Shown here: in pieces, positions 1 to 64,000 of the stretch
How the letters are laid out: each line of letters begins with the position of its first letter
Position numbering within the stretch: position 1 is the first letter of the stretch
Assembly: GCF_013170705.1 (NCBI RefSeq)
Contig: NZ_CP033334.1
Location: 2,395,501-2,459,500, forward strand
Length of the DNA: 64,000 nt
Reading direction: 5' to 3'
Origin: Mesorhizobium loti
GTDB taxonomy: Bacteria; Pseudomonadota; Alphaproteobacteria; Rhizobiales; Rhizobiaceae
The notes under the pieces: model-generated
Databases searched by the model: none
What the model was told of the DNA's origin: nothing
What the model saw: only the letters and a program-made list of their open reading frames with translations
Made by a program: the position numbers and the translations under genes

Positions 1-242
1 CGCGGCTGATCCGCGATCCCCAGAACCAGTTCCAGCACCAGTTGCAGCCGGGCGAAGTGCTGGTCTTCGACAACCAGCGCGTCCTGCATGGCCGCAGCGC
101 CTTTGATCCAACGCTTGCGGTGCGGCATCTGAGAAGCTGCAACATCGACCGCGACGGTGTGCACAGCGCCTTTCGCTCGCTGGCCAGACGGTTCGCGCCC
201 GAGGAGGCCGAGGCGGTGCTGTATCAGGGGGCGATTTTTTGA
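1..242 (+). CDS. TauD/gamma-butyrobetaine dioxygenase-like protein, C-terminal fragment
   Basis: The reading frame is open from the window edge and ends at TGA 240-242, so only about the last 79 residues are present. The segment FDNQRVLHGRSAF followed by VRHLRSC matches the C-terminal part of Fe(II)/2-oxoglutarate dioxygenases of the TauD/gamma-butyrobetaine hydroxylase type. In that family the His is the distal iron ligand and the downstream Arg binds 2-oxoglutarate. The substrate cannot be assigned from this fragment; carnitine-pathway hydroxylation is one possibility. The gene converges on the minus-strand gene ending at 420. Confidence 0.75.
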   Translation, partial: RLIRDPQNQFQHQLQPGEVLVFDNQRVLHGRSAFDPTLAVRHLRSCNIDRDGVHSAFRSLARRFAPEEAEAVLYQGAIF

Positions 243-258
243 GGCGCATTGATATTCA

Positions 259-385
259 GGTGATGCCGGTCTGCAAACGATGGTTTCCTGCGCTTCCGGT
301 GCTCATGTACCCAAAAGTACGCTTCGCTCCGGTTCTCGGAACCCACCGTTTTCGACTCGGCCTGACCTGAATCTCAACACGCCTT
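259..385. repeat. Dispersed intergenic repeat, longest copy (copy A)
   Basis: This intergenic stretch begins CAGGTGATGCCG and ends CTCGGCCTGACCTGAATCTC plus about ten bases. The same start and end sequences recur at 58531-58589 with the middle missing, and the end segment alone recurs at 46907-46935. No reading frame explains the conservation, so it is treated as a dispersed non-coding repeat. Confidence 0.6.
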
Positions 386-419
386 GCAGCGCGCTCCTCT
401 CGACTTGAGATGACTTCTC

Positions 420-1676
420 TCAGTTGAACCACAGCGCGAACGTCAAAAATCCGCCGCCGCCGAACTCGCGCTGGATCTGGTCGAAATCCTCGCTGGTCAG
501 GATCCTGCCGCTTTCGAGGTAGGGCGCGATGCCGGGGCCGGTGATCGACAGCATCAGGTCGAAGTTTTTCGGTTCGTCGAAGAAGCGTTTCATGTTGATG
601 CCTTTGCCGGTGATGCGGAAGTGCGGCAGCAGCGCACGGCCCTCGAGCAAATCCTCGGCCATGGTCAAGGCGGCGAGCCAGGCTTGAACCTGTTCCTCGC
701 CGACTTCGAGGCCCGTCAGCGGGTTTGCACCCTTCTGCTGCGGGCCGGGCAGCCATTCGCGGTCATTGTCGGTCTCGGCGCGGATCGCCTTCCAGTCCTC
801 GCGCGACAGCCGGATCATCTCGAGCAATTCCTGGCGCGCCGCCTTGCGGCGTTCCGGCTCGACCACCGGCCAGTTGATCATGTGCACCATCGAGATGAAA
901 TCGGCGATGCGCCATTCCGAGGAGAAGATGTTCGAGCCCATCTCGCTCGGCGGGGGCACGAGAATATCCTGCAACGGCAGCCTGGCGCGCGGGAACAGCA
1001 TGTGGAAGGAGCCGTCGAAAGTGTTTTTGAAATCATGCGCCAGCCAGAAATCGGCCTGCGCCATCAGGAACTCGGCATAGCCCTGCAGCCAATAGCCGTC
1101 GGCGCGGTCGAAGCGGAAGGTGAGCGCGGGTGCGCTATCGCCTTGCGAGATGCTGCCACGCGACAGCGCGGCCATGATCGCCGCCATGCTCTCATCCGGG
1201 GCGATGGTGCCGTCCTCGTTGAGGTCGATGCCGACATGGGTGAGGTCGATGACCATGCCGATATCGGCATCGGCCGGCACCGAGCCCAGCGTGGTGGCGG
1301 ATTTTTCCAGCCGGTCGCGGAAGGTGACCAATATGGCGCGGAACTGTTCGTAGGTCAGCGGCTCGGGGTTCGGATTGGGCCGCACCGGCAACTGCATCAG
1401 CGGCAGCATGAAGGATTGCGGGCTTTCGAAACCGTGCCGGTGCAAACCGCTGGCGAGCAATTCAAGCGCCGTGAAGAATTCGCCGGCGCCGGCGGCATAG
1501 GCCGATGCCGGATCTTTCGGTGCGGCCGCCTCCAGCGTCGACAGGGCGCTGTCGCGCGCCGCCACGGTCTTGGCCTGGAACAGTGCGGTTGCCGCTTCGG
1601 GCATGGCCGCGCCGGCGGAAGACAAGGGCAAAAGCACAATGAAGGCGGATGCCAGCAGGCTCGAAATTCGGTTCAT
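420..1676 (-). CDS. Conserved secreted protein of unknown function with an EF-hand-like segment
   Basis: The 418-residue product starts at ATG 1676, chosen because a GGGGAAAAG ribosome site precedes it and a typical signal peptide follows (MNRISSLLASAFIVLLPLSS, cleavage near Ala-Gly-Ala-Ala). A segment near residue 190 reads DLNEDGTIAPDES, which resembles a calcium-binding EF-hand loop. The rest is rich in Trp and acidic residues with no recognised catalytic motif. It is divergent from the CapA-like gene, so the two probably share the 1677-1848 promoter region. A periplasmic location is inferred; function is unknown. Confidence 0.7.
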   Translation of the reverse strand: MNRISSLLASAFIVLLPLSSAGAAMPEAATALFQAKTVAARDSALSTLEAAAPKDPASAYAAGAGEFFTALELLASGLHRHGFESPQSFMLPLMQLPVRPNPNPEPLTYEQFRAILVTFRDRLEKSATTLGSVPADADIGMVIDLTHVGIDLNEDGTIAPDESMAAIMAALSRGSISQGDSAPALTFRFDRADGYWLQGYAEFLMAQADFWLAHDFKNTFDGSFHMLFPRARLPLQDILVPPPSEMGSNIFSSEWRIADFISMVHMINWPVVEPERRKAARQELLEMIRLSREDWKAIRAETDNDREWLPGPQQKGANPLTGLEVGEEQVQAWLAALTMAEDLLEGRALLPHFRITGKGINMKRFFDEPKNFDLMLSITGPGIAPYLESGRILTSEDFDQIQREFGGGGFLTFALWFN

Positions 1677-1848
1677 CTTTTCCCCCAAAACTATGTGTCG
1701 CGCCGAGCAAATATACACCATTTGCGGCGTCGCGCCCGCCGGTGTCGGTGTGGCCCAGCCGGTCATCGTCGAAGATGTGCGATTGTCGACCCACACGCTT
1801 CAACCTGTCCGGCAGACCGTCTACACAAGGCAAACGATTGGACATTGC

Positions 1849-2910
1849 GTGTCGAACTATCCGCTTTCCTACAAATTGTCCTGGCTGCCGCGTTTCCTGA
1901 AACCGTCGCTTGGCGGTGGCGCCGATGGGTTTGCGCCAGCGTCGGGAACGCTCATGGAGCCGCTACCCGCACAGACCGTGCGGCTGGCCTTCGTCGGCGA
2001 CATCTCGGCGGTGGCCAACCGCGGTGCGCCGGACTGCGACCCGGCGATCAAGGCGCTGCTTGGCGGCGCCGACCTTGTGATCGGCAATTGCGAAAGCCCT
2101 GTCGTGGACAGGCCAAGCGCGGTGCTGGGCACCAGGCTCGGCACGCACCACGCGATGAGCGAGCGCTTTCTGGCCGAGGCGCTCGCCGCGACCGGTCTTG
2201 CGCGCGAAAGGCTCGTGCTTTCGCTGGCCAACAATCATGTGCTCGACCAGGGCGTCGCGGGTTTCGACGAGACGGTGGCGGCACTGAAGCGGCTCGGCAT
2301 CCGCACCATCGGCCTGGCCGCCAATGGCCCGGTGCAGATGGTCAAGGTGGGGCCGCTGGATGTCGGCCTGGCGGCCTTCACACTGTGGCGCAATGCAGAT
2401 GAGAGCCTGTTTGCCGGGCGCGTTTCGATGGCCAGCGATCCAGAAAGCTGGCCGCGCGTCGATCTTCTCTGCGCGGTGCCGCATTGGGACTGGGAGTTCC
2501 GGCATTTTCCGCGCGCCGGGACGCGGGCTTTGGCCAGGCGCCTGGCCGGGCAGGGCGTCGGGCTGATCGCCGGCCATCATGCGCATGTGGTGCAGCCGGT
2601 GGAACGAATGCGCGACGCGATCGTCGCCTACGGGCTCGGCGATTTCCTTGGCACCGCGCTTGCCCGCCAGCGGTGGCCGGGGCGCATTGGCGGGATTTTC
2701 GTCGTCGATGTCAGCGCCGATGCGGGGACGCGTGGTGCTGTAGCGGCTTACCGGATGCATCCGTTCGTGCGGCTGCGGGGCAAGGGCCATGAGCGGCTGG
2801 TGCCGGTCGAGGGGTTGGACGGTGGGATGCGGGGAAAGTTCGAGCAGCGGCTGAGGGCGATCTTTCCTTCTCCCCTTGTGGGAGAAGGTGTCGCCGAAGG
2901 CGACGGATGA
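1849..2910 (+). CDS. CapA/PgsA-like (poly-gamma-glutamate capsule family) metallophosphoesterase-fold protein
   Basis: The core contains FVGDIS near the N-terminus, then GNCESP, SLANNHVLDQG and GHHAHVVQP. These are the metal-binding blocks of the CapA family, a calcineurin-like fold tied to capsule or poly-gamma-glutamate production. The start is GTG 1849, giving VSNYPLSYKLSWLPRF; ATG 1954, with GGGA just upstream, is a good alternative. There is no clear signal peptide. The last dozen residues and the TGA stop lie inside the palindromic repeat at 2866-3010, so the C-terminus appears to have been replaced or extended by the repeat. Biological substrate is unknown. Confidence 0.75.
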   Translation: MSNYPLSYKLSWLPRFLKPSLGGGADGFAPASGTLMEPLPAQTVRLAFVGDISAVANRGAPDCDPAIKALLGGADLVIGNCESPVVDRPSAVLGTRLGTHHAMSERFLAEALAATGLARERLVLSLANNHVLDQGVAGFDETVAALKRLGIRTIGLAANGPVQMVKVGPLDVGLAAFTLWRNADESLFAGRVSMASDPESWPRVDLLCAVPHWDWEFRHFPRAGTRALARRLAGQGVGLIAGHHAHVVQPVERMRDAIVAYGLGDFLGTALARQRWPGRIGGIFVVDVSADAGTRGAVAAYRMHPFVRLRGKGHERLVPVEGLDGGMRGKFEQRLRAIFPSPLVGEGVAEGDG

Positions 2911-3010
2911 GGGGTGCTCCAGGGAATGCCAGCGTCTCACTCCGCTGGAACACCCCTCATCCGTCTCGGCGCTGACGCGCCGATCCACCTTCTCCCACAA
3001 GGGGAGAAGG
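2866..3010. repeat. RIME-like palindrome, two inverted units without cargo
   Basis: The left unit, 2866-2925, begins CCTTCTCCCCTTGTGGGAG and ends GATGAGGGGTGCTCCAG. The right unit, 2946-3010, is the inverted counterpart, beginning TGGAACACCCCTCATCCG and ending CAAGGGGAGAAGG. About 20 bp separate them. Each unit folds into a constant hairpin (CTTCTCCC/GGGAGAAG) and a variable hairpin. The same units in the same orientation bracket the DUF559 gene at 62972-63589. The left unit supplies the stop codon of the CapA-like gene. Confidence 0.85.
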
Positions 3011-3102
3011 AAGAAGCGCCATCCGTCTGGCGCCGCTCCTGCAAAACCAGCTATCATGAATCTGTCGAGGCAGCGGGGGTGGCGGTGGAAACAGCGGATT
3101 TC

Positions 3103-4053
3103 ATGCCTGATGAAACTGTCATCGCCGGCATCCGGAAGAATATCGAGGCCTATGAGGCGGCGCGGGCCTCGGCGGCGCGGCAGGTGCGCTGGCGGGTGCC
3201 GCTGTTCGTCGGCCTGACATTGGCGGCGGTGGTGGTGATCGCCTGGCTGTTCAACAAGGTCGCCGACCCCAACGAGCAATGGTTCTCGACGCCGCATGTG
3301 TTCCTCTATTTCATCGGCTTCGCCGCCTCGATCCTGCTCTACTTCCAGGCCATCAAGCCGGCGACGCGGCTGCAGCAATCGTTCCGCGACACGCTGCTGC
3401 CGATCATCTTCGGCTTCATCCGCGAGGTGCGTTACCAGCATGGCGGCAGGCCGAACTCGTTCGACCGGCTGCCGCGCGAGGCGGTCGGGCCTTTCAACCG
3501 GCAAGCCTTCGACGATGTCGTTTCCGGGCGCTACGAAGAGTTTCCATTCGAGCTTTACGAAGCCGAACTGCGGGAAGGGACCGGCAAGGGCTCATCGACC
3601 GCCTTCAAGGGCGTCATCGTCGCCTTCGAGGCTGTCGAGCCGTTCCCGGGAATCCTGGTGGCGACGCGGCGCACCAACGCTGTCGTCGGCTTCTTCCGCG
3701 GCCTGTTCGGGTCCAAGCTGCAGGAACTGTCGTCGGGTGAGCCGTTGATCGACGCGGCTTATGAATTCCGCACCGACAATATCGAGGCGGCACGGCCGCT
3801 GGTGACCGGCCGGTTGGCGCAGGCGCTGAAATGGCTCGGTGAAACCTGGCCGGACGATCCGGCCCGCGTCGCCCTCAATGGCGGGGACGGTTTCCTGCTG
3901 TTGCCGCAGGCGAAGAATTTCTTCGAGTTGCCTGAGATTTCGGTGCCGCTCGACTACACCAGGCATGTGGCGCCGATGATCTCCGACATGGGCGCCATGC
4001 TGGCGACGGCCGCACTGGTGCGCAAGATCGGTGTGAAGGACGAGGCAGGTTGA
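3103..4053 (+). CDS. DUF3137 domain membrane protein
   Basis: The 316-residue product has two membrane segments near the N-terminus (about residues 30-50 and 65-85, the second VFLYFIGFAASILLYF). A long cytoplasmic domain containing RYEEFPFELYEAEL and FKGVIVAFE follows. This is the layout of DUF3137 proteins, whose molecular function is unknown. ATG 3103 (MPDETVIAG) is preferred; in-frame GTG codons at 3079 and 3085 are possible. The longer upstream frame only reads through the repeat. It stands alone between the repeat and a convergent DUF2314 gene. Confidence 0.8.
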   Translation: MPDETVIAGIRKNIEAYEAARASAARQVRWRVPLFVGLTLAAVVVIAWLFNKVADPNEQWFSTPHVFLYFIGFAASILLYFQAIKPATRLQQSFRDTLLPIIFGFIREVRYQHGGRPNSFDRLPREAVGPFNRQAFDDVVSGRYEEFPFELYEAELREGTGKGSSTAFKGVIVAFEAVEPFPGILVATRRTNAVVGFFRGLFGSKLQELSSGEPLIDAAYEFRTDNIEAARPLVTGRLAQALKWLGETWPDDPARVALNGGDGFLLLPQAKNFFELPEISVPLDYTRHVAPMISDMGAMLATAALVRKIGVKDEAG

Positions 4054-4068
4054 TCTGCCGACTCGTCG

Positions 4069-4563
4069 TCAGCAGTCGAAGCCATAATTCTCACGATAAT
4101 AGTCGACGTCTTCCTTCGCCATTGTCTTGAACAACACACAGACGGTGAAGCTGCCGACTTGGCGGCCGTTTTTGGTATAGCCCCAGTCGGAAACATCGTT
4201 GCGGGTGAATTCGAGTTCCTGGCCGGCCACGACGTTGTGGACGGCCTGCGGTTCGTTCGCCAATGTTCCGGCAAACCCGGTCGCGGTCCGATGGAAGGGG
4301 ATGATCCAGAAATGTTCCGAGGTGTCTCCGTCCCTGACCTCGACTTTCAATTTGTAGTCTGACGTTCCAGCTGGTGGTGCGTCCGACAATGCCAGGAATT
4401 GATCGAGGCTGGCGCGCGCCTGGGCAATGGCCGCCGTCATATCCGGGTCATCCCTGGCGACGTTAACGACCTTGTCGTCGCCCTGCTGGGAATCTTGCGC
4501 CCTGGCCGAAATCGGAGCCAAGGCCAACATCAGGGACAGCATGGTGCGAACCGCGAGCTTCAT
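4069..4563 (-). CDS. DUF2314 (YegJ-like) secreted protein
   Basis: The 164-residue protein starts at ATG 4563 behind a strong GGAAAGGGAAG ribosome site and has a signal peptide ending near ISARAQDS. The mature part includes EHFWIIPF, VAGQELEF and SDWGYTKNG, the pattern of DUF2314 proteins. These are small globular domains without a known reaction. It is convergent with the DUF3137 gene, 15 bp away. The C-terminus ends YRENYGFDC with a free Cys. Role unknown; a periplasmic location is inferred. Confidence 0.8.
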   Translation of the reverse strand: MKLAVRTMLSLMLALAPISARAQDSQQGDDKVVNVARDDPDMTAAIAQARASLDQFLALSDAPPAGTSDYKLKVEVRDGDTSEHFWIIPFHRTATGFAGTLANEPQAVHNVVAGQELEFTRNDVSDWGYTKNGRQVGSFTVCVLFKTMAKEDVDYYRENYGFDC

Positions 4564-4994
4564 GAGCTTCCCTTTCCACAATAGTCGACACCATCGTGCA
4601 TCGGTTTCGGGTTTTCAACCGACGGATGGTGTTCGTCCGGCGTTTCACCGATCCATGAAACAAAATTTGTCCCGATGGACTCCCATCAGGCTGTTTCGTG
4701 ATGTCGGGCGATGCGGATTGCGGCAGTGGCGTGATGGTTGGAGGCCGTCCGCCGCAATCCGGTTAAAGGACTCTATTCATGGAATGAAGTGCGCTCATCG
4801 GGGAAACCGAGACGCTTGGATGTCACACCGGCCGCAAGCAATGTGTCAGAATTAAGCCTCTGATTTTGTTTGCAAAAATTCATCCAACGTGATTTGCAGC
4901 CAGCAGGCTTTGCGGCCAGTGTCGGCTCGTTCGGTGCTGTCGTCGTTGCCCAAGGCGACGGCCCGGAAAACTGAAACAGCACGGAGTGCTATCG
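4564..4994. other. Divergent intergenic region, no gene seen
   Basis: These 431 bp separate the divergently transcribed DUF2314 and DUF1344 genes and must carry both promoters. The stretch around 4800-4900 is visibly A/T-richer than the flanks. No reading frame with credible codon use and a ribosome site was found, and no hairpin with a T-run. Confidence 0.5.
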
Positions 4995-5237
4995 ATGAAG
5001 AAGACCCTCGCAACCACCGCCGCTCTGCTCGCCTTCCTCGGCACGGCCTATGCCGCGTCCGTCCAGGGCACCATCCAGGCGGTCGACCCGACGACCAAGT
5101 CGATCACGCTCGACGATGGCAAGATCTACCAGCTGTCGCCGGAAGCGAAGATCGGCAAATTGAAGGTCGGCGCCAAGGTGGCGGTAACTGTCGACGACAA
5201 GACCGGCATGGTGACGTCGATCAAGAAGGCTTCGTAG
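4995..5237 (+). CDS. DUF1344 small secreted protein
   Basis: The 80-residue product has a signal peptide (MKKTLATTAALLAFLGTAYA) and a mature domain reading VQGTIQAVDPTTKSITLDDG and VGAKVAVTVDDKTG. This is a small beta-barrel typical of DUF1344 proteins, common in Rhizobiales. ATG 4995 has GGAG eight bases upstream; an in-frame GTG at 4986 is less likely. The downstream 5246-5293 palindrome may mark the end of the transcript. Function is unknown; periplasmic location is inferred. Confidence 0.8.
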   Translation: MKKTLATTAALLAFLGTAYAASVQGTIQAVDPTTKSITLDDGKIYQLSPEAKIGKLKVGAKVAVTVDDKTGMVTSIKKAS

Positions 5238-5245
5238 AGGCTTCG

Positions 5246-5293
5246 CCCTTCTCCCCACGGGGAGAAGGGCCGGCAGGCGGATGAGGGGCAGCG
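5246..5293. repeat. Single RIME-like unit
   Basis: A CCCTTCTCCCC/GGGGAGAAGGG hairpin is followed by GCCGGCAGGCGGATGAGGGG and a CAGCGC end. It is one half of the type found as pairs at 35793-35947 and 55970-56129. It directly follows the DUF1344 stop codon. Confidence 0.75.
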
Positions 5294-5427
5294 CAACCCA
5301 GCGAGACTAGCCCCGTGATGTCGGAACATCAGCCACCGTGATGCCGAAGTGGCGCCACGGCTCTGCCCAGCCCCCCTATGGTTTTCGCCAAAGAGCCGCG
5401 CTATCCCTTGGGCAACGGGGGATCCGC

Positions 5428-7050
5428 ATGGCTGACGAACGGAAAGGGTTTCGCCTGTCGCGCCGGTTGGTGCTCGGCGCGGCGGTGGTCGGTGGCGCGG
5501 TGCTGTGGGGCGGCACCACCATGGCACGGCTCGCGCGCGGGCCTTCGGGGCCGAAGAATGCCGGACGTATCGCTGATATCGACGGCATAGCCCTGCCGCT
5601 GAAGCCACCGGAGAATGTCCCAGCCTTCGATCCCTCGCTGCCCTGGTCGGCCAGGGGCGGCGATATCAACGATGCCAGCGGCCTGTCGCGGACACCGGTC
5701 TATGGCGTGGTCGAGGTCAGCGAGGAAGATCATATCGCCAAGGCGTTGGCCTTCGCACGCGCCAACGGGCTGAAAGTATCGCTGGCCGCAATCCGCCATT
5801 CGATGGGGGGGCATGCCTTCGACGACAACGCCCTGGTGCTCGACCTCAGGAAATTCAACAAGGTCACCGTCGACGCGGCGGCCATGACCATGACCTTGCA
5901 GCCGGGCGCGCGCTGGCATGATATCCAGAACCTGCTGCATCCGCGCTTCGCGGTGAAGGCGATGCAATCGACCGACATCTTTTCAGTCGGCGGCTCGTTG
6001 TCGGTCAACGCGCACGGCATGGACCATCAGGCGGGCTCGGTGGCCGGCTCGATCCGCTCCATGCGGGTGATGCTGGCCGACGGGTCGGTGTCCACGTGCT
6101 CGCCGAGCGAGAACACGGACCTGTTCCGCCACGTCGTCGGCGGCTACGGCCTGTTCGGCGCGGTGCTGGAGGCGACGCTCGATATCGTCGACAACGTGGT
6201 CTACCGCACCTCGCGCGAGATCATCAGATCCGACGATTTCCCGAGATTCTTCGCCGATGTGCTGGAGCCGAACAAGGATATCGGCCTGTTCTACGGCCAC
6301 CTGTCGACGGCACCCGGCAATTTCCTCGAGGACATGATCGTCTATCGCTACGACAAGGTGGCCGACCAGCCGCCGGCCGACCAGCCTGAAATCGGCGAAC
6401 CGGAGGGCGTCGGACTGAAGCGGGTCATCATCAACCTGGCGAAATTGGGCAGCGTGTTCCAGGAGCTGAAGTGGTTCACCGAAAAGACGCTGGAGCCGAA
6501 GTTCGAAAGCTGCACGGTGGCGCGTACCTCCGCCATGGCGCAAGGCGAGGCCTGCCTCGTCACCCGCAACAATCCGATGCACGATTCGGTGCCGTATCTG
6601 TTCAACGATTTGGCTGACGAAACCGATATCCTGCACGAATATTTTATTCCACGCGCCGCCTATGTCGGGTTCATCAACGAAGCCCGCGAGATCCTGCGCA
6701 ACCAGTCTTTGCCGGTGCTCAACGCCTCGGTGCGCATCGTCCACAAGGAGGATGTGGCGCTGACCTACGCGCCGGAGCCCGCCTATTCGCTGGTGCTCTA
6801 CATCAACCAGCCCACCGATGCCGACGGCAATGCCAGGATGCGGGCGCTGACACGGGCGCTGATTGATGTGACGATCAAGCATGGCGGGCGCTTCTTCCTG
6901 CCCTACCAGTTGCATTACACGGCCAGGGAGTTGCTGGCCTCCTATCCCGAACTGCCGGCCTTCCTGGCCGCGAAGCGGCAACATGACCCGACGGAACTGT
7001 TTTCCTCGACCTTCTATCGTGCCATCAAGGCGCTGAGCGGGGTGGCGTAG
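5428..7050 (+). CDS. FAD-binding (PCMH-type) oxidoreductase, probably Tat-exported
   Basis: The 540-residue protein starts at ATG 5428 behind GGGGGA. Its N-terminus RLSRRLVLGAAVVGGAV is a twin-arginine signal-like sequence. A PCMH-type FAD-binding fold follows: HSMGGHAFDDNALVLDL, LQPGARWHDIQ, SVGGSLSVNAHG and GSIRSMRVMLADG. FRHVVGGYGLFGAVLEATL, also part of this domain, precedes a C-terminal substrate domain ending FSSTFYRAIKAL. Family members oxidise sugars, alcohols or related small molecules. The substrate cannot be named. The flanking genes encode secreted proteins, which fits periplasmic action. Confidence 0.8.
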   Translation: MADERKGFRLSRRLVLGAAVVGGAVLWGGTTMARLARGPSGPKNAGRIADIDGIALPLKPPENVPAFDPSLPWSARGGDINDASGLSRTPVYGVVEVSEEDHIAKALAFARANGLKVSLAAIRHSMGGHAFDDNALVLDLRKFNKVTVDAAAMTMTLQPGARWHDIQNLLHPRFAVKAMQSTDIFSVGGSLSVNAHGMDHQAGSVAGSIRSMRVMLADGSVSTCSPSENTDLFRHVVGGYGLFGAVLEATLDIVDNVVYRTSREIIRSDDFPRFFADVLEPNKDIGLFYGHLSTAPGNFLEDMIVYRYDKVADQPPADQPEIGEPEGVGLKRVIINLAKLGSVFQELKWFTEKTLEPKFESCTVARTSAMAQGEACLVTRNNPMHDSVPYLFNDLADETDILHEYFIPRAAYVGFINEAREILRNQSLPVLNASVRIVHKEDVALTYAPEPAYSLVLYINQPTDADGNARMRALTRALIDVTIKHGGRFFLPYQLHYTARELLASYPELPAFLAAKRQHDPTELFSSTFYRAIKALSGVA

Positions 7051-7121
7051 GAGCAGTTCCAGGAAAAGCGTGAAGTGGTTTTTCCGGGAAACCGCGCAGC
7101 GCTTTCCCCAGGGAACTGCTC
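7051..7121. repeat. Palindromic repeat with GAGCAGTTCC ends
   Basis: The 71-bp palindrome starts immediately after the TAG stop of the FAD oxidoreductase. Its outer arms GAGCAGTTCC and GGGAACTGCTC are inverted. The interior (AGGAAAAGCGTGAA, GGTTTTTCC) is similar to the palindrome at 60880-60945, so these are two copies of one dispersed family. It could act as a transcript 3'-end structure, but it has no T-run. Confidence 0.7.
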
Positions 7122-7145
7122 AGGAATAGAGCAGGAGAACAATCA

Positions 7146-7769
7146 ATGCGTATGGTATCAGCGGCGGCCCTCACTCTTATCGCGCTGTGCGCTGGGCCGG
7201 CAGGGGCCGAGGACCTCAAGGCGTTCAAGCTGACCATCGACGGCGTGGCGGTCGATATCGATCCCGGTGAGAGCACGACCATTACGCTGCCCGGCGGCAA
7301 GCAGAGCAAGGTGACGCTCGAGCGCAACGACTTCGCCACCTTTTCCGGCGACAGTTTCTCCTTCGTCCATCCGAGCGGCATTTCGGTGACCAAGACTGAT
7401 CTGGGCGAAAACATCACGCAATATCTGATGGCCTCGGCGCTGGGCACGATCGTCGTGGTGCAGGAATACGGCAAGATGAACCCGGTGTCGCTCAACCAGC
7501 TGATGCTGCAGGAGATGACCAGGGAATCGGTGCAGGCCGGCGCGGAGCTGACGCAGCAGCCGACGACGCGCAAACTTGCCGACGGCAAGGAACTGACCGG
7601 CATCCGCGCCGAGGTGAAGACGCGCACCGATACCGCTCATTTCGAGATCGTCGGCTTCGGCCTCGCCGATCAGGGGCTGTTGTTCATCACGCGCGTTGCC
7701 GGCGAGGACGCGGCCACGGAACAGCCGCTGATCGACAAGTTCTGGGAGAGCCTGAAGCTGAAGATGTAG
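7146..7769 (+). CDS. Secreted protein of unknown function
   Basis: The 207-residue product begins with a signal peptide (MRMVSAAALTLIALCAG, cleavage after GPAGA) behind an AGGAG site. The mature part has ITLPGGKQSKVTLERNDF, FVHPSGISVTKTDLGENITQY and a C-terminal FWESLKLKM. These resemble small periplasmic proteins with a single alpha/beta domain, but no named family is recognised. It is convergent with the next gene, three bases away. No catalytic residues are evident. Confidence 0.7.
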   Translation: MRMVSAAALTLIALCAGPAGAEDLKAFKLTIDGVAVDIDPGESTTITLPGGKQSKVTLERNDFATFSGDSFSFVHPSGISVTKTDLGENITQYLMASALGTIVVVQEYGKMNPVSLNQLMLQEMTRESVQAGAELTQQPTTRKLADGKELTGIRAEVKTRTDTAHFEIVGFGLADQGLLFITRVAGEDAATEQPLIDKFWESLKLKM

Positions 7770-7772
7770 GGG

Positions 7773-8294
7773 CTACAGTCCCGTCGGCACCAGGCCGGCC
7801 AGCCAGTTCACGGAACGCTTTGCCGCGTCGGCGGTCGCGGAAGCCGCGCGGCCGAGATCGGTCTTGACCACGGCATAGCCGTTCTTGGTGCGGTAGAGCA
7901 CGCCGGTTCCGCCATCGACGACCTGCTCATAGGAGACGGGCCGAGCAGCGTCCGCTTCGACCGCCGTTGTCGGCGAACCGACCGGGACGCTTGGCCGATG
8001 GCTCAATTCCGGCGGCAGCGGGCTTTCGCTGCGAACGACCCTGTCGGCCGGCTTCAGTTCCGGCTGGGATGCAATCGCGGCCAGATGCGAGGATGACGAC
8101 GAGCCCTTGGTGCGGCAGATGCCGGAGACCAGCGGATAGTCGAAGTTGCGCTCGTGCAGGATCTGGCTCTTCATCGCGGCTTCGCACTCGGCGATGCTCG
8201 ACCATTTGGCGGGCGTCTCGCCGATATATTCGCACAGTTTGGCGTCGCAGTCGCAGCCGACAATGGTCATGGCGACAAGGGCGGTCTTGATCAC
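7773..8294 (-). CDS. Small Cys-containing protein of unknown function
   Basis: The likely start is GTG 8294 (VIKTALVAMTIVGCDCDAKLC), because GAAGGGA lies about eight bases upstream. This gives 173 residues. The short hydrophobic start with VGCDCDAKLCEY could be a signal or lipoprotein-like sequence. A Cys-rich region (CDCDAKLC, AECEAAM, GICRTKG), a Ser/Pro-rich linker and a C-terminal VLYRTKNGYAVVKTDL follow. No known family is recognised. Export is inferred, not proven. Confidence 0.6.
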   Translation of the reverse strand: MIKTALVAMTIVGCDCDAKLCEYIGETPAKWSSIAECEAAMKSQILHERNFDYPLVSGICRTKGSSSSSHLAAIASQPELKPADRVVRSESPLPPELSHRPSVPVGSPTTAVEADAARPVSYEQVVDGGTGVLYRTKNGYAVVKTDLGRAASATADAAKRSVNWLAGLVPTGL

Positions 8295-8425
8295 GGTCTT
8301 GTCCCTTCGAGGTGCCCCAGCGCCCATTCGGTGCATGCCGGGCTTTCAGGCGGCTTGCACCCTCCATCGCGCGCGAACAAGGCGGGATTTTGCCGCGATT
8401 GTGGAATGAGCATGGCGGCGCGTGC

Positions 8426-9424
8426 CTATTGGGCTGCCGGCAAGGTCCGTTTGAGAAAACTGGCGATCAGCCGGACCACGTCTTGCGGGCGCTCGACCTG
8501 AGGGATGTGGTTGACGCCATCGAGAACGGCCAGCTCGGCATGTGGAAACAGCGAAGCGATCTCCTTGCCCTGTGCGAGGGGGGTGGTCGTGTCATCTCGC
8601 CCCCAGATGACGAGAACCGGCGGCGTGAAGGCGCGATAATTCGCCCGATTGGCGGCAAGCGATTTCCGCTCGTCATTGTAGAGGCCGCTGAGCAGCCAGT
8701 GGCCAACGGCATTGGTGGTGCCCTTGACGTTCAAAGGGCGCGTGTAGATCGCAATGCGCTCCGCCGTGACGAGATCGTCATTCTCGATGAACTGGCGCAA
8801 ACCGAACCCGGTCATGAACGGATTGGTGAAGGTCGAGGCGGTCAGGAGCTGGCGCGGCCAGTCCCTGTCGAGCAGGGATGCGAACGGCAAGGCCGGCGCC
8901 TCGGTCTGGCCGAGGCCAAGCGCCGCGTCGAGCAGGATCAGCGCGTCGATACGATCCGGGGCGGAGAAAGCGGCCTCGATCACACCGCCGCCACCATAGG
9001 AGTGGACGCCGACGCTGAAATGGCGAAGGCCGAGCGCATCGGCGAAGCCGAGGACGCGCTTTGCGTGGGCGGCGCGCGAATAGTCCTGGTTGGCAGGTCT
9101 TTCCGAATAGCCGAAGGGCGGCATGTCGACCGCGATAACGCGAAAGCCCTGCTCGCCCAGCGGAGCGGCGATATCGCGGTAGGTTTCGGCCCAGGAGGCC
9201 GTGCCATGGAATAGAAGCAGGGGTGGCCCGTCCTGCGGGCCCCAGACCTGATAGTGCATCTTCAGCCCGTCGACGGTCGCGAACAAGGATCCCGGCGGAG
9301 CGGCCTCCTGGGGTGACCGCGTTTCGCGCAAGGCCGCGGCGCCGCGAAAGCCGATGGGCACGACAACGATCAGCACGACCAGCGTGAGTGCGAGCCAGCC
9401 GACAATCCGGATCAATCGACGCAT
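8426..9424 (-). CDS. Alpha/beta hydrolase, membrane-anchored
   Basis: The 332-residue protein has one N-terminal membrane segment (GWLALTLVVLIVVVPIGF) and an alpha/beta-hydrolase fold. The oxyanion motif FHGTA, the nucleophile elbow VGVHSYGGGG with Ser142, WGRDDTTTP with the acid and GVNHIPQVERP with the catalytic His are all visible. The residue two before the Ser is Val rather than the usual Gly. The substrate is unknown; relatives cleave esters, epoxides or C-C bonds. The start ATG 9424 lacks a strong ribosome site. It may be cotranscribed with the upstream minus-strand genes. Confidence 0.75.
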   Translation of the reverse strand: MRRLIRIVGWLALTLVVLIVVVPIGFRGAAALRETRSPQEAAPPGSLFATVDGLKMHYQVWGPQDGPPLLLFHGTASWAETYRDIAAPLGEQGFRVIAVDMPPFGYSERPANQDYSRAAHAKRVLGFADALGLRHFSVGVHSYGGGGVIEAAFSAPDRIDALILLDAALGLGQTEAPALPFASLLDRDWPRQLLTASTFTNPFMTGFGLRQFIENDDLVTAERIAIYTRPLNVKGTTNAVGHWLLSGLYNDERKSLAANRANYRAFTPPVLVIWGRDDTTTPLAQGKEIASLFPHAELAVLDGVNHIPQVERPQDVVRLIASFLKRTLPAAQ

Positions 9425-9482
9425 GGCTAAAGCGCGTCGCGTTGAAACGGATTCATGCGACGCTCTTTAGGTCTTTGTTTTT

Positions 9483-9530
9483 ATGCATGTCGTTCTCCCA
9501 AAACCGAGGTCACTTTTGGGCGACATGCAT
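9483..9530. repeat. Dispersed imperfect palindrome
   Basis: The arms ATGCATGTCG (9483-9492) and CGACATGCAT (9521-9530) enclose a smaller hairpin CCCAAAA/TTTTGGG. A diverged copy lies at 31632-31678. It sits in the 118-bp gap between two minus-strand genes and could mark the 3' end of the 10673-9543 transcript. Confidence 0.6.
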
Positions 9531-9542
9531 TGGGCTGTCGCC

Positions 9543-10673
9543 TCAGTAGTCGTAGACATGTTCGAGCCTGGCGCCGGCCTTGATCAGTGACGGCAGCACC
9601 AGATGCAGCTTGCGTACGGCAACGACCATGCCGGTGCGGCGTGTCGCGGTGTCGGCCGGCAGCGGATAGCTGAACAGGATGCGCATGCCTTCGGGAACGG
9701 CGATCGAGTCGGTCGAGAGCATCGTGACCATGATCTCGTCATTGCCGCCGATCTCGACGAAGGAGACACCCTTGTCGATCAGCCGCGGGATCATGTCGGT
9801 GAAGACCTGATAGCGCTTGGTGACGAAGATGGTGCCGTCGGCTCCCATGTCTCGTTCCAGCAAGGTGTCGGGCTCGTTGCGGGTGGCTTCGCCGACCGGT
9901 CCCTTGGCCCAGACATGGATGTCGAGGAAAGCCGGGTCGGAGGTGGCGGCGAGCGCCTGCTTTATCAGGCCGGCATAGCCCTGCTTGATGGTGTCGGCGA
10001 GACCGAAGGCGAGCTTGCGCTCGCTTGTGCGGACGGAACTGTCTCCCGGCGCCGGCCGCACGGCAAACAGGCCGGCGCGTTTCTCGCCATAGGGAAACCG
10101 GTACCACGGCACTTGGTCCAGGAAGGCGGCGTATTCGGCCGCCACCTTGGCCTGGTAGATGTCGGCGGCGGTGCGCTTGGCCGATGTTGCCTCGGTGATG
10201 CGGCCGACCGTGTTCTCATAGGCCCATTGCAATATATGCTCGATCGAGTGGCTGGTGCCGATGATGACCAGCATCTGGTGGTTGGCGTAGTTGAACTTGT
10301 AGGGAGAACTGGCGCGGATCACGGTCGCGTAGTCCTGCCAGAAGCGGCCGACATAGGACCAGTAGGGAAAGCCGCTCGGCTGGTCCTTGGCGACGAAGCC
10401 GGCATATTCGCGCGCGGCATAGACGATCGCCCATTCCGGATAGGTGAGGAAGGTCGATTCCTCGGGCCGCTGGTAGCCGGGGATCTCAGCGCGGACCTTG
10501 TCGGCCAGCGCCTTGGGTGGCGCGCCATCGGCAATGCCGGGCAGCGGCGTCTTGTCGAGCGACGGCGTCGTCAGGAAGCCGTAGGCGAGCCCCGCGATCG
10601 GGATCAGGATGACGATGACGATCAGCCAGAGGACCGTCTTGATGAGGCGCTTCAGCCAGCGGAACAGGAGCAT
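9543..10673 (-). CDS. Membrane-anchored protein of unknown function
   Basis: The 376-residue product has one long N-terminal membrane segment (LIKTVLWLIVIVILIPIAG), so the remainder probably faces the periplasm. Conserved-looking blocks are TYPEWAIVYAAREYAGF, FNYANHQMLVIIGTSHSIEH and VFTDMIPRLIDKG. No family name is recognised and no catalytic triad is clear. It follows the 10680-11114 gene by only six bases, so they form an operon. Membrane-proximal function is inferred. Confidence 0.7.
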   Translation of the reverse strand: MLLFRWLKRLIKTVLWLIVIVILIPIAGLAYGFLTTPSLDKTPLPGIADGAPPKALADKVRAEIPGYQRPEESTFLTYPEWAIVYAAREYAGFVAKDQPSGFPYWSYVGRFWQDYATVIRASSPYKFNYANHQMLVIIGTSHSIEHILQWAYENTVGRITEATSAKRTAADIYQAKVAAEYAAFLDQVPWYRFPYGEKRAGLFAVRPAPGDSSVRTSERKLAFGLADTIKQGYAGLIKQALAATSDPAFLDIHVWAKGPVGEATRNEPDTLLERDMGADGTIFVTKRYQVFTDMIPRLIDKGVSFVEIGGNDEIMVTMLSTDSIAVPEGMRILFSYPLPADTATRRTGMVVAVRKLHLVLPSLIKAGARLEHVYDY

Positions 10674-10679
10674 GGCCGG

Positions 10680-11114
10680 TCAGGCCGTGGCGAAGTGGTC
10701 GTGTATGCGCTTCGACAGCCAGAAACCGACATAGACGGCGAAGCCGCCAATGACGATGTGCGGCAGGTTGGCGAAGAAGCGGGCAGGGAATTCGATGTCG
10801 TTGAGGGAGCGGAAGCCGTTGATGAAGATGCCGGCGTCGAGACAGCCGGAACCGGTGATCAGCCCGAGTACGCCGTCGAACAGATAGACCGAGCCGAACA
10901 GCTTGAAATAGAACACCGCCTGGCGATGCGAGATGAAGGCAGCGGCCAGCGCCCAGACGCCCGAGAAGGCGTGCAGCAGGTCATCGTACCATTGCAGTGA
11001 AAACAGGCCGAACAGATTGCCGTTGGCATCGTTGAACGCCGGTATGTAGCCGATGGCGACGACGGCGAAGAACAGGAAGGCATAGCCAACGGCAAGCTTC
11101 TGGATGAGCGTCAT
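10680..11114 (-). CDS. Four-helix integral membrane protein (DUF4383-like)
   Basis: The 144-residue protein has four predicted membrane helices. The pattern LFGLFSLQWYDDLLHAFSG and the final helix NLPHIVIGGFAVYVGFWL resemble DUF4383-type proteins. It starts at ATG 11114 behind a strong GGGGGAGA site and is the first gene of the operon with the 9543-10673 gene. Function is unknown. The conserved His residues in the second and fourth helices could bind a metal or haem, but this is conjecture. Confidence 0.65.
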   Translation of the reverse strand: MTLIQKLAVGYAFLFFAVVAIGYIPAFNDANGNLFGLFSLQWYDDLLHAFSGVWALAAAFISHRQAVFYFKLFGSVYLFDGVLGLITGSGCLDAGIFINGFRSLNDIEFPARFFANLPHIVIGGFAVYVGFWLSKRIHDHFATA

Positions 11115-11859
11115 GAAGTCTCCCCCTTCTACGAGCTCGTTTTCAAACGGACTCTGACGACATCGAACGTTAGCCGATTTTGCCGCCGGTTGCAGCCCCA
11201 GCCGAAAACACCGTAAAAATTGTGGGAAACAGATTTCAAGGACAGTCGGCGCCGGGATTTCTCCCAGCGCCTCCCTGTCAGATCAGGACACGGTCGCGGC
11301 AGCAACTTCCGTAAAGTCGTCGCGCCATGCCGGCCTTGATTTTGACGGTCCTGCCAGCCGCCACCCGAAGGCAGCGTCCGTTCCAGACCACGCCGGTCTT
11401 GGCCCTTGCAGGCCTTGCCCTGCGTGCCATCGAAGGTTTTTGCCGTCCTTCATGGCAGCATCGGTCCGCCGTCGGCGTTGGCACGCTTTCCGCGGCCCCG
11501 TAGGTCTCGGCTACCGTCCCTCAAAACAGGCAAGCCTGCTCTCGCTTCGGGCCGTACGGGCCTCAGGAAATCCGCCTTTCACTTCCGCCTTTCGGCTTGG
11601 CGATCGGTAGCCGCCTGAGATGGGGTTTAACGTACGCCGGGTAAGGGTCTCGGGAAATGGCCACGAGCCTGTGGATAGCGGGATTATCGGGGACCGTTTG
11701 CCGCAAGCCCGGAATTCCGGCGCTGGCTGCCTTAGACAGCCTGCCCGCTTTTCAATGCTCGCAATGACAGCGCCCCTTGCTCCGCCGGCGGGGGCGGGTT
11801 TCAATGCCGGCAAAGGATCGGGCGCCGCCTGCAAGGCGCCTTCCGGGGGAGGATACGCG
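11115..11859. other. Long intergenic region, no convincing gene
   Basis: These 745 bp separate the divergent membrane operon and the lipid kinase. A minus-strand frame at 11278-11484 ends in KTGVVWNGRCLRVAAGRTVK, which looks protein-like. Its N-terminal half does not, and adjacent frames also carry protein-like pieces, so it may be a decayed small gene. The rest has no codon bias or clear hairpin. The long open frame upstream of the kinase is read-through, since the strong ribosome site lies at 11845-11852. Confidence 0.45.
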
Positions 11860-12798
11860 TTGAAGGTCGGGGTGGTTCTCAATCCGATTGCCGGTGGCGG
11901 CTGGCTGAAGCGTCATTGGCCTGACGTTGCCGCCTCGCTGAACAAGCATTTCGGCGATTTCGAACTGCGCGAGACGCAGGCCGAAGGAGATGCCGAACGC
12001 CTGGCGATCGACCTCGCGGCAAGTGGCTTTGACCTGGTGATCGCTGCCGGCGGCGACGGCACGGCAAGCGAGGTGGCCGACGGGTTGCTGCAGGCATTCC
12101 AGGAGAGCGGCAGGACGACTGAACTCGGCCTTCTGCCATGCGGCACCGGGATCGATTTCGCGCGCGGGCTCGGTCTGCCGAAGGCGGTGGACGCGACCCT
12201 GAAGCGGATCGCGGAGGCGAAGGCCAGGGCCATCGATGCCGGCCGCATCTGCTACATCGACGATCATGGGGCGCTGGCGAGCCGCCACTTCATCAACATC
12301 GCCAGCCTGGGTCTGTCAGGCGCTACCGACCGCGCCGTCAATGCCGACAAGCGCAAGGGCAAGATGTCGGCCAAGACGCTGTTCCTGTGGCGCACCGTGG
12401 TCGAGTTCGTCCGCTACCGCTTCCAGGATGTCCGGATCACGGTCGACGACGGCACCCCTGTCGAAGCGCGCGTGGCGCTGGTGGCGGTGGCGAACGGAAA
12501 GTTCTTCGGCGGCGGCATGATGATCGCGCCGGATGCCGAACTGACCGACGGGCAATTCGACATCGTCATCCTGCGCGCGGCGGGCAAGCTGAGGCTGATC
12601 TGGGACCTCCGCCTGCTCTATGGCGGCCGGCATCGCAACCATCCGGCGATCACGATCCTGCGCGGCAAGAAGGTGGTTGTCGAACCGCTGGGTGATGTGG
12701 AAAAGAACGGCGCGTTGGTCGACATAGACGGCGAGTCGCCCGGGCGCATACCGGCGACCTTCGAGATCCTGCCCGGGGCGCTGACGCTCAGATATTGA
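11860..12798 (+). CDS. Diacylglycerol/lipid kinase, YegS-like
   Basis: The 312-residue enzyme phosphorylates a lipid or long-chain base with ATP. The hallmark motifs are VVLNPIAGGG at the N-terminus, AAGGDGTASEV (GGDGT at residues 64-68), LPCGTGIDFARGL and a C-terminal GALVDIDGE. The start is TTG 11860 because GGGGGAGGA lies seven bases upstream and the nucleotide-binding motif begins right after it. Length and layout fit the DAGK catalytic family. Expected to act at the cytoplasmic membrane face. Lipid substrate not assignable. It is convergent with the next operon. Confidence 0.85.
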   Translation: MKVGVVLNPIAGGGWLKRHWPDVAASLNKHFGDFELRETQAEGDAERLAIDLAASGFDLVIAAGGDGTASEVADGLLQAFQESGRTTELGLLPCGTGIDFARGLGLPKAVDATLKRIAEAKARAIDAGRICYIDDHGALASRHFINIASLGLSGATDRAVNADKRKGKMSAKTLFLWRTVVEFVRYRFQDVRITVDDGTPVEARVALVAVANGKFFGGGMMIAPDAELTDGQFDIVILRAAGKLRLIWDLRLLYGGRHRNHPAITILRGKKVVVEPLGDVEKNGALVDIDGESPGRIPATFEILPGALTLRY

Positions 12799-12891
12799 AT
12801 CAAGGCGTTGCCAGATTGATTCAGGTGTTTTCGAAACTGAATCCGGCTACCGATTCAAGCTGATGAAATCGCTTGGTTTTCTGGCTTCGGC

Positions 12892-13809
12892 TCAGATTTC
12901 CAATTTGGCCGGGAAACCGGGCGCGCGCAGGTCGGCACCGACGGCATCCTCAAGCAATTTGACGATCTGGGTCGACCAGGCGCCGCCGCCATAGGCTTCC
13001 TTGCCTTGCTGGAAAATCGCGTTGACGCGGGACGCCAGTTCGAGCGGCACGCCAAAATCCTTGCCCATGCCCAGCGCGAAGCCAAGGTCCTTCAGCGCCA
13101 GGTCCATGGTGAAGCCGATGTCGTAGGAGCCGTTGAGGACGAGCTGGCTTTCGGTCTCGTGGACGAAGCTGTTGCCGGAGGAGGCAACGATGGCGTGATA
13201 GGACTGGGCGAGGTCGAGCCCGCCCTGCCTGGCCAGCATCAGCGCTTCGCCGGCGGCGACGAGATGGATGAAGGCCAGCATGTTGGTGATGACCTTGATC
13301 ACCGCCGCCGAACCGATCGGCCCCATCAGGAAGGACCGCGCGCACATCGCCTCGATCGCCGCGCGATGGCGTTCGTAGAGCGCGGCATCGCCGCCGACCA
13401 GCGCGGTGATTTTTCCGACCGCCGCCAGATGCACGCCGCCGGTAACCGGGCACTCCAGCGTCTCGACGCCCCTGGCCAAGGCGAGGGCGGCAAGCCGCAC
13501 GATCTCGTCGCGGCCATTGGTCGACATCTCGATCCAGGTGCCGCCTGCAGGCAGGCCTTCGAGCAACCCGCCTGGGCCGGCCAGCACCGCTTCGCTGACC
13601 TTTGGCGAGGGCAGGCAAGAGATGGCGTTGCCGGCGCGGGCGGCCGCTTCCGCGGGCCTGCTCGCGGCGGTGGCGCCGAGCGCAACGAGGCGCTCGACCG
13701 CCGCCGGGTCGCGGTCGAAGACCGTGACCGCAAAGCCGTTGCGGACCAAGCTGGCGGCAAGGTTGCCGCCGAGATGGCCGAGGCCAATGAAGGCGTAGCT
13801 TTCGCTCAC
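12892..13809 (-). CDS. NAD(P)-dependent beta-hydroxyacid dehydrogenase (3-hydroxyisobutyrate dehydrogenase family)
   Basis: The 305-residue enzyme carries an N-terminal Rossmann motif FIGLGHLGGNLAASL and the substrate-binding block EMSTNGRDE. It also has CPVTGGVHLAAVGKITALVGGD and the catalytic Lys in AAVIKVITNMLAF. The start is GTG 13809, overlapping the stop of the upstream dehydratase by four bases (GTGA), so translation is coupled. Family members oxidise 3-hydroxyisobutyrate, tartronate semialdehyde or related hydroxyacids. Given the neighbours, a sugar-acid breakdown intermediate is the likely substrate. It is the last gene of the three-gene operon. Confidence 0.85.
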   Translation of the reverse strand: MSESYAFIGLGHLGGNLAASLVRNGFAVTVFDRDPAAVERLVALGATAASRPAEAAARAGNAISCLPSPKVSEAVLAGPGGLLEGLPAGGTWIEMSTNGRDEIVRLAALALARGVETLECPVTGGVHLAAVGKITALVGGDAALYERHRAAIEAMCARSFLMGPIGSAAVIKVITNMLAFIHLVAAGEALMLARQGGLDLAQSYHAIVASSGNSFVHETESQLVLNGSYDIGFTMDLALKDLGFALGMGKDFGVPLELASRVNAIFQQGKEAYGGGAWSTQIVKLLEDAVGADLRAPGFPAKLEI

Positions 13810-15020
13810 GGCATCAGCGGCGTCTGCATCATCTGCAGATGCAGGTCCTTGCCGGTGTACGGATGGGCGTCGCAGACCGCTTCGTTGAGCTCGACGCCCA
13901 GCCCCGGTTCCTTCGACGGGATGACATTGCCGTCCTGCCACTCGATCTTCTTCTTCAGCAACGTGGCGTGGAAGCCGTCCCACTGCTTCAGCGATTCCAG
14001 GATCAGGAAATTGGGCAGCGTCACCGCCAGCTGGATGTTGGCCGCACCCACGATCGGCCCGCAATAACAGTGCGGCGCGATCTGGATGTGGTAGGCCTCG
14101 GCCATGGCGGCGATCTTCTTGGTTTCGAGAATGCCGCCGGAGCGGCCAAGATCCGGCTGCAGGATGGTCGCGGCGCGGTTCTCGATGACGCGGGCGAATT
14201 CGAACTTGGTCGTCAACCGCTCGCCGGTGGCGATCGGGATGGACGTGCCGCGCGCGACCTGCGCCATCACCTCGGGCATGTCGGGCGGCACCGGCTCCTC
14301 GAACCACAGGGGATCATAGGGCTCGATGGCGCGGGCCATGCGCAGCGCGCCGGATGCGGTGAATTGGCCGTGCGTGCCGAAGAGGATGTCGGCGCGGTTT
14401 CCCACCGCTTCGCGGATCGCCTTGATCATGCGGGTGGCGACATCGATGTCGAGCAGGCGCGGCTGGTGGCCGTCGAAGGCGGTGTAGGGACCGGCCGGGT
14501 CGAGCTTGACGGCATTGAACCCCTGCTCGACATATTCGAGCGCGCAGGCGGCCGCCATTTCGGGGTCGTTGTAGACGTTCCTGCCGTCCGGCGCGTCCTC
14601 GGAGTGGACGCTGCCGGTGTGCGGGTAGAGATAGGTGTAGGAGCGCAGCGTCTCGTGCACCTGGCCGCCGAGCAATTTGTAGACCGGCTTGCCGGCCTCC
14701 TTGCCGACGATGTCCCAGCAGGCCATTTCGAGTGCCGAGAAACAACCCATGCCGGTCACGTCGGGACGCTGGGTGAAGCCGGAGGAATAGGCGCGGCGGA
14801 AGAAGTTCTCGATGTCGTGCGGATCGTGGCCGATCAGATAGCGTTCGGCCATGTCCTCGACTAGCCTGGCGGTGACGTGGGCGGAGAAGGTGGCGTTGTA
14901 GGCCTCGCCATAGCCGACCACGCCGCCGTCGGTGGTCAGCTTGACGAAGATGAAATACTTGCCGCCGATGCCGGGCGGGGGGTTGCCGACAACCCAGGTC
15001 TTGACGTCGGTGATCTTCAT
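13806..15020 (-). CDS. Mandelate racemase/enolase-superfamily sugar-acid dehydratase
   Basis: The 404-residue protein has an N-terminal capping domain and a TIM barrel with SALEMACWDIVGKEAGKPVY and KLDPAGPY. The metal ligand regions are DILFGTHGQF, WFEEPVPPDM and ATGERL, and the C-terminal barrel has APHCYCGPIVGAANIQL. These are the features of galactonate/mannonate/gluconate-type dehydratases, which remove water from sugar acids. The exact acid is uncertain. ATG 15020 follows GGAGGACC and overlaps the upstream stop (ATGA). Middle gene of the operon. Confidence 0.85.
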   Translation of the reverse strand: MKITDVKTWVVGNPPPGIGGKYFIFVKLTTDGGVVGYGEAYNATFSAHVTARLVEDMAERYLIGHDPHDIENFFRRAYSSGFTQRPDVTGMGCFSALEMACWDIVGKEAGKPVYKLLGGQVHETLRSYTYLYPHTGSVHSEDAPDGRNVYNDPEMAAACALEYVEQGFNAVKLDPAGPYTAFDGHQPRLLDIDVATRMIKAIREAVGNRADILFGTHGQFTASGALRMARAIEPYDPLWFEEPVPPDMPEVMAQVARGTSIPIATGERLTTKFEFARVIENRAATILQPDLGRSGGILETKKIAAMAEAYHIQIAPHCYCGPIVGAANIQLAVTLPNFLILESLKQWDGFHATLLKKKIEWQDGNVIPSKEPGLGVELNEAVCDAHPYTGKDLHLQMMQTPLMP

Positions 15021-16633
15021 TTTTGGTCCTCCAGAACCAGTTCGGCGCCTTTCCATCCGGTCATGACCGAGGCGGCGTTGGTGTTGCCGGTGATGTTGTC
15101 GGGAAAGATCGAGGCGTCGATGACGCGCAGGCCTTCGAGCCCATGTACCTTGAGGCGCGGATCGACGACGGAGCGAGAGGGATCGGGCCCCATGCGGCAG
15201 GTCGAAACCGGGTGATAGACGGTGCCGGAGCGTTTCCTGAAATCGGTGATCAGGTCGGCGTCCGACTGGACCGACGGGCCGGGCAGGACTTCTTCCCTGA
15301 TGATTTCCGCCATCGCCGGCATCGAGGCGATCTTGCGCACGAACTTCACCGCCGCCAGCATCTCCTCGACATCGGCGTTGGTGGAATAGGCGTTGGCGAC
15401 GATCCTTGGATATTCCAGCGGATTGCTGGAGCGGATCATGATCTCGCCCCGGCTCGACGGACGGCAGTTGGACAGGCCGATGGAGAAGCCCGGCCAGGGG
15501 TCAGGCGTCAGGATCGGCCGCTCGCCGCTCTTCGGGATGACGGTCGAGAACGCCTGGAAATAAAGCTGCATGTTGGGGCGCGTAAATGTCGGGTCGGTGC
15601 GGAAGAAGCCGCCGCCATGGTTCATCGACAGCGACAGCGGCCCGGAACGGGTCAGGATGTACTGCATGCCGACCAGCAGCTTGCCCCACCAGGGGCGCAG
15701 GATCTGGTTTAGTGTCGGCACATTGCCCTTGAAGGTGTAGTTGATGCCGACATGGTCCTGCAGATTGGCGCCGACATTCTCGTTGGCATGGACGACCGGG
15801 ATGCCCAGCCCCTTGAGCAAAGCCGAAGGACCGATGCCGGAGAGTTGCATGAGCTGCGGCGAGTTGATCGAGCCGGCGGAAAGGATGACTTCGCGGCCGG
15901 CGCGTGCCGTTTTCGTCTGACCGTTCCGCAGATATTCGACGCCGACGGCGCGCTTGCCCTCGAACAGGATGCGGCTCGCCAGCGCGTTGGTTTCGACGCG
16001 GAGGTTTGCACGCTTCATGGCCGGGCGCAGGAAGGCGCGGGCGGCGGACATGCGGCGGCCGTTCCTGGTCGATATCTGGTAGGTGCCGACACCTTCCTGG
16101 GCAGCACCATTGAAATCGGGGTTGAGCGGCAGGCCGGCCTGCTGGCCGGCGGCGAGATAGCGCTTGGTCAGCGGGTGGACGGCGTTGGTCGTGTTGCTGA
16201 TATGCAGGGGGCCGCCGGTACCGCGCCATCTGTCGGCGCCCGCCTCATTGTCCTCGAGCGCCTTGAAGACGGGCAGCAAATCGTCATAACCCCAGCCGGG
16301 ATTGCCAGCGGCGCGCCAGTCGTCGAAATCCTCGCGCGCGCCGCGGATCCAGACCATGGCGTTGATCGAGCTCGACCCGCCGAGCAGCTTGCCGCGCGGC
16401 CAATGGTCGACATTGCCGCCGAGGCCGGGATCAGCCTCGGTCTTGTAGTTCCAGTTGACGGCGGGGTCGAAGAAGGTCTTGCCGTAGCCGAGCGGCATCT
16501 GCACGTAGAAACGGCGGTCCGTGCCGCCGGCCTCCAGAACCAGCACCGAGAAACGGCCCGAGGCCGACAGTTTGTCGGCGAGCACCGAGCCGGCCGAGCC
16601 GGAGCCGACGATGATGAAGTCAAAAGTCTGCAT
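15017..16633 (-). CDS. GMC-family FAD oxidoreductase (choline dehydrogenase-like)
   Basis: The 538-residue flavoprotein starts with the FAD dinucleotide fold FIIVGSGSAGSVLADKLS. The GMC signature GGSSSINAMVWIRGA and a second signature GSINSPQLMQLSGIG follow. It ends with YHPVSTCRMG containing the active-site His and NTNAASVMTGWKGAELVL. GMC enzymes oxidise alcohols, sugars or choline. As first gene of the operon with a dehydratase and a hydroxyacid dehydrogenase, it may oxidise a sugar or polyol to the acid. There is no signal peptide, so cytosolic action is likely. The ribosome site at ATG 16633 is weak. Confidence 0.85.
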   Translation of the reverse strand: MQTFDFIIVGSGSAGSVLADKLSASGRFSVLVLEAGGTDRRFYVQMPLGYGKTFFDPAVNWNYKTEADPGLGGNVDHWPRGKLLGGSSSINAMVWIRGAREDFDDWRAAGNPGWGYDDLLPVFKALEDNEAGADRWRGTGGPLHISNTTNAVHPLTKRYLAAGQQAGLPLNPDFNGAAQEGVGTYQISTRNGRRMSAARAFLRPAMKRANLRVETNALASRILFEGKRAVGVEYLRNGQTKTARAGREVILSAGSINSPQLMQLSGIGPSALLKGLGIPVVHANENVGANLQDHVGINYTFKGNVPTLNQILRPWWGKLLVGMQYILTRSGPLSLSMNHGGGFFRTDPTFTRPNMQLYFQAFSTVIPKSGERPILTPDPWPGFSIGLSNCRPSSRGEIMIRSSNPLEYPRIVANAYSTNADVEEMLAAVKFVRKIASMPAMAEIIREEVLPGPSVQSDADLITDFRKRSGTVYHPVSTCRMGPDPSRSVVDPRLKVHGLEGLRVIDASIFPDNITGNTNAASVMTGWKGAELVLEDQK

Positions 16634-16838
16634 GATGGAAATGGGTGGCTCCGGAAAACTGGCCGCAGCCTAGACGCGACGGGTTCGCCGCGTCGCCGCG
16701 CCTTCCGGCATGCGTTGTGAAAAATGCGACCGCGATGCCAGGCCGAGTTGCGGGGAATCCCGACAATCGCGCTTGATATGCATGGGGTCGACAGCTTATG
16801 CGATGGCATCAGCCAATCCGAGGAAGTCGGGAAATCAT

Positions 16839-17780
<942 letters not shown>

Positions 17781-17825
17781 GAGGTGCGCCTTTCAGCCAG
17801 CGCCTGGTCTTACGCCGCGCAGTCG

Positions 17826-17966
17826 ACCCCCACTCCGTCGAGCTTCGCTCGCCACCTCTCCCCCGTTCGACGGGGTAGAGGAGGGAGCGAGCTTGGCCGG
17901 GCTGGCGACTTCCTCTCCCTCCGGAGCAGGGAGAGGTGGCGCTGCGAAGCAGCGACGGAGTGGGGG
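17826..17966. repeat. Intergenic palindromic element with CCCCACTCCGTC ends
   Basis: The outer arms CCCCACTCCGTC and GACGGAGTGGGG are perfect inverted repeats. Inside are a small hairpin GAGCTTCGCTC, a CCACCTCTCCC block and its inverse GGGAGAGGTGG, and a GCTGCGAAGCAGC hairpin. The layout parallels the other RIME-like pairs in the window with different sequence. A fragment of the CCACCTCTC/GAGAGGTGG type is at 48244-48273. Confidence 0.8.
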
Positions 17967-18132
17967 AAGCCCGCTCCAAAGCCCGGAGCCGCTGAAAATC
18001 AGGCACCGCCGGGCGAATGCCAATGTTAGACCATGACCCGTGGGGGCGAGGAAACAGCAGCTGCTGCGCGTTGACCTGTTCCTGCAGCGGCGATACGGGA
18101 TCGATGACCATCACCTCACAAGGATTCTGCCC

Positions 18133-18528
18133 ATGGTGCACTACGCGGAAGGACGGCCGATCGGAGACCTGACGCTGCGCACGCTGGCCATGCCTTCGGA
18201 CGCCAATGCGGCCGGCGACATTTTCGGCGGCTGGGTGATGGCGCAGATGGACCTTGCCTGCGGCATCCGCGCCGCCGAGCGCGCCAGGGGCCGCGTGGTG
18301 ACGGCGGCGGTCAAGGAGATGTCCTTCGCCAAGCCGATGAAGATCGGCGACACGCTGTGCATCTACACCCATGTCGAACGCGTCGGCCGCACCTCGATGA
18401 CGCTGAAGGTCGAGGCCTGGGCGCAGCGCTATCTCTCCGACCTGATGGAAAAGGTGACGCACGCCGATTTCGTCATGGTGGCGCTGGACGGCGAGGGCAA
18501 GCCGAAGGCCGTGCCGGCCGAGAGTTGA
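18133..18528 (+). CDS. Acyl-CoA thioesterase, YciA-like hotdog protein
   Basis: The 131-residue hotdog-fold enzyme contains RTLAMPSDANAAGDIFGGWV, the YciA-type motif with the catalytic Asp. VTAAVKEMSFAKPMKIGDTL and the C-terminal strand region follow. Such enzymes hydrolyse acyl-CoA esters in the cytosol. ATG 18133 with AAGGA upstream is chosen over an upstream in-frame GTG, because the hotdog domain begins immediately after it. It stands alone downstream of the 17826-17966 repeat. Confidence 0.85.
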   Translation: MVHYAEGRPIGDLTLRTLAMPSDANAAGDIFGGWVMAQMDLACGIRAAERARGRVVTAAVKEMSFAKPMKIGDTLCIYTHVERVGRTSMTLKVEAWAQRYLSDLMEKVTHADFVMVALDGEGKPKAVPAES

Positions 18529-18659
18529 TGAAAGCCATTCCCGCAAGCCCCGTTCTCCCAGTCCAGGAGCAATTGTAACATCATCCGCGCGGGCGATGCG
18601 CTCCGCGACATCCAATGGTTGCCTTCACGCCTGATTGTGCCGGCGTTGGAGGGGCGACA

Positions 18660-18863
18660 ATGCGTCAACACATACTGAACAGCTGGCTGGTGGCAGCCCT
18701 TGTGGCCGTGATCTGCCTGCTTGGCGTCACCGCCTATGCGGCAGTCAAGGAGGACCTTCCGCGCACCTCCTGCCTGCGTGCCGGCAAGGGCGTCAGGCAG
18801 CCAGCCGCGACATGCGCGATCTGCAGCCCGGCGCCTTGCGAGAGCCTGGCGACAGGAAGCTGA
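18660..18863 (+). CDS. Small Cys-containing secreted or membrane protein
   Basis: The 67-residue product starts at ATG 18660 behind a strong GGAGGGG site. It has a signal peptide or membrane helix (LNSWLVAALVAVICLLGVTAYA). The remaining 38 residues contain four Cys in the pattern TSC, TCAIC and PC, suggesting a disulphide-bonded or metal-binding peptide. No family is recognised. The good ribosome site and signal support a real gene despite the size. Confidence 0.5.
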   Translation: MRQHILNSWLVAALVAVICLLGVTAYAAVKEDLPRTSCLRAGKGVRQPAATCAICSPAPCESLATGS

Positions 18864-19032
18864 AGGGTCATCCTGGATTTACGATTGTCTTCGTGGAAGC
18901 AGCGCCGAGCGTTGGCCGGCCTGAAGCGCCATCGGACAAGCTTGCGAGGCCTCGTTTAGAGAGCCACGAATTTCCAGCCAGCAGGCGACTTCACGCAACG
19001 CGAAACGCCCGACACCTTGCCATGCAAGGGTT

Positions 19033-19440
19033 TCAGCCGTGCATGCCGTCGAATTTTTCACGTGCCGCCCGCACACGCTGCGTATTCCTGCGCGCCCATT
19101 CGCCAAGCGCGCTGACCGGGATCAGCAGCTCGTGGCCGAGTTCCGTCAGCTCGTAGTCGACGCGCGGTGGGATGGTCGGGAACACGGTGCGGGTGACGAA
19201 GCCGTCGCGTTCCAGCCCGCGCAAGGTCGTGGTCAGCATCTTTTGCGAGATGCCGCCGACAGCGGCGCGCAGCTCGTTGAAACGCAACGGTCCGTCGCCA
19301 AGTTTGCCGACCACAAGCACGGTCCATTTGTCGCCGACGCGCTGCAGGATTTCCGAGACGGCGCGGCAGTCCTCGGTGTTATGCGGGTGCCTCAGTAACA
19401 AAACGGTGCCTCCTTGCGCCTGCAGTTGACAGTATCTCAT
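19033..19440 (-). CDS. HxlR-family transcriptional regulator
   Basis: The 135-residue winged-helix regulator contains EDCRAVSEILQRVGDKWTVLV, FNELRAAVGGISQKMLT and LRGLERDGFVTRTV, the HxlR signature. Cys25 occupies the place of the redox-sensing Cys known in HxlR regulators such as YodB and HypR. It is divergent from an FMN reductase, with a palindrome (19449-19465) in the 53-bp gap. Repression of both genes, relieved by quinones or oxidants, is inferred. Confidence 0.85.
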   Translation of the reverse strand: MRYCQLQAQGGTVLLLRHPHNTEDCRAVSEILQRVGDKWTVLVVGKLGDGPLRFNELRAAVGGISQKMLTTTLRGLERDGFVTRTVFPTIPPRVDYELTELGHELLIPVSALGEWARRNTQRVRAAREKFDGMHG

Positions 19441-19448
19441 ATAGCTCC

Positions 19449-19465
19449 GGTATCTAAACGATACC
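19449..19465. promoter_or_regulatory. Candidate HxlR operator GGTATC-N5-GATACC
   Basis: A perfect 6-bp inverted repeat with a five-base spacer lies between the divergent hxlR-type gene and the FMN reductase, nine bases from the regulator start. A further GTATC is at 19432-19436. Position and symmetry suit a dimeric winged-helix repressor. No binding data are available. Confidence 0.5.
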
Positions 19466-19493
19466 AGCTTTTTACTGGAATGGAGAGCCCCCC

Positions 19494-20099
19494 ATGTCAA
19501 AGCCGAAAATCGCCATCATCGTCGGTTCGACGCGCGCCGCGCGCTTCGCCGATGTGCCCACACAATGGATCGCAAAGATCGCCAAGTCGCATGCCGACAT
19601 CGATGTCGAGATCGTCGACTTGCGTGACTTCCCGCTGCCCTTCTTCGACGAAGTGGCCTCTTCCGCCTGGGTGCCGTCGACCAACGAGGTGGCGCAGCGC
19701 TGGCAGAAGAAGGTCGCCGAATATGACGGCTTCATCTTCACCGCCGCCGAGTACAATCACGGCCCGACGGCCGTGCTGAAGAACGCCATCGACTACGCCG
19801 CCAACGAATGGAACAAGAAGCCGGCCGGCTTCGTCGGTTATGGCAGCGTTGGTGGTGCCCGCGCCGTCGAGCAGCTCCGTCTCCATGCCGTCGAGTTGCA
19901 GATGGCGCCGGTCAAGTCGGCTGTCCATATCGCCTGGGGCGACTTCCTCGCCGTGCGCCAGGGCGAGAAGAAACTCGAGGACCTCGAGCACCTGAACCAG
20001 GCCGCCACCGCACTGGTCAACGACGTCGCCTGGTGGGCCAAGGCTCTGAAGAAGGCGCGCGACGCCGACGTGGTCGACGAAGAAATCAAGGCGGCCTGA
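19494..20099 (+). CDS. NADPH-dependent FMN reductase
   Basis: The 201-residue flavodoxin-like protein contains IVGSTRAARFADVPTQW (flavin phosphate loop), FFDEV and FTAAEYNHGPTAVLKNAIDY, the pattern of NADPH-dependent FMN/quinone reductases. Such enzymes reduce flavins, quinones or azo dyes in the cytosol. ATG 19494 follows GGAG. The divergent HxlR regulator and the palindrome between them suggest induction by electrophiles. A strong terminator follows at 20133-20156. Confidence 0.85.
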   Translation: MSKPKIAIIVGSTRAARFADVPTQWIAKIAKSHADIDVEIVDLRDFPLPFFDEVASSAWVPSTNEVAQRWQKKVAEYDGFIFTAAEYNHGPTAVLKNAIDYAANEWNKKPAGFVGYGSVGGARAVEQLRLHAVELQMAPVKSAVHIAWGDFLAVRQGEKKLEDLEHLNQAATALVNDVAWWAKALKKARDADVVDEEIKAA

Positions 20100-20132
20100 T
20101 CGCCTTTCGAGATTATCCTCCCAAGGGATATG

Positions 20133-20156
20133 GGGCGGCGCTTGCGCCGCCCTTTT
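20133..20156 (+). terminator. Rho-independent terminator of the FMN reductase gene
   Basis: The perfect stem GGGCGGCG/CGCCGCCC with the loop CTTG is followed by TTTT, 33 bases after the FMN reductase stop. The next gene on the minus strand ends at 20168, so it may serve only the plus strand. Confidence 0.85.
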
Positions 20157-20167
20157 CATTAAAGCGG

Positions 20168-20977
20168 TTATAGCGGCTCAAATCGAAAGCCGCCGCCGGA
20201 CCGCACGACACGGCCAATGCCGGGCGAGTCCAGATGCGCGCCCGCAACGAAGCAGTGATCGTCCGCCGCAAGCGCCAGCAGCCGCAACCGGCTCTCGCGC
20301 GCCTGGTCCTGATCCCCATCGAATTCCCACGTCACGTCAGGCCGATCGAACTGAAGCGACGGGACGTGGACGGTGTCGCCCCAGATCAAAATGCATTCGC
20401 CGCCGCTCGAAACGCGAAAGCAGCTGTGACCGACCTCGTGGCCATGGGCGCCGATAATGTCGACATGGGCTCCGAGATGGTCTCCGGCTTCGAAAAATTG
20501 CGCCATCTCGTGGAATCGCTCGAGCCGCGCTACGGCGCGGAAGAGGCCGAGTTCCTGCCTGGGAACGAGCAGGCGTGCCAGGCGCGGGAAGGCGTCCCGG
20601 CCGTCGGCAAGCACAAGGCCATGGATGTGGTCGAGATGTGTATGGGTGAAGCAGACGGTGCGGATTTTTTCGACATCGATGCCGGCTTCGTCCAGCGCCT
20701 GGGGAAGCCGGCCCATGGAGGGGTGCCAGGCATTCGCGGCGCCCGTATCGATCAGCGTTATCCCATTTCCATCGTCAATCGCGAAGGCGTTGACGGAGAG
20801 CCTGAGCTGACCGCCAAACAATGCGACCTGTTCCGGCAAGTCATCGCCAAATGGCTTGTCGCCGTTTTGCCGAAGCCGTCCGACCGGCATGTCGACATAG
20901 CCATCGCGCAAGGACGTGATGCGCAGGTCACCAAGAGTGTAGGTGGAGTGAAGTTCGCCCGAAGCTATGCGATGCAT
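20168..20977 (-). CDS. MBL-fold metallo-hydrolase
   Basis: The 269-residue enzyme has the metallo-beta-lactamase fold with TLIDTGAANAW, the zinc motif THTHLDHIHG, GHEVGHSCF and IWGDTVHVPSLQ. Relatives include lactonases and thiol-ester hydrolases. The substrate is not evident. ATG 20977 (MHRIASGEL) is preferred; the frame is open further upstream. It follows the second HxlR regulator gene by 66 bases and may be cotranscribed with it. Confidence 0.8.
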   Translation of the reverse strand: MHRIASGELHSTYTLGDLRITSLRDGYVDMPVGRLRQNGDKPFGDDLPEQVALFGGQLRLSVNAFAIDDGNGITLIDTGAANAWHPSMGRLPQALDEAGIDVEKIRTVCFTHTHLDHIHGLVLADGRDAFPRLARLLVPRQELGLFRAVARLERFHEMAQFFEAGDHLGAHVDIIGAHGHEVGHSCFRVSSGGECILIWGDTVHVPSLQFDRPDVTWEFDGDQDQARESRLRLLALAADDHCFVAGAHLDSPGIGRVVRSGGGFRFEPL

Positions 20978-21043
20978 TTGCCGATCCGTTTTGCAGATAA
21001 TCCGCGATGGCCAACCGGTGTCGGCACCCCCCGTCAATCCGAT

Positions 21044-21451
21044 TCAGGCCATGTGTGCGTGCTGCGCCCGCCTTGGCCGGATGATGCAGTCGGCAAGGCG
21101 ATGCTTCTCGTTCAGCTCGTCGGCGTGGTGCTGGCCCCACTGACAGAGCGCCAGCAGGATCGGCTCGAGGCTGAGGCCGAGGCTGGTCGCCGAATATTCG
21201 ACGCGGGCGGGTACCTCGGCGAAGATCGCGCGGCTGACGAGACCGTGCTCCTCCATTTCGCGCAGCTGCTGGATCAGCACTTTCTGGGTGATGCCAGGCA
21301 TCATCGCCTTCAACGCCGACAGCCGCCGGGGGCCATCGAAGAGATGGTAGAGGATGACCGCCTTCCAGCGCCCGGCGATCACCTTCAGCGCCCGTTCGGC
21401 CGGCAGCATCGGCAGTCTCTTGATCGGCGTCTTCCTGGCTGAACCGGCCAT
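21044..21451 (-). CDS. HxlR-family transcriptional regulator
   Basis: The 135-residue protein shows ERALKVIAGRWKAVILYHLF, LKAMMPGITQKVLIQQL and MEEHGLVSRAIF of the HxlR family. Unlike the other two HxlR proteins here, the position before the helix has Glu instead of the conserved Cys. It may therefore sense through another route; Cys residues occur only near the C-terminus. ATG 21451 is preceded by AGGAGGTGACC. It is divergent from a quinone oxidoreductase with a palindrome between them. Confidence 0.85.
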   Translation of the reverse strand: MAGSARKTPIKRLPMLPAERALKVIAGRWKAVILYHLFDGPRRLSALKAMMPGITQKVLIQQLREMEEHGLVSRAIFAEVPARVEYSATSLGLSLEPILLALCQWGQHHADELNEKHRLADCIIRPRRAQHAHMA

Positions 21452-21473
21452 GGTCACCTCCTGGTCAGCAGCG

Positions 21474-21492
21474 GACTAATGAGTGTGTAGTC
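21474..21492. promoter_or_regulatory. Candidate HxlR operator GACTA-N9-TAGTC
   Basis: An inverted repeat with 5-bp arms lies in the 97-bp gap between the divergent HxlR and quinone oxidoreductase genes. The same half-sites, ACTA and TAGT spaced by ten bases, recur upstream of the third HxlR gene at 22645-22662, which supports a shared operator style. Confidence 0.45.
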
Positions 21493-21548
21493 GCGGCCTC
21501 GCAGATAGTGGCAAACCATCGCCGATGCCAGTGCGATTGGAGTTTGCC

Positions 21549-22529
21549 ATGAAAGCCGTTCAATTCAGCCGTTTCGGCGGTCCCGAGGTGCTGGAGGTCG
21601 CCGAGCTGCCCGCGCCGGTGCCGCAGGCTGGCGAGGTGCTGGTCCGGGTGAAGGCGGCGGGCATAAACTTCTTCGAGGTGCTGATGCGCGCGGACCGCTA
21701 CGCCGTAACGCCGCAACTGCCGATGTTTCCCGGCGTGGAAGTGGCGGGGGTGGTCGAGGCGATTGGCCAAGAGGTGGATGAGGGGCTGCTCGGACGCCGC
21801 GTGGCGGTGCCGCTGTTCGTCTCGCAGCGTCCGCATGGCGGCTATGCCGAGCAGGTGACGATGCCGGCCGATCTCGTTGTGCCGCTGCCGGATGCCGTCC
21901 CGTTCGAAGAGGCGACAGCCCTCATGGTGCAGGGGCTGACGGCCCTGCACCTGCTGCGCCAAAGCCCGCCGGGGGCCAAGTCCGTGCTGGTGCCGGCCGC
22001 GTCGGGCGGCGTCGGATCGCTGCTTGTCCAGCTTGCCGGACAAAAGGGGGCAAGCCAGGTGATCGCGGCCGCCAGCGACAGGGCAAAGTTGGATTTTGCC
22101 TTGTCGCTCGGCGCCGATAGCGTGGTCGACTACAGCCAGCCGGATTGGCCGGCCCGTGTCCGCGACCTTACGGGCGGCGACGGCGTCGACATCATCTACG
22201 ACACCGTCGGCGGCGCGCTGACGGCGGCATCTTTGCAGGCGTTGGCTGCGGGCGGAGAACTGGTGTTCGCGGCGCTCGGCCGCTACGGGCTCGCGGCGTC
22301 CGATCTGGAAGTCATGATCGGCCGCAACCAGTCGCTCAGGGGTTTCGCGCTGCTGCCGCTATTGCCGGCGGATGTGCTGCGAGCCGGCCTGTCCGAGCTG
22401 TTCCAGCTGGCGGCGAGCGGGCGGCTGCGGGTCGCGATCGGCGGCCGCTTCCCACTCGACCGGGCCGGGGAGGCGCACCGATTGCTGGAGGAACGCCGCG
22501 CGACAGGGAAGGTGGTGCTGGTGCCTTGA
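21549..22529 (+). CDS. NADPH:quinone oxidoreductase-type zinc-free alcohol dehydrogenase
   Basis: The 326-residue MDR-family protein begins MKAVQFSRFGGPEVLE. It contains VKAAGINFFEVLMR, PGVEVAGVV, the nucleotide motif AASGGVGSLLVQLAGQKGA and YDTVGGALTAASLQAL. The structural-zinc Cys cluster is absent, as in quinone oxidoreductases. It reduces quinones or enals with NADPH in the cytosol. ATG 21549 begins the conserved fold. The divergent HxlR gene is its likely regulator. Confidence 0.85.
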   Translation: MKAVQFSRFGGPEVLEVAELPAPVPQAGEVLVRVKAAGINFFEVLMRADRYAVTPQLPMFPGVEVAGVVEAIGQEVDEGLLGRRVAVPLFVSQRPHGGYAEQVTMPADLVVPLPDAVPFEEATALMVQGLTALHLLRQSPPGAKSVLVPAASGGVGSLLVQLAGQKGASQVIAAASDRAKLDFALSLGADSVVDYSQPDWPARVRDLTGGDGVDIIYDTVGGALTAASLQALAAGGELVFAALGRYGLAASDLEVMIGRNQSLRGFALLPLLPADVLRAGLSELFQLAASGRLRVAIGGRFPLDRAGEAHRLLEERRATGKVVLVP

Positions 22530-22626
22530 CGGGCGACCGTTAACACCTGTTTCACACAATGGGTCGGATCGAGCTCCGTCCACGATCTCCAACGAAGAAC
22601 GGCATCCTTGTTTCCGATCACGGCTG

Positions 22627-22666
22627 AGTGACTTGCATAATGCAACTAAACTGGCTAATAGTCACT
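22627..22666. promoter_or_regulatory. Candidate operator region of the HxlR-efflux operon
   Basis: Nested inverted repeats precede the operon: AGTGACT (22627-22633) with AGTCACT (22660-22666), TTGCAT-A-ATGCAA (22633-22645), and ACTA/TAGT (22645-22662). It ends 24 bases before the regulator start. The ACTA/TAGT pair matches the site at 21474-21492, which suggests binding by an HxlR protein. Confidence 0.45.
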
Positions 22667-22690
22667 TTCATATTGAAAGAGACTCCGGCA

Positions 22691-23239
22691 ATGGTTGCAA
22701 GAACAAGCTTCGAAACACGCCCGTGCCCCATAGCGCGCAGCCTCGACGAGGTTGGCGAGTGGTGGAGCATCCTGTTGCTCAGGGACGCGTTCCAGGGGCT
22801 GACGCGCTTCGATCAGTTTCAAAAGAGCCTGGAGATCGCGCCCAACATTCTGACGCGCCGTCTGAACAGCCTTGTCGAGCGTGGGCTGTTCGAAAAGCGC
22901 GCCTACTGCGAGCGGCCGCTTCGCCATGAGTATGTGCTGACCGCCAAGGCGCGTGATTTCCGTCCGGTGCTGCTCTCCCTGCTGGCCTGGGGCAACAAGC
23001 ACCTCGCCCCCGAAGGCCCGAGCCTGGTGGTGGTGGACAAGGCCGACGGGCGCTGGGCCGAACCCGTGCTGGTCGACCGCGAGAGCGGCAAGGAACTCGA
23101 CGGCGAGGGCTTCACCATGGCGACGGCACCCAAGGCCACCGATCGCATGCGGCGGCGCTACCGCTTCAGCAGCGAGGCCTCCGGCCTGCCGCTCATCGAC
23201 AATTTCGATCCAAGCCGCGAAGAGGCGCGGAGCAAATGA
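22691..23239 (+). CDS. HxlR-family transcriptional regulator, first gene of an efflux operon
   Basis: The 182-residue protein has RPCPIARSLDEVGEWWSILLL, FDQFQKSLEIAPNILTRRLN and LVERGLFEKRAY. It also has a longer C-terminal extension than typical HxlR proteins (about 60 residues after the winged helix). Cys12 in RPCPI is in the sensor position. ATG 22691 is preferred. Its TGA overlaps the ATG of the membrane-fusion gene, so regulator and pump are cotranscribed and probably autoregulated. Confidence 0.85.
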   Translation: MVARTSFETRPCPIARSLDEVGEWWSILLLRDAFQGLTRFDQFQKSLEIAPNILTRRLNSLVERGLFEKRAYCERPLRHEYVLTAKARDFRPVLLSLLAWGNKHLAPEGPSLVVVDKADGRWAEPVLVDRESGKELDGEGFTMATAPKATDRMRRRYRFSSEASGLPLIDNFDPSREEARSK

Positions 23240-24339
23240 ACAAGGTTCTCTCAGCCGCCGAGTTGCAGCCGGCGCAGCCGTCGGCCGTCCAGCTTCCCGC
23301 GCCCGCCAAGAACCGGCGCAAGCCGTTCGTCATGCTGGGCGCCGCGATCGCGATCGGCGTCGCCGGCTGGTATGGCTTTCAGTGGTGGCTGGCCGGCCGT
23401 TTCCTCATGTCGACCGACGATGCCTATGTCGGCGGCAACGTCACGCCGCTGGCGCCACGGGTCGCCGGGCACATCGATCAGATCCTCGTCGAGGACAACC
23501 AGCATGTCGCCGCTGGCCAGCTCATCATCCGCATCGACGACCGGCCTTTCAAGGCGGCGGTGGAGCGTGCGCAGGCATCCGTCCAGCAGCAGCAGTCGGC
23601 GCTCGACAATCTCCGTGCCCAGGTCTCGCTGCAGAATTCGCTGATCGAACAAGCGCAGGCCGATCTCGAAGCCAAGAGTGCCGCCGCCACGTTCACCACA
23701 CAGGACGCTCAACGCTATGCGGTGCTGGCCAGCACCAAGACCGGCTCGCAACAGGATGCGCAGAGGAGTCTCGCCGCCGACGGCCAGGCCAAGGCTTCCG
23801 TCGCCGCCTCGCGCGCCGGGCTTGCAGCCGCCAAGCAACAGCTCAATGTGCTCAACACGCAGATTACGGAGGCGACCGCCGCCGTGGCGGCCGCCACGGC
23901 CGATCTCGATACGGCTGAGCTCGATCTCGGCTTCACGCAGATCCGCTCGCCCATCGACGGCCTCGTCGGCAACCGGCTGGCGCAGGTCGGCACCTATGTC
24001 TCGCCGGGCAGCTATCTCCTGACGATCGTCCCGCAGACGGGTCTGTGGGTCGATGCCAATTTCAAGGAAGACCAGCTGCGCCGCATGGCAGACGGCCAGG
24101 CGGCGACGGTCTATACCGACATTGCCCCCGACGCGCCTCTCAAGGGCCATGTCAGCAGCCTGGGACCGGCGACCGGGGCGATCTTCAGCGTCATCCCGGC
24201 GCAGAACGCGACCGGCAATTTCACCAAGATCGTCCAGCGCGTTCCCGTCCGGATCACCATCGACCCGGATCAGGCGCACAAGGTGGAGCTGCGGCCGGGC
24301 CTGTCCACCGTCGTGACGGTCGATACCGGCTCGCGCTGA
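23236..24339 (+). CDS. EmrA/HlyD-family membrane-fusion protein
   Basis: The 367-residue protein has one N-terminal membrane helix (FVMLGAAIAIGVAGWYGF). The barrel-sandwich start STDDAYVGGNVTPLAPRVAG, a long coiled coil rich in Ala/Gln (about residues 110-230) and RSPIDGLVGNRLAQVGTYV follow. It is the periplasmic adaptor of an EmrAB-type drug pump. ATGA overlap with the regulator and an eight-base gap to the transporter define the operon. Confidence 0.9.
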   Translation: MNKVLSAAELQPAQPSAVQLPAPAKNRRKPFVMLGAAIAIGVAGWYGFQWWLAGRFLMSTDDAYVGGNVTPLAPRVAGHIDQILVEDNQHVAAGQLIIRIDDRPFKAAVERAQASVQQQQSALDNLRAQVSLQNSLIEQAQADLEAKSAAATFTTQDAQRYAVLASTKTGSQQDAQRSLAADGQAKASVAASRAGLAAAKQQLNVLNTQITEATAAVAAATADLDTAELDLGFTQIRSPIDGLVGNRLAQVGTYVSPGSYLLTIVPQTGLWVDANFKEDQLRRMADGQAATVYTDIAPDAPLKGHVSSLGPATGAIFSVIPAQNATGNFTKIVQRVPVRITIDPDQAHKVELRPGLSTVVTVDTGSR

Positions 24340-24346
24340 GGACGCC

Positions 24347-25909
24347 ATGGCCGAGCGCGCCGAACCACAATCCTTCATCGCCAGCATCCTGCCGTTCATG
24401 GTGATGTGCGTGGGGATGTTCATCGCGCTGCTCGACATCCAGATCGTCGCGTCCTCGCTGCAGGACATAGGCGGCGGCCTGTCGGCGGCGCAGGACCAGA
24501 TCGGCTGGGTGCAGACCTCCTATCTGGTGGCGGAAATCATCGTCATCCCGCTGTCGGGCTGGCTCACCCGGGTGTTCTCGACACGCTGGCTGTTCACCAT
24601 CTCGGCGGCCGGCTTCACGCTCGCCAGCATGCTATGCGGCTTCGCCTGGAGCATCGAAAGCATGATCGTGTTCCGCGCGCTGCAAGGGCTGCTCGGCGCG
24701 TCGATGATCCCGACGGTCTTCACCTCGTCGTTCCACTATTTCCAGGGTCCGAGGCGGGTCTACGCGGCCGCGGTGGTCGGCAGCATCGCTTCGATCGCAC
24801 CAACGCTCGGGCCCGTCATCGGCGGCTGGATCACCGACACGCTGAGCTGGCACTGGCTGTTCTATGTCAACGTGATTCCCGGCACCATCATCACAGTGCT
24901 CGTCGCGTGGCTGGTCAAGATCGACAAGGCCGACCCGTCGCTGCTGAAGGGCGCCGACTATATCGGCATGGTTCTGATGGCCGTCAGTCTCGGCACGGCG
25001 GAATACGTTCTGGAGGAGGGCACGCGCTGGAACTGGTTCGACGATGCGACGATCCGCAACGGCGCCATCGTCGCCAGCGCTACCATGGTTCTGTTCATCA
25101 TCCGCAGCCTGACCTACTCCCAGCCGGTGGTGGATTTTCGCGCCTTCGGCAACCGCAATTTCGCCATTGGCTGTTTTCTCTCGTTCGTCACCGGCATCGG
25201 CATCTTCGCCACGATCTACCTGACGCCGCTGTTCCTCGGCTATGTCCGCGGCTACGACGCGTTCCAGACCGGGGTGGCGGTGTTTTCCACCGGCGTCGCC
25301 TCGATGGTCGGCGTTCCGGTCTACATCTTTCTCGCCAAGCGTTTCGACACGCGCTGGCTGATGATGTTCGGGCTTGCCTCTTTCGGCGCGTCGATGTGGA
25401 GCTTCAGCGCCATCACCAGCCAGTGGGGTGCGGCCGAACTGCTGATCCCGCAACTGTTCCGCGGCTTCCCGCAGGTCTTCGCGGTGGCGCCGAGCGTCAA
25501 TCTCGGCCTCGGCAGCCTGCCGCCCGAACGGCTGAAATATGCCAGCGGCCTGTTCAACACGATGCGCAATCTCGGCGGCGCCGTCGGTATCGCCATTTGC
25601 GGCGCGATCCTGAACGACCGCACCAACTTCCACTTCCTGACGATCGCCTCGCATCTGACGCCACAGAACGAGGCCGCGATGCGGCTCGTCGACAATGTCG
25701 CGCTGCGCTATGGCCAATTGCCCGGCGCGGTCGCCGATGGTCACACCGCCTCGCTGAAGCAACTCTGGGCGCTGGCCTACCGCGAGGCATCGACCATGGC
25801 TTACGCGGATGCGTTCCTGGTGATCATGGTCGCCTTCGTCATCGCGACAGCGCTGGTTCCGTTCCTGCGCAATGTCGCGCCGAAGGCGCCGCCGCCGGAC
25901 GCCCATTGA
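24347..25909 (+). CDS. DHA2-family (EmrB/QacA) multidrug MFS transporter
   Basis: The 520-residue protein shows many hydrophobic segments consistent with 14 helices. Motifs include FIALLDIQIVASSLQDIGG, QTSYLVAEIIVIPLSGWL, FRALQGLLGASMIPTVF and GPVIGGWITDTLSWHWLF, typical of EmrB. It exports drugs or other toxic compounds by proton antiport, working with the adjacent membrane-fusion protein. Substrates are unknown. ATG 24347 follows GAGGACGCC. Confidence 0.9.
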   Translation: MAERAEPQSFIASILPFMVMCVGMFIALLDIQIVASSLQDIGGGLSAAQDQIGWVQTSYLVAEIIVIPLSGWLTRVFSTRWLFTISAAGFTLASMLCGFAWSIESMIVFRALQGLLGASMIPTVFTSSFHYFQGPRRVYAAAVVGSIASIAPTLGPVIGGWITDTLSWHWLFYVNVIPGTIITVLVAWLVKIDKADPSLLKGADYIGMVLMAVSLGTAEYVLEEGTRWNWFDDATIRNGAIVASATMVLFIIRSLTYSQPVVDFRAFGNRNFAIGCFLSFVTGIGIFATIYLTPLFLGYVRGYDAFQTGVAVFSTGVASMVGVPVYIFLAKRFDTRWLMMFGLASFGASMWSFSAITSQWGAAELLIPQLFRGFPQVFAVAPSVNLGLGSLPPERLKYASGLFNTMRNLGGAVGIAICGAILNDRTNFHFLTIASHLTPQNEAAMRLVDNVALRYGQLPGAVADGHTASLKQLWALAYREASTMAYADAFLVIMVAFVIATALVPFLRNVAPKAPPPDAH

Positions 25910-25951
25910 GATCAAACTCGCCACCGCGCCGGCAGAGTGCGGGCATTTGGG

Positions 25952-27193
25952 CTAGTCGCCCGCGCGGGTAAGCAGCAGCGCGCGTTCCCTGTCGTTGCCG
26001 GTCAATTCCGCGGCCTGGCGGAACGCGGCGCGGGCTTCCGCCTGATATCCCAGTTTCTCCAGGAGATCGCCGCGCACCGTCGGCAGGAGATGCGAGTCCT
26101 TCAATCGCGGCTCGTCCTTCAGCGCCTCGACGATAGCGAGGCCCTGCGCGGGTCCGAACGCCATGCCGACGGCCACCGCGCGGTTGATTTCGACGATGGG
26201 CGAAGGGGCCGCCAAGGCCAGGGCCTGATAATAGGCTGATATTGCAATCCAGTCGGTGTCGGCGGCGGTTGCCGCGCGGCTATGGCAGGCGGCGATCATC
26301 GCCTGCAGGAGATAAGGGCCGGGCGTGGTCGTCAGGGTCATGGCGCGGTTCAGGCCGTCGAGGCCGCGTTGGATGAGCGACCAGTTCCATCGGGTACGGT
26401 CCTGGTCGAGCAGCAGGATCGGCTCGCCCGCCTTGCCGGTGCGGGCGGGGAAGCGCGAGGCATTGAGGTCCATCAGCGACACCAGCCCCTGCACCTCAGG
26501 CTCATCAGGCATCAGTGCCGCCAGCGAACGGCCGAGTCGCTGGGCTTCGCCGCAGAGATCGGCGCGCAGCCAGGCCGGCCCGGCGGTCGCCACATAGCCC
26601 TCGTTGAAGGTGAGATAGACCACCTCCAGCACGGCGGCGAGGCGTTCACGACGCTCATCGCCGCGCGGCGTCTCGAACGGGATGGCAGCATCACGAAGCG
26701 TCCGCTTGGCGCGCACGATGCGCTGGGCGATTGTGGCTTCGGGCACCAGGAAAGCGCGGGCGATCTCCGGCGTCGACAACCCGCCCAGCAGCCGCAGAGC
26801 GAGTGAGGCGCGCTGCTCGGCCGGCAACAGGGGATGGCAAGCGGTGAAGATCAGCCGCAAAAGGTCATCATCGATATCCTCGTCGAGCGCTGCCTCGATG
26901 TCGGGCATCTCGCGCTCCAGTTGAGCGAGGTTGATGGCGAGTTCACGATGTTTGCCGTCCATCATGGTGGTGCGGCGCAGCCGGTCGAGCGCCCGATTCC
27001 CAGCGACTTTGGTCAACCAGGCGGCCGGGTTGCGTGGAATGCCGTCCCGGGGCCAGCGCTCCAACGCCAGCAGAAAGGCATCCCCCACGATCTCCTCGGC
27101 CAGTCCGATATCCCTGAGATAGCGGGCAAGCCTGGCGGTGAGCTTCGGCTGCTCGATCCGCCAGACCGCTTCAATGGTGCTGTTGGGCGTCAA
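25952..27193 (-). CDS. ECF sigma factor with C-terminal helical extension (ECF42-like)
   Basis: The 413-residue protein has sigma-70 region 2 (LRDIGLAEEIVGDAFLLALE, AAWLTKVAGNRALDRLRR) and region 4 (LRLLGGLSTPEIARAFLVPE). A roughly 220-residue C-terminal extension with TPR-like helices ending FRQAAELTGNDRERALL follows. This is the layout of group ECF42 factors, which are encoded with YCII/DGPF proteins rather than anti-sigma factors. TTG 27193 overlaps the YCII gene stop (TTGA), so translation is coupled. Signal unknown. Confidence 0.85.
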   Translation of the reverse strand: MTPNSTIEAVWRIEQPKLTARLARYLRDIGLAEEIVGDAFLLALERWPRDGIPRNPAAWLTKVAGNRALDRLRRTTMMDGKHRELAINLAQLEREMPDIEAALDEDIDDDLLRLIFTACHPLLPAEQRASLALRLLGGLSTPEIARAFLVPEATIAQRIVRAKRTLRDAAIPFETPRGDERRERLAAVLEVVYLTFNEGYVATAGPAWLRADLCGEAQRLGRSLAALMPDEPEVQGLVSLMDLNASRFPARTGKAGEPILLLDQDRTRWNWSLIQRGLDGLNRAMTLTTTPGPYLLQAMIAACHSRAATAADTDWIAISAYYQALALAAPSPIVEINRAVAVGMAFGPAQGLAIVEALKDEPRLKDSHLLPTVRGDLLEKLGYQAEARAAFRQAAELTGNDRERALLLTRAGD

Positions 27194-27594
27194 CTCTTCA
27201 GCTCGCCAAAACCTTCAGCTACCTTCTGGACGTCCTCGGGGAAATCGCTCATCTCGAAGACGCGTCGAACCTCGATCAGGTCATTCGCGCCGGCGGGGCA
27301 GCGGCGGGCCCATTCTATGGCCTCTTCACGCGAGCGCACGTCGATCACCCAATAGCCGCCCAGCACTTCCTTGACCTCCGCGAAGGGGCCATCGGTGACA
27401 ACAGGCTTTCCGCCCTTGAAGCTGACCCGCGCTCCCTCGGACGGCGGATGCAGTCCGTCGAGCGCTAGCAGCACGCCGGCCTTCTTGAGCTCCTCGTTGT
27501 ATCGCATCATCCCTTCCACCGCCTCGGCGCCAGGCCTGACATCGGGCGCCGCCTCCGCGTAGCCGCCGGGGATCATCAGCATCATGAACCGCAT
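27190..27594 (-). CDS. YCII/DGPF-domain protein, partner of the ECF sigma factor
   Basis: The 134-residue protein begins MRFMMLMIPGGYAEAAPDV. It has MMRYNEELKKAGVLLALDGL and VTDGPFAEVKEVLGGYWVID, the DGPF signature of the YCII family. ATG 27594 follows GAAGGAGA. It is the first gene of the pair with the ECF42-like sigma factor. The YCII fold is a small ferredoxin-like domain; whether it acts as an enzyme or as part of the sensing pathway is not known. Confidence 0.85.
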   Translation of the reverse strand: MRFMMLMIPGGYAEAAPDVRPGAEAVEGMMRYNEELKKAGVLLALDGLHPPSEGARVSFKGGKPVVTDGPFAEVKEVLGGYWVIDVRSREEAIEWARRCPAGANDLIEVRRVFEMSDFPEDVQKVAEGFGELKS

Positions 27595-27794
27595 GGTCTT
27601 TCTCCTTCGTGGGGTTGGTTCGATGATACGACGAACGGGGGATGGCGAAATCGACAGGAATGGCAAAAGAGTTCAAATCCCCGGTCGCGCCAAGGACCGA
27701 CAGCGTTGGACCGCCACATGGGCGAGGCTGCCATCTGGCCCTGCCAGTTTGCCCTGATATGTCAGCTTGCATCCATCACCTTGAGTAAACCCGC

Positions 27795-28709
27795 GTGAAA
27801 TCACCCAACCTGGCCGGCACCGCTTCCCCCATGATCCCGGTGCTCGTCTGCGCGCTTGGCATCTTTCTCCTGTCCGGCATGGACGCGGCGATGAAGGTGC
27901 TGGTCATCGCGGTCGGGGTCTACAACACAGTGCTGTGGCGTAGCATGCTGGCGACCTTGGTCGCCGGCGCGGCCTGGCTGGCGGGGCCGCGCTCGCTTCC
28001 AACTCCCTCGGTGCTGAGGCTGCATGCGCTGCGTGCGGTGGTCGTCAGCTTTGTCCTGCTGTGCTTCTTCTGGGGGCTCGCGAGGCTGCCGCTGGCGGAG
28101 GCGATCGGGCTCAGTTTCGTGGCGCCGCTGTTCGCGCTGCTGCTGGCCGCACTGCTTCTGGGCGAAAGGATACAGCGCAAGGCGATCTGGGCCTCGCTTG
28201 CCGGCATTGCCGGTGTCGTGATCATCGTGGCCGGCCAGTTCGGGCAGAAAACCTATGCCGGGGATGCGCTGCTCGGCACCGCTGCGGTGCTCGCGTCGAC
28301 GGTGTTCTATGCCTACAATCTGATCCTCGCCCGGCAACAGGCGCAGTTGGCCAAGCCGGTCGAGATCATGCTGTTCCAGAACCTTGGCGTTGCGGTCACC
28401 CTTGGTCTTGCAGCACCCTGGCTCGCCATTGCGCTGCCCGGCAATCTCTGGCTTCCGCTCGCCGGGGTGACGGCACTGTCGCTCGCCGGCCAGTTCCTGA
28501 TGAGCTGGGCCTATGCGCGTGCCGAGGCGCAATATCTGATCCCGACCGAATATTCAGCCTTCATCTGGGCGATCGCGCTTGGGTGGTTCTTCTTCGACGA
28601 GGCGGTGACCTGGACCACGCTGGCCGGAGCCGGCCTCATCGTGGCAAGCTGCCTGATCGCCGCGCGCTCGAACCCCAGGCTGGCCGAGCCGATCGAAGCC
28701 GCGGTTTGA
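27795..28709 (+). CDS. DMT-superfamily EamA transporter
   Basis: The 304-residue protein has about ten hydrophobic helices in two EamA repeats. The first contains GIFLLSGMDAAMKVLVI and RLPLAEAIGLSFVAPLFALL with GERI. The second contains LMSWAYARAEAQYLIPTEYSAF and WFFFDEAVTWTTLAGAGLIV. These proteins move small metabolites across the inner membrane. The start is GTG 27795. The substrate is unknown. It is followed by the 28735-28774 direct repeat. Confidence 0.85.
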   Translation: MKSPNLAGTASPMIPVLVCALGIFLLSGMDAAMKVLVIAVGVYNTVLWRSMLATLVAGAAWLAGPRSLPTPSVLRLHALRAVVVSFVLLCFFWGLARLPLAEAIGLSFVAPLFALLLAALLLGERIQRKAIWASLAGIAGVVIIVAGQFGQKTYAGDALLGTAAVLASTVFYAYNLILARQQAQLAKPVEIMLFQNLGVAVTLGLAAPWLAIALPGNLWLPLAGVTALSLAGQFLMSWAYARAEAQYLIPTEYSAFIWAIALGWFFFDEAVTWTTLAGAGLIVASCLIAARSNPRLAEPIEAAV

Positions 28710-28734
28710 TCAAGCCGAATGCATACTCGTGATC

Positions 28735-28774
28735 GTCACCGCACCGCCTCGCGGTGGGTGCCGGGCAGGCGGGT
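28735..28774. repeat. Left direct repeat, partial copy of a corC-like gene 3' end
   Basis: This 40-bp segment, starting GTCACCGCACCGCCTCGCGG, matches 29374-29413 at 39 of 40 positions in the same orientation. The right copy is the last codons and stop of the corC-like gene; this left copy is an isolated fragment. The two bound a segment carrying a GNAT gene. Confidence 0.85.
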
Positions 28775-28910
28775 TCAGAACGCCCGGAGCACGTAAGAGG
28801 CCATGAGCATTTAATAGTCGCGTGCTGTCGTACGTCTTTGCCTGCCCTCACATACCTTCCCATCAAGTTTTCCTCCTGCTCTATTGAGAGGTCGAGAAGC
28901 GGGAGACGAC

Positions 28911-29315
28911 ATGCAAGGCCGATGGATAGAAACGTTCGAAGATGAGCGTCAGCGCGAACTCTATGATCTGTACAGCAAGGAGTGGTGGACCGCAGGGCGT
29001 GATTTTGAGGATGTAATCAAGATGATGGAGCATTCCGATCTAGCGATCGGCCTTTGCTCGGATGATGACCGATTGGTCGCATTCGCACGCGTGCTGACGG
29101 ATTACACATTCAAGGCGATGATCTTCGATGTCATCGTCCATTGCGATTTTCGTGGCCAGGGGCTTGGAAAAGCTATCGTCAATCGGATTGTGGACCACGA
29201 GACCTTGGCTCAGGTGCGCAGCTTTGAACTGTACTGCCCCGACGATCTCGTCTCCTTCTATGGCCGGATCGGCTTTTCAAAGGGGCGCGCGAATTTGCTG
29301 TTCCGAGAGCGATGA
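28911..29315 (+). CDS. GNAT-family N-acetyltransferase
   Basis: The 134-residue protein has the GNAT core: LVAFARVLTDYTFKAMIFDVIV, the acetyl-CoA motif CDFRGQGLGKAIVNRIV and the C-terminal FYGRIGFSKG. ATG 28911 follows CGGGAGACGAC. The codons are clearly more A/T-rich than in neighbouring genes. It lies between 40-bp direct repeats at 28735 and 29374, which suggests acquisition by insertion. The acetyl acceptor is unknown. Confidence 0.85.
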   Translation: MQGRWIETFEDERQRELYDLYSKEWWTAGRDFEDVIKMMEHSDLAIGLCSDDDRLVAFARVLTDYTFKAMIFDVIVHCDFRGQGLGKAIVNRIVDHETLAQVRSFELYCPDDLVSFYGRIGFSKGRANLLFRER

Positions 29316-29373
29316 CGTGCTGTCCGCTTCACCCACTTGCGGCGTTTCAATGGGGCTCGCGGGCAATGTCGCG

Positions 29374-29413
29374 GTCACCGCACCGCCTCGCGGTGGGCGC
29401 CGGGCAGGCGGGT
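29374..29413. repeat. Right direct repeat at the corC-like gene 3' end
   Basis: This 40-bp segment contains the stop codon and about the last 13 codons of the minus-strand corC-like gene and matches 28735-28774 at 39 of 40 positions. It is the native copy, since it is continuous with the gene. Confidence 0.85.
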
Positions 29414-30685
29414 GGCGATGAGCTTGTCGATGCGGCGGCCGTCGAGGTCGACCACCTCGAAGCGCCAGCCTTGGGCGTCGACGCATTCGCCGGTCGCCGG
29501 CAGATGATGCATGTGCGACAGCACATAACCGGCGACGGTCTCGTAGTCGCGGTTTTCGGGAAGGTCGAAGCCCAGAAGCTCGGCCATCTCGTCGGCCTGC
29601 ATATAGCCGGCGAGCAGCCATGAGCCGTCCTCGCGCTTGACGGCGTTTTCCTCGTCGCCGGCATCGAGGTCGGCACGGAACACGCCGGTGATGGCTTCGA
29701 GAATATCGGCGGGCGTGACGATGCCTTCGAAATGGCCGTACTCGTCATGCACCAGCGCCATCGGCACATCGGATTCCTTGAGTTTATGCAGCACGTCCAG
29801 CGCGTCGGCCTGGTCGTAGACGATGGGGGCGGCGCGCACATGCTTGCGCGGGTCGAGCGTACGGCCGGCAAGGATCGCGGCCAGCACGTCGCGCGTCTGG
29901 ACGACGCCGACCATCACATCGACGCCGCCATCGCCCGCCGGCAGGCGCGAATGCTGGGTTTCCATCAGCAGCTTGCGGATCGTCGTGTCGTCGGACTGCA
30001 GATTGATCCAGTCGACCTCGGTGCGCGGCGTCATGACCGCGCGTACCGCGCGGTCGCCAAGCCGCATGACACCTGCGATCATGCGCCGTTCGTCGGATTC
30101 GATGGTGCCGTGATGCTCGGCTTCGGCGACCAGCATCTTGATCTCCTCGTCGGTGACCTTTTCCTCGCTTTCGCCGCGCTGGCCAAGCAGCCACAATATG
30201 GCGCGGCCGGAAATGTCAAGCAGGAAGACCAGCGGTGCCGAGATGGTGGCAAGGATGGTCATGGCCGGTGCCGCGCGGGCGGCAACCCGCTCCGGGTCGC
30301 GCAGCGCGATCTGCTTGGGCACCAGTTCGCCGACGATCAGCGAGAAATAGGTGATGATGGCAACGACGATGCCGACGCCGAGCGGATCGGCGACGCTTTC
30401 GCGCATGCCCGCCGAGGCCAGGAAGACGGACAAACGGTCGCCGAGCGTGGCACCGGAGAAGGCGCCGGAAAGCACGCCGACCAGCGTGATGCCGATCTGC
30501 ACCGAGGACAGGAACTTGCCGGGGTTAGAGCCAAGATCCAGCGCCCGCCCTGCGCCGTTGACGCCGCGGTCGATCATCGCCTTGAGCCGTGCCGGGCGCG
30601 ATGAAACGATGGCGAGCTCGGACATCGACAAAAGGCCGTTCACACAGATGAGGACGACCACGATAGCAATTTCAACGTATAGCAT
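29375..30685 (-). CDS. CorC/HlyC-family (CNNM-CBS) membrane protein
   Basis: The 436-residue protein has an N-terminal CNNM/DUF21 membrane domain with four helices (VEIAIVVVLICVNGLLSMSELAIV and others). A CBS pair around residues 215-335 (VMTPRTEVDWINL, MALVHDEYGHFEGIVTPADIL) and a C-terminal CorC_HlyC domain (VAGYVLSHMHHLPATGE) follow. Relatives handle Mg2+/Co2+ at the inner membrane; the hemolysin name is historical. Its last 13 codons are duplicated at 28735-28774. Confidence 0.88.
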   Translation of the reverse strand: MLYVEIAIVVVLICVNGLLSMSELAIVSSRPARLKAMIDRGVNGAGRALDLGSNPGKFLSSVQIGITLVGVLSGAFSGATLGDRLSVFLASAGMRESVADPLGVGIVVAIITYFSLIVGELVPKQIALRDPERVAARAAPAMTILATISAPLVFLLDISGRAILWLLGQRGESEEKVTDEEIKMLVAEAEHHGTIESDERRMIAGVMRLGDRAVRAVMTPRTEVDWINLQSDDTTIRKLLMETQHSRLPAGDGGVDVMVGVVQTRDVLAAILAGRTLDPRKHVRAAPIVYDQADALDVLHKLKESDVPMALVHDEYGHFEGIVTPADILEAITGVFRADLDAGDEENAVKREDGSWLLAGYMQADEMAELLGFDLPENRDYETVAGYVLSHMHHLPATGECVDAQGWRFEVVDLDGRRIDKLIATRLPGAHREAVR

Positions 30686-30844
30686 GAGGGCTCAATAGCA
30701 TTGCGGCGCGGCCTTCGAAAATAGTCCGCCAGCATTTTTGGAAAATGACAGTGCTGGCTGATGAGGCGATACGACCATGCGGCGCGCAGACGCTGGCTCT
30801 TTCGACTGTTTGCGATCGCGGCCTTGTCGCAAGGCCCATTCCAT

Positions 30845-31552
30845 TCACTTCAGGTCCTTCAGCACGCCGATGATTGCCTTGCCGTCGGTGAAATAGGGGT
30901 CGCCGCCGCCGTTGCGGCCGGTCCTGGTGGCGCCGATGCCCGCCATATCGCTGGTCGATGCCAGCAGGCCTGCCGCGTTCAGGTCGCCGATCAGGAAGTC
31001 GCGCTCGGCATCGATGTCGGGACTGATGTGATGGGTGATCGCGCCAGTGTCGTGGCTGAGACCGACGCCGCGATCGAAGCTGGCGGCTCCCAACCAGAGC
31101 GGACGGCCGTCGTCGCCGACCGTTTCCGTCTGCCAGAAACGGACGTGGTGGCGTCGGTCCGCACTGTCGCCGGCCGGCTTTTCGAAAGCGAGGTCCTGGG
31201 CGCGGCCTTCGAACAGCAGGCGGCTCATCGGCGCATCGGGATAGGGACGCGAAAACAGGACGCTTTCGCCGATATCGATGGCGGTTCTCAGGGTAACGGC
31301 ATCGGCGGTGTCCCAACCGGCGACGGCGAGGGCATGAACCACCTCCTTCTCGGCGCCGACAAGGCCGACATTGATCGGGTCGCCGGGAATGCCTTGCTGC
31401 GTGTGCGTCACCATCTCGAAGCGCTGGTCGCGAAAGCCGCGCTCCCGGAACGTCCAGAACTCCGGCGCAGCGAAATAGGCAAGCGCGAGCCAGGCGGCCA
31501 AAAAGGCCGCCACCCAGATCGCGATGCGTCGCTGAATACTCCGCTGGCTCAT
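30845..31552 (-). CDS. LssY C-terminal domain protein
   Basis: The 235-residue protein has one N-terminal membrane helix (IAIWVAAFLAAWLALAYFA). A domain with GDPINVGLVGAEKEVVHAL, AGWDTADAVTLRTAIDIGES, DAPMSRLLFEGRAQDLAFEK and RHHVRFWQTE follows, the pattern of the LssY C-terminal domain. This domain is often fused to PAP2 phosphatases. Here it stands alone as a short anchored form. Its reaction is unknown. Confidence 0.75.
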   Translation of the reverse strand: MSQRSIQRRIAIWVAAFLAAWLALAYFAAPEFWTFRERGFRDQRFEMVTHTQQGIPGDPINVGLVGAEKEVVHALAVAGWDTADAVTLRTAIDIGESVLFSRPYPDAPMSRLLFEGRAQDLAFEKPAGDSADRRHHVRFWQTETVGDDGRPLWLGAASFDRGVGLSHDTGAITHHISPDIDAERDFLIGDLNAAGLLASTSDMAGIGATRTGRNGGGDPYFTDGKAIIGVLKDLK

Positions 31553-31631
31553 ATGCCGTCGCCCGACCGTTCCGGCGTCATTCTATGCGGAGTCGTCGGC
31601 CGCTGGCAGAGGGTACGAGCGCCAATGCCAA

Positions 31632-31678
31632 GGCATGTTGTTCTACCAGAACCGAGGGCACTTTTGGGCGGCACGCAC
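31632..31678. repeat. Diverged copy of the 9483-9530 palindrome
   Basis: The sequence GGCATGTTGTTCTACCAGAA followed by CCGAGGGCACTTTTGGGCGG resembles the 9483-9530 element with about eight substitutions. It spans the gap after the extensin-like gene whose stop begins at 31678. Confidence 0.5.
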
Positions 31679-32484
31679 TATCGGCAGGCGCGATAACCGT
31701 TCTTGCGGTTCTTGATGTCGAAGTGGAAATGGTTGCGGTGATCGTAATTGTAGCCGGGGCCGAGCACCGTGGTGAAATACTGGCAGCCGTCGGCGCGCAC
31801 ATTGTTGAGGAAGCCGCGGGTGCGGAAGGCGAAGAGGCCGGGCTTGCGCACGTCGATGTCGTCGCCATTGTTGAGCTCGATGCTCATGACGTCGAGCGCG
31901 TTGCCCTTGCCGTGCTCGGACAGCACGCCTTCGCCGGCGATGTTGCGGCAGGAATAGCTGGAGCCCTGGTGAATGGTCTTGACGCCGGAGAAATAACGCC
32001 AGCGGGCGGAGGGAACGAGTTCGTTCTTCGTCCAGGCGGCGAAGGTAGCGGCCATGTCGCAGGTCAGCGTCGCGGCGGGTTTCATCTGGATGCTGCCGAT
32101 AGCCGTGACTTTTACGGGATAGTCGATGCCGCACTGGCCTTCGTGGATCGGCGCCAGGTCGGTATAGGCGACGTCGAGGCGCTTGAGCTGCTGGCGGCAA
32201 TCGGTTTCGCTGGCCGGTATCTGCTCGACCGGCGACATCGGCTCATCCATGCGCGGATAGGCGGCCTGGGTCATGTAGGGGTTGGAGGGGACAAGCCGTT
32301 GCATGCCCGTATATTGCGGTACCGCCGACGTTTGCGCGCCGACATCGACCGCCGGCTGCAATGACAGCACACTACCGGTGTTGCAGGCCGAAACGGCCGC
32401 AAGCGTGAGGCCGGCGGCCAGTAGCATTGCAGGTTTCGAGTGACGCGCAGTGGCGAGAAACACGGCGCGAGTTTTGCCGGTCAT
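31678..32484 (-). CDS. Extensin-like C-terminal domain lipoprotein
   Basis: The 268-residue protein has a lipoprotein signal ending LAAVSAC (lipobox VSAC). The mature extensin-like C-terminal domain has TDCRQQLKRLDVAYTDLAPI, GCGIDYPV-type Cys residues and SYSCRNIAGEGVLSEHGKGN. ALDVMSIEL and YDHRNHFHFDIKNRK follow. The His/Asp pattern resembles zinc D-Ala-D-Ala peptidases, so a cell-wall role is plausible. It is paralogous to the next gene upstream on the same strand. Confidence 0.8.
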   Translation of the reverse strand: MTGKTRAVFLATARHSKPAMLLAAGLTLAAVSACNTGSVLSLQPAVDVGAQTSAVPQYTGMQRLVPSNPYMTQAAYPRMDEPMSPVEQIPASETDCRQQLKRLDVAYTDLAPIHEGQCGIDYPVKVTAIGSIQMKPAATLTCDMAATFAAWTKNELVPSARWRYFSGVKTIHQGSSYSCRNIAGEGVLSEHGKGNALDVMSIELNNGDDIDVRKPGLFAFRTRGFLNNVRADGCQYFTTVLGPGYNYDHRNHFHFDIKNRKNGYRACR

Positions 32485-32593
32485 TGGCGGAATCCCAATA
32501 GTGGATATCCGGCATTTTAACGATCAAGGGTAAAGGAAAACTCAGCGCCCGCGTTCATTCCTGAGGCTGAATTGCGGCGGGCTGCTGATGCGC

Positions 32594-33835
32594 CTATTGG
32601 CAGAACGTGCCGCCGTGCCTGCGTGGCTCGAGATCGAGATGGAAGTGCAAGGCGTGATCGGCATCGGCGCCCGGCCCGAGCACCGTCTTGAACGGACCGC
32701 AGGCGGCCTTGCGCACGGCGTTGAGGAATTTGGCGTCCTTCTCCGGCGGTGACGGGCTGATGTCGATTTTCCTGCCGTCCGACAAGGTAAAGCCGGCGAT
32801 GTCGAGCGCGTTGCCGAAGGCATGCTCCGACAGTTTCCGGGTGCCGTGGCGCGGCCGGCAGACGAAGGCCGAGGCCTGGCTGATCGACTTCACCTCCGTG
32901 CCGAACTCCGCCTTGGCTGCCGGCTGAACAACATCGGCGGTGAAGCGGGCGGCCGCCTCGGCCATCGAGCAATTCAACTCGGTGCCGGGACCGATGGCGA
33001 CCGACTTGTTGAGTGTCTTGATGACGATCGGATAGGGGATCGAGCAACCGATCTCGGGATCGCTTTCAGCCTTGTGCTCCTCGAATTCGACGCCAAGCGC
33101 CTTCAGCCGCTCGCGGCAAACGACTTCCTCGGCAGGCATCTCTTCGCCGGGCCGATCGGCCGAGCGCGGGTCGGGAAGCATCTTCCTGTCGCCGGTTTCA
33201 GCCGGTTTTTCAGGCGGTTGCGGCGCTACATCAGGCGGCTCAGCCTGAGGTTCAGCGGTGTTGTCGGGCCTGTGTGTCGGGATCGGCACCTCGGGTGGCG
33301 GCTCCGGCTCGCTTTCCGTTTCGGCTGATGGCTCCCGGGCTGAAGGTTCGGGCCGCGCCTGCTTCTTCCGACGTGATTCTTCTTCATTGAACTGGTCGGA
33401 CGTTGTGCCTGTCTTGGGGCCGTCTGCCTTGGGGCCGTCTGTCTTGGGAGGGTCGGTCTTCTGCTCTTCCGTCTTTGGAGCGGCGGCGGGACGTGGTTCA
33501 GGCACCGGCGCATTGGCAGGCGATGGTAGCATTGGGGATGATGTCGGAGGCGGCGGCGTCAGAGACGATGGCAGGGAATTTCGCGGCGGGGGATTTTGCT
33601 TTTTCTGCGGAGCCGGTTTCCGCGTGGACTGCTGCTCCACTCGCGCTTTCGCCTTATGGCGGCCACGCGGCTTCAACGGCTGGTCGACCCGCGGTGTTAA
33701 CGGCTGCTCCACCCTCGGTGTCAGCGGCCTGTGATGCTTGTGACGATGTTTGGCATCGGCAGGCATCACCAGCAAGGCGGTGACGGCCGTAGCCAGTGCA
33801 ATCCTGTATATTCGGGAAAAGACAGACGACCCCAT
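32594..33835 (-). CDS. Extensin-like protein with long Pro-rich linker
   Basis: The 413-residue protein has a signal peptide (SRIYRIALATAVTALLVMPADA). A roughly 190-residue low-complexity linker holds tandem repeats such as LTPRVEQP/LTPRVDQP/LKPRG and KTDPPKTDGPKADGPKTG. A C-terminal extensin-like domain (CRERLKALGVEFEEHK, HGTRKLSEHAFGNALDIAGF, DHALHFHLDLEPRRHGG) follows. ATG 33835 is chosen over TTG 33844. The Pro-rich part may span the periplasm or wall. Its domain is homologous to the 31678-32484 protein. Confidence 0.82.
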   Translation of the reverse strand: MGSSVFSRIYRIALATAVTALLVMPADAKHRHKHHRPLTPRVEQPLTPRVDQPLKPRGRHKAKARVEQQSTRKPAPQKKQNPPPRNSLPSSLTPPPPTSSPMLPSPANAPVPEPRPAAAPKTEEQKTDPPKTDGPKADGPKTGTTSDQFNEEESRRKKQARPEPSAREPSAETESEPEPPPEVPIPTHRPDNTAEPQAEPPDVAPQPPEKPAETGDRKMLPDPRSADRPGEEMPAEEVVCRERLKALGVEFEEHKAESDPEIGCSIPYPIVIKTLNKSVAIGPGTELNCSMAEAAARFTADVVQPAAKAEFGTEVKSISQASAFVCRPRHGTRKLSEHAFGNALDIAGFTLSDGRKIDISPSPPEKDAKFLNAVRKAACGPFKTVLGPGADADHALHFHLDLEPRRHGGTFCQ

Positions 33836-33898
33836 CGCCGTCAACGGCGCGCGCGCCCGGAGGTTGCCTTCAGCCCATCACGAACGGTAACCACGCCG

Positions 33899-34324
33899 TT
33901 ACGCGCCGATCGCTTCGAGGCCTTCCTCCAGCCAATCGGCGAGCAGCGGCATGCCAAGCAGGTATTTTGCCGTACGCCTGTTGGCGCGTTCGCGCGCCGC
34001 GGTCACCGCGTCGGACCATTCCGAGGCGTCGTAGTCGCCGCGCCCGACCCAGGCCAGTGCAATCAACTCGGCGGCTTCGTCGACGTTGAGGTCGTTGATC
34101 AGTTCGCGCAACTCCTCCTCGGTCAGGTTTTCCGAACTTTCCTCGGCAAGGCCGTCATGATGATGGTTGTCGCGCGTGTCGCCATCGAACTCGATCTCGT
34201 GTTCGGCGCCATCGACATAATCCTCGTTGACCGCGGCACTCAGCGCCTTGGCCTTGAGGATGAACAGGCGCACGGTATCGGGGCCGATCGAGAGTTCCCA
34301 GTCCTTTTCAAGCCGCCGCTGCAC
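33899..34324 (-). CDS. DUF3775 protein
   Basis: The 141-residue acidic protein has SIGPDTVRLFILKAKALSA, an Asp/Glu/His-rich middle and LTEEELRELINDLNVDEAAELIALAWVGRG. This is typical of DUF3775, a small family of unknown function in alphaproteobacteria. The start is GTG 34324, supported by GGAG seven bases upstream. No membrane segments or catalytic motif are seen. Confidence 0.75.
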   Translation of the reverse strand: MQRRLEKDWELSIGPDTVRLFILKAKALSAAVNEDYVDGAEHEIEFDGDTRDNHHHDGLAEESSENLTEEELRELINDLNVDEAAELIALAWVGRGDYDASEWSDAVTAARERANRRTAKYLLGMPLLADWLEEGLEAIGA

Positions 34325-34467
34325 GGGCCATCTCCGTCAGTCGTTTGCCGGATGATAACGGATTTGCGGCATCCGTCACCTGATGTTCTCCACTCGAATT
34401 TTTTTCCGGGATGAAACGCGGGGCGCTTGGCGTTAGTGTTACATTCTCACCCCTCAAGGAGGCTTCG

Positions 34468-35007
34468 ATGCATAAAAGAATGCTGATCCAGGCCGCGACT
34501 GCCCTTGTCGCGCTGCAGTTCTTCGCTGTCCCGGTGTTCGCGGCGGGCAGCAGCAGTGGTGGCAGCGACCAGACCGTCACCCAGTGCAAGAAGGGAGAGG
34601 TGTGGGACAAGAAGAAGAAAAAATGCGTCGCCCCCCAGGAAGGCATGCTGGACGACGACAGCATCTATGATGCAGGCCATGCGCTGGCGATGGCCGGGCG
34701 CTATGACGAGGCGATCTCGGTGCTCACCCTTGCCGCCAACAAGCAGGATCCGCGCATTCTCAACTATCTCGGCTATTCGCACCGCCATTCCGGACGTGTC
34801 ACCGTGGGCCTCGGCTATTACGAGGAAGCGTTGCGCATCGACCCGAACTACACGCTGGTGCGTGAATATCTCGGCGAGGCGCACCTGCAGATCGGCGATC
34901 TCGCCGGCGCACAGCAGCAGCTGATGGAAATCGAGAAGCGCACCGGCAAGGGATCGCGCGAATACGGCATGCTGTCCGAGCAGATCGAGCATTTCATGCG
35001 GAGCTGA
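34468..35007 (+). CDS. Secreted TPR-repeat protein
   Basis: The 179-residue protein has a signal peptide ending VPVFAAGS and a Cys-flanked basic stretch (QCKKGEVWDKKKKKCV). About three TPR motifs (AGHALAMAGRYDEAISVLTL, LNYLGYSHRHSGR, VREYLGEAHLQIGDLAGAQQ) follow. ATG 34468 has AAGGAGG upstream. TPR proteins scaffold other proteins; a periplasmic partner is unknown. A strong terminator follows at 35032-35059. Confidence 0.85.
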   Translation: MHKRMLIQAATALVALQFFAVPVFAAGSSSGGSDQTVTQCKKGEVWDKKKKKCVAPQEGMLDDDSIYDAGHALAMAGRYDEAISVLTLAANKQDPRILNYLGYSHRHSGRVTVGLGYYEEALRIDPNYTLVREYLGEAHLQIGDLAGAQQQLMEIEKRTGKGSREYGMLSEQIEHFMRS

Positions 35008-35031
35008 TCAGGCTCCCAGGGCTTGTCGAAG

Positions 35032-35059
35032 CGGCCGCGAGCGATCGCGGCCGTTTTTT
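35032..35059 (+). terminator. Rho-independent terminator of the TPR gene
   Basis: The stem CGGCCGCGA/TCGCGGCCG with loop GCGA is followed by six T's, 25 bases after the TPR stop codon. It insulates the TPR gene from greA. Confidence 0.9.
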
Positions 35060-35178
35060 GTTTGCCTCCAGCCCCATTGTCTGCCTCCTCTTGGTGAAAG
35101 CGGGGATGATTTTTGCAAAACCGATTTTTGGGCGTGAAAAACCCGCTGACATTGCTATATTGGGGGAAATTGTGGTGA

Positions 35179-35220
35179 AACGGTTCCGTTAGCCCGAGGC
35201 TGCCGGACCGTTTTCTTTTT
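35179..35220 (+). terminator. Terminator-like hairpin in the greA leader (candidate attenuator)
   Basis: AACGG-T-TCCG (35179-35188) pairs with CGGA-CCGTT (35204-35212). An inner AGCC-CGA-GGCT hairpin sits in its loop, and TTTTCTTTTT begins at 35211. The structure lies 60 bases upstream of greA and after the TPR terminator, so it does not belong to the upstream gene. It could end a short RNA or attenuate greA. Confidence 0.6.
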
Positions 35221-35280
35221 GTACCCATCGACAAGGCTTTCCCCGAAACGCGGGGGTGGCGGCAGGAAAGGTCAGGCATC

Positions 35281-35754
35281 ATGAACAAGGTCCCGATGAC
35301 AGGCGAGGGGTTCGCGTCATTGAAGGAAGAACTGCGTTGGCGCCAGCAGGAAGAGCGGCCGCGCATCATCGAGGCGATCTCGGAAGCGCGCTCGCACGGC
35401 GACCTGTCCGAAAATGCCGAATATCATGCCGCGAAAGAGGCGCAGAGCCTCAATGAGGGCCGCGTCAACGAACTCGAGGACCTGATCGCGCGCGCCGAAG
35501 TCATCGACGTCACCAAGCTCAGCGGCGACAAGGTCAAGTTCGGCGCCACGGTGGTGCTGGTCGACGAGGACACCGAGGAAAAGAAGACCTACCAGATCGT
35601 CGGCGACCAGGAAGCCGACGTGAAGTCCGGCCGTATCTCGATCTCCTCGCCGATCGCGCGTGCGCTGATCGGCAAGGAAGTCGGCGACGCCATCGAGGTC
35701 AATGCGCCTGGCGGTGCCAGGGGCTATGAGATCGTCCAGGTGCAGTTCATCTAG
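35281..35754 (+). CDS. greA: Transcription elongation factor GreA
   Basis: The 157-residue protein rescues backtracked RNA polymerase by stimulating transcript cleavage. The N-terminal coiled coil ([20 protein letters not shown]) contains the acidic tip [15 protein letters not shown]. The C-terminal FKBP-like domain has [18 protein letters not shown]. Length is normal. ATG 35281 follows AGGAAAGG. Its leader carries a terminator-like hairpin at 35179-35220. Confidence 0.95.
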
Positions 35755-35792
35755 GGAATTGGGCGCGGATTTGCGCATTTCCAATCGGCGTT

Positions 35793-35947
35793 GGCGCCGC
35801 CCCTCATCTGGCTGCCGCCATCTTCTCCCTGTGAACGGGGAGAAGGACGCTGTCATCGGCGATTTCGCCAATAGCCGGCGTTGCAAACAGCTTCTTTCTC
35901 CCCGTTTACGGGGAGAAATGCCCGGCAGGGCAATGAGGGGCGGCGCT
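35793..35947. repeat. RIME-like inverted pair with GCGCCGCCCCTCAT at the outer ends
   Basis: The left unit begins GGCGCCGCCCCTCATCTGG and has a CTTCTCCC...GGGGAGAAGG hairpin. The right unit (35893-35947) is its inverse, with TTTCTCCCCGTTTACGGGG and ending GATGAGGGGCGGCGC-like sequence. The same two units occur in the opposite order at 55970-56129. It lies between convergent greA and waaC. Confidence 0.85.
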
Positions 35948-35978
35948 GACCTTTCCGGTTGAATTGATCGAATGAAAA

Positions 35979-36959
35979 TCAATTCTTGGCGGCGCTTGCC
36001 CGACTAAGCTCCAGCAATCTCTCCGCCTCCTCCACCACCTCAGCCGGCGCCAAACGCCCACCAGGAGCGGCAAGCAGCGTCGACGCGTAGGGCCCACGTG
36101 GACCCGTCAAACCCGGTTCCGTCGCCAAAAAAACGGCAACCGTCGGCAGGCCGAAGGCGCTGGCCAGGTGGGTCAGGCCGGTGTCGGCGCCGATGACCAG
36201 CGTCGAGTGGCCGAGGATGCCGGCGATGTCGGCCAGCGGCGATTTCGGCACCACGACGGTGGACGGCACGGCCCTGGCGATCGCTTCAGCCACGGACTTC
36301 TCACGTTCGTTCGACCAGGTGGTGACCGGAATCATGCCGCGCTCGACCAGCAGGCGGGCCGTTCCGATCCAGTCCTCGACGGGCCATTTCTTGTCCTCGC
36401 GGCTGGTGCCGTGCAGCAGGAAGGCGGTTTTTCCGATGGTGCCGGGTAGAGTGCCGAGTGGTGGCACGATGCCGGAGTCGAGCGTCGACAGATCGGGCTG
36501 ATAGCCGAGCGCCAGCCCAAACAGCCGCCTTGTCCGCTCGATGGCGTGCAGCTCGCGCGGCACGGCGTAGGTGACGTCATAAAACAGCGTCGCCGAGGGT
36601 TCGCGCGCGCTCGAACGGTCGAAGCCGGCGATCGGCGCGCCGGCCTGCCGTGCCACCAGGGCCGATTTCAGCAGGCCCTGCGCGTCGATGACCAGATCGT
36701 AGCGGCATTCGCGCAACGTGCGGCGCAACGCGGCTGCCTCGCGCCAGGTGCCGCCACTGAACAGCGCCTTGCGCCAGCGCCGGATGGCGACCGTGTGAAT
36801 CCGCGCGATCGCCGGGTGCAGCCCCACGATGCCGGCGAACGCCTCCTCGACGCACCAGTCGAAGGACACGTCCGGCCGGTTCAGGCTGGCATCCTCGACG
36901 GCCGGAAAGGTGTGGATGACATCGCCCATTGACGATGTCTTGACGATCAGGACCTTCAT
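35979..36959 (-). CDS. waaC: LPS heptosyltransferase I
   Basis: The 326-residue GT9 enzyme adds the first heptose to Kdo in the LPS inner core. The start [20 protein letters not shown] is the classic WaaC N-terminus; DLVIDAQGLLKSALVA, FLLHGTSREDKKWP and VIGADTGLTHLASAFGLPTV complete the family pattern. ATG 36959 overlaps the waaF stop by four bases, so the frame running further upstream is not used. Last gene of the hldD-waaF-waaC operon. Confidence 0.92.
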   Translation of the reverse strand: MKVLIVKTSSMGDVIHTFPAVEDASLNRPDVSFDWCVEEAFAGIVGLHPAIARIHTVAIRRWRKALFSGGTWREAAALRRTLRECRYDLVIDAQGLLKSALVARQAGAPIAGFDRSSAREPSATLFYDVTYAVPRELHAIERTRRLFGLALGYQPDLSTLDSGIVPPLGTLPGTIGKTAFLLHGTSREDKKWPVEDWIGTARLLVERGMIPVTTWSNEREKSVAEAIARAVPSTVVVPKSPLADIAGILGHSTLVIGADTGLTHLASAFGLPTVAVFLATEPGLTGPRGPYASTLLAAPGGRLAPAEVVEEAERLLELSRASAAKN

Positions 36960-37963
36960 GCCGCTGTCGGAAGTTCCAGCAGCCGGTCCGCCGCCGCAGC
37001 GACCTGGCCGACTCCCAATGTCTTCAGGCAGTTGAGATGACCGAGCGGACAGACCTTCTGGTGGCAGGGCGAACAGGAGAGGTGAAGCCAGACCAGTTCG
37101 CGGCGTTCCGCCAGCGGTGGCGTATTGTCGGGCGAGGTCGAGCCGTAGACGGCGACGATCGGCGTGCCGACGCCCGCCGCGACATGCATCAGCCCGCTGT
37201 CGTTGGAGACGGCGAGCCTTGCCGCCGCGATCAGGTCGATGGCGTCCTCCAGCCGCGTCTGGCCGGCGAGGTCGACGGCGCCGGGAGCCAGGGCCGCGAT
37301 CTCCGCCGTGACGGCGCGGTCGTTCTTCGAGCCGAACAGGGCGACCTTCAAGCCCTTGCCCATGAACTCGCGGGCCAGGCCGGCATAGCTTTCGCTCGGC
37401 CAACGCTTGGCCGGGCCGAATTCGGCGCCAGGCATCAGGGCCACAAATCCCTGTCGGGTCAGCCCGAAACGGTGGAGCAAAGTGGCCTGGTTGCCCGCAT
37501 CCACTGTCAGATGAGGCGCGCGAAAACTGCCGCCCCTGGCGAGGCTGAAATAGGCCTGCGCGGTGCGCCGTTTCAGGGCCTCCGGCAGCGGCACGACGTC
37601 GGTCAAAAGGCCGTAGCGCATTTCGCGCAGATGGCCGAAACGGCGCGGGATGCGGGCAAAGAATGGGATCAGCGCCGACTTCCAGCTGCCGGGCAGGACA
37701 TAGGCCATGTCGTAGCGGCCGCGCAGCAGGCGGCCGAAGCGGCGGCGATGGGTGAATTCGAACGCGCCGGGCTTCAGCGGAAAGTCGATCTGCTGGCGGA
37801 TCTCAGGCATGCGCTTGACCAGCGGCGCGGCCCAGGCCGGCGCCAGCACGTCGATCGCGGCGTTGGGATGGAGTTCCTTCAGCGCCGAGAACAGGCACTG
37901 CGCCATCACCATGTCGCCAACCCAGCGTGGGCCGATCACGAGGATCGTTGGGCTTTCAGCCAT
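36956..37963 (-). CDS. waaF: LPS heptosyltransferase II
   Basis: The 335-residue GT9 enzyme adds the second heptose. Signatures are [47 protein letters not shown] and [23 protein letters not shown]. It starts 28 bases inside the end of hldD and overlaps waaC by four bases, so the three genes are cotranscribed. Acts at the cytoplasmic membrane face with ADP-heptose as donor. Confidence 0.92.
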
Positions 37964-38886
37964 TCGACATAGTCTCTGACACCGGTTTCCACTGTCCGGA
38001 ACTGGCCATTATAACCGGCCGCGCGCAAACGGGACATATCAGCTTGCGTAAAGCTCTGGTAGCTGCCCTTGAGGTGGTCGGGAAAGGGGATGAACTCGAT
38101 CTCTCCGTTGCCCAGCGTGTCGATGACCGTCTCCGCGATGGCACGGAAAGGCTGGGCTCGGCCGGTTCCGCAATTGAAAATGCCACTCGAACCGCGGTTC
38201 CAAAGCCACAGATTCACGTCCGCGACATCGCCGACATGGATGAAGTCGCGGCTTTGCTCGCCGGGTCCGAAGCCATCATAGGCGCCGAACAGTTTCGGGT
38301 TCTGGCCTTGCTCGACCTGGTTGAACAGATGGAAGGCAACCGATGCCATCGCGCCCTTGTGCGCCTCGCGCGGTCCGTAGACGTTGAAGTAGCGCAAGCC
38401 GGCCACAGGCGAATGATCCGTGTCGAAGACGGTGCGCCTGACATAGTCGTCGAACAGTTTCTTGGAATAGGCGTAGACATTGAGCGGCCGCTCAAGCTCG
38501 GCTTCCTCGCGAAACTCGGACCCGCCACCGTAGACGGATGCGGAAGAGGCGTAGAGGAAGGGCACGCGCAGCGCGAGACACTGATGCAGCAGCCGCTTCG
38601 AGTAGGCGTAGTTCACCTCCATCATGAATTTGCCGTTCCACTCCGTGGTGGTCGAACAGGCACCCTGATGGAAGACGGCCTCGATGCGGCCGAGCCCGCC
38701 GGACTCCAGGCGTGGCAGGAAGTCATCCTTGTCGAGGTAGTCGGCTATGCTGAGATCGGCGAGGTTGGCGATCTTGTGGCCGTCGGTGAGATCGTCGACG
38801 ACGAGGATGTCGTCATGGCCCTCGGCGTTGAGCGCGGCGACGATGTTGGAGCCGATCATGCCGGCGCCGCCCGTGACGATGATCAT
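37936..38886 (-). CDS. hldD: ADP-L-glycero-D-manno-heptose 6-epimerase
   Basis: The 316-residue short-chain epimerase converts ADP-D-glycero- to ADP-L-glycero-D-manno-heptose. It has the NADP motif [22 protein letters not shown], the catalytic [11 protein letters not shown] and [13 protein letters not shown]. It supplies the donor for WaaF and WaaC encoded downstream. First gene of the minus-strand operon, divergent from the toxin-antitoxin pair. Confidence 0.93.
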
Positions 38887-38963
38887 GAAGGCCTCTGGTT
38901 GCTTGCGATTCCGGTCCTTATAAGGGAGGCCAGCCGGGCTGTCGACAAAGCAGGTGGTTGTCT

Positions 38964-38995
38964 GTTTTGTCCATTTTGTCTATTATGGGCAAAAC
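38964..38995. promoter_or_regulatory. Candidate operator of the Phd/PemK-like operon
   Basis: GTTTTGTCCAT (38964-38974) and ATGGGCAAAAC (38985-38995) form an 11-bp inverted repeat with one mismatch and a ten-base spacer, ending 10 bases before the antitoxin ATG. TTTTGTCCAT and TTTTGTCTAT also make an overlapping direct repeat. This fits autorepression by the antitoxin-toxin complex. Confidence 0.65.
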
Positions 38996-39005
38996 GGAGT
39001 GTCCA

Positions 39006-39242
39006 ATGAAACACTATCCATCGACCGATCTGAAACAGAATCTCGGCGACGTGCTTGCGGCCGCCAGCCAGCAGCCCGTCTCCATCACTCGTCACAACAA
39101 GCCGAGATACGTCCTGATGAGCATCGAGGCTTACGAAGCTCGATTCGCCAACGACAGCCGGCGCGCTTATGCGTCGGAGGATGCACCATCCGAACATGTC
39201 GAGATACTCGAAGAGTACGCCGCGGAACTGGACCGTGATTAA
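39006..39242 (+). CDS. Phd/YefM-family antitoxin
   Basis: The 78-residue protein has the Phd/YefM DNA-binding domain: STDLKQNLGDVLAAASQQPV, ITRHNKPRYVLMSIEAYEA. An acidic C-terminal tail (PSEHVEILEEYAAELDRD) would bind the toxin. ATG 39006 is preferred. Its end overlaps the toxin start by eight bases. The palindrome at 38964-38995 is the likely operator. Base composition is lower in G+C than the flanking heptose genes. Confidence 0.85.
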   Translation: MKHYPSTDLKQNLGDVLAAASQQPVSITRHNKPRYVLMSIEAYEARFANDSRRAYASEDAPSEHVEILEEYAAELDRD

Positions 39243-39648
39243 ACCTGTTGCCGCGGATGTGTGGCGATATCCATATCTATGGCATCGCCAACACGGAGAT
39301 GGCGAGACCGAAGGCCGCAAGACGAGGCCTGTCGCATTCGTCGCCGTTCTCCCGGGGAAGGCCGGAGGCACGAACCTTTTCATCCTTGCAATCACCTCCG
39401 CGCAGCCGGGCCGTGATCGCTCAGCCGTTGGGGTTCCGGAAATTGAACGCCACCGTGCCGGCCTTGACGCTATCCCCCTTTGGGTCATAGTCGACGAGTA
39501 CAACCACGATATCCTGGAATCGTCGGCCTATTTCGAACCGGGTGCGCGCATCGGCGCCTTCAGTCCGTCATTCCACAAAAAAGTCATGCCGGCTTTCATT
39601 GCGGCTGTTCGCGGAGGCCGATCCAAAGCCATCCCACGGGCTGACTGA
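39235..39648 (+). CDS. PemK-like growth-inhibitor family toxin
   Basis: The likely start is GTG 39235, overlapping the antitoxin by eight bases, giving 137 residues. VWRYPYLWHRQHGDGETEGR, KTRPVAFVAVLPG, LFILAITSAQPGRD and VPEIERHRAGLDAIPLWVIVDEYN match the PemK-like growth-inhibitor proteins of rhizobia. These are related to MazF RNases. RNA cleavage is therefore inferred. Pairing with a Phd/YefM antitoxin is unusual. The reading frame appears intact. Confidence 0.7.
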   Translation: MIKPVAADVWRYPYLWHRQHGDGETEGRKTRPVAFVAVLPGKAGGTNLFILAITSAQPGRDRSAVGVPEIERHRAGLDAIPLWVIVDEYNHDILESSAYFEPGARIGAFSPSFHKKVMPAFIAAVRGGRSKAIPRAD

Positions 39649-39691
39649 ACGGTCTGCAACGGGGGCAGGTCAAGATCACAAGGGACAAAAA

Positions 39692-40324
39692 ATGCCGTCG
39701 ACCGAATTGCTCATCGCATTTTTCGCCACGACGGCGATCTTCGCCTATATCCCAGGTCCGGCCATGCTTTATGCCGCGGCGCAGACGATGGCGCGTGGGC
39801 GCTGGTCAGGCCTGACGGCCGCACTCGGCATTCATCTTGGCGGCTACGTGCATGTCTTTGCCGCCGCCGCCGGCCTGTCGGTGCTGTTCCACGCCGTGCC
39901 GCCGCTCTACATGGCGGTCAAGCTCGTCGGCGCGCTCTATCTGATCTGGCTCGGTGTCTCGCTATTCCGCAAGCGCGTCGAGGGCGACGTGGCACTGCCC
40001 GCCATCGAGCGCAAATCGGCGCGCCGGGCTTTTTTCGAAAGCATCACCGTCGAGGTGCTCAATCCGAAGACCGCGATCTTCTTCATGGCGTTCCTGCCGC
40101 AGTTCATCGACGCCTCGTCGGCCTTCCCGGTCTGGCTGCAATTCGTCATACTGGGTACTATCGTCAACCTGATGTTCTCGTCGGCCGACATTGTCTGCGT
40201 GTTCCTGGCCGGCCTCGTGATCGGCCGGCTGCGGCGTTCGAGCCGGGCGCAGCGCCTGATGCAGCGGGCCGGTGGTGCGGTGCTGGTCGGGCTCGGCGTC
40301 CACGTCGCCCTGCAGAAGAGCTGA
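39692..40324 (+). CDS. LysE-family amino-acid/metabolite exporter
   Basis: The 210-residue protein has five or six membrane helices. LysE/RhtB features are FAYIPGPAMLYAAAQTMARG, GLTAALGIHLGGYVHVFAAA, LVGALYLIWLGVSLFR and VEVLNPKTAIFFMAFLPQFID. It exports amino acids, homoserine lactones or related molecules. ATG 39692 follows AAGGGA. It lies between the toxin-antitoxin pair and hldE. Confidence 0.88.
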   Translation: MPSTELLIAFFATTAIFAYIPGPAMLYAAAQTMARGRWSGLTAALGIHLGGYVHVFAAAAGLSVLFHAVPPLYMAVKLVGALYLIWLGVSLFRKRVEGDVALPAIERKSARRAFFESITVEVLNPKTAIFFMAFLPQFIDASSAFPVWLQFVILGTIVNLMFSSADIVCVFLAGLVIGRLRRSSRAQRLMQRAGGAVLVGLGVHVALQKS

Positions 40325-40433
40325 CGGGCATCGCCGTTGCGCCGGCTCGAATTGCGGTATATCGGCAGGCATGAACGGCCGCCAGCCGCCCCCTATATTC
40401 CAGAGACGGTTTTCCCAGCGCGTTGCCAGTGAC

Positions 40434-41927
40434 ATGATCAAGCACAATCCGCCTTCACCCGAACCCCTGCACCGCGCCATTGCGCGCTTTGGCGACGTCG
40501 CCGTGCTGGTGGTCGGCGACATCATCCTCGACCGCTTCGTCAACGGCGTCATCGAGCGCATTTCTCCGGAAGCGCCGATCCCGGTGCTGCACGGGCGCGG
40601 CGAGACCTCGGCGATGGGCGGCGCCGGCAATGTCGTGGCCAACATCATCTCGCTCGGCGCGCGCGCCATTCCGGTTTCGGTGATGGGCACCGACACGGCC
40701 GGCGACAGCCTGTTGCGGATGCTTGGCGAGCTTGGCGCCGACACGGCGGGCCTGGCGCAGCAGGGTGGCCGCATGACCTCGTCGAAAAGCCGTTTCAGCG
40801 CACTCAACCAGCAGGTGCTGCGTTTCGACGAAGAAGAGATCAAGCCGCTCGGCGAAACGGAGCGGGCCGGTTTGATCCGGCATTTTCGCGCCGCGCTCGC
40901 GGCGGCCGACATCGTCATCCTGTCCGATTACGGCAAGGGCATCCTGCTTGATGGCGTCGCCGCCGAACTGATCGCCATCTGCCGCGAGGCGGGCAAACCG
41001 GTACTGGTCGACCCGAAGGGCAGGGACTATGCGCGCTATGCGGGCGCGACCGCCATCACCCCCAATCGCAAGGAGCTTGGCGAGGCCGTCGGCCATCCGG
41101 TGTTCGCCGATGACGAGATCGTCGCGGCGGCCCGTGAGCTGATCTCGGCGCACGGCTTCGACTTTGTCGTCGCCACACGCAGCGAAAAAGGCATGAGCGT
41201 CGTCGGCCCGGATGAGGCCAGCCACATCGCCACCCAGGCGCGCGAAGTGTTCGACGTCTCGGGCGCGGGCGATACGGTCATTGCAACGTTCGCGCTGGCG
41301 CTCGCTTCGGGTGCCGATCCCGTCGCGGCGGCCTCGATCGCCAATGCCGCCGGCGGGGTTGTTGTGGGAAAACGCGGCACCGCGCGGCTGACGGTCGAGG
41401 AGCTCACCGGCGCGCTGTTGCGCTCGCATGGACCGACCGCCCACAAGGACGCCATCCTCGATGCCGCGTCGGCCGCGCGCATGGTGGCGGCCTGGAAGGA
41501 AGAGGGCCTGAGCGTCGGCTTCACCAATGGCTGTTTCGACATCCTGCATGCCGGCCATGTCAGCCTCTTGCACGCGGCGCGCAGCCAGTGCGACCGGCTG
41601 GTGCTTGGCTTGAACAGCGATGCCTCGGTGCGGCGGCTGAAGGGGCCGGGCCGTCCGGTCAACGACCAGCATGACCGCGCCTGCGTGCTCGCGGCCCTGG
41701 CTTCGGTCGATGCTGTCGTGGTGTTCGAGGAGGATACGCCGCTGGCGCTGATCGAGGCGCTTCTGCCCGACATACTGGTCAAGGGCGCGGACTACACGAT
41801 CGAGACGGTGGTGGGCGCCGATGTGGTGCAGAAGGCCGGCGGACGCGTCGTGCTGGTCGATCTCGTCGCCGGCAAGAGCACGACCGGCACCATCGGAAAA
41901 CTGCGCGCGGGCGGCAGCACCAACTGA
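40434..41927 (+). CDS. hldE: Bifunctional heptose-7-phosphate kinase/heptose-1-phosphate adenylyltransferase
   Basis: The 497-residue protein has an N-terminal PfkB-type kinase domain (VLVVGDIILDRFVNG, GGAGNVVANI, VFDVSGAGDTVIATFALAL). Its C-terminal nucleotidyltransferase domain contains SVGFTNGCFDILHAGHVSLL. It makes heptose-1,7-bisphosphate and later ADP-heptose. It is followed by gmhA after seven bases. ATG 40434 is chosen. Confidence 0.95.
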   Translation: MIKHNPPSPEPLHRAIARFGDVAVLVVGDIILDRFVNGVIERISPEAPIPVLHGRGETSAMGGAGNVVANIISLGARAIPVSVMGTDTAGDSLLRMLGELGADTAGLAQQGGRMTSSKSRFSALNQQVLRFDEEEIKPLGETERAGLIRHFRAALAAADIVILSDYGKGILLDGVAAELIAICREAGKPVLVDPKGRDYARYAGATAITPNRKELGEAVGHPVFADDEIVAAARELISAHGFDFVVATRSEKGMSVVGPDEASHIATQAREVFDVSGAGDTVIATFALALASGADPVAAASIANAAGGVVVGKRGTARLTVEELTGALLRSHGPTAHKDAILDAASAARMVAAWKEEGLSVGFTNGCFDILHAGHVSLLHAARSQCDRLVLGLNSDASVRRLKGPGRPVNDQHDRACVLAALASVDAVVVFEEDTPLALIEALLPDILVKGADYTIETVVGADVVQKAGGRVVLVDLVAGKSTTGTIGKLRAGGSTN

Positions 41928-41934
41928 GGGTTTC

Positions 41935-42507
41935 ATGTCTGAACTGAATGACTATCTGGTCCGCTCGGCGGCCGCGATCACGGCGATGGTCGAGCGTGAC
42001 CTGACAGGCGAGATGGAACGCGCGGCGAGCGCCGTGGTGACGGCGCTTTCGTCGGGCAAGGCCTTCCTGATCGCCGGCAATGGCGGGTCGGCCAGCGATG
42101 CCATCCACATAGCCGGCGAACTCGTCGGCCGTTTCCTGAAGGAGCGCAAGGCCTACAATGTCATAGCACTGCCAGCCAACGCGGCGGTGCTGACCGCATG
42201 GGGCAATGATTATGGCTTCGACACGGTGTTTTCGCGCCAGGTCGAGGCGCATGGCTCGGCCGGCGGCGTGCTTCTGGCGATCTCGACCAGCGGCAATTCT
42301 CCGAGCATTCTCGCCGCCGCCGAACAGGCGCGGATGATGGACATGACGGTGATCGGCCTGACCGGCGACACCGGCGGCAAGCTCAAGCCGCTGTGCGATA
42401 TACTGCTCAACGTGCCCTCGACCTCGACGCCGATCATCCAGCAGGGGCATCTGTGCCTCTACCACCATCTGTGCGAGGTGGTCGAAACGCGCCTGCACAA
42501 TGGCTGA
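41935..42507 (+). CDS. gmhA: Sedoheptulose-7-phosphate isomerase
   Basis: The 190-residue SIS-domain enzyme converts sedoheptulose-7-phosphate to D-glycero-D-manno-heptose-7-phosphate, the first step of heptose synthesis. Motifs are FLIAGNGGSASDAIHIAGEL, AWGNDYGFDTVFSRQVEA, ISTSGNSPSI and the C-terminal QQGHLCLYHHLCE with metal ligands. It overlaps gmhB by eight bases. Confidence 0.93.
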   Translation: MSELNDYLVRSAAAITAMVERDLTGEMERAASAVVTALSSGKAFLIAGNGGSASDAIHIAGELVGRFLKERKAYNVIALPANAAVLTAWGNDYGFDTVFSRQVEAHGSAGGVLLAISTSGNSPSILAAAEQARMMDMTVIGLTGDTGGKLKPLCDILLNVPSTSTPIIQQGHLCLYHHLCEVVETRLHNG

Positions 42508-43147
42508 CGGGGTATCGCACCCGCTGGTCGAGCCGGGTGTGTGGATCGAGCGGATCGGCGACCGGTTTTTTCCGCGGCACGTGCCGGCGCTGTTCCTCGA
42601 CCGCGATGGCACCATCAACATCGATACCGACTATCCCAGCGATCCGGGCGAGATCGAGCTCAGGCGGCAGATGCTGCCGGCGATCGCAGCCGCGAACGAG
42701 GCCGGGATTCCAGTTGTCGTGGTCACCAACCAGTCCGGCATAGCGCGCGGCTATTTCGGCTGGAGCGTCTTTGCCGCGGTGAACGGCCGCGTCCTCGATC
42801 TGCTGCACGACCGGGGCGTGTTCGTCGACATGGTGCTTGCCTGCGCCTACCACGAGGCGGGTGTCGGGCCATTGGGCGTATCGGATCATCCGATGCGCAA
42901 GCCCAATCCGGGCATGCTGGTCGAGGCTGCCAAGCGCCTCGGCATTGATCTTGAGCGGTCCCTGATCGTCGGCGACAAGCTGGCCGACATGCAGGCGGGA
43001 AAGCGTGCTGGCCTGTCGCAAGGCTGGCTGGTCGACGGCGAGGCGGCGGCTCAGGCCGGTTTCGCCATCAGGCCCCTGCGCGACGGCAGCGACCTCGGTG
43101 GCCTGCTCGCAGCCATCGAAATGCTCGGCCGGGACAACAGGTCCTGA
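42500..43147 (+). CDS. gmhB: D,D-heptose-1,7-bisphosphate 7-phosphatase
   Basis: The 215-residue HAD enzyme removes the 7-phosphate from heptose-1,7-bisphosphate. LFLDRDGTINIDTDYP holds the nucleophile and acid Asp residues. VVVTNQSGIARGYF and MRKPNPGMLVEAAK with IVGDKLADMQAGKRAGL follow. The zinc-loop region reads CAYHEAGVGPLGVSDHPMRK, lacking the usual C-x-C pair, so metal binding may differ. Last gene of the plus-strand heptose operon. Confidence 0.9.
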   Translation: MADGVSHPLVEPGVWIERIGDRFFPRHVPALFLDRDGTINIDTDYPSDPGEIELRRQMLPAIAAANEAGIPVVVVTNQSGIARGYFGWSVFAAVNGRVLDLLHDRGVFVDMVLACAYHEAGVGPLGVSDHPMRKPNPGMLVEAAKRLGIDLERSLIVGDKLADMQAGKRAGLSQGWLVDGEAAAQAGFAIRPLRDGSDLGGLLAAIEMLGRDNRS

Positions 43148-43162
43148 TCCAGGACAGGCAGT

Positions 43163-43957
43163 TCATACAGGATCGTTGCGTTCCGAGGCTTCGTAAAGCT
43201 TGGCTTCGGTGGCGAAGGAATAGATCATCACCGACATCGAGTAGACGAAACCGTGCCGACCGCACAGGAAGTAGCGCTTGGCCAGGTAGAATTTCAGGAA
43301 GTTGCCGAACGGCGACAGCACCAGCCGCACCAGGCCGGGCTTCTTGCCCTTCTCGACCAGCGTGACGGCCTTGAGGCCGGAATAGGCGTTGGCCCGGGCG
43401 AGATCCTCCTCGACCGATATTTCGCGGCGATGCAGCAGGACACCCTTTTCGATCGTGCCGGTCTCGCCCGGCACGTGGAAGGCTTCATGCACCCGCGCGG
43501 TGAGATCCATGGTGGCGCCTTCCCGGCGGAAAAGCCGCATCAGCCTGTTGTGCAGTACCCAGCGGTGCGCATAGCCGTAGCCCTTCAGCCAATCGCGGCG
43601 GCGGATGTACCAGCCGCTGACCTTGTTGTCGGCCGCCTGCGTGATGGCCACGATCGACTGTCGCAGCTGGTCATCGACGCGCTCGTCCGGGTCGATCGAA
43701 AGACACCAGGGCTGCGTAGCATGGTCGAGCGAGAATTGCCGCTGACGGGGAAAGCCCGGCCAGTCATTGTGCAGCAGCTTTATCGGGTAGCCCTTGGCGA
43801 TATAGCCTTTCACGCATTCGACAGTGCCGTCGGTCGAGCCGGAATCGACGACGATGATCTCGGCGCAGAAATCGATGCTTTCCAGACACGGGCCGATCAT
43901 GTCGGCTTCGTCCACGCAAATGATAAGCGCCGAGACCGGGCTTGCAAATCGAGTCAT
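43163..43957 (-). CDS. Glycosyltransferase family 2, WaaE-like
   Basis: The 264-residue GT2 enzyme has VSALIICVDEADMIGPCLES, IIVVDSGSTDGTVE, the D-x-D-like SIDPDERVDD and FRREGATMDLTARVHEAFHV. These match LPS core beta-1,4-glucosyltransferases (WaaE/KdtX-like). ATG 43957 follows GGGAAGGGGACC. Its convergent position beside the heptose genes supports an LPS core role. Sugar and acceptor are inferred. Confidence 0.82.
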   Translation of the reverse strand: MTRFASPVSALIICVDEADMIGPCLESIDFCAEIIVVDSGSTDGTVECVKGYIAKGYPIKLLHNDWPGFPRQRQFSLDHATQPWCLSIDPDERVDDQLRQSIVAITQAADNKVSGWYIRRRDWLKGYGYAHRWVLHNRLMRLFRREGATMDLTARVHEAFHVPGETGTIEKGVLLHRREISVEEDLARANAYSGLKAVTLVEKGKKPGLVRLVLSPFGNFLKFYLAKRYFLCGRHGFVYSMSVMIYSFATEAKLYEASERNDPV

Positions 43958-44203
43958 GGTCCCCTTCCCATGGCGGGCCGTCCCCGGAGCAAACGCTGCT
44001 TGTGCCATCTGTTCTTACGCAATCCCGGGCGGAAAACCGTTACACATTTTTCCAGCAATTGCTTGAGAAACCAATCAGGCGGTCAGTTCGGCGGCGAAGT
44101 TCGGCGGAGCCGTCCAGCCTTGTACATCAGCCTCTGTCGAATACCAACGCGGCACCGGTGTGGCGGAGACCAGGAATTCGCGGGCGCGAAGGCGGTTGCC
44201 GGT

Positions 44204-44683
44204 TCAGGGGCGCTCGAAGGAGACCAGGCCTTCATCCTTGACACGGCGGATGGTGAGCGCGGTGCGCACCGTGTCGACATTCGGCGTCGAGGTCAGTTCC
44301 TCGATGACGAACGTCTGGAAGGCACCGAGGTCGCTTGCCACGCAGTGCAGCAGGAAATCGGATTCGCCCGAAACCATCCAGGCATCGCGCACGATCGGCC
44401 AGCCGCGCGTGCGCTCGGCGAAGGTGCGCAGTTCGGCATCGGCCTGATGATGCAGTCCGACTAGGCAGAAGGCGACGACGTCGAGGCCGAGCGCCGGGGC
44501 GTTGAGCAGCGCGCGGTAGCCGCGGATGATGCCAGCTTCCTCCAGCCGCTTGACCCGGCGCAGGCAGGGCGGGGCGGAAATGCCAACGCGGTTCGACAAC
44601 TCGACATTGGTCATGCGTCCGTCGGCCTGCAATTCGCGCAGGATCTTCCAGTCGATGGCGTCGAGGTCGGCTTTCAGGGGCAT
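44204..44683 (-). CDS. Lrp/AsnC-family transcriptional regulator
   Basis: The 159-residue protein has the Lrp helix-turn-helix LDAIDWKILRELQADGRMTN, NRVGISAPPCLRRVKRLEEA. A C-terminal RAM/ligand domain (VSGESDFLLHCVASDLGAFQTF) follows. Such regulators respond to amino acids. ATG 44683 is chosen. It is divergent from trxB, with 254 bp between them that probably carry both promoters. The target set is unknown. Confidence 0.88.
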   Translation of the reverse strand: MPLKADLDAIDWKILRELQADGRMTNVELSNRVGISAPPCLRRVKRLEEAGIIRGYRALLNAPALGLDVVAFCLVGLHHQADAELRTFAERTRGWPIVRDAWMVSGESDFLLHCVASDLGAFQTFVIEELTSTPNVDTVRTALTIRRVKDEGLVSFERP

Positions 44684-44937
44684 GGTTGTCTCTGCTCGGC
44701 GCAAGAATCTTTCGCGATTTTGTAATTAAACGACTTTTGTGATGGCGCCAGCCCTCATCAACGCGATTTTTGAAGCGTAACGAAAGCGGCGATCGTGCGA
44801 ATAACCGCGTGGGCCGAACCTTTCCGGGGACGACGGCCCGTTCGTCTTGCTGGCGTGGTTGGCAACCCTTACATTAAGCGCGAATTTCACGTCTTTCTCC
44901 AAGGCACCCCCGATTGTCCGCCCCGCTGAGGCTTTAA

Positions 44938-45912
44938 ATGACCACCAAGCACGCGCCTGTTCTCATCATCGGTTCCGGCCCTGCCGGCTATACCGCGGCT
45001 GTCTACGCCGCGCGCGCCATGCTGAAGCCGATGCTCGTCGCCGGCCTGCAGCAGGGCGGCCAGCTGATGATCACCACCGATGTCGAGAACTATCCCGGTT
45101 TCGCCGACCCGATCCAGGGCCCGTGGCTGATGGAACAGATGCTCAAGCAGGCCGAGCATGTCGGCACCGACATCATCAACGACATCATCACCGAGGTCGA
45201 CCTCAACGTGCGGCCGTTCCGCGCCAAGGGCGATTCCGGCACGACCTACACCGCCGACGCGCTGATCATCGCCACCGGCGCGCAGGCCAAGTGGCTGGGC
45301 ATTCCGACCGAGCAGGATTTCATGGGCTTCGGCGTCTCGGCCTGTGCCACCTGCGATGGCTTCTTCTATCGCGGCAAGGATGTCGCTGTGGTCGGTGGCG
45401 GCAATTCGGCGGTGGAGGAAGCGCTCTATCTGTCGAATCTCGCCAAGAGCGTGACGGTCATCCATCGGCGCAGCGACTTCCGCGCCGAGCGCATCCTGCG
45501 CGAGCGGCTGTTGCAGAAGGAGAATGTCCGCGTCATCTGGGACACGATCGTCGACGAGATCACCGGCCGTCCCGGCAAGGCGCCGCTGCCGCCTTCAGTC
45601 GAGGGGCTGAAGCTCAAGCATGCGGTGACAGGCGCCGAAAGCCACCTCAAGGTGGATGGTGTGTTCGTGGCGATCGGCCACGCACCGGCCGTCGAACTGT
45701 TCGTCGGCAAGCTGAAGCAGAAGCCGAACGGCTACCTCTGGACGGCACCGGATTCGACCCGCACCGACGTGCCCGGCGTGTTCGCCGCCGGCGACGTGAC
45801 CGACGATGTCTATCGCCAGGCGGTGACGGCGGCGGGGCTTGGCTGCATGGCCGCGCTCGAGGCGGAAAAGTATCTGGCCGGCATCGAGGTGCATCGCGAA
45901 GCAGCGGAATAA
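44938..45912 (+). CDS. trxB: Thioredoxin reductase
   Basis: The 324-residue flavoenzyme transfers electrons from NADPH to thioredoxin. The FAD motif IIGSGPAGYTAAVYAARA, the redox-active CATCDG (Cys136 and Cys139), the NADPH motif VVGGGNSAVEEALYLSNLA and VFAAGDVTDDVYRQAVTAAG are all present. ATG 44938 is the start. The next gene is lsrB, 91 bases on, as in other Rhizobiales. Confidence 0.95.
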   Translation: MTTKHAPVLIIGSGPAGYTAAVYAARAMLKPMLVAGLQQGGQLMITTDVENYPGFADPIQGPWLMEQMLKQAEHVGTDIINDIITEVDLNVRPFRAKGDSGTTYTADALIIATGAQAKWLGIPTEQDFMGFGVSACATCDGFFYRGKDVAVVGGGNSAVEEALYLSNLAKSVTVIHRRSDFRAERILRERLLQKENVRVIWDTIVDEITGRPGKAPLPPSVEGLKLKHAVTGAESHLKVDGVFVAIGHAPAVELFVGKLKQKPNGYLWTAPDSTRTDVPGVFAAGDVTDDVYRQAVTAAGLGCMAALEAEKYLAGIEVHREAAE

Positions 45913-46003
45913 GAGCGGCTGTCGGACTGTTAAAAAAACGGCTTAGAGACGCCGTGTAAAAGCCTGATTTTTCATTCAGACGCCAAACAGAACGAGGGGA
46001 ATC

Positions 46004-46900
46004 ATGGCGTTGGACTGGGACAAGCTACGCGTGTTTCACGCTGCGGCGGAAGCGGGGTCGTTTACGCACGCGGCCGAGACATTGCACCTGTCGCAATCGG
46101 CGATATCGAGGCAGGTCAGTGCGCTCGAGCATGATGTCGGCGTGCCGCTGTTCAATCGCCATGCGCGCGGCCTGGTGCTGACCGAGCAGGGCGAGATGCT
46201 GTTCCGCACGGCGCATGACGTGCTGATGAAGCTTGAGACCATCAAGTCGCGCCTGACCGAGACCAAGGATCGGCCTTCCGGCGTGCTCCGCGTGACGACG
46301 ACCGTCGGCCTTGGCGCGGGCTGGCTGACCGAGCGGGTGCAGGAGTTCATCGAGCTCTATCCCGAAATCAGCCTGCAGCTGATCCTGGCCAACGAGGAAC
46401 TCGACCTCACCATGCGCCAGGCCGACTGCGCCATCCGGCTGCGCCAGCCGCAGCAGCCGGACCTGATCCAGCGCCGCCTGTTCACCGTGCATTTCCACTT
46501 GTACGCGGCGCCATCCTATGTCGCCAAGCATGGCAAGCCGGCCTCGGTCGCCGAACTCAGAAACCATCGCATCGTCACCTTCGGCCTGCCGGTTCCGTCG
46601 CATCTATCGGAGTTGAACTGGCTGGAGACAGTCGGTGATTTCGAGGGCGGCCAGCGCGTGCCGTCGCTGCAGATCAACGACATATTGTCGATCAAGCGCG
46701 CCGTGCAGGGCGGCGCCGGCATTGCCATGTTGCCGGACTACGTGATCAGCAAGGACTCCGGCCTGGTGCAGTTGCTGCCGGAAACCGAGGTGCCGTCCTT
46801 CGACACCTATTTCGCCTATCCCGACGCGATGAAGAACCAGGCCAAGCTGCACGTGTTCCGCGACTTCATCATTGCCAAGGCGCGCAGCTGGTCCTTCTGA
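46004..46900 (+). CDS. lsrB: LysR-type regulator LsrB/VtlR
   Basis: The 298-residue regulator begins MALDWDKLRVFHAAAEAGSF with the LysR helix-turn-helix through LSQSAISRQVSALEHDVGV. An effector domain follows. The N-terminus and its place after trxB match LsrB of Sinorhizobium and VtlR of Brucella. These are linked to LPS, oxidative stress and AbcR sRNA control. A single Cys (about residue 142) is visible. An AbcR-like RNA is encoded at 47719-47833. Confidence 0.85.
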   Translation: MALDWDKLRVFHAAAEAGSFTHAAETLHLSQSAISRQVSALEHDVGVPLFNRHARGLVLTEQGEMLFRTAHDVLMKLETIKSRLTETKDRPSGVLRVTTTVGLGAGWLTERVQEFIELYPEISLQLILANEELDLTMRQADCAIRLRQPQQPDLIQRRLFTVHFHLYAAPSYVAKHGKPASVAELRNHRIVTFGLPVPSHLSELNWLETVGDFEGGQRVPSLQINDILSIKRAVQGGAGIAMLPDYVISKDSGLVQLLPETEVPSFDTYFAYPDAMKNQAKLHVFRDFIIAKARSWSF

Positions 46901-46906
46901 GGGCAT

Positions 46907-46935
46907 TCGGCCTGACCTGAACCTCGACATGCCTT
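46907..46935. repeat. Dispersed repeat, short copy (copy B)
   Basis: The stretch TCGGCCTGACCTGAACCTCG followed by ACATGCCTT matches the end segments of the elements at 356-385 and 58561-58589. It lies between the lsrB stop and the end of the methyltransferase gene. Confidence 0.55.
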
Positions 46936-46957
46936 GGGCTGCGCTGCTCGCTGCTCG

Positions 46958-47455
46958 TCAATCCCGCCAGGGTGTCAGGCGTGGCAGCCAGCCAGGGACG
47001 TTGCGGCGGTAGGTTTCATAGTCGGCGCCGTAGCGGCTTGCGAGCGTCGGCTCCTCGTAGAACCTGACGAAGGAGCCCATGGCAATGGCGCCGATGGCGG
47101 CATAGGCGAGAAGCGTCCAGCTGGAGAACAGCAGTGCCTGGCCAAGGATGATCGACAGCACGGCGACATACATGGGATTGCGGACATGGCGATAGACGCC
47201 GCCGATCACCAGCTTTTCGGTCGGCGCGATGGGAGCCGGCGTGCCCAACCCCTCCAGCGCGAAGCGGGCGAAGGCATGCAGCAGCACGGCGGCCGCGACC
47301 ACGATGAGGATGCCGCCAGCAAGAACAAAGCCCGGTACGGTGGACCACGGCAAGCCCCAATGGTCGCTGAGCAGCCAGGGGACAAGACCGGCAACCACGC
47401 CCGGAGCCGCGATCAGGAAAACGCCGCTGCCGGCAATGGCTGAAAAAGGACGCAT
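46958..47455 (-). CDS. Isoprenylcysteine carboxyl methyltransferase-family (ICMT/PEMT) membrane protein
   Basis: The 165-residue protein has four membrane helices. The C-terminal methyltransferase motif reads GGVYRHVRNPMYVAVLSIIL and FVRFYEEPTLASRYGADYETYRR. The family uses S-adenosylmethionine to methylate lipids or small thiols. ATG 47455 (MRPFSAIAGSG) is chosen because the upstream frame lacks codon bias. Substrate unknown. It is convergent with lsrB. Confidence 0.8.
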   Translation of the reverse strand: MRPFSAIAGSGVFLIAAPGVVAGLVPWLLSDHWGLPWSTVPGFVLAGGILIVVAAAVLLHAFARFALEGLGTPAPIAPTEKLVIGGVYRHVRNPMYVAVLSIILGQALLFSSWTLLAYAAIGAIAMGSFVRFYEEPTLASRYGADYETYRRNVPGWLPRLTPWRD

Positions 47456-47683
47456 TGGCTGCTTCCCGCCTGGTTGCCTCAGAATTGAACGGCCACTGCC
47501 TGATTCCAGGTCATCAGGCGTTTTCGGCATTTTGGAGCAAGATCGGCCTGGATTGGCGTTTTCACAACGACAAATGGCCCGCGGCGTGCTCCGTTTTGGG
47601 GATTCTGCTGGTCCTATTGGCTTTCGGAATGGGTTAGACCACAGCCTGCGTCTTTTTGCATGCGTGTGTTGCAAAATAGATGC

Positions 47684-47712
47684 TTGTTTCTTGGGCATGA
47701 TGAGCAGATATA
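47684..47712 (+). promoter_or_regulatory. Candidate promoter of the AbcR-like sRNA
   Basis: TTGTTT (47684-47689) and GATATA (47707-47712), spaced by 17 bases, would start transcription near 47719. LsrB/VtlR is known to activate an AbcR gene in Brucella, so regulation by the neighbouring lsrB product is plausible. The regulator site itself was not identified. Confidence 0.45.
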
Positions 47713-47718
47713 TAGATC

Positions 47719-47833
47719 ATCTCCTGGGCGCGTTCTCCTCCCATTAGCGCCCTCGAGTGTTCCCCTCTGGAGGTTAGCCTTAACAGGCACTTCCAATCAA
47801 ACTCAGCCGGATCTTCGTTGATCCGGCTTTTTT
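47719..47833 (+). ncRNA. abcR: AbcR-like (alpha-r15 family) small RNA
   Basis: The predicted 115-nt RNA begins with hairpin GGGCGC/GCGCCC (47726-47752), whose loop exposes CTCCTCCC at 47735-47742. A CCTCTGGAGG hairpin and CTTCCAATCAAA follow. It ends with a strong terminator AGCCGGATC-TTCGTT-GATCCGGCT and six T's (47805-47833). These are hallmarks of AbcR sRNAs, which block translation of ABC-transporter mRNAs at the ribosome site with Hfq. Its place near lsrB matches the abcR2-vtlR link in Brucella. The 5' end is approximate. Confidence 0.72.
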
Positions 47834-47889
47834 GTTGCCCGGACCTTACCGGGGCGGACCAGGAATTCACCAGAATTGCCGCGTAACAG

Positions 47890-47939
47890 TGTCATGTAAC
47901 CTCTGGTAACATGACAACGATGCCTTCCGATGCTATGTA
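47890..47939 (+). promoter_or_regulatory. Palindromic operator overlapping a sigma-70-like promoter
   Basis: TGTCATGTAACC-TCT-GGTAACATGACA (47890-47916) is a 27-bp near-perfect inverted repeat. Its right end ATGACA (47911-47916) doubles as a -35 box, with TATGTA (47934-47939) 17 bases downstream as the -10. A transcript would start near 47946, just before the structured RNA. The overlap suggests control by an unidentified dimeric regulator. Confidence 0.5.
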
Positions 47940-47945
47940 CACGCT

Positions 47946-48131
47946 AGGACGCGGTGTGGTTCGGACGAGAGATGGGGGCATCACTCGTACGGCCCGGGCT
48001 CAGGCGGCTACCGCGTCCGAACCTTTTTTCGCCGAAACCCGGCGACGGCACATGCGGCGGGCCTACCGTTTCTCCTCCCAAGAAAACGGTCCGCAAACAA
48101 AACGGCGTCCGGCCCCCCGGGCGTCGTTTTT
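47946..48131 (+). ncRNA. Predicted structured small RNA with anti-Shine-Dalgarno loop
   Basis: Two stems share a 3' strand: GGACGCGGT (47947-47955) with ACCGCGTCC (48010-48018), or GGTTCGGACG (47958-47967) with CGTCCGAACC (48014-48023) followed by TTTTTT. They exclude each other. Downstream, ACCGTTT/AAACGGT (48065-48090) presents CTCCTCCC in its loop, then a 13-bp stem ends at 48129. No protein frame fits. The RNA may end at 48029 or 48131. Family unknown. Confidence 0.4.
48100..48131. terminator. Bidirectional terminator-like hairpin
   Basis: AAACGGCGTCCGG and CCGGGCGTCGTTT form a 13-bp stem (two G-T pairs) around CCCC. Plus-strand T's run to 48131; on the minus strand the stem is followed by TGTTTG. 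It can end the predicted sRNA and also the EF-G-like gene transcribed towards it. Confidence 0.55.
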
Positions 48132-48243
48132 GGTTTCATGCATGTTGCTGTCGCGAGGCGGCGGGGCTCGCATCTGGAGGCCATGCGCCGGTCCCGCTGG
48201 TCATGAACCTCCCAAACGTTGATGCCGCCCTCTGTCCTGCCAG

Positions 48244-48273
48244 CCACCTCTCACCGCTAACGGCGAGAGGTGG
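48244..48273. repeat. Short palindrome related to the 17826-17966 element
   Basis: CCACCTCTC-ACCGCTAACGGC-GAGAGGTGG is an inverted repeat immediately downstream of the EF-G-like gene's stop. The CCACCTCTC and GAGAGGTGG blocks recur in the 17826-17966 element. Confidence 0.6.
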
Positions 48274-48288
48274 TGGATTGCGGCGAAA

Positions 48289-50340
48289 TCAGGCGGCCTT
48301 GCCGTTGGTGTTCATCGCTTCGTCGGCGAGACGGCCGGTGAGTTCGGCCATGTGGTCGAAGGCGGCGCGATAGCTGGCGACGCCCGCCGTTGCCGAGCGC
48401 AGCTCAATGATCAGGTCGCCGATCTCGGCTTGCGGCATGGTCGCCTCGACGACATCCCACCCCGGCCAGCCGGGCCGGGCGTCATAGCCGAGGATCTGGC
48501 CGCGCCGCTGCGGGATGAGCGCGATGATCTTCGAGGTCGCGTCCGAGGGCGTGACGATCTCGACTTTCATCACCGGCTCCAGAAGCACCGGTGAGCAGGC
48601 GGCCATGCCTTCCTTCATGGCGAGCTTCGCGGCCATCTGGAAGGCCATGTCGGAGGAATCGACCGCATGATAGGAGCCGTCCGACAGGTTGACGGCGACG
48701 TCGACCACGGGGAAGCCGAGCGGGCCGCTCTTCAGGTAATCGCGTATACCTGTTTCGACCGACTGGATGTAGGTCTTGGGCACGACGCCGCCGGTGATGG
48801 TGTCGGTGAACTGGAAGCCGGAGCCGCGCGGCAACGGCTTGATCTCGATCACCACGTCGCCGAACTGGCCATGGCCGCCCGACTGCTTCTTGTGGCGGCC
48901 ACGCTGCTGCGCCGATTTGCGGATCGTCTCGCGATAGGGCACGGCCGGGGCATGGCCTTCGACCGGGATCTGGTTCTTGCCCTCCAGCCGCTCGCGCACG
49001 ACGCGCAGATGCATCTCGCCATGGCCAGACAGCACCGTCTCGGCCGAGTCCTGGTTGTGACGCAGGCTGAGCGAGGGATCTTCCTCCGCCAGCCGCTGGA
49101 TGGCGGCCGACATCTTGACCTCGTCCTTGCGCTCCTTCGGCCGCAGCGCGAAAGCGAATACCGGCTGCGGTGGCTCGAATGCGAACAGCTGTTTGGTGCC
49201 GCCCCTGGCCGAAGTCAGCGTCTGGCCGGTCTTGACCTCGTCCAGCTTGCCCAGCGCCACGGTGTCGCCAAGCTTGGCGGCGGTGAGCTTGAACTGGTCC
49301 TTGCCGAGCATCTTGTAGATGCCGGAAACCTTCGCCGTCTCACCGCCGGGCAGCCAGAGTTCGGAACCGTCGGCGACCTGGCCGGACAGGATGCGCGACA
49401 CCGACAGCTTGCCGCCATGCGGTGTGTGGATCGTCTTCATCACCTGGACCACGGTGGCGCCGCCGTCGGGGGCGCCAAGCCGCTTGCGGGTCGCCTCGAT
49501 GTCGGGTGCGTCGTGGCGGATCGTCTTCAAGAGGCGCAGCACGCCATTGCCCTTCTCGGCGGTACCGATCAGCACCGGCGTCACCACGCCATCGCGCAGA
49601 TCGGCGGCAAGGTCGTCGAAGATGGCGTCCTTCGGCGGCTCGATCTCCTCGAGCAGCTGTTCCATCAGCTGGTCGTCATGGTCGGCCAGAGTCTCCAGCA
49701 TGGAGAAGCGTGCTTCCAGTTCGCGCGCCTTGTCGTCGCCGGGTATCTGGGCCACCTCGCTTTCGGCGTACTCGCGGTAGATGTAGGCACGCTCCAGCGC
49801 CAGATCGATCGAACCGATGACGACGCCGTCCTTGCGAAGTGGAATCTGGCGCAGCAGAAGCGGCACAGAGCTTGCCGGCTGCAGCATCTTCAGCGTGTCG
49901 CGAACGCCTGCTATCGCCTTGTCGACCTTGTTGAGGAACAGGATGCGCGGCACGCCGAGATCATCGAGCTTGCGCATGATGAGCTGCAGGGCGGGAATCT
50001 TCTTTTCGTCGGCCTCGGCCACGACCACCGCGAGGTCGCAGGCGGCCAGCACCGGCTCGGCCTCGAAGGAGAATTCGATCGAGCCGGGACAATCGACGAA
50101 GGTGATCTGCTCGCCCATGAAATCGGTGGTGGCGACGGTCGCCTCGACGCTCATGGCGTGGGCGCGTGCTTCCGGCGAATGATCTGAGACAGTACTGCCC
50201 GAGGAAACCGGGTTCTGGCGGGGAATGGCGCCCGTACGGGCCAATATGGCTTCGAGAAGTGTCGTCTTACCGCTTGCAAAGGGACCGACTATGGCAATGC
50301 ATTTCGGTCCCGTGCGTCGTCCTCCGGCGCGAGTACCCAT
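48289..50340 (-). CDS. Elongation factor G paralogue (EF-G-like GTPase)
   Basis: The 683-residue translation-factor GTPase has a P-loop VGPFASGKTT (residues 18-27), a switch II region VDCPGSIEF and NKVD (137-140). EF-G domains II-V follow, including YRETIRKSAQQRGRHKKQSG. The catalytic His of DTPGH is Ser87 here and several EF-G loops are changed, so it is a divergent paralogue rather than the main fusA product. No str-operon neighbours are present. Its role, perhaps in ribosome rescue or stress, is inferred. Confidence 0.85.
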   Translation of the reverse strand: MGTRAGGRRTGPKCIAIVGPFASGKTTLLEAILARTGAIPRQNPVSSGSTVSDHSPEARAHAMSVEATVATTDFMGEQITFVDCPGSIEFSFEAEPVLAACDLAVVVAEADEKKIPALQLIMRKLDDLGVPRILFLNKVDKAIAGVRDTLKMLQPASSVPLLLRQIPLRKDGVVIGSIDLALERAYIYREYAESEVAQIPGDDKARELEARFSMLETLADHDDQLMEQLLEEIEPPKDAIFDDLAADLRDGVVTPVLIGTAEKGNGVLRLLKTIRHDAPDIEATRKRLGAPDGGATVVQVMKTIHTPHGGKLSVSRILSGQVADGSELWLPGGETAKVSGIYKMLGKDQFKLTAAKLGDTVALGKLDEVKTGQTLTSARGGTKQLFAFEPPQPVFAFALRPKERKDEVKMSAAIQRLAEEDPSLSLRHNQDSAETVLSGHGEMHLRVVRERLEGKNQIPVEGHAPAVPYRETIRKSAQQRGRHKKQSGGHGQFGDVVIEIKPLPRGSGFQFTDTITGGVVPKTYIQSVETGIRDYLKSGPLGFPVVDVAVNLSDGSYHAVDSSDMAFQMAAKLAMKEGMAACSPVLLEPVMKVEIVTPSDATSKIIALIPQRRGQILGYDARPGWPGWDVVEATMPQAEIGDLIIELRSATAGVASYRAAFDHMAELTGRLADEAMNTNGKAA

Positions 50341-50540
50341 GGCTGACCTCCACTCAGGCGTTTCCCTAGGGACCGACTGGCATGCATGGTTCAGGCGTGG
50401 TCAATCGGTCCTGAGCGGCGGCCGGCCTGTTCGACCGTCGCGGGCGGGGTTCTTTTCTTGTCGCCACCTGCCCTGGCGCATCGTCCCACTTGTTTGTCGG
50501 CAGGGCAAGGGAAATAGAAATCGGGTGCCCGTGCGTGACC

Positions 50541-52073
50541 TCAGGCGCTCAGCGCCATGGGTTCGGCATCATCGATGGCGAGCAAGGGCCCCACCTTGTC
50601 GCGTGGCGCCGGCCTGCCGAAGAAATAGCCTTGGAAACGATTGCAGCCGGCGGCCTTGGCCAGCTTGAACTCTTCTTGTGTCTCGACACCCTCCGCCACG
50701 ATGGTGACGTCCTGGATGCGCGCGATCTGCGCCAGCGCCGAAACGAAGATCTGCGCCACCTGGTCATGGGCAAGGCTGCGGATGTAGGAGCGATCGATCT
50801 TGATGCTGTCGATGGGCAAGGTCTTCAGATAGTTGAAGCCGCAATGGCCGGTGCCGAAATCGTCGAGCGCGATGTGGAAGCCGAGACCGCGCAAGGCTTC
50901 GAGGCGCCGCAGGGTCTCGGGCGTGGCGGCGGTTGCCACCGTCTCGGTGATCTCGATGATGAATTGTGTCGCCGAACGTCCGGTTTCCTTCAGCACGCGG
51001 TCGCACATGGTGACGATCTCGTCGCGCTTCAGCTGCTCGCCAGAGACATTGATCGAGATGCGGCGTCCGGGGAAATGGCCGATATCGGCGCAAGCTCGCT
51101 TGAACACCCATTCGCCAAGCATGTCGACCAGAGTCGAGCGTTCGGCGATCGGGATGAACTCGGCCGGGGAGATCAGGCCGCGAACCGGATGGCGCCAGCG
51201 GATCAGGCCCTCGAACGCACAGGTGGATCCGTCCGGGTTGACGATCGGCTGGTAGTGCAGCTCGAGCTCGCCGAGATAGACCGCGGCGCGCAATTCCCGC
51301 TCGACCAGGCGGCGGTAGCGCTTGTCGGACAGCATCTCCTCGTCGAACACGGTGACACGGCCACGGCCCGCCGCCTTGCTCTCATAGAGCGCCAGGTCGG
51401 CAACCAGCATCAGTTCTGTCGTGTTCGAGGCATGGGCCGGCGCCAGTGCCACGCCAATCGAGATGGAGAGCGGAATGGTCTTGCCTTCGTGCGATTTGCC
51501 GGCCCGCATGGCATCCAGCAATTGCCTGATGTCCTTGTTGATGGCGGTGAGATCGCCGTGCGGGATGATGACGCCGAATTCGTCGCCGCCGAGCCGACCG
51601 ACCATGCAGCCGGAAAAGATGCGCTCGGTGGTCTTGACGAGATGCGACAGGGTGCGGTCGCCGAACTGATGACCGAATGTGTCGTTGAGCTGCTTGAAAT
51701 GGTCGAGGTCGATCAAAAGCAAGGCCGCATCGCGCCGGTCGCGCATTGTGCCCAGGCTGTTGCCCAGCGCTTCCAGGAAATAGCGGCGGGTCATCGCCCC
51801 GGTCATCGCGTCCCTGGTCAGGAAATGATGCTTTTCCGCCTCGGCGGCGGCGGCGGATCTCAGGCTGTGAACGACGCTGCTGCGCATGTACATCAGCGCC
51901 AGCAGGGCCAACCCCGTGGCGAGGATCGAGACCGCATAGGCGCTGTTGGAGGGCAGGTTTTCCGACATCTCGAGGGTGCCAAGCAACGCGGCGCCGATGC
52001 TGATCAAAAGCAGCGCCTGGATGGCACGGTAGATCCGGCCGCTATGGTCCTTGATCGTCGCCAGTATGCTCAT
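50541..52073 (-). CDS. Membrane-bound GGDEF-EAL cyclic-di-GMP enzyme
   Basis: The 510-residue protein has two N-terminal membrane helices. A GGDEF domain follows (GRLGGDEFGVII, GGDEF at residues 162-166, with no RxxD inhibitory site directly before it). The EAL domain has CAFEGLIRWRHP, FIIEITETVA, LDDFGTGHCGFNYL and IVAEGVETQEE. Both active sites look intact, so it may make and break c-di-GMP. Signal unknown; it stands alone. Confidence 0.9.
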   Translation of the reverse strand: MSILATIKDHSGRIYRAIQALLLISIGAALLGTLEMSENLPSNSAYAVSILATGLALLALMYMRSSVVHSLRSAAAAEAEKHHFLTRDAMTGAMTRRYFLEALGNSLGTMRDRRDAALLLIDLDHFKQLNDTFGHQFGDRTLSHLVKTTERIFSGCMVGRLGGDEFGVIIPHGDLTAINKDIRQLLDAMRAGKSHEGKTIPLSISIGVALAPAHASNTTELMLVADLALYESKAAGRGRVTVFDEEMLSDKRYRRLVERELRAAVYLGELELHYQPIVNPDGSTCAFEGLIRWRHPVRGLISPAEFIPIAERSTLVDMLGEWVFKRACADIGHFPGRRISINVSGEQLKRDEIVTMCDRVLKETGRSATQFIIEITETVATAATPETLRRLEALRGLGFHIALDDFGTGHCGFNYLKTLPIDSIKIDRSYIRSLAHDQVAQIFVSALAQIARIQDVTIVAEGVETQEEFKLAKAAGCNRFQGYFFGRPAPRDKVGPLLAIDDAEPMALSA

Positions 52074-52307
52074 CTCATCGCCCCCTGCAATGCAGGCTCA
52101 CGGCTAGTGCGCAGCTGTTAAGAAGACATTGAATTCGCCCCTGTTTCGCCCTGTTGCGCCATGCGGGGAAGGTTCATGGTTAAGGAGAGAAAACCGCGTC
52201 TTCGCGATGGCGGGCCGAACGGCCGGTTGCGCCCTGGATGATATCGGCCGAGAATGCGTTTTGCCCCGATAAGCGGGTCGTTTCACCACCAGTTTCAGGA
52301 TCATACG

Positions 52308-52703
52308 ATGAAGATCATTGCTTGCGGCAGCGTGCCGACCATCATAGCGCCGGACAGATACTTCACCGGCCGGGTTCTGCAGACGCCGATCATCGAGACG
52401 GAGGCCCCGGCGCGGCTGAGGGCGACACTGGTGAGCTTCGAGCCGGGCGCGCGCACCCACTGGCACACGCATCCGTTCGGCCAGACGCTCCACGTCACCT
52501 CTGGCGCCGGCCTTGCCCAGACATGGGGTGGTCCGATTCTGGAGATCAGGGCCGGCGACACCATCTGGTTCGCCCCTGGTGAGAAGCACTGGCATGGTGC
52601 GGCGCCGAAATCGGCGATGACGCATATCGCCATGCAGGAAGCGCTCGACGGCGTCGCGGTGGACTGGCTGGAGGCGGTTTCGGGCGAGCAGTACGGCAGC
52701 TGA
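52308..52703 (+). CDS. Cupin-domain protein
   Basis: The 131-residue protein has cupin motif 1 as GARTHWHTHPFGQTLHVTSG with three His, and motif 2 as IRAGDTIWFAPGEKHWHGAA with further His and Glu. These residues usually bind a metal. Such single cupins include dioxygenases, isomerases and carboxymuconolactone-linked proteins. ATG 52308 (MKIIACGSV) follows AGGAT. The substrate is unknown. It is convergent with the aspartate aminotransferase gene. Confidence 0.83.
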   Translation: MKIIACGSVPTIIAPDRYFTGRVLQTPIIETEAPARLRATLVSFEPGARTHWHTHPFGQTLHVTSGAGLAQTWGGPILEIRAGDTIWFAPGEKHWHGAAPKSAMTHIAMQEALDGVAVDWLEAVSGEQYGS

Positions 52704-52771
52704 GCGCCGAGGCCGAGCTTGCGGAAACCCGGCGTCATCGCCGGGTTTCCGTTGTCTTCAGGTGGGGTTGA

Positions 52772-53980
<1,209 letters not shown>

Positions 53981-54190
53981 TTATCTCTCCTGAGAAGATC
54001 GGCGCGGCCAGGAGCGGCCGCGGCGCTTCTCATGTCGCATCATTCCCGCCAGTGCAAGCCTTCTCGGCTGGGCCAGGTGCGACGGCGAGGTCAATGAGGC
54101 GTGATCGGCAACACTAAATTCATTAACGGGCGGTAGAGGCTTGCATGGCAGGATCGCAATCCATTCCGCCAATCCGCGGAGCGAGGAACC

Positions 54191-55087
54191 GTGTCGCGCA
54201 GCATCGGGCTTGCCCACATCATCCGTCATGATGACGGCACCACGTCAGGTGTCTGGGGTCTCTACACGCTGCAAAGTGCCTTCCAGCCGATCTTCGCCTT
54301 CAAGGAGGGCAAGCTGTCGGTTGCCGCCTTCGAAGGACTGATCCGCCCGTTCCGTGATGGCGAGGCGCAATCGCCGATGACCTTCTTTTCGACCTGTCCG
54401 GCCGCCGACCGTTTGCATATCGAGGCGCTGACCAGGACGCTGCATCTTCTTAATGCCGGCGCCTGCCTGCCGCGGGAGGCATCGATCTTCGTCAATTTCG
54501 ACCCGTCGGTGTTCACCGAGCGGGCGGTCGCCGACAATGCCTTGCGTGAAATGCGGCTGGTGCTGCACGAGGCCGGCATCGATCCGGGCCGCGTCGTGTG
54601 CGAGGTGACCGAGCAGAGATCGGCATCGCAGGAGACGCTGCACGGTTTCGTCGCGGCGCTGCGGGGCAACGGTTTTCGCATCGCCGTCGACGACTATGGC
54701 GCCGACGATTCCGACATCAACCGCATCAAGGAGTTGAGGCCCGACATCGTCAAGTTCGATGCCCTCTGGATCACGCAGCTGATGGAATCCGGCGCCGGTT
54801 TCGCCCTGCTGACCTCCATGGTGAAGAGCTTCGAGGAGCAAGGCATCCGCACGGTGTTCGAGGGTATCGAGGAGGGGTGGCAACTGGAACTCGCCGAGAA
54901 GTCCGGCGCCTCGATGGTGCAGGGCTTCGTGCTGGCGCGGCCCGAACTGGCGCCGACGAGTTTCCGTGTTTTCGCAAAAAGCAATCCAGACCCGGTTGCC
55001 GCCGCGAGTGATGCGCCCACTGCCCGCACCGTCGCCCCACGTACGGCGCGATCGACGAAAACCTTCGGGCGCCGGGTAACGCCATGA
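54191..55087 (+). CDS. EAL-domain protein, first of a coupled pair
   Basis: The 298-residue protein is a stand-alone EAL domain: AFEGLIRPF (residues 47-55), FVNFDPS, CEVTEQRS and VDDYGADDSDINRI (DD at 168-169). The last motif differs from the usual DDFGTG loop, so catalysis is uncertain. The Pro/Ala/Thr-rich tail ends TFGRRVTP. GTG 54191 follows GAGGAA. It overlaps the next gene by four bases (ATGA). Confidence 0.85.
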   Translation: MSRSIGLAHIIRHDDGTTSGVWGLYTLQSAFQPIFAFKEGKLSVAAFEGLIRPFRDGEAQSPMTFFSTCPAADRLHIEALTRTLHLLNAGACLPREASIFVNFDPSVFTERAVADNALREMRLVLHEAGIDPGRVVCEVTEQRSASQETLHGFVAALRGNGFRIAVDDYGADDSDINRIKELRPDIVKFDALWITQLMESGAGFALLTSMVKSFEEQGIRTVFEGIEEGWQLELAEKSGASMVQGFVLARPELAPTSFRVFAKSNPDPVAAASDAPTARTVAPRTARSTKTFGRRVTP

Positions 55088-55932
55088 GGCTCGAGCGGCG
55101 GCGCAATGTCGGCGATGCGATCTTCGTCGACGAGGTCGGCATCGAATACGGCGTCCATGGCGATTTCCGCCTGCGCAGCGCCTACCAGCCGATTTTCGCG
55201 CCGCTCGGCGGCACGCTGCACGCGGTGGCGGTCGAAGGGCTGATCGAGCCGCACCGTGACGGCCGGGCAGGGTCGCCGCGGGCGTTCTTCGAGAGCATTG
55301 CGGTGTCGGACCGGCTGTTTGTCGAAACCATGTGCCGGGTTCTGCATCTCAGGAATTTCCAGAACATCGGCGTCGACGGGCTCGACCTGTTCTTCAATTA
55401 CAATCCCATGGTCAACGACCATCCCGGGCGGGCGCTGGCCGAGATCCGGCTGATGAGCCGGCATCTCGGCGAGCTCGGCCTTGCCCCCGGCATGCTGGTC
55501 TGCGAAATCACCGAACAGGCGGCGGACGACGCGCTTCTGGCACGGCTGGTGCGCGAAATGCGGCGCGACGGCATCCGCATCGCCATCGACGATTTCGGCA
55601 CCGGCCACTCGACCGAGGAGCGGGTGAGCCTGCTCCAGCCCGATATCGTGAAGATCGATGGCGGCTGGTTTGGAGAGTTCTGTCGCCACACCGCCGCCGA
55701 ACGTTTCTTCAGGCCGCTGGTGTCCAGCCTGCACGATCGCGGCGCCAGGGTGCTGGTCGAAGGCATCGAGCAGCCCGTCCATCTGCGCGTCGCGCTCGAT
55801 GGCGGCGTCGACCTGCTGCAGGGCTTCCTTCTGGCCCGGCCGGCGCTAGCCGGCACCATCTTCGACGAAAAGCCGATCGCCATCGATGCGCTGCTGGGCA
55901 AGGAGAACAATGTCGTGCCGCTTTTTGGATAG
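55084..55932 (+). CDS. EAL-domain protein, second of a coupled pair
   Basis: The 282-residue protein is another lone EAL domain with AVEGLIEPHRDG, FFNYNPMVND, CEITEQAADD, IDDFGTGHSTEERV, VKIDGGWF and LVEGIEQPVHL. Its active-site set looks complete for c-di-GMP hydrolysis, unlike its partner. It is translationally coupled to the upstream EAL gene, a likely tandem duplication that diverged. A RIME-like pair follows. Confidence 0.87.
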   Translation: MRLERRRNVGDAIFVDEVGIEYGVHGDFRLRSAYQPIFAPLGGTLHAVAVEGLIEPHRDGRAGSPRAFFESIAVSDRLFVETMCRVLHLRNFQNIGVDGLDLFFNYNPMVNDHPGRALAEIRLMSRHLGELGLAPGMLVCEITEQAADDALLARLVREMRRDGIRIAIDDFGTGHSTEERVSLLQPDIVKIDGGWFGEFCRHTAAERFFRPLVSSLHDRGARVLVEGIEQPVHLRVALDGGVDLLQGFLLARPALAGTIFDEKPIAIDALLGKENNVVPLFG

Positions 55933-55969
55933 GCACGTCGGCAATTGGCGAAAGCCATTGCAAGAGCGT

Positions 55970-56129
55970 CCTTCTCCCCGTTTACGGGGAGAAGTGCCCG
56001 GCAGGGCGATGAGGGGCGGCGCGACGAATCGGAATTGTCCATTTCGGAGCTGAGCCATGCTGAGAGACGCCGGCGCCGCCCCTCATCTGGCTGCCGCCAT
56101 CTTCTCCCCGTAAACGGGGAGAAGGACGC
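55970..56129. repeat. RIME-like inverted pair, units in reversed order
   Basis: The first unit (55970-56022) has CTTCTCCCCGTTTACGGGG, TGCCCGGCAGGGCGATGAGG and ends GGCGGCGC. The second (56071-56129) begins CGGCGCCGCCCCTCATCTGG and ends CGGGGAGAAGGACGC. The GCGCC ends face inwards, the reverse of the arrangement at 35793-35947. Confidence 0.85.
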
Positions 56130-56228
56130 TTTCATCACTGCCGCTGATGGTCGCGCCAAAACAAATCATTGGTTCAAGGCACGGCGGCTGCGATAATCGT
56201 CTGGCCAAGGCAGCTCCGGGGATCGTCC

Positions 56229-56837
56229 ATGATACTCTACAGCATGATCGACAGCGGCAATTGCTACAAGCCGCGCCTGCTGATGGCCAAGCTTGGCCTC
56301 GCCTTCACCACGATCGAGGTGAGTTCGCATACCGGCGACACGCGAAAAGCCGACTTCGTCGCCAAGAACCCCAACGCCATGGTGCCGCTGCTCGAACTCG
56401 ACGATGGTCGCCGGCTGGCCGAATCCAACGCCATCCTTCTCTATCTCGCCGAAGGCACGCGCTTCCTGCCATTGGACAGATACGAGCGCGGGCTCGCCTA
56501 TCAATGGCTGTTCTTCGAGCAATACAGCCACGAGCCCTACATCGCCGTGCGCAAGGCGCTGCTGACCTTTCCCGAGCGCGCCAGGGATGCCACGCCCGAG
56601 CGGCTGGCCGTGACGCTGGAGCGCGGCAACAAGGCACTGGGCGTGATGAACAAGTATCTGGAGAACAACGCCTTCTTCGCCGGCAACGCCTTCAGCGTCG
56701 CCGACATCGCGCTCTATGCCTACACGCATACGGCCGAGCAGGGCGGCTTCCAGCTCGACGCCTATCCGGCTGTCATGGCCTGGCTTGGCCGCGTCGAGGC
56801 GGATCCGGGGCATGTGCCAATCGAGTGGGTTGGATAG
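56229..56837 (+). CDS. Glutathione S-transferase
   Basis: The 202-residue protein has an N-terminal thioredoxin-like domain (MILYSMIDSGNCYKPRLLMA, NPNAMVPLLELDDGRRLAES, NAILLYLAEG). An all-helical C-terminal domain with FSVADIALYAYTHTAEQGGF follows. This is the bacterial GST layout. It conjugates or reduces small electrophiles with glutathione in the cytosol. ATG 56229 starts the fold directly; the longer frame upstream is read-through. Confidence 0.88.
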   Translation: MILYSMIDSGNCYKPRLLMAKLGLAFTTIEVSSHTGDTRKADFVAKNPNAMVPLLELDDGRRLAESNAILLYLAEGTRFLPLDRYERGLAYQWLFFEQYSHEPYIAVRKALLTFPERARDATPERLAVTLERGNKALGVMNKYLENNAFFAGNAFSVADIALYAYTHTAEQGGFQLDAYPAVMAWLGRVEADPGHVPIEWVG

Positions 56838-56951
56838 GATACCCTTGTCCTCACGCTCGTAGCCGCTCCGCGGCTCGCTCCGGACGGGGCGCGCCAACAG
56901 GCGCGACGCCCGGTCGGGCTTGCGGCCTTCGGCCGAAAAGCAAAGCGGGGG

Positions 56952-57206
56952 CTATTTCAACAAATGGTCATAGCCCGCATGGCTGCCGATCCAGAACCAG
57001 ATCACATCATCATTGTCACGGATGGCAACGGCTCGGTAACTATCGTCGACCCGCGCCGACCAATAACGTCCCACCTGTTTGAAATGCAGTGATGGATGAA
57101 AAGGATCAGCACGCAGTCTGGCAAAACGCCTGTCCGCTTTTGCTCTGATCGACGATCGCAGTTTTTCGTAAGCCTCTCAGAATGATGGAGAGGCGACGTG
57201 ATTCAC
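56952..57206 (-). pseudogene. RelE/ParE-like toxin with an in-frame stop
   Basis: From GTG 57206 the frame reads VNHVASPSF, then TGA (57177-57179, codon 10), then EAYEKLRSSIRAKADRRF. It continues ADPFHPSLHFKQVGRYWSAR and DDVIWFWIGSHAGYDHLLK to TAG at 56952. The family has FW-x-AY here, so TGA most simply replaces TGG (Trp). No ATG or GTG follows early enough to restore the product. The antitoxin upstream overlaps by four bases and is intact, so only the toxin is broken. Confidence 0.75.
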
Positions 57207-57403
57207 AGAGGCCGGGTCCGGCCAGCGCGATGATCAGCCAGTGCCTGTTCGGCAAGCTTGTCCAGCCGACCCGCCCTCGCGTCAGCCTCCATCTGCCGAT
57301 CCCACATGTCTGATCGAAGCGCCTCGAACCAGGCGGCAAACGCCTTCAGTTCCTCGGGGCTCAATTCGGCGACGGATTTTTCGATTTGCTCGAGTTTGGT
57401 CAT
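57203..57403 (-). CDS. Antitoxin of a RelE-type pair
   Basis: The 66-residue acidic helical protein reads MTKLEQIEKSVAELSPEELK, AFAAWFEALRSDMWDRQM and ends DHRAGRTRPL. This matches the small antitoxins that precede RelE-like toxins in many alphaproteobacteria. Its stop overlaps the toxin GTG. The partner toxin carries an early stop codon, so this antitoxin may now be free to bind DNA or other toxins. Confidence 0.75.
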   Translation of the reverse strand: MTKLEQIEKSVAELSPEELKAFAAWFEALRSDMWDRQMEADARAGRLDKLAEQALADHRAGRTRPL

Positions 57404-57487
57404 GGCCGAATGGTACCACTATTGGGCTAAAAATACCATCGGTGGGACCATCGCGCCGGTTGCGGCACCTAACCCCAGACAAACAAA

Positions 57488-57509
57488 AAGGCGGGATAAA
57501 TCCCGCCTT
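57488..57509 (-). terminator. Rho-independent terminator downstream of the cold-shock gene
   Basis: AAGGCGGGA-TAAA-TCCCGCCTT is a perfect 9-bp stem. On the minus strand it is followed by TTTTGTTTG. It lies 168 bases after the cold-shock stop, implying a long 3' untranslated region. Confidence 0.8.
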
Positions 57510-57676
57510 CCCATGCTTGGTAGCCTGATCGGGAGCGTCCGGTCCGGGCTGGCAGCTATCTGCTGTTCCAGCGTATCGGGTCTTTCCGCTCCGGGCGCGC
57601 TTCTCGCGCGACCGTCAGTACATCCGTGACTTGCCGCGCGCCCCGAGCTATCGCCCGGCGCGCGCCATTCGCAAAA

Positions 57677-57889
57677 TCAGGCTGCCTTGCTCAGAGATCC
57701 AGCGGACGACTTGCCAGTGCGGCGGTCCTGCTCGATCTCGAAGTTGATCTTCTGGCCTTCGACCAGGGTCGACAGTCCAGCGCGCTCGACAGCGGAGATG
57801 TGAACGAAAACGTCCGCGCCGCCCGCGTCAGGCTGGATGAAGCCGAAGCCCTTGGTGGCGTTGAACCACTTGACCGTTCCAGTTGCCAT
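57677..57889 (-). CDS. cspA: Cold-shock domain protein
   Basis: The 70-residue protein has [20 protein letters not shown] (RNP1 KGFGFI), [10 protein letters not shown] (RNP2) and [20 protein letters not shown], the complete single-domain cold-shock fold. It binds RNA and single-stranded DNA as an RNA chaperone. No coding frame precedes it within 270 bases, leaving room for a long 5' leader typical of csp genes. Which of several csp paralogues it is cannot be decided. Confidence 0.93.
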
Positions 57890-58163
57890 AAAAATAGTCC
57901 TTGCATTTGCTTTGGTTTGACCAGACCGAAGTCCAGCCGGTGTGCATCGAGATTTTGGAGATAGACGTCAGCAAACGCGAAGATCGCGAGGCCCGGATCG
58001 ATCGGCCGAAATATCAATGGGGCTGATATAGGCTGCTTTCGCACCAAAAACAAGACTGTGTGAGAAAGCCGTGATCGCGGGACTGCCCAACGGCCGCCCC
58101 AATCTGGTGAAACCGTTGCCACAGATCGCGCTGTCCTTGGGTCGCGGATCAGGGGAGAGGACC

Positions 58164-58490
58164 ATGAAAACCATTCTGCTTGCCGCCTGCCTGACGCTGG
58201 TGGCCGCCGAGGCGCGGGCGATCTCGCGCTACGACCCGACGCATATGAGCTGCGGCAAGGTGCAGTCGACGATCGCGCGCCAGGGCGCGGTCATCCTGCG
58301 CTACCAGTCGACACGCGTGCCGGGGCTGCCGCTTTACGACCGCTATGTGCAGAGCCAGCAGTTCTGCACCATGGGCGAGGTGAGGACGCGGGCCTATGTG
58401 CCGAGCGCCGACACCAAGTCCTGCCCGGTCTACAACTGCAAGCGTCCGGACAATGACCATTTCCGCCGCCGTTTCCCGCGCCGTCACTAG
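58164..58490 (+). CDS. Small secreted Cys-containing protein
   Basis: The 108-residue product starts at ATG 58164 behind AGGGGAGAGG. It has a signal peptide (MKTILLAACLTLVAAEARA). The mature part contains MSCGKVQSTIARQGAVILRY, RYVQSQQFCTMGEVRTRAYV and SCPVYNCKRP, with four Cys that may form disulphides. It is a recurring small secreted protein type in rhizobia, function unknown. Confidence 0.75.
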   Translation: MKTILLAACLTLVAAEARAISRYDPTHMSCGKVQSTIARQGAVILRYQSTRVPGLPLYDRYVQSQQFCTMGEVRTRAYVPSADTKSCPVYNCKRPDNDHFRRRFPRRH

Positions 58491-58530
58491 AGCTTTGTTT
58501 TTGACGCATTGCCGGACGGAAAGCCGCTCA

Positions 58531-58589
58531 CAGGTGATGCCGCCTGCGAACGATCCCCGGCTCGGCCTGACCTGAATCTCGACGCGCCT
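58531..58589. repeat. Dispersed repeat, internally deleted copy (copy C)
   Basis: The segment starts CAGGTGATGCCGCCTGCGAA and ends CTCGGCCTGACCTGAATCTC plus GACGCGCCT. It has both end segments of the element at 259-385 but lacks the middle 70 bases. Confidence 0.6.
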
Positions 58590-58601
58590 CAAGACCAAGC
58601 C

Positions 58602-59171
58602 CTAGAACCCGAAGGACACCTGCGCCGGGGGCGGCGGGCCGACGCGCACGCCTTCCATGGCCAGCATCTTCTCCTTGGTGACCGAGCCGCCGGGCGCGGA
58701 GAAGCCGCCGATCTTGCCGCCGGCCGCAAGGATGCGGTGGCAAGGAATGACCAGCGGCACCGGATTGGCGCCAAGGGCGGCACCCGTTTCGCGCGGCAGG
58801 CCGGCATGGCCGGCGCGCTTGGCCAGTTCGCCATAGGTGGTGGTCTCGCCATAGCTGAGTTTGCGTGCCGCGTCGTAGATGGCGAGGCGGAACTCGTCGA
58901 CGCCGTCGAGATCGACCGGGACGCCGGAGAAATCGACGTCCTCGCCGGCGGCGTAAGCCTTGATCGAGACGATCAGGTCGACCACCCATGATGGCAGGGC
59001 GGAGGAGGCGGAAACACCGGCATGGCGCATCAGCCGCCGCTCCACTGCTTCGCGGCTGCGTTCGGGCAGGCAGAGCCGGATCAGGCCCTTTTCGCTCCAG
59101 GCAATGCCCATGAAACCGATCACTGTTTCTAACACTGCGTGGCCGGCTGTGATCGAAGATGTCGTTTCCAT
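58602..59171 (-). CDS. ogt: Methylated-DNA--protein-cysteine methyltransferase
   Basis: The 189-residue protein repairs O6-alkylguanine by transferring the alkyl group to its own Cys144 in VIPCHRILAAGG. LSYGETTTYGELAKRAG and GAALGANPVPL form the DNA-binding part. ATG 59171 follows AAAGGAGCG; a longer frame upstream is not needed. It has only the alkyltransferase domain, as in Ogt, not the AraC part of Ada. Divergent from the lytic transglycosylase gene. Confidence 0.9.
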   Translation of the reverse strand: METTSSITAGHAVLETVIGFMGIAWSEKGLIRLCLPERSREAVERRLMRHAGVSASSALPSWVVDLIVSIKAYAAGEDVDFSGVPVDLDGVDEFRLAIYDAARKLSYGETTTYGELAKRAGHAGLPRETGAALGANPVPLVIPCHRILAAGGKIGGFSAPGGSVTKEKMLAMEGVRVGPPPPAQVSFGF

Positions 59172-59352
59172 GATGCGCTCCTTTCCGCAAAGCGGCGAAA
59201 TCCGGGATTCCATGCAGTACATATCAGGAACAATATGGCATCCGTGCCCGTGTCCGGCCACCCGAAAACCACCATATGGCCCCGATTGCCCCCCAGGAAT
59301 CGCTGGTGTAAGGGAAATCTTAACGACCCGACAAACCGGACCAGAGCGCGGC

Positions 59353-60330
59353 TTGCCAGCAAAACATACCCTTATCGCGATCGGCGTGATCATGGCGGCG
59401 GCCAGCATGAGCGGCTGCACCTCGACCTCGCAGATGAAGGCCGCGCCGTCCCTGACCGAGACCGCGACTGTCGCCGGTGCCGATGCCGGCTTCACCATAC
59501 CGCTGCCGGACACGGTTTCGGTGCTGCCGCAATCCTCGGGCATCGCCCCCATCCAGACCGCCGAACTCGCCCCTGGCGCCGTCATTTCGGAAGGTGAGGC
59601 CGCAGTCGCGCCAGCCAGCCAGCCGACCGCCGCGACCGCGGCCTTTGCCGGCGCGACGCCGACGGCTCCGGCCGTGCCCGCCATCATGATCGCCAGCCCC
59701 AGTGCCTGGCAGGCGCCGCCGCCCTCCAAGGCAGGCCAGCCGGTGAAGGCCGCGCAGCCCGTGATCAAGTCCGCCGAAACCTATACGACAGCCGGCCTCG
59801 TCGTGCCGGCGGTCGCTGGCGGCCAGAAAGCCATGCCCGGCGTGCAGCAGGTGGCCTATGTCGTGCCGCAGAACCCGGCTTCCCTCGTGCAGTTCCCGTC
59901 GGCGCCGCTCAGCCCCGCCGCCCCGGAAGAGCACACAGGCATGCGCGGCGATGTCGACCGGCTGATCGTCAAATACGCCGCGCTCTACCAAGTGCCGGTG
60001 GATCTGGTGCGCCATGTCGTCAACCGCGAAAGCACCTACAACCCCAAGGCCTACAACAACGGCCATTGGGGGCTGATGCAGATCAAGCACGCGACGGCGC
60101 GCGGCATGGGCTATGACGGGCCGGCCAAGGGCCTGTTCGACGCCGAGACCAATCTCAAATACGCGGTCAAATATCTGCGTGGCGCCTGGCTGGTGGCGGA
60201 TGGCAACGCCAAGAAGGCCGACTGGCTCTACCAGACTGGCTATTATTTCGACGCCAAGCGCAAGGGCCTGCTCGAGGCGACCGGCCTCGGTGTCGACCGC
60301 AAGCGGCGCCGCCTGCAGCCAGACGCCTGA
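59353..60330 (+). CDS. Lipoprotein lytic transglycosylase (SLT domain)
   Basis: The 325-residue protein has a lipoprotein signal (HTLIAIGVIMAAASMSGC), a Pro/Ala-rich linker of about 150 residues and a C-terminal SLT domain. VDLVRHVVNRESTYNPKAYN holds the catalytic Glu; GHWGLMQIKHATARGMGY and NLKYAVKYLRGAW follow. It cleaves peptidoglycan in the periplasm. The start TTG 59353 is inferred from the signal sequence; no strong ribosome site was seen. Confidence 0.83.
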   Translation: MPAKHTLIAIGVIMAAASMSGCTSTSQMKAAPSLTETATVAGADAGFTIPLPDTVSVLPQSSGIAPIQTAELAPGAVISEGEAAVAPASQPTAATAAFAGATPTAPAVPAIMIASPSAWQAPPPSKAGQPVKAAQPVIKSAETYTTAGLVVPAVAGGQKAMPGVQQVAYVVPQNPASLVQFPSAPLSPAAPEEHTGMRGDVDRLIVKYAALYQVPVDLVRHVVNRESTYNPKAYNNGHWGLMQIKHATARGMGYDGPAKGLFDAETNLKYAVKYLRGAWLVADGNAKKADWLYQTGYYFDAKRKGLLEATGLGVDRKRRRLQPDA

Positions 60331-60335
60331 GCGCG

Positions 60336-60824
60336 ATGCCCGAGCCGCGCCCGCCGGCCCTCAACGACATCCGGTTGCGCAAGATCCTCGACGAGACCCT
60401 CGTTGCACCGCACTGGCCGGACGGTTTTGTGATGCGCAGCTTCGAGCCCGGCGACGCGCCGCCTCTTCATGCGCTGCTGAGCGAGGTGTTCGACGACGGC
60501 ACCGACGGCCCATTCGACGAATGGTGGCCGCGCATCTCCGGCGACCCCGAATTCGATCCGGAATTGTGTTTCCTCGTCATCGATGCCAAGGGCCGGCTGG
60601 CGGCGGCGGCACTGTGCTGGACGTCGGCCTTCGTCAAGGACCTCGCCGTTCATCCCGAGGCGCGCGGCAAGGGCATCGGCGAAGCGCTGATGTGGCATGT
60701 CTTTGCCAGTTTTCGCGACCGGGGCGCTGACCGTGTCGACCTGAAGACCAATACGGTCGAGAATCCCGCCGCGGTACGGCTCTACGAGCGGCTGGGGATG
60801 ACGCCGGTCGCCTGGGAAGGCTAG
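60336..60824 (+). CDS. GNAT-family N-acetyltransferase
   Basis: The 162-residue protein has the GNAT motifs FLVIDAKGRLAAAALCWTSA, VKDLAVHPEARGKGIGEALM (acetyl-CoA loop) and VENPAAVRLYERLGMTPV. It starts five bases after the lytic transglycosylase stop, so the two are cotranscribed. The acceptor substrate is unknown. It is unrelated in sequence to the 28911-29315 GNAT. Confidence 0.87.
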   Translation: MPEPRPPALNDIRLRKILDETLVAPHWPDGFVMRSFEPGDAPPLHALLSEVFDDGTDGPFDEWWPRISGDPEFDPELCFLVIDAKGRLAAAALCWTSAFVKDLAVHPEARGKGIGEALMWHVFASFRDRGADRVDLKTNTVENPAAVRLYERLGMTPVAWEG

Positions 60825-60879
60825 AACAGTTCACCGTTTCACGGAAACGGCGAACCTCTTCGTGACTCTTTTGTTTTGA

Positions 60880-60945
60880 GGCAATTCCATGGGGAAAGCG
60901 CGCGCTTTTCCCGGGAAAAACCGTTCACGCTTTCCTGGAATTGCC
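60880..60945. repeat. Palindrome related to the 7051-7121 element
   Basis: The arms GGCAATTCCA and TGGAATTGCC enclose GGGGAAAGCGCGCGC and ACCGTTCACGCTTTCC, which match the inverted interior of the 7051-7121 palindrome. It fills much of the 344-bp gap 60825-61168, where no gene was seen. Confidence 0.65.
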
Positions 60946-61168
60946 GCCGCCAATCGCTTCCTGCCGGCCGATTTTCCCGGAAAACCCAGCGCTCTGTGAA
61001 CTGCTTCACAGAGGCGGCCGCCGGCTTATGCTAACGAAGCGTGATGACGCCTTCAGCTGATCCGGGACCGTCGATCAGCTAGGCACAGGAGGAGGCCGCA
61101 TCGGCATGTGCCTGCGGCAGGTCCCGGGGCGGGGGTTCCGGGGCCTGCCGTCCTGCGCGGTCTTCTCT

Positions 61169-61488
61169 CTAGATATCCGGCGCATTGCCGATCTTCTTCT
61201 TGGGCTCGAGCGCCCAGGCGCGGCCCTCATCGCCGCCCCACAGCAGCCAGGCGATGTGGCCGGCTGAGGGGTTGTCCTCATTGCCGAAGTTTTTCCCGCG
61301 CTTGTCGACCTCGTGGCGCGCGAAATAGCTGACGAGGCGAGCTTCTCGCGATTCTTCAGCTCGGTCGCCCGCGCGACACCGATCTCGGTGCCGCCACGGC
61401 CGAACCGCTCGCGCAGCCTGAGCCCCCTGGCGGCATTGTCGGCCACCACTTGCGGACAGCGCAGGTCGATCTCGTCGGCGTCGTGCAT
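61169..61488 (-). pseudogene. Frameshifted phage-associated protein relict
   Basis: From ATG 61488 one frame reads DLRCPQVVADNAARGLRLRE, GRGGTEIGVARATELKNREK and then loses sense. A second frame resumes with RLVSYFARHEVDKRGKNF and NPSAGHIAWLLWGGDEGRAW up to the stop at 61169. The two halves join into a small domain seen in phage and prophage proteins, with a few residues missing at the junction near 61335. A deletion not divisible by three is the simplest explanation. Product name is uncertain. Confidence 0.65.
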
Positions 61489-61648
61489 TCTTCTCCCTGG
61501 TCCCGCAAGCCGTAGCCGATGGAGGCAATGCGGGAAAGGCGGAGGGGTTCCAACACGCGAAAGAAACTATCCACCAAGGTGGCACGTCGCATCTTGCCCG
61601 AAGTGGCTTGACGGTTAAGCTCCGGTCTCGACTGAAACCGGAGGAAAC

Positions 61649-62074
61649 ATGATGCGGCTTCTGCTCTCCAGCCTTGCCACCCTGGTCCTTGCGGCCCCGC
61701 TCGTTGCCGGCGCCGCGCGGGCCGCCGACGACTGCGCCAATGCGCAGGACCAGGCGACGATGGACCAATGCGCCGGCAAGGATTTCGATGCGGCCGACAA
61801 GAAACTCAACGAGGCCTACAAGCAGATCATGGGTCGGCTGAAGGACAATGCGCCTTCGAAGAAATTGCTGGTCGACGCGCAACGCGCCTGGGTCGCCTTC
61901 CGCGATTCCGAATGTGCCTTCCAGGGCGGGCCGCGCGAAACCGCCGGCAGCGTCTATCCCATGGTCGTCGCCAACTGCCAGGCGGGGCTCACCGAGAACC
62001 GGCTGAAGGAGCTCCAGAGCTATCTCCATTGCGAGGAAGGCGACCTAGACTGCCCGGTGCCGGCGGCACAGTAG
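61649..62074 (+). CDS. DUF1311/LprI-like secreted protein
   Basis: The 141-residue protein has a signal peptide (LLLSSLATLVLAAPLVAGAA). A Cys-bearing LprI/DUF1311 domain follows: DDCANAQDQATMDQCAGKDF, ADKKLNEAYKQIMGRL, AQRAWVAFRDSECAFQGG and VVANCQAGLTENRLKELQSY. LprI-type proteins can inhibit lysozyme; that role here is only possible. It starts at ATG 61649, with an in-frame ATG at 61652. Confidence 0.83.
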   Translation: MMRLLLSSLATLVLAAPLVAGAARAADDCANAQDQATMDQCAGKDFDAADKKLNEAYKQIMGRLKDNAPSKKLLVDAQRAWVAFRDSECAFQGGPRETAGSVYPMVVANCQAGLTENRLKELQSYLHCEEGDLDCPVPAAQ

Positions 62075-62212
62075 CCGTCATCCGCTCTTTCCAGGGTTTG
62101 GCTATCGTCGCCGCAAGCCGCGCAAGAATGTCGGAACCGATCGCGGCCAGACGTCCTTGGGTCGCAGAGCAACCGCGCCGGGACGCCGGCGCGCGGACCC
62201 AAGGAGCCGATC

Positions 62213-62956
62213 ATGATCACCTTTCCCAACGAATCCGCCAGGTACCGCACCGCACGCGAAAAACTCCTGAAGAAGGAAATCGAACTGCGCCGTGCCATGG
62301 AAGCCGTGGCCGAGGCGCGGCGTGCGCTGCCGCCGGGCGGGCTTGTCCGCCAGGATTATGTCTTCGACGCGCTCGATGCCGGCGGCAGGCCGGCGAAGGT
62401 GAAACTGTCGGAGCTGTTCGCGCCCGGCAGGGATTCGCTCATCCTGTACAACATGATGTTTCCGCGCCACCCGCGGGAAACGCGCGATGTGGCGGCAAGC
62501 GGCGGCACGGCCAGGCTCGCACGGCCGGACCAGCCATGCCCGTCCTGCACGGCGCTGCTAGACCAGTTCGACGGCGCGGTCGGCCATCTCGAAGCGGCCG
62601 GCTTCAACTTCGCCGTGGTGGCCAAGACCGCGCTGGAAAACCTCGTCACGCTCGGCCGGGACCGCGGCTGGCGCAACATGCGGCTGGTGTCGTCGGCCGC
62701 CAACAGTTTCAAGCGCGACTACAATGCCGAGGATGCCGACGGCGCGCAGATCCCGCTGCTGTCGGTGTTCCATCGGGACGGTGACGGCATCCGCCATTTC
62801 TGGTCGTCGGAGCTCGGCTTCGCGCCGACGGAGCCCGGCCAGGACCCGCGCGCCATCGGCACCTGCGAGATCCTGTGGAACCTGATGGATTTCACGCCGC
62901 AGGGAAGGCCGGATTGGCACGAGCAGCTGCAATATGGCGAGAGGTGCTGCCACTGA
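62213..62956 (+). CDS. DUF899 thioredoxin-like protein
   Basis: The 247-residue protein has the DUF899 pattern: ARYRTAREKLLKKEIELRRA, LSELFAPGRDSLILYNMMF, the PCPSC motif in QPCPSCTALLDQFDG and RHFWSSELGF. The family has a thioredoxin-like fold; its reaction is not established. ATG 62213 is the start. It ends 15 bases before the left inverted repeat of the DUF559 cassette. Confidence 0.85.
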   Translation: MITFPNESARYRTAREKLLKKEIELRRAMEAVAEARRALPPGGLVRQDYVFDALDAGGRPAKVKLSELFAPGRDSLILYNMMFPRHPRETRDVAASGGTARLARPDQPCPSCTALLDQFDGAVGHLEAAGFNFAVVAKTALENLVTLGRDRGWRNMRLVSSAANSFKRDYNAEDADGAQIPLLSVFHRDGDGIRHFWSSELGFAPTEPGQDPRAIGTCEILWNLMDFTPQGRPDWHEQLQYGERCCH

Positions 62957-62971
62957 GGGTGGTGCGGCCTC

Positions 62972-63589
62972 CCTTCTCCCCTTGTGGGAGAAGGTGGCCT
63001 CGCGAAGCGAGGTCGGATGAGGGGTGTTCCAGTGAACGCCAACCTCACTTATTGTTTCGCAATGCCACACCATCCTGTCCTGCCAGAAAAGAGACGTTTT
63101 GCCCGAACCTTGCGGCACGAGCCGACCGAGACCGAGGACAAGCTTAGGCATGAGTTGCGCGGTCGAAAACTGGATCGGATCAAGTTCCGCCGCCAAGTGC
63201 CGATTGGACGTTTCATTGCTGACTTTCTGTGCGCGGAGGCAATGCTGATCGTTGAGATAGACGGTAGCCAGCATGCAGACTCTGTCCACGATCGTGAGCG
63301 GAGCGCCGAGCTGAAGTTGCGAGGGTTCCGCGTGTTACGCTTCTGGAATGATGATGTGTTGCGAGAACTGGATTCTGTCTGTGACACCATCATCGCCTAT
63401 GTTCGGGACACAAGTTTGCAGCCATGGCGCTGATGGAGGTGCCTTCTCTCGCTGAGAAGAAAACGAGGCGGCAGTAGTTCTGCTTCGTCTCCGACATTGA
63501 AGGGGTTTTGAACAGGCGCATCGCCAAGCTGGAACACCCCTCATCCGACCGAGCTTCGCTCGGCCACCTTCTCCCACAAGGGGAGAAGG
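62972..63589. mobile_element. DUF559 cassette bounded by inverted RIME-like repeats
   Basis: The left end (62972-63032) begins CCTTCTCCCCTTGTGGGAG and ends GGATGAGGGGTGTTCCAG. The right end (63529-63589) is its near-exact inverse, beginning CTGGAACACCCCTCATCC. They differ mainly in the inner hairpin, CCTCGCGAAGCGAGG against CCGAGCTTCGCTCGG. A DUF559 gene is the only cargo. The pair without cargo is at 2866-3010. Mobility is inferred from this; no target-site duplication was confirmed. Confidence 0.6.
63062..63433 (+). CDS. DUF559 (Vsr-like) endonuclease-fold protein
   Basis: The 123-residue protein has RKLDRIKFRRQVPIGRFIAD and LIVEIDGSQH (Glu65, Asp67, Gln70 region), then LKLRGFRVLRFWNDDVL. 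These are the PD-(D/E)xK-like residues of DUF559, related to the very-short-patch repair endonuclease fold. ATG 63062 is chosen; an in-frame ATG at 63017 lies inside the left repeat with GAGG upstream. Codons are more A/T-rich than in neighbours. Target DNA is unknown. Confidence 0.85.
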   Translation: MPHHPVLPEKRRFARTLRHEPTETEDKLRHELRGRKLDRIKFRRQVPIGRFIADFLCAEAMLIVEIDGSQHADSVHDRERSAELKLRGFRVLRFWNDDVLRELDSVCDTIIAYVRDTSLQPWR

Positions 63590-63739
63590 GGGCCTTACCT
63601 GCTCGCCTTGCGCACGGTTTCGGTACCATTGATCGTGCGCTTCACATCGCTGGTGAAGCTCCCGCTCAGGTCGGCCGGAACATCGGAGGGTGCGCCGCAT
63701 TGATAGTGGACGGTTTGCGACCCTCTTCATGGATTCGAA

Positions 63740-64000
63740 GTGCGACTCACAACTGGAAACGCATGGGACTTGCTGCGAGAAAGCGTGGTCGGCTTTGTCA
63801 ACGACAACGCCCTTAGTCACGGCGCGGCGATGGCCTTTTATGCCGCCACGTCGCTGGCCCCGGTCCTGATAATTGTCGTTGCGATAGCTGGCATCGCATT
63901 TGGTCATGACGCAGCGCAGTTGGCTTTGTCTGCCCAGATATCGGGGCTGATGGGTTCAGAAAGCGCGGCGCTCCTTCAGACAGCGCTCGAAGGAGCATCC
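63740..64000 (+). CDS. YihY/BrkB-family membrane protein, N-terminal fragment
   Basis: The frame from GTG 63740 reads VRLTTGNAWDLLRESVVGF, NDNALSHGAAMAFYAATSLA and PVLIIVVAIAGIAFGHDAAQ. It stays open to the window edge, so only 87 residues are present. This is the N-terminus of the YihY/BrkB family of six-helix inner-membrane proteins, whose function is not settled. The start is chosen because the conserved fold begins there; no longer plausible start was found after the repeat. Confidence 0.75.
   Translation, partial: MRLTTGNAWDLLRESVVGFVNDNALSHGAAMAFYAATSLAPVLIIVVAIAGIAFGHDAAQLALSAQISGLMGSESAALLQTALEGAS

Follow-up and report, generated by a model that had tools for sequence, protein, structure and literature searches.

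Why a stand-alone gene of the DUF559 family should lie between two almost identical inverted repeats is the question raised by this locus of Mesorhizobium loti. In the window (the whole 64,000-nucleotide stretch of DNA analysed here), an inverted-repeat search placed the arms at 62971-63032 and 63529-63590, each 62 nt long, 94% complementary and with 496 nt between them. The gene (63062-63433 on the forward strand, stop codon included) encodes a protein of 123 aa that matches PF04480 (DUF559) with an E-value of 4.8e-34 and has a Vsr-like or homing-endonuclease-like fold (3hrl, 3r3p), bearing out the near-identical inverted ends around a DUF559 gene that a preliminary description had reported. 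Each arm is a unit in which an outer pyrimidine-rich palindrome is followed by an inner hairpin, after which comes the end GGATGAGGGGTG. In the left unit (62971-63032, forward strand) these parts are the palindrome CCTTCTCCC-N5-GGGAGAAGG, the hairpin GGCCTCGCGAAGCGAGGTC and the end GGATGAGGGGTGTTCCAG; the right unit (63529-63590) is an inverted copy on the reverse strand, and its inner stem differs from that of the left unit on both stem sides, with pairing preserved. Both were delimited as inverted repeats and by folding with RNA parameters, which predicts that the units form strong hairpins. A perfect stem of at least 5 was present in 56 of 78 distinct inner segments, as opposed to 4 of 78 after one shuffle each; the 78 derive from 279 units of the fetched loci, a number that is not one of independent units because some places were fetched repeatedly. 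A subterminal segment, GCGCATCGCCAAG (63516-63528), adjoins the right unit, and its GCCAAG followed by the CTGGA of the unit recurs in gene-less copies.

The palindrome CTTCTCCCCTTGTGGGAGAAGGT is present four times in the window, at 2867 and 62973 on the forward strand and at 2987 and 63566 on the reverse strand, where 100 shuffles gave an expectation of 0.00; three mismatches were allowed in this search and none was needed. Near the left end of the window, at 2866-3010, is a REPIN-like, gene-less pair of 145 nt that belongs to the same family as the window element (type A), with inner arms 22 nt apart and a single long hairpin predicted with RNA parameters. The preliminary description had regarded this pair as the same two units that bound the gene, which is true in part: the outer palindrome is common to both pairs, as is the GATGAGGGG end, whereas the inner hairpins differ. 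Across the genome, a palindrome pattern of exact spacing had 31 forward and 32 reverse matches, distributed over 18 places (14 pairs and 4 single matches), and looser spacing raised the matches to 45 forward and 44 reverse. The start-to-start distance was 119-163 bp in 13 of the 14 pairs and 595 bp in the DUF559 gene element. The anticipated occurrence of small gene-less copies throughout the genome is supported. The motif GCCAAGCTG[GT]A, as found beside the right end of the gene, occurs in 8 of the 17 gene-less places of this genome, and CCAG[TG]GAA[CT][AG]CC, as found beside its left end, in 6 others, so that 14 of 17 keep one or other of these motifs from the inner ends of the gene element. 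The most natural reading is therefore that the gene-bearing and gene-less forms represent a single element, with its gene in one case and lacking it in the other, as had been proposed. The pair at 2866-3010 also extends into an open frame, 1570-2910, whose C-terminus (PSPLVGEGVAEGDG) is encoded by window positions 2866-2910; by eye, a relative that lacks the pair (L275) has a stop soon past the equivalent point of this frame.

The structure model of the DUF559 protein (mean pLDDT 82.9) gave a predicted fold for which NGO0050 (3hrl) and a homing endonuclease, I-Bth0305I (3r3p), were found as matches, along with Vsr as a weak one. I-Bth0305I is the closest functionally named match, both by fold (E 1.1e-4, TM 0.74 by target length) and with support from a sequence profile (E 3.6e-5). 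Twelve columns, including D54, D67, H71 and D77, are invariant among 42 homologues, and E65 is nearly so. The median dN/dS of 0.11 over 205 pairs indicates that the protein is maintained by purifying selection. This set drew on 58 relatives, L005-L062, less six with a match other than a 369-nt stretch from residue 1; 52 of its 53 genes had no internal stop, an outcome that the choice of 369-nt matches favours. Frame changes are found in several lower-ranked relatives, with match lengths indivisible by three in L063, L065, L066 and L071.

This genome has three stand-alone DUF559 genes, each located between inverted palindromic units, and the units belong to three families; the least similar arms are those of L001 (24 nt, 83%), and a fourth DUF559 match, L004, is a domain inside a 1069-codon frame. 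When relatives found by similarity were added to these three, arms scored at least 25 in 60 of 81 loci compared with 18 of 841 displaced placements (83 loci, less L008 and L076, which were dropped at contig edges). Since the 83 loci fall into 29 synteny clusters, many are orthologous and not independent insertions. From the order Rhizobiales, 120 genomes were drawn evenly; 54 of them had a DUF559 match, and the draw yielded 84 fetched loci of at least 77 bits outside the genome of the window, with G066:C2:49 and G066:C25:49 excluded at contig ends; weaker matches, fused domains and L004 were left out of the order-wide set. The preliminary description had named a lack of enrichment as grounds for refutation, but in this set DUF559 genes were strongly concentrated between inverted units: 57 of 87 DUF559 loci reached an arm score of 25, versus 28 of 805 displaced windows, and 32 of 87 reached 40, versus 0 of 805. 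Thirty of the 87 scored under 25 and 24 under 20. Arms paired from different loci of different genomes reached 25 in 33 of 584 pairings and 40 in 3 of 584. As a control, ParE genes of the 120-genome draw had arms of at least 25 at 1 of 30 loci and of at least 30 at 0 of 30 (Fisher 7e-10 versus DUF559). At least one arm-bounded DUF559 locus was found in 31 of 42 genomes order-wide. Among the matches listed, one locus per genome, inverted arms were also present at 15 of 25 DUF559 loci from outside the order but within the class (13 of 20 plus 2 of 5) and at 11 of 23 from outside the class but within the phylum (5 of 8 plus 6 of 15). A single repeat family for all DUF559 genes, likened to the RIME of rhizobia, was ruled out in the process, as the loci carry many unit families; RIME are likewise intergenic repeats, according to the available sections of PMC2573895, a likeness drawn at the level of description.

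The units also appear to belong to their own locus. In 47 of 65 loci the two arms match each other better than those of any paralogue in the same genome, where 20 would be expected, though 23 of 188 pairings between arms of different paralogues in one genome match as well. Across genomes, the relation between protein and arm similarity is weak (Mantel rho 0.198, equalled or exceeded in 1 of 500 permutations). A pyrimidine-rich unit, defined by a signature composed after the arms were seen, lies on both sides of 55 of 135 DUF559 loci (28 of 87 in the order, 17 of 25 in other orders and 10 of 23 in other classes), 0 of 50 GIY-YIG loci and 0 of 30 ParE loci. A stand-alone DUF559 gene is present in 15 of 16 genomes with at least 10 forward type-A palindromes versus 27 of 104 others (p 2.5e-7, relatedness ignored), and a DUF559 locus with a type-A palindrome within 400 bp in 10 of the 16 palindrome-rich genomes versus 3 of the 104, relatedness again being ignored. 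The six palindrome-rich genomes in which no fetched DUF559 locus has a type-A palindrome beside it are G005, G009, G024, G086, G096 and G103, and G005 has zero DUF559 matches. In G096, which has 73 forward type-A palindrome matches, a DUF559 match at C29:44440-44753 is in two pieces, possibly a recently broken gene.

Comparison of orthologous sites, as suggested in the preliminary description, revealed sites in relatives that are free of the element: that of the window element lacks it in G126, G128, G144 and G153, and some other relatives are without the pair at 2866-3010, while pairs 90-99% identical to the latter are found elsewhere in genomes of the genus, among the matches listed. A target duplication, for which this comparison was also meant to look, was not seen at three sites (the window element, the 2866-3010 pair and the site of locus L016), at which the ends are approximate and not base-exact. 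The L016 site, at which 98 of 99 genomes had some match to the query, varied in content; in 30 loci whose states were assigned by eye, it holds the gene in 13, a gene-less type-A pair in 2 (L403 and L410), pairs of other families in 7, a single palindrome in 3 and no repeat in 2, with 3 unclassed. For 8 of the 30 (L398-L400, L407, L409, L410, L413 and L414) the left flank aligned partly, and placement relies mainly on the right flank. These states are compatible with homing, that is, with the gene having been copied into a gene-less allele. Within the genus, L401, L404, L407, L408, L409, L413 and L414 carry different unit-pair families at this intergenic site, which may be a hot spot for unit pairs.

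Among known systems, a close parallel is with REP-RAYT systems (REPtrons, REPINs; see also PMC3116915), in which, in the available sections of PMC2817692 and PMC3733652, an enzyme gene is situated between two inverted palindromic units. Here too, two such units flank an enzyme gene (57 of 87 loci order-wide), many copies of the unit are dispersed through the genome, often as pairs, and several enzyme-unit families coexist within one genome. The enzyme is a different one: the partner of bacterial REPs described in the available part of PMC3733652 is the RAYT transposase, of the Y1/HUH tyrosine type, whereas that of the present element is PF04480. Membership in the RAYT systems was rejected, as Y1_Tnp (PF01797) has 0 matches in this genome (one 6.87-Mb contig), and, by eye, type-A units were not seen to carry the GT(A/G)G head of a REP-RAYT unit. 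Type-A units also resemble CGTC REPs, which form head-to-head dimers and have a CGTC tag, an AT-starting stem and a CCA tail as far as the available sections of PMC3733652 describe them: by eye, several type-A inner hairpins read outwards as CGTC-stem-TCCA, but their stems do not start with AT, and the units have an outer pyrimidine-rich palindrome in addition. I-Bth0305I shares fold and sequence profile with the DUF559 protein, but the description of 3r3p is that of a mobile intron protein, whereas the DUF559 gene sits within a pair of intergenic palindromes. The Caulobacter protein VsrA has the same Pfam domain and, in the available sections of PMC12907096, a proposed role in mismatch repair, with harm appearing when a cytosine methyltransferase is missing; the earlier statement that DUF559 has no agreed role thus holds broadly, but with this proposal now to be set beside it. 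VsrA was studied as a protein of the mismatch-repair type, and the terms palindrom-, homing and repetitive are absent from the text of PMC12907096. In the open-licence literature covered by our searches, with preprints outside the scope, we found no earlier report of a link between DUF559 and palindromic repeats.

Set beside the observed architecture and enrichment, the matching of arms within loci, the co-occurrence of repeat copy number and gene, the occupancy states of sites and the selection on the protein, the explanation that we consider probable is that of a REP-associated nuclease element, composed of a stand-alone DUF559 gene and two head-to-head palindromic units, and accompanied by a related population of gene-less unit pairs. 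Its arrangement is best read as a counterpart of REP-RAYT that uses an unrelated enzyme, in which case the gene-less pairs would relate to the element as REPINs do to RAYT elements. Because the pairing of gene and repeat recurs in many other bacteria, DUF559 is a candidate driver of these palindromic repeats. Against this explanation count the 30 of 87 loci with arm scores under 25, the weak relation between protein and arm similarity, the six palindrome-rich genomes in which no fetched DUF559 locus has a type-A palindrome beside it, the matching arms of some paralogues, the orthology of many loci and the frame changes in lower-ranked relatives. We suspect that the unit of its own element is what the enzyme recognises, perhaps as a hairpin exposed in single-stranded DNA or in nearby duplex, and that it may cut or nick there; repair from a copy elsewhere would then carry the pair of units, at times together with the gene, into further intergenic locations. 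In our view, the I-Bth0305I-like fold, together with the lack of a visible target duplication, makes such a homing-like cut-and-copy route more likely than classical transposition. A stricter form of homing, in which the repeats predate the gene, a parasite that invades gene-less pairs by cutting their spacer, is a sub-case of the REP-associated nuclease element and does not exclude it; we regard it as conceivable but doubtful. A homing endonuclease as the closest functionally named fold, the inner-end motifs in 14 of 17 gene-less places and the gene-less type-A pairs seen at the L016 site in two of the 30 loci (L410, with its partial left flank, and L403) are in keeping with it, but loss of the gene would yield both forms equally, and the many DUF559 genes with their own unit families suggest joint descent.

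Two further explanations were considered. DUF559 could be a host repair enzyme of the VSP type, like VsrA, and the palindromes terminators or REPs that have collected in intergenic space. The strong predicted hairpins of the units, the weak fold match to Vsr and the harm done by VsrA, itself a DUF559 protein, without a cytosine methyltransferase (in the available sections of PMC12907096) would all fit, but repeats that merely gather between genes sit poorly with arms at 1 of 30 ParE loci of the same draw, with arms that are specific to their locus, with a palindrome abundance that tracks the presence of DUF559, and with a single site whose content ranges, between genomes, from the gene to a gene-less pair to nothing; we consider this explanation unlikely. 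Alternatively, the gene and its arms might be passive cargo, mobilised in trans through the palindromes by some unrelated transposase, as happens with MITEs. This we judge improbable: purifying selection on the protein, the repeated finding that DUF559 is the gene beside matching arms and a genome without a Y1 transposase (PF01797) all speak against it, even though inverted ends with gene-less derivatives are MITE-like and the activity of DUF559 in this setting is itself deduced from fold and context.

A comparable arrangement may exist for GIY-YIG nucleases. Their genes had been intended as a negative control and were dropped in favour of ParE when inverted arms appeared at 14 of 30 and 7 of 20 loci, that is, at 21 of 50 with a score of at least 25 (30 loci plus 20 added, open frames under 300 codons). 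Canonical CGTC REPs lie on both sides of 11 of 50 GIY-YIG, 1 of 135 DUF559 and 0 of 30 ParE loci; CGTC-type REPs or close variants are inverted around the GIY-YIG genes of L282, L288, L290, L302, L304, L370, L374, L376, L381, L382 and L386, an example being TCGTCATTCCGGCGAAAGCCGGAATCCAG at L282. The solitary GIY-YIG gene of the M. loti genome itself (L388) does not have CGTC-type REPs on both sides. By eye, a second GIY-YIG subtype (L292, L294, L296 and L300) is found beside a different unit family, CCTCATCCTGAGGTGC..CGAAGGAT. CGTC REPs occur mostly in alphaproteobacteria, apparently without a dedicated transposase, in the available part of a 2013 survey (PMC3733652). We therefore put forward, tentatively and at somewhat short of even chances, that two unrelated nuclease folds each drive a superfamily of palindromic repeats, DUF559/Vsr-like proteins the pyrimidine-rich units with GAGGG/TGGGG ends and GIY-YIG proteins the CGTC REPs.

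In conclusion, position, copy number and specificity link DUF559, a family that takes its name from the lack of a known function, to a class of palindromic units; CGTC REPs are linked in turn to another nuclease family, GIY-YIG. DUF559 thereby gains a concrete function that can be tested, and a named DNA on which to test it. Should the proposal for both folds be true, the GIY-YIG nuclease would be the missing enzyme of the CGTC REPs, and REPs would be spread by homing-type nucleases too, and not by RAYT transposases alone.
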